From a virus, in the IMG/VR virus record IMGVR_UViG_3300034274_000018, positions 1 to 42,703 of that record: 42,703 nt of DNA; one strand, given 5' to 3'. The translations under genes were made by a program, and so were the position numbers. Shown here one piece after another: positions 1-42,703 of this stretch. Position 1 is the stretch's first letter, and every line of letters begins with the position of its first letter. Under the pieces are notes generated by a model, which made no database searches, was not told the DNA's origin, and was given only the letters and a program-made list of their open reading frames with translations.

Positions 1-216
1 TTCAAAAACATTGTTTAATGGATAAACCGTTTTAGCCTGTATCAAAGCTTTGTATTCCGCCTCAGTTGGCAACGTATCAGTTGCAACAGTTAGCGAATAA
101 CTTGGGTTATAAAGGTCTATTCCATCAAAGTCTCCATATAAGGCTTGACAAGCATCTAAGCCCGTCCCTAATGTACCAGTAGTACAATCGCCTTGTAAAT
201 TTAATATAATTGCCAT
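1..216 (-). CDS. partial phage virion protein, possibly tail tube (3' end outside window)
   Basis: This open frame begins at an ATG at 216 and reads off the left edge, so only the first 72 residues are visible (MAIILNLQGDCTTGTLG...). It sits just downstream of the head-tail connector genes, 12 bases after the end of the preceding gene, where siphovirus-like genomes usually encode a tail tube or tail completion protein. I recognise no motif; the role comes from position only. Confidence 0.55.
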   Translation of the reverse strand, partial: MAIILNLQGDCTTGTLGTGLDACQALYGDFDGIDLYNPSYSLTVATDTLPTEAEYKALIQAKTVYPLNNVFE

Positions 217-228
217 TTTTTTATTTTT

Positions 229-747
229 TTATGGTATTAAACAATTTGTGTTTATTTTTAATCTTAATTTTACTATTCTAGCATCTACGTAATCACTTAT
301 TGCGCTTTTATCTTGGATTTTACTCACAGGTTTTGCCTCTGTTATGCCGTAATTAGGCACATCGACATAAGAATAACGCTCTCTCTTTTCAGACAAATCA
401 GTCACATAAATATTTTGCTTTAAAGCCGTTACTACTTTATCGTAAACAGGCTCTATATAATCAACATACGTTTTATCTGTTCTATCTTTATATAAAAGAG
501 ATTCTTTAGTATTCATCATGATAATTAAATCAGTATTGCAATAGCGATAGTTTCCTATCGTTTCAACAGGAGCAATGACATAAAATATCAAAGGAAACTT
601 TACCGCTTCTCTTGAATCACTCTCCGCTATAAATTTATTTAATGCATCTTGATTCCCCATATTATTCTGAACTGTTCTAGTTCCTGCAGGAGTACCCGTT
701 AATGTCATTCCATCAAATAAATAACCTAATGCTCTACCTATAATCAT
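229..747 (-). CDS. putative tail completion / head-tail joining protein
   Basis: A 172-residue protein without recognisable motifs. It starts at an ATG whose bases overlap the stop of the upstream connector gene (ATGA at 744-747), a sign of translational coupling in the late operon. Length, mixed alpha/beta composition and location between a connector and a probable tube gene fit a tail terminator or head-closure protein. This is positional inference only. Confidence 0.55.
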   Translation of the reverse strand: MIIGRALGYLFDGMTLTGTPAGTRTVQNNMGNQDALNKFIAESDSREAVKFPLIFYVIAPVETIGNYRYCNTDLIIMMNTKESLLYKDRTDKTYVDYIEPVYDKVVTALKQNIYVTDLSEKRERYSYVDVPNYGITEAKPVSKIQDKSAISDYVDARIVKLRLKINTNCLIP

Positions 748-1379
748 ATACTAAATCTGTTTTTCTTCATGAGATATATAACAGCAGGATTTGGATAATC
801 ATCTTCATTTTGCAATAAAAACTTAGTCAAGCTAACATAATATGTGTTCTGAAATGTTTCAACTAATGAACTATCAACATCAATGCCTGAGAATATTTCC
901 CAAAGACTGGTGTCCCCGTTGTACATTGAAACAGCCTGATTCCATATTTTTGCTTGTCTTGCAGCACCATTAGCTATAAAGCTATTTGCGGCACTACCAA
1001 CCCGTTCTCCCATTCCTGTTAATTGGCTCATATACGTAGGAAACCATTTCGCCCACGTATAATTTGCCAATAAACTCTTAGGAACTGCTCCCTCTGTATA
1101 TAATAATCCCTCAAACCTGTATGTACTTCCTTTGTAAGTATATGTGACTCCATTAACTAGGTTGTCCCATTTAGTTACTCCAGGCACATATACACCAGCA
1201 GTGACATTACTGTCAAAGTCTGTGAAAAGTTCTAGCCCAAGTGCAAGCTTAAGTAACTGACGAGCCTCAGTATCAATCCAAAAACTAAATGGATTATTAG
1301 TGTCACTAACATCAACCTCACCATTATTAGGGGTTATCAGTTCGCGTACAAAATAAGTATCGTCAATTAAATATGCCAT
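744..1379 (-). CDS. putative head-tail connector protein (DUF6712-like)
   Basis: A 211-residue protein two genes after the major capsid gene. The central part is rich in Trp, Tyr and small residues, and the C-terminal third (about residues 165-205) is a helical YYVSLTKFLL-type segment followed by an Asn-Pro turn. Bacteroidota phages commonly carry a connector-like protein of this length and composition (DUF6712-type) at this place. It would form a ring below the portal. The assignment rests on resemblance and synteny. Confidence 0.6.
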   Translation of the reverse strand: MAYLIDDTYFVRELITPNNGEVDVSDTNNPFSFWIDTEARQLLKLALGLELFTDFDSNVTAGVYVPGVTKWDNLVNGVTYTYKGSTYRFEGLLYTEGAVPKSLLANYTWAKWFPTYMSQLTGMGERVGSAANSFIANGAARQAKIWNQAVSMYNGDTSLWEIFSGIDVDSSLVETFQNTYYVSLTKFLLQNEDDYPNPAVIYLMKKNRFSI

Positions 1380-1381
1380 GA

Positions 1382-1837
1382 TTACTTTTTACTTTTAGGT
1401 TTCTTTGCGTCTGATTCTGCTTTTAAATCTGCTGCCGCTGCAGCTCTCGCTTCTTTAGCATCTGATTTCGCTTTCGCCTCAGCTTCCAATTCAAGTCTAG
1501 CTTTTGCTTTTGCTTTCGCTTTTATCTCAGCTTCTAATTCAGCCGCTGCTTTAGTTTTCACTTTCGCTTTCGCGTCTGCTCGTGCTTTTGCCTCAGCTTT
1601 TTCATCTGCTTCAACTTTCGCTTTTGCATCCGCTTTCGCTTTTGTTCTAGCTTTTATAGCATCAACCTGAGCTTTATCCCTTGCCTCTTTAGCGTCTGAT
1701 TCAGCTTTAGCTTTTGCTTTTTCTTCAGCACTGAGTATAATTGCAGCTTTCAATCCATATTTATTACAAGCCAAACGACTTCGTTTTATAATTGCTTCTA
1801 ACTGTTTCTGGTCACCTTCAATAACTAGCTTTGCCAT
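1382..1837 (-). CDS. Ala/Lys/Glu-rich low-complexity virion-region protein
   Basis: The first 35 residues (MAKLVIEGDQKQLEAIIKRS and on) look like a compact domain often seen as a very short protein beside phage capsid genes. The remaining ~115 residues are almost only Ala, Lys, Glu, Asp and Arg in AKAKAEA-type units, predicted to be one long charged helix or coiled coil. The gene lies between capsid and connector genes, with 2 bases to the downstream gene and 19 to the capsid gene. It could be a decoration, scaffold or DNA-contact protein. The tail was probably expanded by slippage. Confidence 0.65.
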   Translation of the reverse strand: MAKLVIEGDQKQLEAIIKRSRLACNKYGLKAAIILSAEEKAKAKAESDAKEARDKAQVDAIKARTKAKADAKAKVEADEKAEAKARADAKAKVKTKAAAELEAEIKAKAKAKARLELEAEAKAKSDAKEARAAAAADLKAESDAKKPKSKK

Positions 1838-1856
1838 AATAATAAAATTTTAAAGA

Positions 1857-3413
1857 TTAAACTCCTATCGCTGCTATTGCAGTTGTGAAATCACCTGTTA
1901 AGAACATATACTTGTTATAGATAGGAAATAAAACTTCTTCCTGAATGATAGCTACAACAGTATTGTTTAACTTTTGGTCTACGCTTTCCGCAAACTCTAA
2001 CGTCAAATCAGTGTATTGGAATAAAGCCGCAGCCATTGACCAATCACCACAAGCGAATTTACCTGCTGGCATCGCTGTTGTTTCAATTACTGGAACTCCT
2101 GCAATTGTAAGTACACCGTTCTCTAATCGGTTGACATCGATATAATGCTCGTCATTACCTTTTAAAGTTTCTATCTTAGTTGCATCCGTTGGGTTTAATA
2201 CAAAACCTGTGTTACGATATTGCTGTACATTGATAATAGAACTAGCCACTTTCAACACATCAATTTGTTGAGCCGCTGCTATAGAATCTTTAAACGCATT
2301 ATTAACAGTGAATGTCCAGTTTGCAAGTACATTTACATCTGCTGTATATGCTTGCTCTATTAAAATCTGTGTTGGACTAATAACAATTGCACTATAAGAA
2401 TTATCATAAGTACCGGCAGTAGTTGCTGCGAATGTTATAACATCCCCATTAAACAAAGTGTCTTGATTAGCAGTGAAGTTAACTAATGTTTGAGTGCCAC
2501 CATTATAAGTCGCAATACTTGTTACATCTCCAGCTATTCCAGTAATCTTAGTCGCATTTACAATAGTTGCGAAGTCATCCGCTACATTGAATATACCCGT
2601 TAAGTTATTTCCTGCACCATCACCCCAAAGCAATTGAAAATCTTCGTAATAACGAACCTGTGCTGGTAATCTCTGACGTAAGTGGTCAACTATAAATTTT
2701 GGTCTTCTTAAAATACGCTTAGATAAAGAAAGAAATGTACCTATTCTTTTAACGTCAGTGCTTTCTTCTACTTCTTTAAAGGCAGATTCTGGAAGAATCC
2801 CGTTTTCAGAAACCACACCAACGGCACGAACCCAATCAGTAACGGTTAAGAATGTTAATAATGGGAAATCGATTGGATTAACCCGTAATAAATCACGAAT
2901 ATTCAATCTTGTTACCTCTGGATAATCTACTACTCTTGAATCTTGAGCTGAAATAAATACATTTCCAGTATAATCATCTGTGATACTAACCGTTTTTAGT
3001 GCGAATGATACGCTTTGCTTCGGATTTTTAACAAACTGGTCAAATTCTGGTGATTTAACATGCTCCAAAACTTCTGCCCATAAAGCATCCGCCTTATTAA
3101 CATTAGCAGGTAATCCGCCTTCTTTAAGTTTAGCTAATTCAGTTCCTTGAGAATCAACCATACCTTTGTACTTATCTAGTTCTGTTCGATAAGATTTAAA
3201 GATTTCTGGATCGAAGTCTTTTAACTTTTCTTCAATTGGCGCTAAACCTTCTGTAAACCCTTCTTCGGTTATCAAGCCTGTTTTTGCTTGTCCAATAAGT
3301 TCTGAGAAATCATTTTTAATTTCTACTAACTTTGCATCAATCTGAGTTTCGCCTTGCGTTTTTATTTTTAATAACAGCGCGTCCTCTTGTGCTTTTTTTT
3401 CTTCTGGTGTCAT
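1857..3413 (-). CDS. major capsid protein, HK97 fold, with N-terminal delta-like domain
   Basis: 518 residues. The first ~120 are a charged coiled-coil segment typical of the scaffolding delta domain removed by the prohead protease. From ~140 onward the protein reads like an HK97-type capsid subunit: a VVDYPEVTRLNIRDLL segment, LSKRILRRPKF, then a C-terminal end with YTDLTLEFAES before the final strand. Residues ~280-375 form a Thr/Val/Ala-rich beta stretch that looks like an inserted Ig-like or A-domain loop. Portal, protease and capsid follow one another in the usual order. Confidence 0.9.
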   Translation of the reverse strand: MTPEEKKAQEDALLLKIKTQGETQIDAKLVEIKNDFSELIGQAKTGLITEEGFTEGLAPIEEKLKDFDPEIFKSYRTELDKYKGMVDSQGTELAKLKEGGLPANVNKADALWAEVLEHVKSPEFDQFVKNPKQSVSFALKTVSITDDYTGNVFISAQDSRVVDYPEVTRLNIRDLLRVNPIDFPLLTFLTVTDWVRAVGVVSENGILPESAFKEVEESTDVKRIGTFLSLSKRILRRPKFIVDHLRQRLPAQVRYYEDFQLLWGDGAGNNLTGIFNVADDFATIVNATKITGIAGDVTSIATYNGGTQTLVNFTANQDTLFNGDVITFAATTAGTYDNSYSAIVISPTQILIEQAYTADVNVLANWTFTVNNAFKDSIAAAQQIDVLKVASSIINVQQYRNTGFVLNPTDATKIETLKGNDEHYIDVNRLENGVLTIAGVPVIETTAMPAGKFACGDWSMAAALFQYTDLTLEFAESVDQKLNNTVVAIIQEEVLFPIYNKYMFLTGDFTTAIAAIGV

Positions 3414-3435
3414 TTTTTAAATGATTTTTAAATTA

Positions 3436-4266
3436 TTAATTATTAATTCGAGATAATAGACTACCATAATCAATAAAAGAAGTGTTTTGATTCGACGGCT
3501 CTTGTATAAGAGTGTCTTTCAAGGACGGCTTGCTATTTGTTAATTCTGCTATCATCTGTTTCAGTTGACTTAATTGTAAGTCGAATATCTTTTTATTTTT
3601 TACATCTTGTCGGTTTGCTTTCTTTATTAAAGCATCCATTTTTGTGTAAATATTTTCTAAATGTATTTTATTGTTCTTGGTCTTAGTTCCTAAAAATGGC
3701 GTTAACTTATTAGCTCCAAACGCTACAGTAGACCATTCGTGTAAGTTTATCTCTGTAACATCATAACCAAATCCAACCTTTTCAGCATCTTCTGGATTGA
3801 TTAAAGTATTAATGAATTTATCCCATCCATCGCCTTCCCTTTCAACATATTCCAACTGAACATATCTAAACCCAATACTGTGTTGATTGTAAATGCCGTC
3901 AACATATTTCACTAAAGTATCTTCACCTTCAGATGTATCAGTAAGCTTTGATTCTGTATATAGCACTTGATTGCCGTTTATGGTTCTTTCAGCTTCTAGT
4001 ATTGATTTACCTGGTAATCGCGTTAAATCATGAAATAAAGCATGAAGAATCTTATCCGGAGCGTTTGACTGAGCGCCACGATCATCAATTGACTTTTTAG
4101 AACAACCCATTCTTAAAGCATCGTAGTCATGGTCATAATAATTATAAGTATTGGCAACAGCTTTAATAATACGCCTCTCTTCGTCAATCTCTTTATAAGT
4201 ACTTAAATTCGTCTTTACCGCAAAATGCTGGTTTAATTTGTTTTTAGTTTTGTTGAGTTCCATCAT
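3436..4266 (-). CDS. prohead maturation protease, HK97 family (S78/U35)
   Basis: 276 residues between portal and capsid. Visible family features are the HDLTRLPGKS segment, the conserved HSIGF motif (about residues 130-134) carrying the catalytic His-Ser pair, and the LHEWSTVAFGAN segment near residue 175. A charged ~90-residue tail follows and is probably a scaffold-interacting part. The start (ATGATG at 4261-4266) overlaps the end of the portal gene. It cleaves the capsid delta domain after prohead assembly. Confidence 0.88.
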   Translation of the reverse strand: MMELNKTKNKLNQHFAVKTNLSTYKEIDEERRIIKAVANTYNYYDHDYDALRMGCSKKSIDDRGAQSNAPDKILHALFHDLTRLPGKSILEAERTINGNQVLYTESKLTDTSEGEDTLVKYVDGIYNQHSIGFRYVQLEYVEREGDGWDKFINTLINPEDAEKVGFGYDVTEINLHEWSTVAFGANKLTPFLGTKTKNNKIHLENIYTKMDALIKKANRQDVKNKKIFDLQLSQLKQMIAELTNSKPSLKDTLIQEPSNQNTSFIDYGSLLSRINN

Positions 4267-5698
4267 TTAATGTATTAGTTGCTCTAGTGTTTACAACACC
4301 GATTGCAATTAGTTGTTCTGGGGATAAATCCCATACCCTAAGTTTTTCAAGAGATTTGTCTTCAAGGTCTACCTCACAAGAAATCGCATACTGCCCGTAA
4401 GTTGTAAGTCCAGACATGAAATTTGAATTTGCTGTCTCTTGATTTGATTTTTTAGTTTCGGCTTCTTGTTTCTTGTCGGTTTGTAGTGCTGCAACATGGT
4501 CGAATGAAGCTAATAATTGAATGCCGTTCTCTTCTGTTTTTAAGAAACTGTTCAATCCTAACATAAAATCCACACTTTCTGGAATTATAGTAGAATCGTA
4601 TAACCTCTTTTCACTAGCATTATTTTCTTTTGCTAGACCTCCTTTTTTAATGTAATATCGAGTTAAATCTTCAGGAACACCAAATGCATTTGATACAGCA
4701 ATCGCATCGCTTTCTACTTCCTCAAACACCATTAATTCTTTCAATGATGTTGATGTCTTAACAAACTTCATTGGTTGTGGCACTATAGCGTGTTTGTACT
4801 GACCATTAAGAGTGCCGTATTTATTTAAGGCTTCTTGATTAATTTTTATTTCATCAGGATCTAAAGCAATAGAGCCTAATCCATCAGCGGTCTTCTCTGA
4901 GCTAAGAAATCCTAACATGCCACGATTATGAAGCATCACATTTCTGGTCTCAAAGGCAGCATCAATATTACTAATAGGACTTCTTAATGCTACTAGTTTG
5001 CTTACGCCCTCTGTGAAGTTTACGCTGAGTCTAATGTTAGGCGTGTTTGTTTGCCATACCTTATTAGTGTCAAGAGGCGTTCTACTGCCGTCTATATTTG
5101 TTAGAATATATTTAGAGATTATTTCTTCTTTCGTGGTTGCTTCAAGCCACTTACCAGTAATTACAGTTTCTGTGTTCGCATTAGGCAGGTTGTTCATTAC
5201 GTTGATTAATTTATAATCAAAGAATCTCTCTGCTCCAACAGGAACAGATGCATATACGTATGAATTACCAAATGTAGCGTAGTTAATCTTATAGTTTTTC
5301 AGCCATTCTAAGCCACTTTGAAGCGGATTTGGTGTGGTTAGTAGGGTTTTAAGTTTCCCCCCGTCTGCATCGTAATCTTTTAAATCTATGATTTCATCTG
5401 ATGCTAATACCTTTACTTTAAATCGCATGTTAGACCATGCGTCAGCTTTAATATTTATAACAGCGTTAACAACTGGGTTCTGTTCATAACACGTCATTAA
5501 GTACCAGTTATTATATAAATCTATCCAATTAGCTTGTTTTGTTAAGGCTGTAGGATTATTATATAAATACTCCAGCATTCTGTCTGTGAATCCTTCTTGG
5601 GGGTTGTTTCTAAGGGTCGTTGTGGATGAGCCGTAAGATTTAGTAGTAGGCTTGTTACCGAAGTTTTTTATTCGCTCTAAAAGTTTCTTACCCGCCAT
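4244..5698 (-). CDS. phage portal protein (HK97-type)
   Basis: 484 residues, first gene of the head module. Typical portal features: NPVVNAVINIKAD near residue 80, an LLTTPNP segment, YATFGNSYVYAS at about 140-152, and FGVPEDLTRYY at about 340-350. It forms the dodecameric channel at one capsid vertex, docks the terminase and joins the tail. In most phages the large terminase gene lies directly upstream. Here terminase ends ~9.7 kb away, with cassettes and a small-gene operon between. Confidence 0.92.
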   Translation of the reverse strand: MAGKKLLERIKNFGNKPTTKSYGSSTTTLRNNPQEGFTDRMLEYLYNNPTALTKQANWIDLYNNWYLMTCYEQNPVVNAVINIKADAWSNMRFKVKVLASDEIIDLKDYDADGGKLKTLLTTPNPLQSGLEWLKNYKINYATFGNSYVYASVPVGAERFFDYKLINVMNNLPNANTETVITGKWLEATTKEEIISKYILTNIDGSRTPLDTNKVWQTNTPNIRLSVNFTEGVSKLVALRSPISNIDAAFETRNVMLHNRGMLGFLSSEKTADGLGSIALDPDEIKINQEALNKYGTLNGQYKHAIVPQPMKFVKTSTSLKELMVFEEVESDAIAVSNAFGVPEDLTRYYIKKGGLAKENNASEKRLYDSTIIPESVDFMLGLNSFLKTEENGIQLLASFDHVAALQTDKKQEAETKKSNQETANSNFMSGLTTYGQYAISCEVDLEDKSLEKLRVWDLSPEQLIAIGVVNTRATNTLNDGTQQN

Positions 5699-5810
5699 GA
5701 ATGATGCATAATACTGATGCTCTCATTGGCTTTCTGTTAAAGTTAATCATTAAATGTATTTATGTATTGCTCGTGTCTTTAAACACAATGCACAACAAAT
5801 ATAAGAAAAA
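5699..5810 (-). promoter_or_regulatory. intergenic leader of the head operon, possible promoter
   Basis: Gene-free stretch between the portal start and the upstream terminator. On the minus strand TATATTTG (plus positions 5796-5803) matches the Bacteroidota -7 element TAnnTTTG, but no convincing TTTG lies 19-21 bases upstream because that place is taken by the terminator hairpin. A late promoter is expected here since transcription from the right should end at 5811-5834. Confidence 0.35.
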
Positions 5811-5834
5811 AAGCCGCTAATAAAAATTAGCGGC
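5806..5834 (-). terminator. rho-independent terminator before the head genes
   Basis: Perfect 8-bp stem GCCGCTAA / TTAGCGGC (5813-5820 and 5827-5834) with a 6-base loop. On the minus strand it is followed directly by a run of seven T. It would end transcripts coming from the cassette region and isolate the head operon. Confidence 0.85.
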
Positions 5835-5924
5835 TAAACGAAAAAAATTATTCTTATATAATATAGCTACAATGTACGAAGTTAATTTAACTTACTGATG
5901 ATTTAAAAAAAAATTCATAGCTTG

Positions 5925-5935
5925 GTGTTAACTAC
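5925..5935. repeat. outer cassette border (core box)
   Basis: GTGTTAACTAC overlaps the stop codon of the nuclease-like gene. Its exact reverse complement GTAGTTAACAC lies on the other side of that gene (6397-6407). This is the left limit of the cassette array; no paired half-site is visible further left, so the last site looks truncated or is an insertion junction. Confidence 0.7.
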
Positions 5936-6371
5936 AAGCACTACTTTTCGCTCTTCTAACCAACGATAGTAATATAGTCCGTTCGCATTGCAAATTTGCT
6001 TGTTGTCTGTTTGCTATTTTTATCGTTTCTATTTTTCCTTTTTCATTGCAGTAGAGTAATCCCCAATTTTCGGGTACTTCTTCAATCTTTATTAAGTCTT
6101 TAGGGCATATATAATATCTAAATTCCCCCATTCCAATATCAGCAAATTGCCTAAATGGCTTTTTAAAGTCTCGTAAAAAATCACTTCTACTTACTTTAGT
6201 TTCTATTAATACACTTGTCCAATAACACCAACCTAATACGTCTGGTATTTCGCCACTTGTTGTATTAGAAGTGATTTCAGAAGCAATCGTACTGCAATTA
6301 GGTATCTTAGTGTTATTACTATGTCGTTTAAGCCATTTAACCGATCTCTCTGTTAGTTCTTTATGTGTCAT
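5928..6371 (-). CDS. PD-(D/E)XK nuclease-like cassette protein
   Basis: 147 residues. GEIPDVLGW (about residues 36-44) followed by a strand LIETKVS (about 51-57) gives the D...ExK pattern of the PD-(D/E)XK nuclease fold. GMGEFRYYICPKDLI and ENWGLLYC are further conserved-looking strands. I have seen this kind of protein as a small phage or accessory gene; its substrate is unknown. The gene fills a cassette with perfect 11-base inverted boxes at both ends. A stand-alone nuclease could serve in DNA repair, recombination or defence. Confidence 0.65.
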   Translation of the reverse strand: MTHKELTERSVKWLKRHSNNTKIPNCSTIASEITSNTTSGEIPDVLGWCYWTSVLIETKVSRSDFLRDFKKPFRQFADIGMGEFRYYICPKDLIKIEEVPENWGLLYCNEKGKIETIKIANRQQANLQCERTILLSLVRRAKSSACS

Positions 6372-6396
6372 CTTTCGTATTTAATTTACCGTGCCA

Positions 6397-6459
6397 GTAG
6401 TTAACACGGTATATATTTTATTTCGTTCCTCAACAAATCATATACAATTAGTTGTACAC
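6397..6459. repeat. attC-like cassette site
   Basis: Box GTAGTTAAC, then GTATAT-A-TTTT..., then AATC..ATATAC, then core GTTGTACAC. The inner arms GTATAT/ATATAC pair, followed by an A opposite C position as in other sites of the array. It joins the nuclease-like cassette to the frameshifted gene at 6464-6717. Confidence 0.65.
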
Positions 6460-6463
6460 AATA

Positions 6464-6717
6464 CTAACTTCTTTTCCATTTACGAAACCCCCAGTAGTTC
6501 ATTTTCTTAACATCGTCAATTTTAATTTCAATAATTTCTTCTTTAGGGTTTTTTAACTTATAATTTTCCTCTTTAGCCACTTTCAAATCATTTGCTAATT
6601 TTTCAGTACACTCATCGTCTGTTTCCACCACATAACCACCCATAAAATAGCGTTCAATTACAATTGTCTTGCTTCTAGGTTTGTTAGGTATGTAAAAAAC
6701 TCTTTTAATCCGTTCAT
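6464..6717 (-). pseudogene. frameshifted small cassette gene
   Basis: The ATG at 6717 gives MNGLKEFF and then runs out of frame. One extra T in the six-T run (plus positions 6694-6699) would restore MNGLKEFFYIPNKP... continuing as an ERYFMGGYVVETDDE segment and ending IDDVKKMNYWGFRKWKRS before TAG. The downstream frame is open and protein-like, so this is either a one-base deletion or a sequencing error in a homopolymer. The right-hand box expected for this cassette is not found. Function unknown. Confidence 0.6.
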
Positions 6718-6740
6718 TCTATTTAATTTAAGTTATTAAT

Positions 6741-6774
6741 CACGTCGTTAATCATATAATAGCCGTTAGGGTGC
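6741..6774. repeat. partial cassette site
   Basis: Only the stop-side half is recognisable: TCATATAATAG, GCC, then the core GTTAGGGTGC (6765-6774). The start-side half of the neighbouring cassette is missing, so this junction looks like a deletion product. Confidence 0.45.
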
Positions 6775-6775
6775 A

Positions 6776-7018
6776 TTAAAGCTCGTTTACGATTTTATAT
6801 AAATCTTTTACTTCAATTGGATCTTTACGCTCTTTACACCTTTCATCTACAGATTTAAAGCATTGACATAATCTTTTATATAAAATCTTACGCATCTCGT
6901 GTTGCATATCAAATAGTAAATCATTCACAGCATAATCACCCTTTTTTGTTCTATATTCTTTTTCTTTTTTGGCATACTTTGAAACTAAATCAACTAGGTC
7001 GCTCGTGTACATTTCCAT
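6776..7018 (-). CDS. small cassette protein, unknown function
   Basis: 80 residues from ATG 7018 (MEMYTSDLVDLVSKYAKKEK). A longer frame starting in the core box is less likely. Mostly helical, Lys/Glu-rich, ending KDLYKIVNEL. It is flanked by perfect 10-base inverted boxes GTTAGGGTGC (6765-6774) and GCACCCTAAC (7028-7037), the same box pair found around the unrelated gene at 14499-14774. Function not recognised. Confidence 0.65.
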   Translation of the reverse strand: MEMYTSDLVDLVSKYAKKEKEYRTKKGDYAVNDLLFDMQHEMRKILYKRLCQCFKSVDERCKERKDPIEVKDLYKIVNEL

Positions 7019-7027
7019 AATAATAAC

Positions 7028-7158
7028 GCACCCTAACAATAAATATAAAACAGTAGGTGTCAGGGTGTCTAGTTAGCCCAATCTGTTTATGTTAAACTTG
7101 TAATTATTTTCAAATTAGATGCGTAAAATACCACCGTTTTATATTCTCAACGTTCCCC
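7028..7158. repeat. attC-like cassette site next to the LeuRS gene
   Basis: Box GCACCCTAAC (7028-7037), inner arm ATATAAAACAG...GGTG (7042-7059), ~70-base variable part, opposite arm CACCGTTTTATAT (7132-7144), core CGTTCCCC. Nine pairs ATATAAAAC/GTTTTATAT are perfect, then an A/C position and a GGTG/CACC pair. The core half on the right belongs to the sequence that forms the 3' end of the LeuRS gene. Confidence 0.7.
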
Positions 7159-7164
7159 ATAATA

Positions 7165-8397
7165 CTACGCTGTGTAGATTTTAAGCAACTTTATTAATTC
7201 ATTGTTATTTTCTCTCGTTAATTTCTTGTTCTTGTTTTTATTATATAATATCATAAAAGAACTAACTACTTTGTTAAATTTAAAAGCATCTGTATAATTA
7301 AATATTTCCGTTTTAAATTTATCAATATCAATTGTATCATTCCCATTTTCAGAAGTCCATTTATCAAATCTATTAAAGAATTTAGTTATCCCTTTTATAT
7401 TGGTGTCATTCCAACTACCGCCATCAAAATAATGTCCTATAAACATCAAGTAAAACCTCAATTCTCTCTGATTATAATTACTTGGGTTTATAACATTTCC
7501 TTTGCTTTTACTCATCTTCTCACCATTATTTAAAATCATACCTTGATGTATAACCCTTTTAAACGGCTCTTCAAAATCTATAAATCCAATATCATAAAGA
7601 AACATATTGATGAATCTTGCATAAATTAAGTGCATACAAGCATGTTCAGAACCTCCTACATACAAATCAACTTGTTTTGGTTTTATTCCTTTTACAATGC
7701 AATAAATAATATAATAGAAACTACTATCTACAAAGGTGTCCATTGTGTCATTTTCTCCATCAATAGGTATCTTACAACCCCACTTTCTTTGCCTGCTAAT
7801 ACACCAATCGTGTTGATTTTCTAACCAATTTCTCTGTGCGTTAATTGTGCTTTTTGGATAATCAATAATATCAAGGTTTTTAATCAACCTTTCTTTATAA
7901 TCGGTTATTTTAAAATACCATTGGTTTAATGTTTTTTTAGTAGGAACATTTCCACATCTATCGCAATTGTTTCCTTTAATTTGTTCACGAGCTAAAACAG
8001 TATCACAATCAATACAAAAGTCTACTTCTGCATCTTTTTTGTATGCCAATCCTTTTTCAGAAAGTTTCGCAAATAACCATTGAGAATGTTTTTGATAATC
8101 TTCATTGGAAGTAATTAACAACTCATCAAATTGAGTATTCATTTCCTTTATTTGTTCTCTGAAATTAGTAATGTTTTCATAGATTACATCTTTAGGATTT
8201 CCACCTACTTTTTTAGCATAATTTTCAGCAGGTAAGCCAAAAGAATCATACCCAAAAGGTTGAAATACAGTTTCTCCTTTATATCTTAAATAGTTACAAT
8301 AACTATCTATAATTGCATAATTATAGAAGTGCCCAATATGCAACCCGTTACCGCTTGGATAAGGAAACATAACACATATATATTTATCAAAATTCAT
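7165..8397 (-). CDS. minimal leucyl-tRNA synthetase homologue without CP1 editing domain
   Basis: 410 residues against ~800-870 for bacterial LeuRS. Visible: MFPYPSGNGLHIGH with HIGH at 20-23, FGLPAENYA (53-61), a zinc site of the LeuRS ZN-1 type (C128, C131, C145, C148), QWYFKITDY (159-167), QRNW then SRQRKWG (188-207), YVGGSEHA (256-263) and KMSKS (294-298). The ~180-residue CP1 editing domain normally between QRNW and the SRQR motif is absent; only a few residues join them. After KMSKS the helical anticodon-binding bundle begins, but the protein ends at LIKLLKIYTA, where the family continues with PFAPHI. It may charge tRNA-Leu without proofreading or activate leucine for another purpose. 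The start abuts the stop of the zinc-ribbon gene. Confidence 0.9.
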   Translation of the reverse strand: MNFDKYICVMFPYPSGNGLHIGHFYNYAIIDSYCNYLRYKGETVFQPFGYDSFGLPAENYAKKVGGNPKDVIYENITNFREQIKEMNTQFDELLITSNEDYQKHSQWLFAKLSEKGLAYKKDAEVDFCIDCDTVLAREQIKGNNCDRCGNVPTKKTLNQWYFKITDYKERLIKNLDIIDYPKSTINAQRNWLENQHDWCISRQRKWGCKIPIDGENDTMDTFVDSSFYYIIYCIVKGIKPKQVDLYVGGSEHACMHLIYARFINMFLYDIGFIDFEEPFKRVIHQGMILNNGEKMSKSKGNVINPSNYNQRELRFYLMFIGHYFDGGSWNDTNIKGITKFFNRFDKWTSENGNDTIDIDKFKTEIFNYTDAFKFNKVVSSFMILYNKNKNKKLTRENNNELIKLLKIYTA

Positions 8398-8616
8398 TTA
8401 TTTCTTCTTTAAATTCAATCTATCCTGGTAACTCAAGTATTTAAGTTTCTCGTATCGCTCTTTAAATGATTTCTGTTTTGGTGGTTCATGAGAATATACA
8501 CCGTTATCTATTTTAAATGTACACCGACATCTGAAGCATAAAACCTCTAATAGAACATCTTTGTTACTGCAGTCGGCTGCTTTCTTATTACAATGGGGGC
8601 ATCTTATCTCTATCAT
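8398..8616 (-). CDS. zinc-ribbon protein, Com-like
   Basis: 72 residues with CPHC (residues 6-9) and CFRC (28-31), giving the CxxC...CxxC zinc ribbon of small phage proteins related to Mu Com (IRCPHCNK...). The C-terminus is basic (KQKSFKERYEKLKY and LNLKKK). Com binds mom mRNA in Mu; a similar nucleic-acid-binding role is plausible but not shown. The stop (8398-8400) directly abuts the LeuRS ATG, so the two are probably translationally coupled. Confidence 0.7.
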   Translation of the reverse strand: MIEIRCPHCNKKAADCSNKDVLLEVLCFRCRCTFKIDNGVYSHEPPKQKSFKERYEKLKYLSYQDRLNLKKK

Positions 8617-8653
8617 TCTTTTTAAGGCAAGATACGAAAATTAGTTTTTATGG

Positions 8654-8899
8654 TTATTTAGGACAGTCGATTTGGTCTCCACCAGTTGGTTCGGCGTCAA
8701 GTGAAATTCCATTATCTACGAAATCTAATTGTTGAACGTCTAAGTATTCGCCTTCTGGCATTTTACCATCTTTACTTGTTTTTGGTTTTACGCAAAACTG
8801 AACACATCCGTTTATGTACTCAATTCTGGCGACCGCTATTCCTGTGAAACTAGTTACTTTATCCTTTACTGTGTTTCCTAATGTGATTTGTTTACTCAT
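8654..8899 (-). CDS. conserved phage small protein (KOW/SH3-like)
   Basis: 81 residues, ITLGNTVKDKVTSFTGIAVA then EYINGCVQFCVKP and KMPEGEYLDVQQL. This pattern (KDKVTGFTGIAT...YLNGCVQY) occurs in many phage genomes as a small beta-rich protein of unknown job. It lies between the zinc-ribbon gene and a small membrane protein in a tight operon. Confidence 0.7.
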   Translation of the reverse strand: MSKQITLGNTVKDKVTSFTGIAVARIEYINGCVQFCVKPKTSKDGKMPEGEYLDVQQLDFVDNGISLDAEPTGGDQIDCPK

Positions 8900-8939
8900 A
8901 ATTGTTTATATATTTAGTTTTGTTTATTAAGTTATTATT

Positions 8940-9116
8940 TTATTTGACCTTGTTATAAATTATCAACAATACAATCACCATTAAATAAACCCACCATAGT
9001 TTTAAAAGTATTTCCATTTCAGTAAGCGACGGGTTGAGAATCCAGTAAGTTACTGTTCCTAATGAAATAATAATAGCTAGTAGTCCTGTTGTTGTTTTTA
9101 TTAGATTTCTTTTCAT
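8940..9116 (-). CDS. small two-helix membrane protein
   Basis: 58 residues. Basic N-terminus MKRNLIKTTT, a first hydrophobic helix GLLAIIISLGTV (residues 11-22) and a second WWVYLMVIVLLII (41-53), ending YNKVK. Short loop between them. In the operon between 8.4 and 10.1 kb. Function unknown. Confidence 0.65.
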   Translation of the reverse strand: MKRNLIKTTTGLLAIIISLGTVTYWILNPSLTEMEILLKLWWVYLMVIVLLIIYNKVK

Positions 9117-9124
9117 TGTTTGTT

Positions 9125-9268
9125 TTATTTTCCAAATGTTGTAGTTTCTTTTAAATCATACTTCTCGGTGTATGCTTTATGAAATACACTCACCCATTGA
9201 AAAAACCTATCTGAAGATTCTAATCGTTTTACTTCTTTCTCTATTCTACTGTGCATCTCATGATTCAT
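9125..9268 (-). CDS. small protein, unknown function
   Basis: 47 residues (MNHEMHSRIEKEVKRLESSD, then FFQWVSVFHKAYTEKYDLKE). Its ATG overlaps the stop of the upstream gene (ATGA at 9265-9268), which supports it as a real coupled gene. Predicted helical; not recognised. Confidence 0.6.
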   Translation of the reverse strand: MNHEMHSRIEKEVKRLESSDRFFQWVSVFHKAYTEKYDLKETTTFGK

Positions 9269-9459
9269 ATTCCTACTTTCATATTAACAGATAATCTAAT
9301 TAGTTTTTTTCTTTTTCCATCCATAGATTCTGCATAAGCCTGTTCCGTGTCTATATCAATATCGCAGTTTCCATTTTTCTCTATAAACTGTTTAAGCAAA
9401 AACCTTATGCTGTCTTCTATTTCTAGAATATCTTTTCTTATTTCTTCTGTTTTAGTCAT
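9265..9459 (-). CDS. small helical protein, unknown function
   Basis: 64 residues from ATG 9459 (MTKTEEIRKDILEIEDSIRF). An upstream TTG frame to 9486 is less likely. Acidic amphipathic helices followed by a KKLIRLSVNMKVGI strand. Stop overlaps the next gene's start. Not recognised. Confidence 0.6.
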   Translation of the reverse strand: MTKTEEIRKDILEIEDSIRFLLKQFIEKNGNCDIDIDTEQAYAESMDGKRKKLIRLSVNMKVGI

Positions 9460-9489
9460 AATTTTATGTTTTGACCACGATAGCAAGCT

Positions 9490-9708
9490 TTAACCATCTT
9501 GTAATGCTCTTGTTTGGTTGTGTTGTTCTATGTGTAATTTCACTAATCCATTCATGTTAAATATCATTTCCTTTAAAGAATAGCCTTTCCATCGTTTTCC
9601 TGCTTCGCTTATTCTTTTCACCTGTAAGCATTTTTTTACGCTTAAAGGTTCAGTTCTGAAAGATGTTTTTCCTCCATTAGCTTCCAATATATATAGTGCT
9701 ACTTTCAT
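9490..9708 (-). CDS. small protein, unknown function
   Basis: 72 residues (MKVALYILEANGGKTSFRTE ... SLKEMIFNMNGLVKLHIEQH). Start overlaps the stop of the 57-residue gene upstream (ATGA), consistent with a coupled operon. No motif recognised. Confidence 0.6.
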   Translation of the reverse strand: MKVALYILEANGGKTSFRTEPLSVKKCLQVKRISEAGKRWKGYSLKEMIFNMNGLVKLHIEQHNQTRALQDG

Positions 9709-9878
9709 TTCTTAACCCGTTTTACTATTACAAAATTATGTCCGTTATAACGATGCTTCTTTTGACGACTGAATATATTTGAAAAGGTGTTATACTTTAA
9801 CCCTAAATTCTCACATAGAAGCTTTAAATTAGTGTAAAACTCGTATTCGTCTATTTGTGTGTTGTGGTATATGTACAT
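9705..9878 (-). CDS. small basic protein, unknown function
   Basis: 57 residues: MYIYHNTQIDEYEFYTNLKL, then NLGLKYNTFSNIFSRQKK and NGHNFVIVKRVKK. The middle looks like a helix-turn-helix followed by a basic strand, so DNA or RNA binding is possible. ATGA overlap with the downstream gene. Confidence 0.6.
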   Translation of the reverse strand: MYIYHNTQIDEYEFYTNLKLLCENLGLKYNTFSNIFSRQKKHRYNGHNFVIVKRVKK

Positions 9879-9901
9879 TGTTTTTTATTGTATTAATTGT
9901 G

Positions 9902-10084
9902 CTAAAAAGGACAATCATCTTTTTTAGGTTTAGGTAGTAAATCTTTATACTCTCGATTAATTTTCTCTTTTATTGCATCGCGAATAAAACTAGATACATC
10001 TACTTTATAACTTTTCATCTTCACAAGTGTATTGTGTTGAATCTCTGAAATACGTAAAGTCTTTATTTTAGTGTACTTATTCAT
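9902..10084 (-). CDS. ribbon-helix-helix-like DNA-binding protein
   Basis: 60 residues. KIKTLRISEIQHNTLVK gives a beta strand and first helix; VDVSSFIRDAIKEKINREY is the second helix with the SxFIRxAI pattern of Arc/CopG-type RHH proteins. C-terminal Lys/Asp-rich tail. First gene of the operon running to LeuRS, so it may autoregulate it; the region 10085-10117 upstream has no clear promoter. Confidence 0.65.
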   Translation of the reverse strand: MNKYTKIKTLRISEIQHNTLVKMKSYKVDVSSFIRDAIKEKINREYKDLLPKPKKDDCPF

Positions 10085-10117
10085 AAATTGTAATACTTTT
10101 TGTAACTATATCCACTT

Positions 10118-10180
10118 GTTACCTTCAAGCGCACACTCTTACCCAATCAATACGCTTTAAAAAGTGCGCCATAAGGTAAC
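10118..10180. repeat. gene-less mini-cassette or large imperfect hairpin
   Basis: GTTACCTT (10118-10125) and AAGGTAAC (10173-10180) are perfect inverse boxes. Inside are GCGCACACT and AGTGCGC, which pair except for two extra bases. The order GTT...AAC is that of a cassette (core boxes outside) but the 63-base interior has no ORF. To the right, TAACAATGCATATAAAA resembles the start-side half of the array sites. Confidence 0.55.
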
Positions 10181-10200
10181 AATGCATATAAAAAATAAAG

Positions 10201-10416
10201 CTATTTAGGTGCTTTAGGCATAGGTTGCCAAAACCTCACGTCAATATCCCAATTATCTCTATTATTTTCCCAAAACAAAGCACCTTTACTTTGCTCGTAA
10301 TCACTTTTATTTCTTTGCTCTCTTAAACATCCTTGAGATACACCGTGTTTTTTACAGTATATAATTACATCTTCCCACGGTTTTGGCAACTGCTTATTTA
10401 CATTAATCCATTCCAT
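10201..10416 (-). CDS. DUF551-like protein
   Basis: 71 residues. Begins MEWINVNKQLPKPWEDVIIY and ends VRFWQPMPKAPK, the start and end pattern of DUF551 (WISV.. LP...V.. HWMPLPEPP). Such small proteins are frequent in phages and cassettes; function unknown. It lies between the mini-cassette and a degenerate site, so is probably a cassette gene. Confidence 0.7.
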   Translation of the reverse strand: MEWINVNKQLPKPWEDVIIYCKKHGVSQGCLREQRNKSDYEQSKGALFWENNRDNWDIDVRFWQPMPKAPK

Positions 10417-10460
10417 AATATCTAATTTTTGTGTTTATTTATACGCTTTAAATTTCATAT

Positions 10461-10527
10461 GCTCAACGTTGTAAGTAATAAAATTAAAAAGCCTTTGCGC
10501 TCTTTTTAGCAAGTTTACGGTTAAAAC
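10461..10527. repeat. degenerate cassette site
   Basis: GCTCAACGTTGTAAG... on the left and ...AGTTTACGGTTAAAAC on the right give GTAA/TTAC pairing and an AAAAAG/CTTTTT inner stem. The core GGTTAAAAC overlaps the methylase stop codon. Weaker than the other sites. Confidence 0.4.
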
Positions 10528-11480
10528 ATCGTAGGCTCACTTATTATTTTATTTAGTCGTTTATTACTCATATCTACGTGCTTTTCTGTTATCTCAAATC
10601 CTATGCAGTTTCTTTTTTCTTTTACACTCATAGCACATTCAGTTCCAGAACCAGAGAAAGGAACTACTACTAAATCATTTTCTCTACTGCAAGTTTTAAT
10701 AAGTACTCTCGCTAATTTTTCAGGCTTTACAGTTGGGTGGTCGTATTCAGATGGTTTAAATCTAACTTTCAGAACTTCTGTACTTTTATAAAAGTTTTCA
10801 AACGGTCTGCGTAAATCCTCATATTCCTTGCGTAAATCCTCATATTCCTTGCGTAAATAATCATATTCCTTGCGTTCATTAAGCCATACTTGTAATTTTT
10901 GATACATTTCTTTAGTAAACATTGCAGGTTCTTTTTTATCTAAACTTAAACAAGCAGATGCAACACCACCACCATTTGTTGCAGTTCCCAACGCTTCGTT
11001 AACGTGCTTTAATACAATTTTACCTTTTGCTCTTATTATTTCGGCTCTTATGTAATCACGTATAGAGTAAACGCATTGTGTAAGGTTGTAAACATCATTT
11101 GAGTACATCAAAATCCTTTCGGTGCTGTTAGGAAAACTTCTTAATTGTTCGCTTCCAGTACTTCCAAACATTCCATCAGCTTCGGCTTTTTCCCAAACTA
11201 AATTATTTACTAAGCCAAAGTATTTATCAAAAATTATTTGTGAGTAGGCAATATTTTTACTTCCACCAAACCAAAATAAAGTACCGTTTTCTGCTAATAA
11301 GCGTTTGCACTCAATAGCCCATTTTTCTACATCAATTAAGTAGTCGTTAAAATTATTCCAAATAAAATCAAACTCGCCTTTCGTTTCAAAATATGGAGGG
11401 TCTGCAATAATTAGGTTTGCACACTTATCTGGTAAGGTGTTATTTAAGAAGTCTATTTTATGTACTTTGTTTAATTCCAT
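10521..11480 (-). CDS. DNA N6-adenine/N4-cytosine methyltransferase (beta-type order)
   Basis: 319 residues. Catalytic motif IV DPPY at about 27-30 comes before the AdoMet motif FSGSGT near residue 282, the permuted order of the N6_N4_Mtase family. HPTVKPEKLARVLIK and IGFEITEKHVD are further family segments. Residues ~205-230 carry a tandem heptad YEDLRKE encoded by 21-base repeats. It would methylate phage DNA, probably against host restriction; the target site cannot be read from the sequence. Stop overlaps a cassette core. Confidence 0.88.
   Translation of the reverse strand: MELNKVHKIDFLNNTLPDKCANLIIADPPYFETKGEFDFIWNNFNDYLIDVEKWAIECKRLLAENGTLFWFGGSKNIAYSQIIFDKYFGLVNNLVWEKAEADGMFGSTGSEQLRSFPNSTERILMYSNDVYNLTQCVYSIRDYIRAEIIRAKGKIVLKHVNEALGTATNGGGVASACLSLDKKEPAMFTKEMYQKLQVWLNERKEYDYLRKEYEDLRKEYEDLRRPFENFYKSTEVLKVRFKPSEYDHPTVKPEKLARVLIKTCSRENDLVVVPFSGSGTECAMSVKEKRNCIGFEITEKHVDMSNKRLNKIISEPTMF
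10808..10880. repeat. 21-base tandem repeat inside methyltransferase gene
   Basis: Three and a bit units of a 21-base sequence containing CATATTCCTTGCGTAAA, each encoding a YEDLRKE-like heptad. The reading frame is kept. Copy number could change by slippage without a frameshift and would alter the spacing within the target-recognition region. Confidence 0.75.
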
Positions 11481-11543
11481 TTATTATGTTTTATGTGGCT
11501 TCCTACGTCAGCCATTTCCATCTTCTTTTTTTTAATTTAACTA

Positions 11544-11607
11544 CTTACAACACGTGTTATAATGCATTGCAAAAAAGCAACGCACCATACCACCATACGT
11601 TACCAAT
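11544..11607. repeat. attC-like cassette site
   Basis: Left box TTACAAC, arm TATAATGCATTGC, loop of six A, arm GCAACGCACCATA, spacer, core GTTACCAAT (11599-11607). The arms pair over 13 bases if three A/C oppositions are accepted; on the minus strand these are G-T wobbles. The two outer ones flank a tetranucleotide, as in other sites. Confidence 0.65.
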
Positions 11608-11609
11608 AA

Positions 11610-12062
11610 CTAAGATTGTGCTTTAAAGTCATCTGGTAGTTGTATTATTATCCCAGTACAGTAAACATCTTCATCTTCCATTACTTTAAAATTTAAACTT
11701 TCAATATCATCATTTACAGAATAACTAAAAGCACCACTTTTTGTAGTTGAATACCCTTCAATTTTTAATCCTTTATCCGCAATTTCACCACACCACCAAA
11801 TTTTTAATCCTAATTGTTTGGCTTCTTTTTTAAGTTTCTTTTCGCCTTTTATAGTTGTTAAATCTTCGCCATCCCATCCATATCCATGTTCTTGGTTATC
11901 TGCTAAATAACTTTTAGCACCATAGCAATACATTAAATCATCAGAACCACCCACAATAATAATTATGTTGTTTTCTTTTGCTAGTTTTTTAGCATCTTCT
12001 GGTACATCACGTGAGTATTGTATTCCATCACATATTTCTTTAATTTCGTTTAATGTTTTCAT
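11610..12062 (-). CDS. cassette protein, unknown function
   Basis: 150 residues (MKTLNEIKEICDGIQYSRDV, then NNIIIIVGGSDDLMYCYGA). The IIIVGGSDDLMYCYGA, KIWWCGE and CTGIIIQLP segments look like conserved strands of a small phage protein family known to me only as hypothetical. Flanked by perfect 9-base boxes GTTACCAAT (11599-11607) and ATTGGTAAC (12084-12092). Confidence 0.65.
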   Translation of the reverse strand: MKTLNEIKEICDGIQYSRDVPEDAKKLAKENNIIIIVGGSDDLMYCYGAKSYLADNQEHGYGWDGEDLTTIKGEKKLKKEAKQLGLKIWWCGEIADKGLKIEGYSTTKSGAFSYSVNDDIESLNFKVMEDEDVYCTGIIIQLPDDFKAQS

Positions 12063-12083
12063 TTTGTTTTGTTTTAAGTCGCA

Positions 12084-12220
12084 ATTGGTAACACTTTGTA
12101 TAGTTAATGGTTACTAATCGCTTGTTTATTAATATTTATTTTTACTTGTTATTCTGTTTTTATTTACTTGGTTCAGTTGTAATTTAACCACCACTAACCA
12201 TACAATTTGCCGTTGTACAC
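12084..12220. repeat. attC-like cassette site
   Basis: Box ATTGGTAAC, arm TTGTAT-A-GTTA-A-TGGTTA (12096-12113), variable middle, arm TAACCA..C-TAAC-C-ATACAA (12185-12205), core GTTGTACAC (12212-12220). The tetranucleotide GTTA pairs with TAAC and is flanked by A opposite C on both sides: a textbook example of the shared architecture. Confidence 0.8.
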
Positions 12221-12465
12221 TATAAATTGCCCTTTTCTTTTATATAGTCATCAACTATTATTTCGGCAGTTTCTCCCATTTTAAAACCATCATCAACCCA
12301 TTTTAAAAGGTCAATGAACAGTTCGCGTTGCTGTACAACACGTTGTATAAGTAATTGATTATCAGTCCATGTTTGTATAGCCTCTAATAACATTTCTTTA
12401 CTCCAATCAGTTATTAGACTACTATTCATTTTTTCGTTTTGTCTTATAAATTCTTTTAAATCCAT
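12220..12465 (-). CDS. small cassette protein with RELFIDLL motif
   Basis: 81 residues from ATG 12465 (MDLKEFIRQNEKMNSSLITD). VVQQRELFIDLLKWVDDGF in the middle and IIVDDYIKEKGN at the end resemble the RRELLIDFF...VEDYLKDN layout of the gene at 12899. The two look like distant paralogues with the N-terminal halves diverged. Stop overlaps the core box GTTGTACAC. Function unknown. Confidence 0.65.
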   Translation of the reverse strand: MDLKEFIRQNEKMNSSLITDWSKEMLLEAIQTWTDNQLLIQRVVQQRELFIDLLKWVDDGFKMGETAEIIVDDYIKEKGNL

Positions 12466-12498
12466 TTTCTTGTTTATTAAGTTATTTTTTAATCCTAG

Positions 12499-12527
12499 CA
12501 ACTACTCATACAACATTAACGTTGTAG
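12499..12527. repeat. half cassette site
   Basis: C-TACT-C-ATAC followed by the core CGTTGTAG. This is the stop-side half with the usual C-NNNN-C spacing, but the start-side half is missing, as if one arm had been lost. Confidence 0.5.
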
Positions 12528-12537
12528 ATAATAAAAA

Positions 12538-12831
12538 CTACATTTCTTCACCTGTAATTATTTCTATTGCATTTCTAACACCTTCACGCCTTCCATAGTG
12601 TATAAAGTAATCTCTGCTTAACGGCTCAACTTCTTTCATTTGTTCATTGTGCCAGTTATGAGCAATGTATAGTTCATCTAAATCGTTTTTACAATCTACA
12701 ACATCGTGTATATGTAATTGCTTTTGTAGGTGTTCTTTTAAATACCTTCTGCATTCAGCATCACTTTTACTTTGCCTAATTTTGTTATAAAGTTTATTAT
12801 CTATACTTCCTATAAAGTCATTATACGTCAT
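12538..12831 (-). CDS. cassette protein, unknown function
   Basis: 97 residues, MTYNDFIGSIDNKLYNKIRQ, then a helical middle KEHLQKQLHIHDVVDCKNDL and YIAHNWHNEQMKEV. Predicted all-helical, two Cys. Not recognised. Sits between two half-sites. Confidence 0.6.
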   Translation of the reverse strand: MTYNDFIGSIDNKLYNKIRQSKSDAECRRYLKEHLQKQLHIHDVVDCKNDLDELYIAHNWHNEQMKEVEPLSRDYFIHYGRREGVRNAIEIITGEEM

Positions 12832-12865
12832 TCCTTATCTGTTTAATTTATTTTTAATTACACGC

Positions 12866-12894
12866 AACTACACATACACAAGTACCGTTATGCC
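12866..12894. repeat. half cassette site
   Basis: C-TACA-C-ATAC then, nine bases on, the core CGTTATGCC. Only the stop-side half is present. Confidence 0.5.
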
Positions 12895-12898
12895 ACAA

Positions 12899-13162
12899 TT
12901 AATTGTCTTTTAAGTAATCTTCAACAGCTTTAGTTACTGTGTACATATTACCTTTATCATTAATACTAACTTTACTTAATTTTCTAAAAAAGTCAATTAA
13001 CAGTTCCCTTCGGTGGCTAACATTATGTATAGAAAATGATTTTACTACATCTTCTAAATATTCAATCCTTTTCAAAGCATATAAGCTCATTGGGTCTTTT
13101 CTCAACTGCAACATTTCTTTTACAGTATCATTCATTTTGTCATTCAATTTTATATCTGTCAT
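12899..13162 (-). CDS. small cassette protein with RRELLIDFF motif
   Basis: 87 residues. SHRRELLIDFFRKLSKV near the middle and AVEDYLKDN at the C-terminus match the layout of the gene at 12220 (QQRELFIDLL...VDDYIKEKG). Likely a distant paralogue; function unknown. All-helical prediction. Confidence 0.65.
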   Translation of the reverse strand: MTDIKLNDKMNDTVKEMLQLRKDPMSLYALKRIEYLEDVVKSFSIHNVSHRRELLIDFFRKLSKVSINDKGNMYTVTKAVEDYLKDN

Positions 13163-13187
13163 ATTTGTAGTATTTAATCCGTAAAAT

Positions 13188-13214
13188 CACTTTCCATACA
13201 CTCAGCGTTATAAA
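13188..13214. repeat. half cassette site
   Basis: C-TTTC-C-ATAC then core CGTTATAAAC, which overlaps the stop codon at 13208. To the left, AATCCGTA is the base string that also follows the boxes at 14357 and 20889, so this site probably lost its centre by deletion. Confidence 0.5.
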
Positions 13215-13462
13215 CAACTCGATAAGCACTCCTTGCACTCTTCACCGTCAGGTTCTTGCAGTGTTGGTTTTCCTCGTCCAGTATCACCGCAATTCGAGCA
13301 TTTTATAACATTGCATAAAACAAATGTATTTAACTTGCTTCGTAGCTCTATTAATTCTTTTTCTGTTAGGTAGCTTTTTAATTCTCCAAGTTGCACTACG
13401 TATTTAATAGCTGTGATTCTGTGGTACTTATCCTTTTCTGTTATCTCTCTTATTTCAATCAT
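13208..13462 (-). CDS. small cassette protein with C-terminal CxxC pair
   Basis: 84 residues from ATG 13462 (MIEIREITEKDKYHRITAIK); a longer frame to 13507 exists. Beta-rich first part, a helix TEKELIELRSKLN, then CSNCGDTGRGKP and CKECL, a possible zinc site. Not recognised. Confidence 0.6.
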   Translation of the reverse strand: MIEIREITEKDKYHRITAIKYVVQLGELKSYLTEKELIELRSKLNTFVLCNVIKCSNCGDTGRGKPTLQEPDGEECKECLSSCL

Positions 13463-13484
13463 TTGTACTTGTTTAGTCGTTAAA

Positions 13485-13512
13485 TAAACTTGTCTTATGC
13501 TTACCATTGGCA
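13485..13512. repeat. degenerate half cassette site
   Basis: C-TTAC-C-ATTGGCAAC beside the next stop codon, preceded by GTCTTATGC, which resembles the start-side box GTACTATGC at 14357. Both halves are eroded. Confidence 0.35.
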
Positions 13513-13516
13513 ACAA

Positions 13517-13792
13517 TTATTTGCTTTCATTTATATAGCGTTCAACTATTCTTTCTAAGGCTAAGTCTTTATAGTTGGTAGGCATCGCATATTTAAGCAA
13601 CGCAAAAAACTGTTCATTGCATTTGCTAACAACGGGTATAGTTAATGCTTGGCTTACTGCTTGGTCATAAGCAATCAGCAAGCTATCAATAGCCGTTCTT
13701 AATTTTAAATGTTCAGTAACAGTATATTCACTTGCTACTTTTGCAAAATCTTGTCTTGCTTGCTTTAGGTAATCTTCAAATGTCTGTTCCAT
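13517..13792 (-). CDS. small cassette protein, unknown function
   Basis: 91 residues from ATG 13792 (MEQTFEDYLKQARQDFAKVA). The frame stays open upstream to 13966 through the CCGG-rich stretch, but that part has Trp/Pro/Arg-rich, repeat-driven codons and is unlikely to be translated. Helical, ending LALERIVERYINESK, a C-terminal style shared with neighbouring cassette proteins. Confidence 0.6.
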   Translation of the reverse strand: MEQTFEDYLKQARQDFAKVASEYTVTEHLKLRTAIDSLLIAYDQAVSQALTIPVVSKCNEQFFALLKYAMPTNYKDLALERIVERYINESK

Positions 13793-13814
13793 AATTATAT
13801 TTTCGTTTAATTTA

Positions 13815-13844
13815 ATCGCACTAACCATACCCAAACGTTGGCCA
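13815..13844. repeat. half cassette site bordering the CCGG cassette
   Basis: C-TAAC-C-ATAC, then core GTTGGCCA (13837-13844). The tetranucleotide TAAC is the one used in the site at 12185-12205. ACGTTGGCCA is the exact inverse of TGGCCAACGT at 14004-14013. Confidence 0.6.
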
Positions 13845-20954: not shown

Positions 20955-21232
20955 TTAACAACCGAGTAATAAACAAATTCACTATTGTTTTGATTCCAAG
21001 CGTGAAAGCCAATACCATTAAATTGTTCTTCAATAACTTTTACAGTTCCTAAATATCCATCGGCAGGCATATTACTTTCAGAGTATTCTTCCTTATTAAA
21101 TGGTTGCCATTCACATAACATTATATGCTCACCATCAACATCATTTGTAACTACTTTCATATTTATTTTTTCAGTTGGTAGTCCATCTGTATGTCTGTTT
21201 TTAAATCCGTCTCTTTTTTCTAAATTCTTCAT
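20951..21232 (-). CDS. small cassette protein, unknown function
   Basis: 93 residues from ATG 21232 (MKNLEKRDGFKNRHTDGLPT). An upstream frame through the cassette box is unlikely. Beta-rich middle (INMKVVTNDVDGEHIMLCEW), ending NSEFVYYSVVN. Boxes GTTAGCATTA and TAATGCTAAC are perfect inverse copies. Confidence 0.65.
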   Translation of the reverse strand: MKNLEKRDGFKNRHTDGLPTEKINMKVVTNDVDGEHIMLCEWQPFNKEEYSESNMPADGYLGTVKVIEEQFNGIGFHAWNQNNSEFVYYSVVN

Positions 21233-21241
21233 AATTAAATA

Positions 21242-21343
21242 ACTAATGCTAACACAAAATATAGTGAATAGCCGATTAAACATTTATTTTAAACCGAAAC
21301 TTTTAGGTGGTCGGCTACTCACCATATTCAGAACGTTAGCTTT
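21242..21343. repeat. attC-like cassette site
   Basis: Box ACTAATGCTAAC, arm AATAT-A-GTGA-A-TAGCCGA (21258-21275), ~35-base loop, arm TCGGCTA-C-TCAC-C-ATATT (21311-21328), core GTTAGCTTT (21335-21343). Sixteen pairs broken only by the two A/C positions. Confidence 0.87.
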
Positions 21344-21609
21344 CATTTAACAACCACTCGTCAATTAAAGCAGAAGCTTTATCATCTTGTTCTTTTGTAG
21401 CTAAGTGAGTTATTTCGAATCTTTCTACCTTTTATGTAGTTAATTCGTCTATATCTTCCCATATTAAATCTCTATTAGTTTGGGTAGTATATAAATCAAT
21501 ACTGTGCCTTCTTGAAACTGTGTGAAAAATCTACTTTTACTCTAAAGGCATAGTTTCCAAAATCCTCCCTTGAATATTTATTACCATTAACTTCTTTAAT
21601 TTTACCCAT
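21336..21609 (-). pseudogene. decayed cassette gene (frameshift and stop)
   Basis: Starts MGKIKEVNGNKYSREDFGNY and reads to VDFSHSFKKAQY then TGA. The neighbouring frame continues sensibly as VSRRHSIDLYTTQTNRDLIW, DELTT, an in-frame TAA (21432-21434), then KVERFEITHLATKEQDDKAS to ALIDEWLLNES. One indel near 21520-21530 plus one nonsense change would explain this. Boxes GTTAGCTTT and AAAGCTAAC (21637-21645) are still perfect, so the unit decayed in place. Confidence 0.65.
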
Positions 21610-21636
21610 AATTTTAATTTTTGTACCGAAAAACGA

Positions 21637-21708
21637 AAAGCTAACAATCTATATAATTAATAACTACTTACGTATTGCTTTAACAAGCTTTACTATACCG
21701 TTAACTAC
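21637..21708. repeat. diverged attC-like cassette site
   Basis: Box AAAGCTAAC, CTATAT arm, ACTATAC arm, core GTTAACTAC (21700-21708). Only the TATA/TATA pairs hold well; the inner tetranucleotides do not match, as if two half-sites from different origins were joined. Confidence 0.55.
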
Positions 21709-22031
21709 AATGCCTTTTTGGTTTGTTTTCGTCTATTAAGTTCTTGCTTTGCGATAGTTTCAATAAGTGGAAAAACTCTATATTCAGCCCACCAACAGTT
21801 GGTATTTGTCAACTCACTTCCGTACTTTATTAAGTATTTTAATTCTTTAGTTGTTTTTTGTTCAACTTTATAGCAAATATTAGAATAAAGTTGTGCCAAT
21901 TGCTTTATAGTATTAAGCCACTTATTGAAGGTTCTTTTTGTTATGGTCTTTGCTTCATCGGGTACAGTAGTTAACACCGTATAACCGTCAGACTTATTTT
22001 CTGCTTCTTTGGTTTCTAATTGATCAATCAT
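21705..22031 (-). CDS. protein with a cassette core inside its reading frame
   Basis: 108 residues: MIDQLETKEAENKSDGYTVL, then TTVPDEAKTITKRTFNKWLN and a helical rest ending RRKQTKKAL. The codons for YTVLTT contain TTATACGGTGTTAACTAC, which is a start-side site half (plus strand GTAGTTAAC at 21967-21975). The matching box GTTAACTAC lies at the stop (21700-21708). So the C-terminal ~85 residues come from a cassette and the first ~20 from the DNA beside it: a fusion at the array edge. The start overlaps the next gene by 4 bases. Confidence 0.6.
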   Translation of the reverse strand: MIDQLETKEAENKSDGYTVLTTVPDEAKTITKRTFNKWLNTIKQLAQLYSNICYKVEQKTTKELKYLIKYGSELTNTNCWWAEYRVFPLIETIAKQELNRRKQTKKAL

Positions 22032-22249
22032 AATTTATTTTGTGTTTTTTTATACCATCCCTTATCTTTACATTTTAAACAAATAAACTGTTCGGTTTCA
22101 CCTGTACAACAACGTGTAAAATTCATTGCTTCATGCAGTTTATCAATTCCACTTATATAATTATGCAATTTACCGAATGGCACATTCTGTCTTTGACTTA
22201 TAATTAAGTGCTTATCTATTAATTTTGTAAATTCTTTTTTAGTCATCAT
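22028..22249 (-). CDS. small protein with CxxC, unknown function
   Basis: 73 residues (MMTKKEFTKLIDKHLIISQR). RCCTGETEQFICLKCKDKGW near the end has a CC...CxxC arrangement, possibly zinc-binding. Coupled by an ATGA overlap to the fusion gene downstream. Confidence 0.6.
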   Translation of the reverse strand: MMTKKEFTKLIDKHLIISQRQNVPFGKLHNYISGIDKLHEAMNFTRCCTGETEQFICLKCKDKGWYKKTQNKL

Positions 22250-22312
22250 ATAAATTCTTTTATGTGTTGGTTTTTAGCGTGTAGTCTATCAAAATATCTA
22301 CGTAAACACATT

Positions 22313-22810
22313 TTATTTTTCGTATTTAGTTATTATTCTATTAATTTGCTTTTCAACAAACTTAATCGTGTTTTCCTCTGTGATTTCGCTTGTAAATTCT
22401 TTTTCTAATTCTTCTTTATGGTTGCTTAGTGTTTCTAATACGCTTAATCTTGCTTTTGTTAGGTTTAAATCATTAGCTAATGGTTTCATTCCTTTTTCTA
22501 ATAAAATCGCATTAAATCGCATTATGCTGATTTTATCTTTTAATATTATTGTCCAATCATAAACACTTTTGTTTAGTATTTCATCAATAACCTGGATTGC
22601 TCTCTCTGCTGAATATAAATTACTTTCGTTTAAAAGTATTAATTGGTGAATCCATAATTTAGCTAAACTTTCATTTCTTTGTAAATTTATACTTTCTTGC
22701 GTTTCCTTCCATTCTAAAATTGAATTAAACGCTTTAATGTCCTTTGTTGAAGGCTTTTGTACGTTATCAAATTTCCATTTAAAATGTTCCAATGCTTTTT
22801 CTATATTCAT
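22313..22810 (-). CDS. helical protein of the replication operon, unknown function
   Basis: 165 residues, MNIEKALEHFKWKFDNVQKP, all-helical, Glu/Lys/Leu-rich. It overlaps the start region of the ATPase gene upstream by 4 bases. I know similar proteins next to phage replication genes but cannot name a function. The 63 bases to the left (22250-22312) contain no gene. Confidence 0.6.
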   Translation of the reverse strand: MNIEKALEHFKWKFDNVQKPSTKDIKAFNSILEWKETQESINLQRNESLAKLWIHQLILLNESNLYSAERAIQVIDEILNKSVYDWTIILKDKISIMRFNAILLEKGMKPLANDLNLTKARLSVLETLSNHKEELEKEFTSEITEENTIKFVEKQINRIITKYEK

Positions 22811-23643
22811 ATTATTAAATTATTATCTCCGTTTACTGTTGGTATGTGGTTGTGGTCAAGCTCAAAATAAAACTCATTAAAAGGAAAGTTCCTGCAATAG
22901 TCTGGAGTTACTTTTGTTAGATTATCATCTCTTGTTACAAACGCAACCGTTTCGGCTTTCTTCATTATTGAACTTCCTAAATGACCCGTAGGCTTATCGC
23001 TACCATGATTCCTATGTAAAACAGTTGATAAATGAGCGTTGCTTTTTGTTGTCCACGTCATCATGCCTTGGGTTATCCTGTTGGCTTCATCTAAATCATT
23101 AACACTATCAATTATATCGGCTGCACCATCTATACAAATTAATCCTATATTATTCCTATATTCACTTTCCATCATAATCCATTCTATAAATTGGAATCTT
23201 ATTTTTGCATCATATTCTCTTGTTGAAAAAGGGATAAATAATTTATAATCAGAACCAACCATATCACAAACACGCCTTGCTACTCTTTGAGTATGCCATA
23301 AGGATTGTTCTGTATCAACATCTATTATAAATTTATCTTTTGTATTATGTCCTAATAAATCTGGAAAATAGTTTTGTGCGCCTCCTCCAATATAACCCGC
23401 TAACAAAGCTGACTTTAAAAATGTTTTCATTGATTTAGACGCTCCAACCAAGCAACTAAAGTTCCCATACGTTCCAAACGGTATTGGGTATCTTACATTC
23501 TTATAAACATAATCTCCTAAACTTAATGCAACTGGTGGCGGTGGTAATTTTAAAGAAACATCAACAAAACAATTATCATGCATTTCTTTAAAATCCACTT
23601 TATCAATAGTTGTTAAATAATCCCCTTCTTTTAATTTATCCAT
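22807..23643 (-). CDS. RecA-fold ATPase, RepA/DnaB-like replicative helicase candidate
   Basis: 278 residues. Walker A GASKSMKT (about residues 67-74), Walker B region NIGLICIDGAADI (about 165-177), a TQGMMTWTTKSNAHLSTVLH segment with a conserved His (HRNHG) in the place of the sensor, typical of RepA-like AAA_25 ATPases. Likely loads on or unwinds DNA at the phage origin. Part of a coupled operon with the DUF6291-like gene (overlap of one base) and the 22313 gene. Confidence 0.75.
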   Translation of the reverse strand: MDKLKEGDYLTTIDKVDFKEMHDNCFVDVSLKLPPPPVALSLGDYVYKNVRYPIPFGTYGNFSCLVGASKSMKTFLKSALLAGYIGGGAQNYFPDLLGHNTKDKFIIDVDTEQSLWHTQRVARRVCDMVGSDYKLFIPFSTREYDAKIRFQFIEWIMMESEYRNNIGLICIDGAADIIDSVNDLDEANRITQGMMTWTTKSNAHLSTVLHRNHGSDKPTGHLGSSIMKKAETVAFVTRDDNLTKVTPDYCRNFPFNEFYFELDHNHIPTVNGDNNLII

Positions 23644-24233
23644 TAAGTTCTTTTTTTATGTTCGTTAAGTTTTCCGACTCGCTCTTGTGTGTTTAACCAG
23701 TTATTAAAATGCTTTCTAAATTCCAAAGTGTTTTTATGAAGCGTGTTATCTATAATCAATTGTCCTTTAAAGGTTTTTAATAAAGGAGTAAGACTACCTT
23801 TCTTTAGTTTTAAACGCATATACATTTCCTCTACAGCTTGGTCGTGGTTATTATTCTTAACTTCATCAACAAATTTATTATAGATGTTGTTTATATCTAT
23901 TACTATATCTTTATCTATTACTATATCTTTATCGGCATGTTTCGCATCTAGTTTTATGCGTTCGGATGCGTTCGCATTATTTTTATCCCATCGTATCTTG
24001 GCGTTTGCACTATTTTGTTTTGATTTTAATTCCCATTTTTTTAAATCTCTTTTTAAAGCCTGTTTTATATTAGCAAATACGGCATTAATAAGTAAGTCAT
24101 CCGTTTGTGGGTCTTCATCATTAACATAGCTTAAAACGTGTTTTATAAGTTCCCCTGCCTTTTCATTAGGTAGTGTGTTAAATGTTTCCTGCCAATCACA
24201 ATAAAACATAAAAGATTTTTTATTCTCCGCCAT
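23643..24233 (-). CDS. DUF6291-like replication-region protein
   Basis: 196 residues. FYCDWQETFNTLPNEKAGEL, IKHVLSYVNDEDPQTDDLLI and IKQALKRDLKKWE match the DUF6291 N-terminal domain. A low-complexity linker follows with a DKDIVID direct repeat, then a helical C-terminal part (RKHFNNWLNTQERVGKL) as in phage replication initiator/loader proteins. Probably helps recruit the ATPase encoded directly downstream. Confidence 0.72.
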   Translation of the reverse strand: MAENKKSFMFYCDWQETFNTLPNEKAGELIKHVLSYVNDEDPQTDDLLINAVFANIKQALKRDLKKWELKSKQNSANAKIRWDKNNANASERIKLDAKHADKDIVIDKDIVIDINNIYNKFVDEVKNNNHDQAVEEMYMRLKLKKGSLTPLLKTFKGQLIIDNTLHKNTLEFRKHFNNWLNTQERVGKLNEHKKRT

Positions 24234-24236
24234 TAC

Positions 24237-24560
24237 TTATTTTATTCGTCTCATTTTTCTTTTAGGTAACACACCTTTTTTTAATTCACTTAATTCTCTT
24301 CTTAATTTTACTATTTTTTCATGTTCTCTTTTAATCTTTTGATTTTTAATATATATTTCCGAACGATACTCTTCTCTAATCATTTCTTCGATTGAACCTT
24401 GATAATGTTGTGCGTGTCCATTAGGGCAATGGAATGACATTTTCTTTCCTTTTTCTTTTAGTTTTTCGTGCAAGAATTCTGGAAGAGCAAACACGACGCC
24501 ACAACTACAACACTCTTCTGTTATTAAAACAATTTCGTGTGATATTCTATTTCTTTTCAT
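24237..24560 (-). CDS. zinc-ribbon and coiled-coil protein
   Basis: 107 residues. CCSCG (about residues 17-21) and CPNGHAQHY (about 44-52) form a zinc site; residues 60-95 are a basic coiled coil (KREHEKIVKLRRELSELKK) ending in KRKMRRIK. Probably binds DNA. Known to me as a hypothetical protein in many Bacteroidota phages. Confidence 0.65.
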   Translation of the reverse strand: MKRNRISHEIVLITEECCSCGVVFALPEFLHEKLKEKGKKMSFHCPNGHAQHYQGSIEEMIREEYRSEIYIKNQKIKREHEKIVKLRRELSELKKGVLPKRKMRRIK

Positions 24561-24593
24561 TGTATATTTTTTTACAAAGTAAATTAAATTTTT

Positions 24594-24755
24594 TTACACT
24601 ATGTTTTTAAGCAAAACCAATTCTCCTTTCTTCCAGTTGCCTTTGTAAAGTCTAGTATCAAGGGTAACCCTGCTTATACCTAATTGATTAGATAGCTCTG
24701 TCTTGGATATTAATCCAGATTCAATTTTTGATTTTATAATTAAAATATCTTTCAT
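24594..24755 (-). CDS. small helix-turn-helix protein
   Basis: 53 residues. KIESGLISKTELSNQLGISR then VTLDTRLYKGNWKKGEL: an HTH in which ISKTELSNQLGISRVTLDTRL is the helix-turn-helix. First gene after a consensus promoter and perhaps leaderless (the start site is predicted at or beside the ATG). Likely a Cro-like or activator protein for the leftward early operon. Confidence 0.7.
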   Translation of the reverse strand: MKDILIIKSKIESGLISKTELSNQLGISRVTLDTRLYKGNWKKGELVLLKNIV

Positions 24756-24760
24756 CTGTA

Positions 24761-24791
24761 CAAATTTAAACAATTAATTTAATTACACAAG
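24761..24791 (-). promoter_or_regulatory. Bacteroidota-type promoter for the HTH/replication operon
   Basis: On the minus strand CTTG (24788-24791), 19 bases, TAAATTTG (24761-24768), against the consensus TTTG-N19-TAnnTTTG. The ATG is 6 bases after the -7 element, so the mRNA would have almost no leader. Confidence 0.65.
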
Positions 24792-24868
24792 TCTTTTTAC
24801 AAAAATTATTTTAAACTATTCTAATAATATTTATTATTTATTGAAATAACGAACATTAAAACGTTCGA

Positions 24869-24920
24869 CAACAGTCAATATAAATCATTAAAAAACGATT
24901 CATATTTTAGTGTTAGTATC
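24869..24920. repeat. orphan attC-like site
   Basis: CAAC box, arm AATAT-A-AATC-A-T (24877-24888), loop TTAAAA, arm A-C... GATT-C-ATATT (to 24906), core GTTAGTATC (24912-24920). The two A/C positions and paired AATC/GATT match the array sites exactly, but no cassette gene is beside it. It lies ~2.9 kb right of the last array unit, just upstream of the HTH promoter. Confidence 0.7.
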
Positions 24921-25008
24921 AATAAAAACGGCATCTATAACCATGTTACCACAACAGTTTAAACAAATATAATAATTATCCGTTTACAAACGTTTACAAA
25001 TGAGCTGA

Positions 25009-25242
25009 TTATTTTTGCTCTTGTAGTTTCTTGAAAAAAGATTTACAGAAATTAATTGTACCAAAGGACAATATCACAGCAGGAGTAATTGCAGCAATAA
25101 CCAAATTATCTTGACTAAGATAATCTTGAACATTAAAAGTCTTTAATAATTTAATTGAAATATAGACATAAAAAGCAAACAATGTCATAGCAACGAATAC
25201 TACAACAAACATTTTCAAAAGCCATTTAACAAATCCTAACAT
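25009..25242 (-). CDS. small membrane protein with two helices
   Basis: 77 residues. MFVVVFVAMTLFAFYVYISI (about residues 11-30) and LVIAAITPAVILSFGTI (about 47-63) are clear membrane helices; the ends are basic (KSFFKKLQEQK). Unknown function; possibly superinfection immunity, by position next to the control region. Confidence 0.6.
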   Translation of the reverse strand: MLGFVKWLLKMFVVVFVAMTLFAFYVYISIKLLKTFNVQDYLSQDNLVIAAITPAVILSFGTINFCKSFFKKLQEQK

Positions 25243-25576
25243 AGTATATTATTAGTGTACTACTAATATTAAATGTTACAATATTATTAAGTACAATCAA
25301 ACATGCAGCCACCCATGCACTATACACAGTCTATCTTTAATTAATTCATTTTCTAATGAAGTACTTATAAAGTATGCTATACAAAATAGTTTTAGATCAC
25401 AAATAAAAGAGATTTGTTAATAACTTTGTATACACACTCATATACAATATGCGATATATATTTTAAAAATATTTCTTAACACATGAGCTTTAACATTAGT
25501 AATATCAATAGTTTAAGCAATTTTTTCCTTATTAACTTCTCTTACTCATCTTGTTTAACCCCTCTGTGTTCTTCTA
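25243..25576. other. gene-free control region
   Basis: No gene in ~330 bases. TATTAGT-GTACT-ACTAATA near 25249-25267 is an inverted repeat just upstream of the membrane-protein gene and could be an operator. The remainder is AT-rich without features I can name. Confidence 0.4.
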
Positions 25577-25607
25577 TTTGTTTTATTGAAAATAATTTTT
25601 ATATTTG
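25577..25607 (+). promoter_or_regulatory. consensus Bacteroidota promoter, plus strand
   Basis: TTTG (25577-25580), 19 bases, TATATTTG (25600-25607): a perfect match to TTTG-N19-TAnnTTTG. The transcript would start near 25613 and read a 9-codon ORF (MKKVSELRN) overlapping an AAAAGTCT/AGACTTTT hairpin, then the tRNA-like element. Confidence 0.8.
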
Positions 25608-25687
25608 TAACATCATTAAATGAAAAAAGTCTCCGAGCTGCGAAACTGAAGACTTTTGAATTTTAATAATGTATAACATAAAAAGAG

Positions 25688-25756
25688 GGGGCTGTCAGAT
25701 TTGAATTATTCAGGATTCCTACCTTGTGAATGAGGGTTTGATTCCCTCCAGCTCCA
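25688..25756 (+). ncRNA. tRNA/tmRNA-like RNA element
   Basis: GGGGCTG (25688-25694) pairs with CAGCTCC (25749-25755) as a 7-bp acceptor. GAGGG-TTTGATT-CCCTC (25732-25748) is a perfect T-arm with a 7-base loop directly next to it, and A756 is in the discriminator place, followed by CTTTTTT. The 37 bases between allow only a weak arm (TCAGG/CCTTG, loop ATTCCTA) and no D stem. The ends (GGGGCTG, CAGCTCCA) are those of tmRNA. No CCA and no tag ORF. It may be a tRNA-like regulator, a decayed tmRNA end used as an attachment site, or a decoy. Confidence 0.5.
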
Positions 25757-25816
25757 CTTTTTTGTTATAGCAAATATAGTTATAATCTTGTAGAGATACA
25801 AATAAATTTTATTATT

Positions 25817-26290
25817 ATGAGCTTTATTGAAGAACTTAAAAAAGAAAGAAACGCTTTAACAGAAAGGCTTAACGCGGTTAATCTATTACTGCAAAGTTAT
25901 GGAGAGAACCAACCAAAACCTATTCAAAAACCAAAAGAAATAGTAGTTGTAGACTTCGACCTGGGAAGAGAATTGAAAAAATCATCAACCCCTCAAAAGT
26001 TTTTACTTGTCTTAAAAGAGAATCAAAGATTTATGAAAATTCGAGAAATGGCTAAGTTTATTCAAGCACAAATTGGTGGTAATGAAAATGATTGGACTAT
26101 CAAGCTTTCTAGAACCACAGGAAAATTAAAGAAAATGAATAAAATTACCTCTTATAAAATAGGTAAGTCTAATATCAATGTTTTCTGGGGAAGTCCAAAT
26201 TGGATAGAAAATGACAAAATAAAAAGCGGTCATGAATACATTGAAGAAGCGGTTGATAAAAATCAAGGAAGTTTATTGATTGATTTATAA
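25817..26290 (+). CDS. plus-strand protein with coiled coil and winged-helix-like domain
   Basis: 157 residues. Residues 1-28 are a coiled coil (FIEELKKERNALTERLNAVN). Residues ~52-125 (TPQKFLLVLKENQRFMKIRE to VFWGSPNW) read like a winged helix: helices MKIREMAKFIQAQ and WTIKLSRTTGKLKKM and a beta wing. Likely a DNA-binding regulator. It is transcribed against the main operons and is downstream of the tRNA-like RNA, perhaps from the same promoter. Confidence 0.6.
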   Translation: MSFIEELKKERNALTERLNAVNLLLQSYGENQPKPIQKPKEIVVVDFDLGRELKKSSTPQKFLLVLKENQRFMKIREMAKFIQAQIGGNENDWTIKLSRTTGKLKKMNKITSYKIGKSNINVFWGSPNWIENDKIKSGHEYIEEAVDKNQGSLLIDL

Positions 26291-26295
26291 AAAAC

Positions 26296-26320
26296 AAAAG
26301 CACCTAAATTAGGCGCTTAT
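26296..26320. terminator. bidirectional terminator-like hairpin
   Basis: AAGC-a-CCTA-aat-TAGG-c-GCTT (26298-26318), eight pairs. On the minus strand it is followed by TTTTGTTTTTT, so it works best for leftward transcripts; it also directly follows the plus-strand gene's stop. Confidence 0.6.
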
Positions 26321-26330
26321 ATTATACAGG

Positions 26331-26447
26331 CTTCCATCATTAGGAAGTATTAGACTAGCTGTTAAAAAGTGTGCCGTCTCTCATCAGGATAGGGCTTTTA
26401 ACTTAAAGTCGGAATAGGGAGTAAGTTTAGTCGCTGCTCCCTTTCTT
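26331..26447 (+). ncRNA. candidate structured RNA with three hairpins
   Basis: Hairpin 1 CTTCC-ATCATTA-GGAAG (26331-26347). Hairpin 2 GTTAAAAAG...CTTTTAAC (26361-26402) with inner GCC/GGC. Hairpin 3 GGGAG...CTCCC (26417-26441) followed by TTTCTT, like a terminator. No ORF. It lies between a terminator and the gene at 26460. Could be an untranslated RNA or the 3' end of the upstream transcript. Confidence 0.4.
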
Positions 26448-26459
26448 CATTTAACAAAA

Positions 26460-26765
26460 CTACAAAAGTTTTTGTAAATAGTATTTTCTACCGCTATTAT
26501 TTTGAAATTCAATTAATTGCGTTTTTTTTAATTCTCTATAGTAGTAGTCGTAATTTCTTGTATCACTTTCAAAATCATTTAGTTTTTCTACAAACGATTT
26601 TAAGTTAGTGTCAAATATTACAACCCTATTATCAGTAATAAGCGTATATAAACTTTTTAAGTCTCGTATCACTTCACAAATATAATACAAATTACAATAT
26701 AGTACGTAAATAATTGCACGAATACTTGTTATTGCAAAATAATACGTATATATTTGTATAATCAA
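26460..26765 (-). CDS. protein with unclear start, unknown function
   Basis: Open frame of 101 residues. The part from VIRDLKSLYTLITDNRVVIF (GTG near 26672) to RKYYLQKLL is protein-like: FDTNLKSFVEKLNDFESDTR then a YYYRELKKTQLIEFQNNSGR wing. It may be a small winged-helix protein. The upstream residues are Ile/Tyr-rich, overlap the transposase promoter and are probably not translated. TATATTTG lies just upstream of the GTG. Confidence 0.45.
   Translation of the reverse strand: MIIQIYTYYFAITSIRAIIYVLYCNLYYICEVIRDLKSLYTLITDNRVVIFDTNLKSFVEKLNDFESDTRNYDYYYRELKKTQLIEFQNNSGRKYYLQKLL
26726..26756 (+). promoter_or_regulatory. promoter of the transposase gene
   Basis: TTG (26726-26728), 20 bases, TATATTTG (26749-26756), 22 bases before the ATG. 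Good -7, acceptable spacing. Confidence 0.55.
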
Positions 26766-26777
26766 AAACTAGAAACC

Positions 26778-27713
26778 ATGAATTTTAAATCACTCCCACA
26801 GCTTTTAGACTACTTCAAAGAAGAAAGCACTTGCAAAGACTACTACCAACAGATACGTTGGAACGGTGACATAGCTTGTCCTCATTGTGCTAGTTTAAAG
26901 GTTTATACAACTAAAAGAGGGTTTAGATGTGGAGAGAAAGAGTGTAGAAAGGATTTTAGCATAACAACTGGCACTATTTTTCATAATTCTAAAATTTCAT
27001 TAAGAATATGGTTTGCAGCGATTTATTTAGCCACTACTCATAAAAAGGGTATTTCTTCGGTTCAGCTAGGTTTAGACTTAGGCATTCCCCAAAAGACAGC
27101 TTGGTTTGTTTTACATCGTATTCGCGAAATGCTAAGAGAGAAGTCTCCGCAAATGTTAGGAGAAAGTAAAATGGTAGAAATTGATGCCACTTATATTGGT
27201 GGAAAGGAACGCAATAAGCATTTAAACAAACGACGTTCTCAAAATGATAAGAACTTAACTAATGAGGGTGAATCATATAAGCCTAAAAAAACAGTTGTAG
27301 GAATCATTGAGCGTAACGGTAAAGTAGCTTTAAGATATGTAAGCGGAGAGACTACTAAGAATATGGAAGATTTTGTGACGACACACGTTCCACAAGATTC
27401 GACTATCTATTCTGATGAAGCTCCTGCGTATAATCAATTAAAAAGATACTATACACATGACAACGTTAAGCACGCTCTTAATATATATGTTGAGGGTAAT
27501 GTGCATACGAACACCATAGAGAACTTTTGGAGTGTATTAAAAAGAGGTTTGTATGGTGTTTACCATCAAGTAAGTGATAAGCATTTAGAACGTTACTTGG
27601 ATGAATTTGCAGCACGTTTTAATACTCGTGATTTGACAAGTCAAGAAAGGTTTGAAAAGTTTTTGGTGGATAGTGAGAGTGTTTTGAGCTATAAGGAGTT
27701 GACTTTAAACTAA
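26778..27713 (+). CDS. IS1595-family (ISXO2-like) transposase
   Basis: 311 residues from ATG 26778. N-terminal zinc ribbon CPHC...CGEKECRKDFS (about residues 34-62), helix-turn-helix GISSVQLGLDLGIPQKTAWF, catalytic EIDATYIGG (D near 137), YSDEAPAY (second D) and HTNTIENFWSVLKRGLYG with the C-terminal acidic position. Full length for the family. The stop overlaps the stop of the convergent HEPN-like gene by 4 bases, leaving no room for a normal right inverted repeat, so the element may be trapped or immobile. Confidence 0.88.
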   Translation: MNFKSLPQLLDYFKEESTCKDYYQQIRWNGDIACPHCASLKVYTTKRGFRCGEKECRKDFSITTGTIFHNSKISLRIWFAAIYLATTHKKGISSVQLGLDLGIPQKTAWFVLHRIREMLREKSPQMLGESKMVEIDATYIGGKERNKHLNKRRSQNDKNLTNEGESYKPKKTVVGIIERNGKVALRYVSGETTKNMEDFVTTHVPQDSTIYSDEAPAYNQLKRYYTHDNVKHALNIYVEGNVHTNTIENFWSVLKRGLYGVYHQVSDKHLERYLDEFAARFNTRDLTSQERFEKFLVDSESVLSYKELTLN

Positions 27714-28141
27714 ACACAATGATTTTTAATAGCCTCAATAGCTTCAATTGACATATCTATACGGTCTTGCCCTACTTGGTAATTAATATACCTAGCAGTA
27801 TGGCAAGACTGTTTTAAGTCTTCGTATGAATTAACAACATCAATATCTTCAATATTTTCAGACACTAATTCAGACATGATTTTATGCTTATTAGCACCTA
27901 ACATCCTGCCAAAATCTCTAACATATAATGAAAATGTTTTATACTCTTTATTTTCCCCATGCTTAATAGGGTGGTCATAATCTCCAGGAAATAGTTTATC
28001 CTCTAAAAATTTCATTCCAGAATAAAAAGCTGTAGTAACGACCCAATCATCATAACCTCCGATATTTTTAAGAGCATAGCAAGCATTATAATTGTGGGTA
28101 GCGTGCGAAAATGGAGGAGCTGGTTTATTGTTCTGAGGCAT
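27710..28141 (-). CDS. HEPN-like domain protein
   Basis: 143 residues. Helical layout HNYNACYALKNIGGYDDWVV, TTAFYSGMKFLEDKLFP, then R-MLGANK-H (an Rx6H match to the HEPN RNase motif), and SYEDLKQSCHTARYINYQVG. The YxxL...ARY end is common in HEPN proteins of defence and toxin-antitoxin loci. It overlaps its partner gene by 17 bases. If catalytic it would cut RNA; the partner may control it. Confidence 0.55.
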   Translation of the reverse strand: MPQNNKPAPPFSHATHNYNACYALKNIGGYDDWVVTTAFYSGMKFLEDKLFPGDYDHPIKHGENKEYKTFSLYVRDFGRMLGANKHKIMSELVSENIEDIDVVNSYEDLKQSCHTARYINYQVGQDRIDMSIEAIEAIKNHCV

Positions 28142-28580
28142 ATTTAAAATAAAATCCTTCAGAGGTAATATTTGCTTTTTTTATTTCTTCTGAATCTGGC
28201 ATTAATGAAAACTGAATATCAATCTCACCAATTTTAGCGTTTAGATTTCTACTTATATTGTACGCATCCCATCGCTTATTCTTAGCATAGTAATCTTTAT
28301 CGGAGATAACCACTAAACATTCAAATTCAGAATAAGATAATATACGAAGAAACATATTTTCTACTTTGATTTCTTTTTCACTTAATTTATTTTTAAATAA
28401 GCTAGAAAACGCAGCAGTAGTTTGAAGATTCTTTTCTAATCCTTTTTTAAAGTCTTTATGAACATCTTTTTGCCCTTCATTATATGCTATCTCTAGCATA
28501 TCATCAATAGATAACTGATTGTCTCCAACAAAGCTAAAATCCATTAATTTTGAATTGCTTCCTGAATTGTTTTCAGTCAT
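28125..28580 (-). CDS. partner of the HEPN-like protein, unknown function
   Basis: 151 residues from ATG 28580 (MTENNSGSNSKLMDFSFVGD). A helical first half is followed by LSYSEFECLVVISDKDYYAK, AYNISRNLNAKIGEIDIQFS and a LMPDSEEI end: a strand-helix-strand fold of the kind seen in nucleotidyltransferase-like partners, but without a GSxxxxxD motif. A GTG/TTG extension to 28628 would reach into the promoter. Overlap with the HEPN-like gene suggests one functional unit. Confidence 0.55.
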   Translation of the reverse strand: MTENNSGSNSKLMDFSFVGDNQLSIDDMLEIAYNEGQKDVHKDFKKGLEKNLQTTAAFSSLFKNKLSEKEIKVENMFLRILSYSEFECLVVISDKDYYAKNKRWDAYNISRNLNAKIGEIDIQFSLMPDSEEIKKANITSEGFYFKYASEQ

Positions 28581-28625
28581 TAGAATAGGGTTGTAAGGTG
28601 TTTGTGTATGATTTCGTTGTGCGGT

Positions 28626-28658
28626 CAAATATATGAAATTCTAACTAGTAGAACCAAA
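28626..28658 (-). promoter_or_regulatory. promoter of the HEPN-like module
   Basis: Minus strand TTTG (28655-28658), 21 bases, TATATTTG (28626-28633), about 45 bases before the ATG at 28580. Confidence 0.6.
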
Positions 28659-28772
28659 AACCACGTTATAATTAGCAAATAATTAGTATTAAACCTATAA
28701 TATACAACAAAATAACGTCATTTCAATGATTTTCTTCTGTTTAAAATTGAATGTTTTAATTATCTTTACATC

Positions 28773-28901
28773 ATGAACAAAGAAGAAAAACCAAAAGAGA
28801 GAGCCAAGAAGTACAACGGCAATCTCAAAATAAACACATCTTTAGACGATGTTCTAAAGGTATCTGTTCCTAAACCAAAGGAGCAGAAAAAGGACAAGTA
28901 G
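28773..28901 (+). CDS. small basic plus-strand protein
   Basis: 42 residues: MNKEEKPKERAKKYNGNLKI, NTSLDDVLKVSV and a Lys-rich end (PKEQKKDK). Very similar short proteins (KYxxxLxINxTFxDVIKVS) are common in Bacteroidota genomes and phages as I recall them. TATCTTTA just upstream is a fair -7 element. Function unknown. Confidence 0.6.
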   Translation: MNKEEKPKERAKKYNGNLKINTSLDDVLKVSVPKPKEQKKDK

Positions 28902-29157
28902 TCCACGCTCATTGACTGTAATAGTTTAATTAGACTTTGAATAGTCGGCAAGATGCTCAATCTCGGAGCTGCTGAATTAGTAGCGGTTGGTAGAGGGTTA
29001 AATGAATTACGTACTTCACATTAAAAAAGACGATAATCTTCGTTTCTTAAAATCACTTTATAGTCTTGTGGTAACATAGTGATAGCTGCCATAAAAACAA
29101 TAAAAACAATAGCAACACTAAGCAAATCAAGCCCCACGAATGAGGCTTGATAAGTGT
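28902..29157. other. intergenic stretch with one strong hairpin
   Basis: ATCAAGCC/GGCTTGAT (29125-29154 area) is an 8-bp stem with a 10-base loop next to the stop of the gene at 29158, probably a weak leftward terminator. On the plus strand a 23-codon ORF (MLNLGAAELVAVGRGLNELR...) follows the small basic gene; on the minus strand a short hydrophobic frame exists. Neither is supported well enough to call. Confidence 0.4.
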
Positions 29158-29373
29158 TTACTCTTCGTATTTCCAATATCCTTTATGATACACAGGGACT
29201 AACACTCCTGCCCAAGTTGTCCATCCCCAATAACCAGGAACCCATACTCGTGGTGGTGTTGGAGGAAGATTCTCCAGTATCTCTGTTTGCCATGGTTCTG
29301 GCTGCTGTGCGTTGCAATCAACTGAAAACAATCCAATACCTAACATTAACACTAATAAAATTACTTTTTTCAT
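29158..29373 (-). CDS. small secreted Trp/Tyr/Pro-rich protein
   Basis: 71 residues with a signal peptide (MKKVILLVLMLGIGLFSVDC, NAQ). The mature part has RVWVPGYWGWTTWAGVLVPV and HKGYWKY, a YxW-rich pattern. Exported; may change the cell envelope. A second secreted gene lies 18 bases upstream. Confidence 0.65.
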   Translation of the reverse strand: MKKVILLVLMLGIGLFSVDCNAQQPEPWQTEILENLPPTPPRVWVPGYWGWTTWAGVLVPVYHKGYWKYEE

Positions 29374-29391
29374 AATATAATTTGTTTTTAA

Positions 29392-29796
29392 TTAATCTTC
29401 ATCATCACTAATCATCCCGCATGTTCCTTGCGCTGAAATTTCGCCCTGTCTGCCTGTTCCTAAAACGATTTCTGATTGCGTTATCACTCCAGACGTAACC
29501 ACTGTAATTATATAGTAGTACGTATCATTGTAAGGGTTTCTATATACTGTATAATTTGTTGTTTTCTGTGTCTGCCAAGGCCAATATCCAGTTGTTTCGG
29601 TAACTGAACACAAAACCCCCTCTCTCTCGACAACGAATTTACTTGTTTTCAAAAATGATGTTGTTGAGATCAGGTTCAAAGCTGTCGTCGTTTGGTCGGG
29701 TTTAACAACTTCTTTTTTCTCGCCGCCATTTGTTGACGCAAAAATTGACATTGAGAAGCACAAGGCTAATACTGTTAATAAAAAAACTTTTTTCAT
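29392..29796 (-). CDS. small secreted protein
   Basis: 134 residues, signal peptide MKKVFLLTVLALCFSMSIFA with cleavage near AST. The rest is Thr/Ser/Tyr-rich and strand-forming (TTNYTVYRNPYNDTYYYIIT), with two Cys pairs possible and an acidic SDDED end. Not recognised. Forms a pair with the next exported protein. Confidence 0.65.
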   Translation of the reverse strand: MKKVFLLTVLALCFSMSIFASTNGGEKKEVVKPDQTTTALNLISTTSFLKTSKFVVEREGVLCSVTETTGYWPWQTQKTTNYTVYRNPYNDTYYYIITVVTSGVITQSEIVLGTGRQGEISAQGTCGMISDDED

Positions 29797-29857
29797 AATA
29801 TAATATTTAAAATTTTGCTTACTCTATTCAGTTTTCAGCTACCCTGTTTTTTATAAT

Positions 29858-30208
29858 TTATATTTGTTTCCAATTATTTATTTCACCCTCCTTTAGCCAA
29901 GCCTCATATTTAATCTTAGTGCGTTTTAAGGCGTTTTCTTTTTGTTTCGCTATGTTGTGTTCGTGTTTCCATTTACTGCTCTTCCCGTCGTTATATGTGC
30001 CAGATACATATATTTCTCCATTGTCTTCTAATTCACTCATTCGCGCACTAGCGGTTTGATGTTTAATATTTAATAAACTTTCGACTTGAAACATAGTAAC
30101 TTCACCTCTTTTAATAATGAAGTTTAGTATTCTGTTTCTGCAAGAAATACGTTTTCCAGATTCGTTATATTCTTTAAATGCTTTTATTTTTGCGCTTATT
30201 ATTCCCAT
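29858..30208 (-). CDS. winged-helix DNA-binding protein
   Basis: 116 residues. RNRILNFIIKRGEVTMFQVE then SLLNIKHQTASARMSELEDN and a YVSGTYNDGKSSKW wing give a clear winged helix (about residues 22-85). Basic end. It follows the m5C methyltransferase gene, overlapping it by 10 bases. Probably a transcription regulator. Confidence 0.7.
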   Translation of the reverse strand: MGIISAKIKAFKEYNESGKRISCRNRILNFIIKRGEVTMFQVESLLNIKHQTASARMSELEDNGEIYVSGTYNDGKSSKWKHEHNIAKQKENALKRTKIKYEAWLKEGEINNWKQI

Positions 30209-30876
30209 AATTCTGTTTGTTTTACGTTTTGTTTTCTTATTATTCCTAATGCAGTTTCTAATATCGTTCTTCCAGATTCATAATCGACCAGGTTTCTGCC
30301 TATCTTAACTTTACTTTGTGTTCCGTTATAACTGCTTAAATCTATTTCGTGAAACTTACAAAGTTCTTGAAGCTCGTTTTTAGTTTGGCTTATTGCAAAT
30401 CGTCTGTCTTGTAAATTATTTGGTAAATTAAAGTTAGTCCAATATAAATGTCTGCCGCGTTTTTTTGCTTGTATTAAAGGTTCGTAATATGGTATTACAT
30501 TTTCAACAACATACTTTCCTTTAAAATAATGTTCAAGTAGTAATATTTCTTCATACAATTTCATATCCGGATAAACCGCTTTTGTTGTAGTGTCATAATT
30601 ACTACTATTCCAATACCTTGCTCTACTATGTGTCGGGCAAGGTGCAGAAGTCCATATAAAATCGTAGCCTTTAAAGTGGTCTAATAAGTATTGATGTGCA
30701 TCCGCTACAATTACATTATCATTTGGAAATCTATCACTATACATCCTTGCTAGTTCAGGGTCAAGCTCAACCGCTGTAACCTCTATTTCAATACCCGCTT
30801 CTTTTGCGACTTCATCCCACTTATAACGATTACCACCTAAGCAAGCGTATAGATTTAATATTTTATATTCTTCCAT
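30199..30876 (-). CDS. DNA (cytosine-5) methyltransferase
   Basis: 225 residues, short for the family. Motif I ILNLYACLGGN (about 6-16), motif IV SAPCPTHS with the catalytic Cys (about 83-90), motif VI VVENVIPYY, and an LQDRRFAISQ segment in the place of motif VIII. A small target-recognition part follows. It would make 5-methylcytosine in phage DNA. The target is unknown; a CCGG or GGCC specificity would be of interest given the cluster at 13.8-14.1 kb. Confidence 0.82.
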   Translation of the reverse strand: MEEYKILNLYACLGGNRYKWDEVAKEAGIEIEVTAVELDPELARMYSDRFPNDNVIVADAHQYLLDHFKGYDFIWTSAPCPTHSRARYWNSSNYDTTTKAVYPDMKLYEEILLLEHYFKGKYVVENVIPYYEPLIQAKKRGRHLYWTNFNLPNNLQDRRFAISQTKNELQELCKFHEIDLSSYNGTQSKVKIGRNLVDYESGRTILETALGIIRKQNVKQTELWE

Positions 30877-31429
30877 TTAATTGTTTTCGTAATTCTTTAA
30901 CCTCGTTTCTAATCGTTTTTAAATCTTCCCTATTCCATTTAAAAGCAGATTGAGTATAAGCCTCTGACAACTCGTTTAATTTATCAGTATTATCTTTACC
31001 TATCTTTTTTTGTAAGCCTATTAAGTAAGCGTTTAAATGACCTTCTAAATACCTGTTACAATGACGGCACTGGAGGTGTATGTTGTTGGTATTGAATTTA
31101 AGGCTTGAGTATAATTCAGCTTTAAAATAATGCCCCGCGTCGAAAGTTCCATCATTAACCCTATCACAACTAATGCAATTATTTCCTTTGTCTCTCAAAT
31201 GGATATAGTTGTGTACTTGCTTTTTAGTATTCTCCAGGTCTTTAGACAGTTTGATTTCTTTAATACGATTATCTAACCCAATTTTTAATAAATTACTTTG
31301 TGCTTCTTTTTTTAATTTTGTGTTTTCTATATACTGCACGGCACATTTAGGAGAACAAACTACTTGAGTTGTTTTAAAAGGCTTAAATCCTTTTTTACAA
31401 ATCTTACACCTCTTGGTTTTTACGTTCAT
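30863..31429 (-). CDS. ninG: NinG/Rap-like recombination protein
   Basis: 188 residues. N-terminal zinc-type CKICKKGFKPF and VVCSPKCAVQY, a coiled linker, then CISCDRVNDGTFDAGHYFKA and IHLQCRHCNRYLEGHL: the layout of phage lambda NinG (Rap), a structure-specific nuclease acting on recombination intermediates. Overlaps the methyltransferase start by 14 bases. Confidence 0.85.
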   Translation of the reverse strand: MNVKTKRCKICKKGFKPFKTTQVVCSPKCAVQYIENTKLKKEAQSNLLKIGLDNRIKEIKLSKDLENTKKQVHNYIHLRDKGNNCISCDRVNDGTFDAGHYFKAELYSSLKFNTNNIHLQCRHCNRYLEGHLNAYLIGLQKKIGKDNTDKLNELSEAYTQSAFKWNREDLKTIRNEVKELRKQLNGRI

Positions 31430-31601
31430 TTATTTTTTGTTTCAAAATCTTTTTAACGGCTCTTTTTTCCTTATTAGTTAATACTGCATCACAACTATAA
31501 GAGTTGTCTAATAATATTATTAATATTTCTTCTCCATTATCGCGAAATACAAAATATTCTCTACTAATTACTTCGCTTTGTATTAGAAATACATCTTTCA
31601 T
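31404..31601 (-). CDS. small protein, unknown function
   Basis: 65 residues (MKDVFLIQSEVISREYFVFR). Beta-rich first half, then helix KEKRAVKKILKQKINERKNQ. Overlaps both neighbours, which supports an operon gene. Confidence 0.6.
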   Translation of the reverse strand: MKDVFLIQSEVISREYFVFRDNGEEILIILLDNSYSCDAVLTNKEKRAVKKILKQKINERKNQEV

Positions 31602-32140
31602 TGGTTTTTGTTTAACAAATAAAATGGTCGTGACCTGGTGTTGTCAAATTCTATTTGTTTTTCTTCTTTCATTTTTAGTATCTTTAACGTGTATTGTATG
31701 TTTTGGTTTAGCGTTATCGAATCGTTTAAATTGCTTATTGTTTCTTTATAATCATTTGTTAGTCTCAATATTTCACTCTTATGAAATAATTTCATTATAT
31801 CTAAATCACGAATATCATCAATATTTAATTTTAAATTTCTACATAACGAATAGTGAGCGACTTGATATATATGTTTTGTTTTTTTATATTTTTTAATTTT
31901 CAATACTCGCTCTAAATTACTATATTTTTTATTTTTTTTTCCAAGAGCGTAAGTGACAGACGCGTGATCTCTATTTACATATCCTCCTATTTCTTCATAG
32001 CTCATTGTGGGTAATAATAGTTTACATAAATCAAAAAACACCCATCTACAATGAGCCACAAAGTCCGTCCTAGTGTCTTCAAGAATATCAATACCAGATA
32101 ATTCGTTTACAGTGTTTTTTATTTTTTCTATAGTTAACAT
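31598..32140 (-). CDS. DnaA domain IV-like DNA-binding protein
   Basis: 180 residues. HCRWVFFDLCKLLLPTMSYE then EIGGYVNRDHASVTYALGK (about residues 30-70) matches the C-terminal DnaA domain (..R.....L..L.. S..EIG....RDHSTV..A), including the RDHaSV signature that reads the DnaA box. There is no AAA+ domain. A basic helical region follows. It may bind the phage origin, or occupy DnaA boxes. Confidence 0.75.
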   Translation of the reverse strand: MLTIEKIKNTVNELSGIDILEDTRTDFVAHCRWVFFDLCKLLLPTMSYEEIGGYVNRDHASVTYALGKKNKKYSNLERVLKIKKYKKTKHIYQVAHYSLCRNLKLNIDDIRDLDIMKLFHKSEILRLTNDYKETISNLNDSITLNQNIQYTLKILKMKEEKQIEFDNTRSRPFYLLNKNQ

Positions 32141-32158
32141 GATGTTTTGTTTAGGTTA

Positions 32159-32362
32159 TTATAAATCTGTTTTGTTTATTATCGCTAGAACTAATTCCTC
32201 TTTGTTTTTTGGCTTTTCACATGTGTTAATAGGAGAAAATACCTTTATACTATGATGGTGGTGCTTAGTTCTGGTTTTAAGCCTATACCCTAGCTTGCAT
32301 TTAAAATGTTCTTCTTTATTAAAAGCAAAACATCCATCGCAAATAATCTTCCAATTTTTCAT
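32159..32362 (-). CDS. small Cys/His-rich protein
   Basis: 67 residues: WKIICDGCFAFNKEEHFKCK then TRTKHHHHSIKVFSPINTCE. Four Cys and several His suggest metal binding. Its ATG overlaps the stop of the 41-residue gene (32360-32362). Unknown function. Confidence 0.6.
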   Translation of the reverse strand: MKNWKIICDGCFAFNKEEHFKCKLGYRLKTRTKHHHHSIKVFSPINTCEKPKNKEELVLAIINKTDL

Positions 32363-32484
32363 TTGTTTTTAGGTTTACGAGTATCGTATTTGGTTATTTT
32401 AGAAATTTTGTTAAACCATTTATTTATTGCTTTTGAACAATCTGGATTCCATCCTTCTGGAACTATAATTTTTTCTACTCTCAT
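32360..32484 (-). CDS. very small protein, unknown function
   Basis: 41 residues (MRVEKIIVPEGWNPDCSKAI then NKWFNKISKITKYDTRKPKN). ATGA overlaps at both ends with the flanking genes make it a credible coupled gene. Confidence 0.6.
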
Positions 32485-32912
32485 AAATATTGTTTATTAG
32501 ATTCTATATTATTTTTAATCTCATTAATCCAAGCTAAATCTGAAGGCTCTGGTAATCGGAAACCATTCTTTGCAGAATAGTCTAAAAGCCTATCTATAGC
32601 TGTTGTCATTTCTTTTGTGTCTAAGTCAGCAGTACTACGCCATGATTTAATTACCAATAAACCATGCTTATCTCCGTCGTAAAAGATATCTGAGTTAATA
32701 TGCTCTTTAAATATATATTGCTTAACCTCGTCTAATGTATATCCAAACTCTAAGCCAAATGCAGACAAAATAAGGTGTAAATAAGCGTTTTGAGATACGC
32801 TTCTAGTTTTTCGTTTCTCTGTTAGCGTAATTGTCTTTTCCTTGCTAATAAAGTACTCTAACTTTGTTTTAGCTTGCTCTTGGTGTATTCTATTAGATAA
32901 ATTATATATCAC
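32481..32912 (-). CDS. NinB-like recombination protein
   Basis: 143 residues with a GTG start at 32912. KRKTRSVSQNAYLHLILSAF (about residues 33-52) and YTLDEVKQYIFKEHIN match the NinB/Orf-type pattern (RSxxQNxYxxxxL). Phage NinB binds single-stranded DNA and helps recombination. It is located with NinG and YqaJ genes. Confidence 0.65.
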   Translation of the reverse strand: MIYNLSNRIHQEQAKTKLEYFISKEKTITLTEKRKTRSVSQNAYLHLILSAFGLEFGYTLDEVKQYIFKEHINSDIFYDGDKHGLLVIKSWRSTADLDTKEMTTAIDRLLDYSAKNGFRLPEPSDLAWINEIKNNIESNKQYL

Positions 32913-32915
32913 TTT

Positions 32916-33089
32916 TTATAGTAATTTTACGTTTTCACATCTTGCCCAATATAAGGCATCATCATTATCTACATTAAAAGCAATTAGCCGTTCTTCAAAA
33001 ACAACACTCATTACTTTTTTTGGTTTTCCTTTGTATTCAATTCTTGTGAATATTGAAAAGGTTGTTTGGTCAAAATCTTGTGGTGTCAT
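32916..33089 (-). CDS. small protein, unknown function
   Basis: 57 residues: MTPQDFDQTTFSIFTRIEYK then PKKVMSVVFEERLIAFNVDN and LYWARCENVKLL. Two beta hairpins; no motif recognised. 3 bases before the NinB-like gene. Confidence 0.6.
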   Translation of the reverse strand: MTPQDFDQTTFSIFTRIEYKGKPKKVMSVVFEERLIAFNVDNDDALYWARCENVKLL

Positions 33090-33134
33090 ATCATTTAAAA
33101 TTATTATTATTTATTTCTTTTAAAGATTCTTTAT

Positions 33135-33761
33135 TTAAAATTGACTGTTTTTGTTTATCTTTTCAATATAATCTAATTTGATTTCGGTCGCCATATTAAT
33201 ACGCTCCTTAATCAAATCAATCATCCCCTCGTCTCTATAAACCTCTATATCATGCCAATATTGAATGGATTTTGATAAGTAATAATTAAAAAAATGTGTT
33301 TTTTCTGTTTTTGTAGACAACATTTGCATTTGCATTTGAGCCACGTAATCTGGTTTCACTTCATCAATGCCGTTTGCAACTAATCTAAAAAAAGATTTTC
33401 TTCTAGGGCATTTTATTTCTAAATTACAATTGTTAGATAATAATCCATCTGGACTCGCTCCTGCATGTTTTTCAAATTGATGAAATCCTGTCTCTTTAAC
33501 ATCTATAAATTCATAAGATTTTAATTCTTTAAACAAAGCAAATGCTAAAGGCTCCTGAGTTATTCCGCGCTGCATATCAAAGGATATAAAATCCTCGTCT
33601 TCGTCTTTTCCGTATATTTGCTCAACTGCTTTTTCGTATGCGTAACCATCTATTGAGTCCTTAGTGCGCTTTAGTCCTTCTTTTCCTAGTAATCGACTTA
33701 TTTGTGATGCAGTAAAACGACCCTCTCTAATATCAAACCAATCTTTAGTTCTTTGTAACAT
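33135..33761 (-). CDS. YqaJ-type viral recombinase / exonuclease
   Basis: 208 residues. QRTKDWFDIREGRFTASQIS (N-terminal RxxRxTAS-like motif), GITQEPLAFALF, ASPDGLL and NLEIKCPRRKS give the PD-(D/E)XK core of lambda exonuclease/YqaJ proteins, and a YVAQMQMQMLST helix follows. It resects double-stranded ends for annealing-type recombination. The partner is probably the gene just upstream, which overlaps it by 17 bases. Confidence 0.88.
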   Translation of the reverse strand: MLQRTKDWFDIREGRFTASQISRLLGKEGLKRTKDSIDGYAYEKAVEQIYGKDEDEDFISFDMQRGITQEPLAFALFKELKSYEFIDVKETGFHQFEKHAGASPDGLLSNNCNLEIKCPRRKSFFRLVANGIDEVKPDYVAQMQMQMLSTKTEKTHFFNYYLSKSIQYWHDIEVYRDEGMIDLIKERINMATEIKLDYIEKINKNSQF

Positions 33762-34236
33762 AAACTAGGTATTTAGCTTCCATCTCTGGAGTTAATGTAT
33801 AGGCTTTTTTAATGATTTCAACAGTTGCTTTTGCTACGTGAGCTTTATCGAAATTAGATTCAGTAAACAAAGGTTTTTTCTTTGATTGTGGTGGCACAGG
33901 TTTAATCCTTACTCCTCCAACAATATCGCCTTTCATCTTTACGGTTGCGTCAATGTACAATTCAATTTTTGTATTACTCCAATCTTGAACAAATGGACTT
34001 CCACTATTAAAAGATTTTACAACTTTAGAGTTTGTTGCGTTTAAGACCAATGGTTTTATACCTTCTACAAAATACGCTATATTATGATTTCCAGTGCGTC
34101 CTGCTACTTTTATATCAAAGTGTTGTATTACTTCTTTGATTGTGTAAACCATTGATTCTTTACGCTCAATAAAATCTTCTAAATCTGCGACACCTAAATG
34201 GTCGCTTTTGAATACGTTTCTATAATGTGTTTTCAT
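33745..34236 (-). CDS. conserved recombination-operon protein, possible ssDNA-binding/annealing partner
   Basis: 163 residues: FKSDHLGVADLEDFIERKES, AGRTGNHNIAYFVEGIKPLV, SGSPFVQDWSNTKIELYIDA and GDIVGGVRIKP. I know this protein as the regular neighbour of YqaJ-type nucleases in phages. Its beta-rich middle would suit an OB-like ssDNA-binding role, but no annealing activity is shown. Confidence 0.65.
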   Translation of the reverse strand: MKTHYRNVFKSDHLGVADLEDFIERKESMVYTIKEVIQHFDIKVAGRTGNHNIAYFVEGIKPLVLNATNSKVVKSFNSGSPFVQDWSNTKIELYIDATVKMKGDIVGGVRIKPVPPQSKKKPLFTESNFDKAHVAKATVEIIKKAYTLTPEMEAKYLVYVTKN

Positions 34237-34239
34237 AAC

Positions 34240-34482
34240 TTAAAGTTTAGAAATTTCATTAATGTTTCTAACTGCATCAATATAAAATTGGTCAAACTCT
34301 TGTTGTGTGGCTGTTTCAGCCCCTAGTTTTTCTATGTACCATTTACGCTCATCTTCTAATGTATCAAGCGATAGGGCATCAATTTCTATTGATGATTGCG
34401 TTACATATAAAATGCCCTTTTCTGTAATTTTACTTGCTGTTGAAATTTTGGTATTGTGTTTTGTTGTTTTTAGGTAAATCAT
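34240..34482 (-). CDS. small protein, unknown function
   Basis: 80 residues, MIYLKTTKHNTKISTASKIT, then YVTQSSIEIDALSLDTLEDE. Thr/Ile-rich first half, helical second half. Three bases before the next gene in the same operon. Confidence 0.55.
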   Translation of the reverse strand: MIYLKTTKHNTKISTASKITEKGILYVTQSSIEIDALSLDTLEDERKWYIEKLGAETATQQEFDQFYIDAVRNINEISKL

Positions 34483-34589
34483 TTTGTTTGTTTTAAAGGT
34501 TTAATATAAGTTCGTGACCATTTATCTTTTATAAGTAGGTCATTAACCATTCGGCTAATCTGTTTTTCTTCGTAGGTTTGGGGTTTCAT
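34479..34589 (-). CDS. very small protein, unknown function
   Basis: 36 residues (MKPQTYEEKQISRMVNDLLI then KDKWSRTYIKPLKQTK). ATGA overlap with the downstream gene. Helical and basic. Confidence 0.5.
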   Translation of the reverse strand: MKPQTYEEKQISRMVNDLLIKDKWSRTYIKPLKQTK

Positions 34590-34591
34590 AA

Positions 34592-34771
34592 TTATTTATT
34601 TTCTTTGTTATACGCTTCAATTCCTTTTTCCATTACAAATAGTACTTGGTTCGTAAAAGTGTTTTGTTTCTGTAGAGGGAAAACTTTATCTCCGATTTTC
34701 TCAATTTCGTTTATCATGGTTTCTGGTATTCTAAACGCTACCTGTACCGTTATTTCTTTTTGTTTTTTCAT
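34592..34771 (-). CDS. ribbon-helix-helix-like protein
   Basis: 59 residues: KKQKEITVQVAFRIPETMIN, EIEKIGDKVFPLQKQNTFTN and QVLFVMEKGIEAYNK. A beta strand with RIPETMINEIE and a second helix is the RHH form. Likely a small DNA-binding regulator of the recombination operon. Confidence 0.6.
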   Translation of the reverse strand: MKKQKEITVQVAFRIPETMINEIEKIGDKVFPLQKQNTFTNQVLFVMEKGIEAYNKENK

Positions 34772-34974
34772 GCTATTATATAGTCTTTAGTTTTATAATT
34801 AGTTACTATTACCTCGTGTGCTTCCCAGTTTTTACCTGCTCTATAAATATATCCAGGAATACTTTTAATTATATCTATTCCGTTTTGTGGAGATGAAGCT
34901 GTTATTAATTGTTCGTAGTCTACGTAATCATCTCTTACGTAGCACCACCATGTTATTAGATAGTCTTTTATCAT
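34768..34974 (-). CDS. small protein, unknown function
   Basis: 68 residues, MIKDYLITWWCYVRDDYVDY, then SSPQNGIDIIKSIPGYIYRA and WEAHEVIVTNYKTKDYIIA. Overlaps both neighbours by 4 bases. Not recognised. Confidence 0.6.
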   Translation of the reverse strand: MIKDYLITWWCYVRDDYVDYEQLITASSPQNGIDIIKSIPGYIYRAGKNWEAHEVIVTNYKTKDYIIA

Positions 34975-35609
34975 TGTTTTATTTTAAGATTTTTAAAGAC
35001 TGCCTTGGTTAAGTGTTTTCTGCAAATGTTAGCTGTTTGCAACCTGTTTTCTTTAGCAGCATAAGAAGCAGCATAAGAAGCAGCAGCAGCAGCAGTATAA
35101 GAAGCATAAGCAACATCAGCAGCATAAGCAACATCAGCAGCAGCAACATCAGCAGCAGCATAAGAAGCAGCAGCAGCAGCAGTATAAGAAGCAGAAGCAG
35201 CATAAGAAGCAGGATAAGAAGCAGAAGCAGCAGCAGCATAACAAGAAGCAGAAGCAGCAGAAAAGGCATAAGCAGCAAAAGCAGAAGCAGAAGCATAAGG
35301 AGCAGCAGCAGCAGCAGCAGCAGCATAAGCAATATCTAGTTGGTCTTTATTTGCTCTGTATTTCCCAAATCTTTTAGCTACTTTAATGGCGTCTTTGCTT
35401 CTTTGGTCTTCCATTAAATGAATAACTGTTTCAGCGCACAATGCTTTTGCATAAGTTAAAGTGTGAATATTTACGTCTAACCTTTTTGCTATCCACAACA
35501 TCCAATCGCCACGAGGACAAGATTCCCAAGCCTCTTTAAATGTAGAGAACTCTTTTCTAAAATCTAGCGCATCCCTACAAGGACTGTATTTATCTATTTC
35601 TGTTTTCAT
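34971..35609 (-). CDS. phage protein with long Ala-rich repeat region
   Basis: 212 residues. The ordered part (MKTEIDKYSPCRDALDFRKE, CPRGDWMLWIAKRLDV, LTYAKALCAETVIHLM, RSKDAIKVAKRFG) is a phage protein family whose members end in Ala-rich repeats and ADICRKHL-like helices, as here (ANICRKHLTK). Residues ~95-188 are AYAAS/AADVAY units coded mainly by GCT, GCA-like triplets. No function is known to me. The repeat leaves long open frames in other phases; these are not genes. Confidence 0.72.
   Translation of the reverse strand: MKTEIDKYSPCRDALDFRKEFSTFKEAWESCPRGDWMLWIAKRLDVNIHTLTYAKALCAETVIHLMEDQRSKDAIKVAKRFGKYRANKDQLDIAYAAAAAAAAPYASASAFAAYAFSAASASCYAAAASASYPASYAASASYTAAAAASYAAADVAAADVAYAADVAYASYTAAAAASYAASYAAKENRLQTANICRKHLTKAVFKNLKIKQ
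35050..35333. repeat. degenerate triplet repeat (AGC/GCA tract)
   Basis: About 280 bases of GCA/AGC-type triplets with interspersed ATA and GAA, coding the Ala-rich region on the minus strand. Such tracts slip in replication in steps of three, so the protein length probably differs between relatives. Confidence 0.85.
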
Positions 35610-35613
35610 TAGT

Positions 35614-35787
35614 TTAGCATTTTACGGTTTTGGCTCTTTTTAATTTTAAGATTTTTATATAAACCTCCACGCTAATTAAGTCTTTGCTTTTTTTCTGAAT
35701 AACCTCCTTCTTGGTTTCTACGCTTTTTGATTGAGCACTTAAAAAGAAAGGAGATAAAATGAATAATAGAATAAGTATAGTTTTCAT
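35614..35787 (-). CDS. small exported protein
   Basis: 57 residues with signal peptide MKTILILLFILSPFFLSAQ. The mature part is Lys-rich (SKSVETKKEVIQKKSKDLIS) and ends KRAKTVKC with a final Cys. Position before the recombination operon does not explain it; it could be an envelope-acting early protein or a spanin-like piece. Confidence 0.55.
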   Translation of the reverse strand: MKTILILLFILSPFFLSAQSKSVETKKEVIQKKSKDLISVEVYIKILKLKRAKTVKC

Positions 35788-35873
35788 GATATTTAGGTTT
35801 TAATTATACCGCAATATACAATGTTATACGTTGTCATACAAACATATTAACACTTATTTTAAAATTAAGACAC

Positions 35874-35905
35874 AAAAAAGCCCTATTACGTTAATAATAA
35901 GGCTT
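35874..35905 (-). terminator. rho-independent terminator after the lysis genes
   Basis: AAGCC-c-TATTA / TAATA-a-GGCTT (35878-35905) with a 6-base loop; on the minus strand followed by six T. Ends the rightmost (late) operon before the recombination operon. Confidence 0.8.
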
Positions 35906-35954
35906 TAATAAATCCCTCTCACAGAATCTATTTGTGTTATACTAGTTCTAAGGA

Positions 35955-36182
35955 CTATAATTTCATTAATTTGTTAAATATAGCTGTTCTTAGTTTTTCT
36001 ATTCTTTCTTTTTCTAAATCTGATAATCCGTCTTTTTTCCATTTACGCTCATACTTGTTTAGTTGGCGTTCCATGAAACGAATTTCTTTTTTAAGCACCC
36101 TACTTGATTGTGCTGCTTCATTAGGTTCTAATACTTGAAAAAAACCATCCAAGACATCGAAGACCGTGGACTTGTCGCTCAT
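35955..36182 (-). CDS. small charged helical protein
   Basis: 75 residues from ATG 36182 (MSDKSTVFDVLDGFFQVLEP); a longer frame to 36230 overlaps the gene upstream. LKKEIRFMERQLNKYERKWK is a long charged helix. Unknown; last gene of the lysis block. Confidence 0.55.
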   Translation of the reverse strand: MSDKSTVFDVLDGFFQVLEPNEAAQSSRVLKKEIRFMERQLNKYERKWKKDGLSDLEKERIEKLRTAIFNKLMKL

Positions 36183-36192
36183 TATTTTACTT

Positions 36193-36483
36193 TTACTTAA
36201 TTCCTTTTTTAGCTGTTCTAATTCCAACAACTGTTAAAATAGCGCCAATACTTTCAGATAATTGCGCCCATAATAATTTGCCTTGACTAATCATCGTATC
36301 GGCTTGACTTGCAATTTCACCCGCTTCATTAAATAATGTTTCTGTACCACCTTTTAAATCCAAAACTAAATCAGGCTTAACCATTTGAATTAACGTTGGT
36401 ATCATAGCAATAATAATTCCTATAATTGCTTTAGACTTGTACCAAGCTTTTGCGCTTCCTACTTTGTCTTGTAAATCTCCCAT
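36193..36483 (-). CDS. holin candidate, small membrane protein
   Basis: 96 residues from ATG 36483 (MGDLQDKVGSAKAWYKSKAI). Two hydrophobic segments, KAIIGIIIAMIPTLIQMV (about residues 18-35) and SIGAILTVVGIRTA (about 78-91). Location between a short helical gene and the endolysin gene fits a holin; no sequence family recognised. Confidence 0.5.
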   Translation of the reverse strand: MGDLQDKVGSAKAWYKSKAIIGIIIAMIPTLIQMVKPDLVLDLKGGTETLFNEAGEIASQADTMISQGKLLWAQLSESIGAILTVVGIRTAKKGIK

Positions 36484-36635
36484 TGTGTTTTTATTTTTTA
36501 TAAGTTGATATAAATATACAAAAAAAAGGCATAACACCTACATTACACCTTTTTAACCTATTAATCAACCAAAATAACTTAATCAAGGTTAAATATACAA
36601 AATTTTTATTTAGGTGGTGTGAATAAATATATTAT

Positions 36636-37112
36636 TTACACATCAAATAAATAAATCTTAGGGTTGTTTTCGTAATCCTTATTATCAAAATGCAGCCATG
36701 TAATAGGCTTTCCGTTCTTCTTATGTTCCAATCTAATCTTGCAAGGGAATAAATCTTCATTCTCTAATATCCAATCTCTAACACGTTCTGCGTGCATGCC
36801 TTTTACTTTATAATCAATAGCACAACCTAAAGGATGCCCAGATACATAAAGCTTGTTTTTAAGCGTCTTACTCTTTACTATCTCTTGTATGTTACTTCTG
36901 TAGCCTCTTTCGTCGTAAGCACCACCCCAAAACCAATTGTTAACCTCAAACGGTCTGCCTATTCCCTTTCGCATTATCAATAAACAATGTAGCGTTTCGG
37001 TTCTAAAGACAAACCAAGCGTTATCCCCATGCTTTTCATAAACATCTTTACCAACAAGTTCGTGTATAGCGAAAAAGTTTTTTAAGTCGTTTATAATATC
37101 AGTTCTGTTCAT
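36636..37112 (-). CDS. endolysin, peptidase M15-like
   Basis: 158 residues. SGHPLGCAIDYKVKGM (His and Asp zinc ligands, about residues 85-100) and ITWLHFDNKD (third ligand His) are the M15/VanY-type motif set. The N-terminus is short and without a signal. It would cut peptidoglycan peptides at lysis and needs a holin for export. Confidence 0.8.
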   Translation of the reverse strand: MNRTDIINDLKNFFAIHELVGKDVYEKHGDNAWFVFRTETLHCLLIMRKGIGRPFEVNNWFWGGAYDERGYRSNIQEIVKSKTLKNKLYVSGHPLGCAIDYKVKGMHAERVRDWILENEDLFPCKIRLEHKKNGKPITWLHFDNKDYENNPKIYLFDV

Positions 37113-37428
37113 TCTGTAGTTGTTCTTTTATTTGAAACATTTGATCCGCGTTTAAGAGCTGTATAGAATCGTTATAATCCATTCGGTTAATTAAAACACC
37201 GTACATTGAATCCCTTTTGTTTCTTGATTTCTTAGCATGAATTTTATCTACACTATCCAATATATGTGTTCTAATTGTTTGCGCTGGTGTTGGCATTGCT
37301 TTTAACTGCACGCCCCATTCAACTTTTTCTTCTGGAGATTCAAATATTCTGCTATTAATAGAAACACCCCATATAATTAATGCGGCTAATGGTGTGTATA
37401 AAAACCAGTATTTTTTAATGTTTTCCAT
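37099..37428 (-). CDS. single-span membrane protein, spanin-like candidate
   Basis: 109 residues. KKYWFLYTPLAALIIWGVSI (about residues 5-24) is a membrane anchor; the rest is a charged periplasmic-type helix. The start of the endolysin gene overlaps its end. This type II arrangement and position would suit an i-spanin; not proven. Confidence 0.5.
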   Translation of the reverse strand: MENIKKYWFLYTPLAALIIWGVSINSRIFESPEEKVEWGVQLKAMPTPAQTIRTHILDSVDKIHAKKSRNKRDSMYGVLINRMDYNDSIQLLNADQMFQIKEQLQNEQN

Positions 37429-37717
37429 TTTCTCTTTTTAGTTTCTCTAACTCCTGCTTCTTTAATTCAATATCTAATTTACTAGATTTCTTTTTGTCCT
37501 TTAAAGACCATATCTTATATGGTAATTGCACGATTAAATAAACCGCACCAACAGTAGCCATGATAATTTTTATAGTATCATCTATGCCCTTTAAAAGCCC
37601 TAAGTTAAGTATAGGGATCAACTCTATTACAGTTAATCCCCAAAAACCTAAAAAAATCTTTTCTATAAAACTATAAAGCCATTTTATTGTTGCCATTGCC
37701 TCTAAATATAAACTCAT
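37415..37717 (-). CDS. membrane protein of the lysis block
   Basis: 100 residues. IFLGFWGLTVIELIPILNLG and IIMATVGAVYLIVQLPYKIW are two membrane segments, then a coiled coil KLDIELKKQELEKLKRENG. Alternative holin candidate. Confidence 0.55.
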   Translation of the reverse strand: MSLYLEAMATIKWLYSFIEKIFLGFWGLTVIELIPILNLGLLKGIDDTIKIIMATVGAVYLIVQLPYKIWSLKDKKKSSKLDIELKKQELEKLKRENGKH

Positions 37718-38048
37718 ACAATAAATATACTACAAAGGCGATGCCTATCTTAGCCATTCCAAAACCTATTTTAGAAAACAATACTAAATGTAACATATCT
37801 AATATGGTTATAATTAAAATAAATCGCGTGACGTTCTTATTAACGCCTTTTGGATAATGAAGGCAAAACGCCAATATTAAAAAGTTTATAGCAATTGACA
37901 TATACATTACAGCGTAGTCTATTCTCCTAGAGTGGTCTATTAAAAGAGACCAATCAACCCGCTGTTTGTCCCCACGAAACAACGTATGTAGTTGACTTAA
38001 AAGAAAAGTCGATAGCAATAATGTATTTTTAATATAAAACTTAAGCAT
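37671..38048 (-). CDS. multi-span membrane protein of the lysis block
   Basis: 125 residues from ATG 38048 (MLKFYIKNTLLLSTFLLSQL). About four hydrophobic segments, for example YMSIAINFLILAFCLHY, FILIITILDMLHLVLF and IGIAFVVYLLYEFIF. Overlaps the next gene by 47 bases. Unknown function. Its ATG lies next to the stop of the acidic gene upstream. Confidence 0.55.
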   Translation of the reverse strand: MLKFYIKNTLLLSTFLLSQLHTLFRGDKQRVDWSLLIDHSRRIDYAVMYMSIAINFLILAFCLHYPKGVNKNVTRFILIITILDMLHLVLFSKIGFGMAKIGIAFVVYLLYEFIFRGNGNNKMAL

Positions 38049-38154
38049 CCGATTCCTCGTCGTCGTCTGGCGGTGTTTCACCACCTATTCCATCTTCGTT
38101 TTCTTCATCTTCGCCTTCTGGCGGGTCTGGCATTAAATACATTTGTTCTTTCAT
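38041..38154 (-). CDS. very small acidic protein
   Basis: 37 residues, MKEQMYLMPDPPEGEDEENE then DGIGGETPPDDDEESDA. Stop overlaps the next gene's start by a few bases. Extremely acidic; unknown. Confidence 0.5.
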   Translation of the reverse strand: MKEQMYLMPDPPEGEDEENEDGIGGETPPDDDEESDA

Positions 38155-38216
38155 AATTTTTAATTTAAGGTATTATATTTATTTCTGTTTTAGTTTTTTC
38201 CTCTTTAACGATTAAT

Positions 38217-38924
38217 TTATGGTAAATATGTTGTTTGTAAAGCTGTTACTTGTGCTTGGCTCAACTCTTCGTCAAAGAAATACATTTCGTCAATCCATCC
38301 GTTAAGTCTTAGGGCGTCTGCAAAGGCGGGTCTACCAATGTACATTGGACTATTAGCATCGTACTTCATTCTTACATAACTTCCAGCCGTTGTGGCTGTA
38401 TAAGTTTTAGATATGCCGTTTAAGTAAGTCTTAAAAGAACCTGTAGTCCCTAAAGAATCATAAGTAAATGTTACGTGATATTGGGTATTTATGGTTAATA
38501 CTTCGTCAATTTCAGCGGAAATGTATATTGATGAACTTCCTCCAGAAAAAATATTGATTTGTATCTTTCCAGCCACTATAACAATTTGCCAGACATCATT
38601 TGATGCGATCCTTTTATTAACCACCCATTGAGTAGTCGTCACGCCTATGCTTAAAAAGAAACTAATAGAAAAAACCTTATCGGCTAATGCTGTTGAAAAA
38701 TTAAATAAACTATTACTTAAAACAGTTATAGCGTTGTTAGCACCGCCAGGAAAATTAGCTTTATTCCCGTCAACTCCTGAGTCGAAAGTTATTGCACTCT
38801 GTATTGTTCCGTTTAAAGCGTTAACAGGTTCTACCATCGTAGTGTCTCCTGTCGTATTATTCATCTTATACGCAGCAAATAAAGACGCGAAAAGATCTCC
38901 GCTCCAAAAGGAATTAATTATCAT
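38217..38924 (-). CDS. LamG/concanavalin-like phage tail protein
   Basis: 235 residues. LFAAYKMNNTTGDT, NFPGGANNAITVL, FSISFFLSIGVTTTQWVVNK, YHVTFTYDSLG, FKTYLNGISKTY, MYIGRPAF and LNGWIDEMYFFDEELSQAQV are the strand pattern of a LamG jelly-roll. Such domains bind glycans and sit at phage tail tips, so this is probably receptor-binding. Its start overlaps the stop of the next gene. Confidence 0.78.
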   Translation of the reverse strand: MIINSFWSGDLFASLFAAYKMNNTTGDTTMVEPVNALNGTIQSAITFDSGVDGNKANFPGGANNAITVLSNSLFNFSTALADKVFSISFFLSIGVTTTQWVVNKRIASNDVWQIVIVAGKIQINIFSGGSSSIYISAEIDEVLTINTQYHVTFTYDSLGTTGSFKTYLNGISKTYTATTAGSYVRMKYDANSPMYIGRPAFADALRLNGWIDEMYFFDEELSQAQVTALQTTYLP

Positions 38925-39532
38925 TATAAATCATAAGTATTAGTGAAATAATTCTCTATCTCATCAACTAAAAACTGATAAGTTGTTGTAATCCTTTGCA
39001 CATTAGCGGTTGTAACTAAATTTTGTAAAGCAGCCTTGTTAATCTCTTTTCTAGCTTGATGCCAATTACCACATTTTAACCATAAATAAACAGGTTGAAA
39101 CCACTGCATTAAATCTCTAGTTTGTTTTTGTGTTAACTTGTTATTTGCTCCCCCGTTTTTATGTCTTCGTCTCCATATTTTCCTATACGTTTTCTTAAAC
39201 AAACGCTCCCCTTCTTGAATGTTTAAATCTTGTTTATTTTTAGCTTCGGAATCATCTAAAAAGTCTAATTCTTCAGCACTTAAAGCAACTACACTAAAAG
39301 ATATTCTATATTGATTTAAGCCAGCATAATCTGGATGTTCTGTTGTTGTTATTTCTTCGGTCTTAACTAATTTTTGAGTAGTTGAATCATAAACAGGTTG
39401 ATCTATCCTATTAATAATTAACCACTCTAAATCATCATCTAAAGATTCAATAGGGATTATATCAATAGATGGATAGGCTACTTTATATTTTAAAATCTCT
39501 TGTGTACTTATTCTAATTAAAACTGCTTTCAT
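38924..39532 (-). CDS. tail fibre-associated protein
   Basis: 202 residues from ATG 39532 (MKAVLIRISTQEILKYKVAY). N-terminal half beta-rich (EWLIINRIDQPVYDSTTQKL, then EHPDYAGLNQYRISFSVVAL); C-terminal half helical with TYRKIWRRRHKNGGANN and KAALQNLVTTANVQ. It follows the fibre gene, the usual place for a fibre chaperone or tip protein. Confidence 0.55.
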   Translation of the reverse strand: MKAVLIRISTQEILKYKVAYPSIDIIPIESLDDDLEWLIINRIDQPVYDSTTQKLVKTEEITTTEHPDYAGLNQYRISFSVVALSAEELDFLDDSEAKNKQDLNIQEGERLFKKTYRKIWRRRHKNGGANNKLTQKQTRDLMQWFQPVYLWLKCGNWHQARKEINKAALQNLVTTANVQRITTTYQFLVDEIENYFTNTYDL

Positions 39533-39534
39533 AT

Positions 39535-42500
39535 TTATGTTTTTGACCCAATTAACCAAATTTTTAAACCAGTTCCTGCTATTGTGCTTCCTATTGTATC
39601 AATATCTACTGTCATTTCGGCATCATTCGACAAGCTTAAATTACTTATAATTGGTGGTATTGCTGCGGTTTCGCTTGTTTTTTCTGTGGCGTCTATTGTT
39701 ATTTTTGTGCTTAGTATTGTAGCCCCTGTCTCGTTAATATCTACCGTTAAAACACTTCCTGTAGGGGCTGTTTTTACATTCGCTCTAACTTCGGTTAAAG
39801 TCATTGCGAAAGGCGTTCTAAATGTTACTTTTGCAGCTCCAGTTGTTAGGGCTGTATTTTCATCACTACATGCTATTCCAATTTCTACTCCTTCAAAACT
39901 TAAAGTGCCATCTCCTTTTATAAACTGGGAACTTGTGCCGCCTACATCTATAGAGTTCACTAATAAGTTACCGTCTTTGTCCCAAGAATAAATAAGAACA
40001 GATGAAATTTGAATAGTATCTACTATTGGTGTTGTAGATAGAGAATTTCTTGTTCTTGTGATTCTAATTAAGAATTCTGAACCTGTACCAATAGCCCATC
40101 CCGCAAGGTCTGTACTATCCCAAAGAATAGCACCTGTGTTTTTAAATCCATTTGTACTGTCTGTTGGTGTAAATGCTGCCCATGTTCCTACGCCTGTTGA
40201 GTATTCAAACACAGGGTTTATACCAGCGGCAGAAGCCCCTGTGCCAATAAGGAATTCCATTTCGTCGAATATAATAGCATTCCCTATTGTAATAGTATCA
40301 TTATCCGCAACAAACATTGATATGTTTCCTGCACCACCTGATGATACTGCTGCCAATACATCTACCGCTATATTAAGGGCAGAATCCATGTTTCCAAATG
40401 TTCCTGAGTCTTGAAATATAACATTAGCTTCTACGCCTACCTTTAAAGCATAAACCGCAGTAGAACCAAAATCTGTTGTAAGCACCTCTACCCCAAACAC
40501 TTCTCCGCCTGTTGCTAATGACTCATCAATATTTATTAAAATAACCCCATCATCTTCGCCTGTACCAAGACCCCCTGTTGTATAAACAATATCCAATGCT
40601 TTTACATCTCCAAATCCCGCTGCATCACAAATAATATCTAATGCGTGGTTGTTTGCTTCAGTAGCAGTATGGATAGTATTTATAACACCATTAACATCAA
40701 GCGTGGCATTCACTGTTAATAATGAATCCGCTATTGTCAGAGTCTCGACAGCTCCTGTTTCAAAACCAATTGCATCTCCAGCTAAATTAATAGTTATTTT
40801 AGTGCCATTTCCTTCGTCGTCGTAATCTCCCAAAAGAACAAGTAAATCATTTACTGCTCTAGTGCCTGTAAATGTTGACCATTCAGAAAACCCTAAATCA
40901 GTTAAGAAAGCAAAAGTACCATCACTGTCTTTTATCGTATATGTTCTGTCTGCAGTGTTAGTGTTGGTAAAAACTCCGTTGAATGTATTTGCTACATTTC
41001 TTAATAATAATGTTCCGTCATTAAATGTTTTAGCACCCGTATTAGTTTGAGCATCTGCTAAAATCATATCTCCGCCAGCCGCTATAACAATATTACCAGC
41101 CGCATCTGCAAAAGCACTATTTACTGATATAGGTAGGGTTCTGTTAACAGTGGGATCAGGTATGGTAAGTGTGCTGTTAGCTGTTAAAGTAGGGGATTGA
41201 ATTGTTAAATTAAAAGAATCTCTTGAAAATACTAAATTATCAGAAAATATAGATGCAGTTCTAAAGCTGGAAGTATTGTTAACGTTTAAATTAGCTGCTC
41301 CCGTACCGTTTATAGCTATATTATTCGTACTTGTGTTTCCTATATCTGTAACAGACTGTAAGTCTTGCGCTCCACCACCAGGTGCAGCCCATGTATTATC
41401 AGCGCGTAAAAAATTAGTTGTTCCACCACCCGAAGCTGGAACGACCCCTTGCAAACCAGTTGTAAACACATCTAATAATGTTGTAGCCTGTGTGCCAGAT
41501 AAAGATTCGATATTCCCTGTTCCGCCTGTTATTCGCCCTAATATAACTGATGTACCCACATTGGTCATTTTAGGAAACGTGACCGCATTGGTCGCAATAG
41601 TAGTGGCGAATGAACTTGTACCCGTTCCTGTTACATCTCCAGTTAATGTTATTGTCTGATCTCCTGTATTTGTTCCTCCAATAGTAGCGTCACTCGTAAA
41701 AGTTAAAGTTCTGTCTGCATCATTAACATCAAAAGTTAAAGTTTTATTTGCTGTAGTTATAGTGGATGTTGAGCCTAAAATTAAATTAAAAGCAGAATCG
41801 CTATCGTCTAATAAAAGAGTGCCTACGCTAAATGTTTTAGTTCCCGTGACTGTTTGCGCATCTGCTAGTATCATGTCACCTAATCCTAACGACACAGATA
41901 TATTTCCATCACTACCCGCAGCAGACCCATTCACAGTAACTGGAATAACTCCAGATTGTGTAGGGGCAGTTAATGTTGTTATTCCTGAACTTGATGGCAC
42001 AAAATTAGTTGCTGAAGATTTGCCAATTGTATTTAATCTAATTCCCTCATTTGTTTCAAAATCAAATCTATTTGATGCTAGTATTTCTGAAAAACCTGTA
42101 AGAGTGCGAATAGTTAAAATCCCGTTAATTTCTCCCATTATAAAATCGCCACCAACTAAAGTCATTTGTGGGATTCCTTTAGCTGTAGTGGCATCTGTCC
42201 AAACCGCAAACTGATTAACTAGAGGTGTTCCAGACACGCTAACAAATCCAGTAACTTGTCCAGATAAGGTATTTAAGGCATCAGAAACAGTTGCCCCCGA
42301 TACAATAGATGTATTATTAACTAAACTACTCGTATAATCGTTTAAGGTTGCTACAACAGCCCCTGTACGTCCAAATACGCTTAATACAGCTCCAGCAGCT
42401 CCAGCTTCGTTAAAGAATGGATATCCTAATGCTTTTAGTCTAGTTGTTAGGTTTAAAGCTGTTGTGAAAGTTTCTGGTAGTCCAGCATCAGTTTCATCAA

Positions 42501-42681
42501 TAACCACAATATTGGTTAATGCAGATGTTCTAAGAGATCCGCCAGATTCAGAAAACAACTCAAATATATCAGCAGTGAATTTAAAAAATCCTGTTGATAA
42601 TATTAAATCATTGTTTAAGTCGTCAGTCTGGGAATGTCTCCAAATGTCTGATGCGTTCTCTTTAATTATCTGAAATGACAT
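39535..42681 (-). CDS. tail fibre / receptor-binding protein
   Basis: 1048 residues. Repetitive, Thr/Gly/Asn/Ala-rich strands with the fibre-type repeats ADAQTVTGTKTFSVGTLLLD and ADAQTNTGAKTFNDGTLLLR, GNTSTNNIAINGTG, and NTGDQTITLTGDVTGTGTSS. The last ~110 residues form a more compact domain (TPTPSGSVL-like, ending WLIGSKT). Upstream DNA (42682-42703) has no gene. Trimeric, extracellular, decides host range. Confidence 0.8.
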   Translation of the reverse strand: MSFQIIKENASDIWRHSQTDDLNNDLILSTGFFKFTADIFELFSESGGSLRTSALTNIVVIDETDAGLPETFTTALNLTTRLKALGYPFFNEAGAAGAVLSVFGRTGAVVATLNDYTSSLVNNTSIVSGATVSDALNTLSGQVTGFVSVSGTPLVNQFAVWTDATTAKGIPQMTLVGGDFIMGEINGILTIRTLTGFSEILASNRFDFETNEGIRLNTIGKSSATNFVPSSSGITTLTAPTQSGVIPVTVNGSAAGSDGNISVSLGLGDMILADAQTVTGTKTFSVGTLLLDDSDSAFNLILGSTSTITTANKTLTFDVNDADRTLTFTSDATIGGTNTGDQTITLTGDVTGTGTSSFATTIATNAVTFPKMTNVGTSVILGRITGGTGNIESLSGTQATTLLDVFTTGLQGVVPASGGGTTNFLRADNTWAAPGGGAQDLQSVTDIGNTSTNNIAINGTGAANLNVNNTSSFRTASIFSDNLVFSRDSFNLTIQSPTLTANSTLTIPDPTVNRTLPISVNSAFADAAGNIVIAAGGDMILADAQTNTGAKTFNDGTLLLRNVANTFNGVFTNTNTADRTYTIKDSDGTFAFLTDLGFSEWSTFTGTRAVNDLLVLLGDYDDEGNGTKITINLAGDAIGFETGAVETLTIADSLLTVNATLDVNGVINTIHTATEANNHALDIICDAAGFGDVKALDIVYTTGGLGTGEDDGVILINIDESLATGGEVFGVEVLTTDFGSTAVYALKVGVEANVIFQDSGTFGNMDSALNIAVDVLAAVSSGGAGNISMFVADNDTITIGNAIIFDEMEFLIGTGASAAGINPVFEYSTGVGTWAAFTPTDSTNGFKNTGAILWDSTDLAGWAIGTGSEFLIRITRTRNSLSTTPIVDTIQISSVLIYSWDKDGNLLVNSIDVGGTSSQFIKGDGTLSFEGVEIGIACSDENTALTTGAAKVTFRTPFAMTLTEVRANVKTAPTGSVLTVDINETGATILSTKITIDATEKTSETAAIPPIISNLSLSNDAEMTVDIDTIGSTIAGTGLKIWLIGSKT

Positions 42682-42703
42682 AACTTACTGTAAATATATT
42701 AAA

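Follow-up and report, generated by a model that had tools for sequence, protein, structure and literature searches.

Leucyl-tRNA synthetases (LeuRS) without the CP1 editing domain are already known, as are synthetases encoded by phages. The LeuRS of Mycoplasma mobile (PDB 3ziu) is a natural enzyme that lacks CP1; it is cellular, is the organism's own LeuRS and is 637 residues long. AgnB2 (PDB 5ah5), which makes the producer of agrocin 84 immune to its own product, is an accessory LeuRS of 822 residues carried on a mobile element. GluQ-RS, a truncated GluRS paralogue that has no anticodon-binding domain and acts in queuosine modification, is a further example of a shortened synthetase encoded outside the normal set. 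For huge phages, Al-Shayeb et al. (PMC7162821) report as many as 15 synthetases, with which these phages may charge tRNAs of their own; we found neither a leucyl-tRNA synthetase nor the loss of an editing domain mentioned in its main text. In the open-access literature we found neither a description of a phage LeuRS without an editing domain, which is weak evidence of absence, nor biochemistry for any member of the family described here.

The window, by which we mean the whole analysed stretch of 42,703 nucleotides, is a record classified as a linear viral contig. It contains a leuS gene of reduced size (mini leuS) at positions 7165-8397, coordinates that the earlier note had given correctly while leaving out the strand, which is minus. 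The frame starts with ATG and encodes 410 residues. By every sequence test this product is a bacterial-type LeuRS catalytic core. It matched the Pfam class I synthetase domains, and the NCBIfam profile leuS_bact (E=1.4e-97, 327.8 bits) ranked well ahead of metG (6e-39), ileS (4e-36) and TIGR00422 valS (3e-34). The score lies under the whole-protein cut-off of 548.4 bits because about half of the profile describes domains that are absent here. The first 17 distinct PDB sequences that it matched were all LeuRS, with 3ziu at the top.

The HIGH, KMSKS, zinc and leucine-pocket motifs were all intact. HIGH (residues 20-23, 8329-8340, minus strand) had H20, G22 and H23 invariant among 19 aligned members; all four cysteines of the zinc-knuckle region ZN1 (C128/C131/C145/C148; 7954-8016, minus) were likewise invariant, as were K294, M295 and K297 of KMSKS (residues 294-298, 7504-7518, minus). 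These motifs, together with SRQRKWG (201-207) and YVGGSEHA (246-253), lie at the residues that had been assigned to them from the sequence, and the other landmarks listed at that time were invariant or nearly so across the same alignment.

The reduction in size results from several separate losses. At the bacterial site of the editing domain QRNWLEN is followed directly by QHDWCISRQ, so that only a few linking residues (WLENxHDW; junction WLENQHD, residues 191-197, 7807-7827, minus) stand in place of CP1, and the LeuRS editing domain PF13603 was found nowhere in the window. The view that CP1 is cleanly absent was thus borne out. A short linker in place of CP1 beside an intact core is the arrangement of the M. 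mobile enzyme. Alignment with full-length bacterial LeuRS further placed the loss of about 35 residues at the N-terminus, of the leucine-specific insert (roughly 50 residues after SRQRxWGxxIPI; junction at residues 211-217, 7747-7767, minus) and of a 4-residue piece after KMSKSKGNVINP. The anticodon-binding helical bundle is shortened (residues 331-410, 7168-7407, minus) and ends at the position of E. coli LeuRS residue 766, beyond which everything is gone, including the last bundle helices and the C-terminal tRNA-binding domain. The earlier statement that the C-terminal half is missing therefore holds for the C-terminal domain, the last helices and the leucine-specific insert, but most of the anticodon bundle is kept.

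Structure prediction, a check proposed in the earlier note, returned a coherent fold for the 410-residue protein (AlphaFold2 with the family alignment; mean pLDDT 84, pTM 0.82). The best Foldseek match was again the CP1-less M. mobile LeuRS 3ziu (TM-score by query length 0.86), followed by AgnB2. VIA-align gave Z values of about 31 over 373-408 residues against the T. thermophilus and E. coli LeuRS, and the structural alignments reached residue 784 or 766, respectively, with a span of 28-766 on the E. coli enzyme. In the model, the mini-LeuRS is a catalytic core that retains most of the anticodon bundle. It differs from the M. mobile enzyme in being viral, in its 410 residues and in the additional absence of the leucine-specific insert and the C-terminal domain; it is also shorter than AgnB2, whose role is self-immunity to agrocin 84, and it keeps most of the anticodon-binding region that GluQ-RS lacks.

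A search of phage databases for CP1-less LeuRS, likewise suggested beforehand, gave, over two scans of IMG/VR, about 40 records, some of them near-duplicates, whose contigs measure 13 kb to 608 kb and whose LeuRS is 52-90% identical to the mini-LeuRS. They have its architecture, with a linker of the WLENxHDW type at the CP1 site. The relatives share the short form (about 410-430 residues) and are not full length, which upholds the proposal of a phage LeuRS without an editing domain. INPHARED added a copy of 71% identity in the huge phage LR745206 (634,780 bp), and the huge-phage records LR756501/LR756503 (735,411-bp record) hold a more distant LeuRS (33%, 508 residues); here, by contrast, mini leuS occurs in a much smaller phage record (42.7 kb) that shows no clear tRNAs. 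Among 37 members of the phage clade, 9-14 residues separate the start of QxxW from DWC at the bacterial CP1 site. Mini leuS is under strong purifying selection, with dN/dS values of 0.074, 0.056 and 0.101 in comparison with L003, L004 and L024. Among the best 80 cellular homologues, nearly all of the complete frames were 794-1003 residues long, and the short ones were mostly cut by contig ends. Two short closed cellular frames of 446 and 544 residues (L054 and L079, from KSB1 and Peregrinibacteria MAGs) are probably interrupted frames.

In a tree of core columns, unrooted, with long branches and with M. mobile left out, 37 CP1-less enzymes and one further viral enzyme, L127, formed a single phage clade (SH-aLRT 100). 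L127 (5307-6917 of a 148.7-kb viral contig) has a compact CP1 of 119 residues with the editing-site-like motifs TTKPET and GTGYVMGVPNDDKRD, carries the mini-type deletions other than that of CP1, and groups with L120-L122. When 27 records were scanned for PF13603, the match was clear in L127 only and the remaining weak matches were IleRS. A tree that forced the CP1-less enzymes together without L127 was rejected (AU p=0.0003). The nesting of L127 among CP1-less enzymes implies, as far as these sequences go, that CP1 was either lost several times within the phage clade or regained by L127. A second group without CP1 comprises L128-L130 and the 735-kb phage (508-541 residues), and L126 likewise shows no CP1. 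Other synthetases of large phages gave a mixed picture. ValRS of 442-509 residues lacked CP1 and were of two types, one with PRK05729 as best match (P0002/L140, 9902-11428) and one with PRK13208 (L160, 239-1564; L161, 2082-3410; L162, 115-1500), whereas IleRS of 735-742 residues (L165, L168 and L169) retained CP1; editing loss among large-phage synthetases is therefore not uniform. In the six regions checked, none of these ValRS or IleRS genes was seen next to cognate tRNAs.

We then considered the tRNA genes around leuS. ARAGORN detected 255 tRNAs in 26 of 50 loci. Within 2.5 kb of leuS, 57 of 119 tRNAs were tRNA-Leu, compared with 12 of 116 at greater distance (one duplicate left out); the corresponding Fisher p=1e-10 is optimistic, as related phages were counted as independent and same-type tRNAs cluster anyway. 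Seven consecutive tRNA-Leu genes precede leuS in L016, a single one lies 11-40 bases from it in L022, L025, L128 and L129, and homologues at about 60-70% identity to the mini-LeuRS sit beside tRNA-Leu genes. The bacterial leucine discriminator base, A73, was present in 65 of 69 tRNA-Leu. The placement of tRNA-Leu beside leuS in large-phage relatives supports ordinary tRNA charging by this LeuRS family.

A short variable region occurred in 26 of 69 tRNA-Leu and in none of 15 tRNA-Ser of the phage set. Co-adaptation of this arm to the lost C-terminal domain of LeuRS was rejected, since the short form also occurs where the phage has no LeuRS homologue (KVP40, 3 of 3; LR756504, 2 of 4; 5 of 15 overall; Fisher p=1). 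These class I-like tRNA-Leu of 73-78 nt were seen in KVP40 (L185), LR756504 (L191-L194), L016, L022, L113, L128 and L129. Separately, L149, L150 and L151, from the records of L007, L009 and L021, contain arrays of tRNA-Glu-like genes. Several of these have an extra perfect D-loop hairpin or an enlarged anticodon arm, many score poorly in tRNA scans and some stand behind TAnnTTTG-type promoters; they are possibly decoys.

Near leuS in the window and its closest relatives there was no ARAGORN or above-threshold tRNA, and these phages have no convincing tRNA-Leu. The window does contain a weak tRNA-like element at 25688-25756 (plus strand; RF00005, 25.1 bits, under the gathering score) with pairing acceptor stem and T-arm, which may represent the remains of a tRNA or a portion of an attachment site. 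A tRNA-like partner RNA was considered and dropped: the 65-69-nt RF00005 matches, which comprise the window element and others that follow leuS in six near-identical phages, all fell below the gathering score. The five that were folded gave no better structures than shuffled sequences did (z 0.1 to -1.3).

The genes beside leuS offered no alternative partner. A 72-residue zinc-ribbon frame (8398-8616, minus) abuts the start of leuS through a TAA-ATG junction, as the earlier note had observed in describing a Com-like gene coupled to leuS, and it weakly matches a PHROG Com-type family (E=0.007). It is not conserved beside leuS in relatives: each of the distinct small-phage relatives inspected has other genes upstream. 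In the window, a gene for a DNA methyltransferase is located 2 kb upstream of leuS. A conserved tie of leuS to either gene was ruled out, as the neighbours differ between distinct small phages, and clustering of neighbouring genes yielded, apart from general groups such as a GluRS-like gene, no protein partner whose conservation extended past near-identical phages. That several distinct small phages share leuS without common neighbours suggests that the gene works alone. An IS1595/ISXO2-like transposase with a zinc ribbon is encoded at 26754-27713 (plus) in a stretch of opposite gene direction.

The host is probably a member of the Bacteroidota, because Shine-Dalgarno-like motifs are few (upstream of 1 of 41 window genes) and TTG..TAnnTTTG promoters occur in relatives (L007-L019). 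In the window itself the Bacteroidota promoter motif TAnnTTTG was not enriched (54 observed, 71 expected).

Taken together, these results make it likely that the gene encodes a phage-specific, minimal, editing-free LeuRS that charges tRNA-Leu, phage-encoded where such genes are present and host-encoded in the source phage. The enzyme would convert leucine to Leu-AMP and transfer it to tRNA-Leu. Since LeuRS does not need the anticodon, recognition could proceed mainly through the acceptor end and the core of the tRNA. In phages with their own tRNA-Leu, the adjacent set is the likely substrate. With no clear tRNA-Leu in the window and no other neighbour shared by the small phages, the enzyme here would need host tRNA-Leu; in such tRNA-poor phages it would charge the host molecules and make the supply of Leu-tRNA independent of the host LeuRS during infection. 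Errors with norvaline and isoleucine may be tolerated over one short infection cycle, and editing-deficient Mycoplasma tolerate mischarging of this kind. The sequence, predicted fold, conservation and neighbourhood are direct results; from these we infer that the enzyme activates leucine, charges tRNA and benefits the phage, and the tie to tRNA-Leu is drawn for the source phage by analogy with its larger relatives. One feature counts against tRNA charging: the mini-LeuRS has lost the C-terminal domain, with which LeuRS touches tRNA in complexes of known structure. The suggestions made at the outset, namely escape from inhibitors, escape from tRNA-Leu cleavage or activation of leucine for another acceptor, found nothing in their support, and the clustering of tRNA-Leu in large-phage relatives points to charging.

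Why the gene is carried is a related question. It may serve counter-defence or self-sufficiency, restoring Leu-tRNA when a defence system or antimicrobials block the host LeuRS, or helping after cleavage of tRNA-Leu. We regard this as a tentative explanation of lower probability, and it is compatible with tRNA charging. A stand-alone gene common to otherwise unrelated small phages would fit it, as would the presence of AgnB2 among the structural matches. On the other hand, no linked counter-defence gene was identified, and a synthetase alone cannot restore cleaved tRNA.

For the small tRNA-less phages, a combined reading holds that the mini-LeuRS serves non-tRNA leucylation or a programme of norvaline/isoleucine mistranslation, and that CP1 was lost and then regained in the clade (L127); this we consider improbable. 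Use of activated leucine for a non-tRNA acceptor (a protein, DNA base, modified nucleoside or small molecule), in the manner of truncated synthetase paralogues such as GluQ-RS, appears about equally doubtful, if not slightly more so. The loss of the C-terminal tRNA-binding domain, the lack of a detectable tRNA-Leu in the source phage and its nearest relatives, and the methyltransferase gene upstream would be in keeping with such a role. However, GluQ-RS does not keep an anticodon bundle as this enzyme largely does, the homologues of about 60-70% identity adjoin tRNA-Leu genes, and leuS has no conserved neighbour that encodes a protein partner. Deliberate incorporation of norvaline or isoleucine into host or phage proteins, to the benefit of the phage, is very unlikely: all clade members but one lack CP1 and some of the same large phages have a CP1-less ValRS, but L127 has CP1, the IleRS of these phages retain it, so that editing loss is no general programme, and an overall reduction in size that also removed the leucine-specific insert and the C-terminus is the simpler account. 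Finally, a truncated remnant, pseudogene or misassembly of a full-length leuS, to which 410 residues against about 810 in most cellular homologues might point, can be dismissed given the same architecture in about 40 viral records, dN/dS of 0.06-0.10 and the coherent predicted fold; its conservation in the same compact form marks the mini-LeuRS as a genuine viral enzyme under selection, not a gene copy that has decayed.

At 410 residues the mini-LeuRS is about half the size of a typical cellular LeuRS and far below the 637 residues of the only CP1-less LeuRS structure found, and its conservation extends over a broad range of phages. L127, which bears CP1 amid CP1-less enzymes, provides a natural experiment on how an editing domain is lost or regained. 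For genetic code work in the laboratory, compact phage LeuRS and the accompanying tRNA-Leu genes are candidate orthogonal synthetase/tRNA pairs. What minimum of LeuRS suffices to charge tRNA-Leu, and whether a virus can do without proofreading, have now become directly testable.
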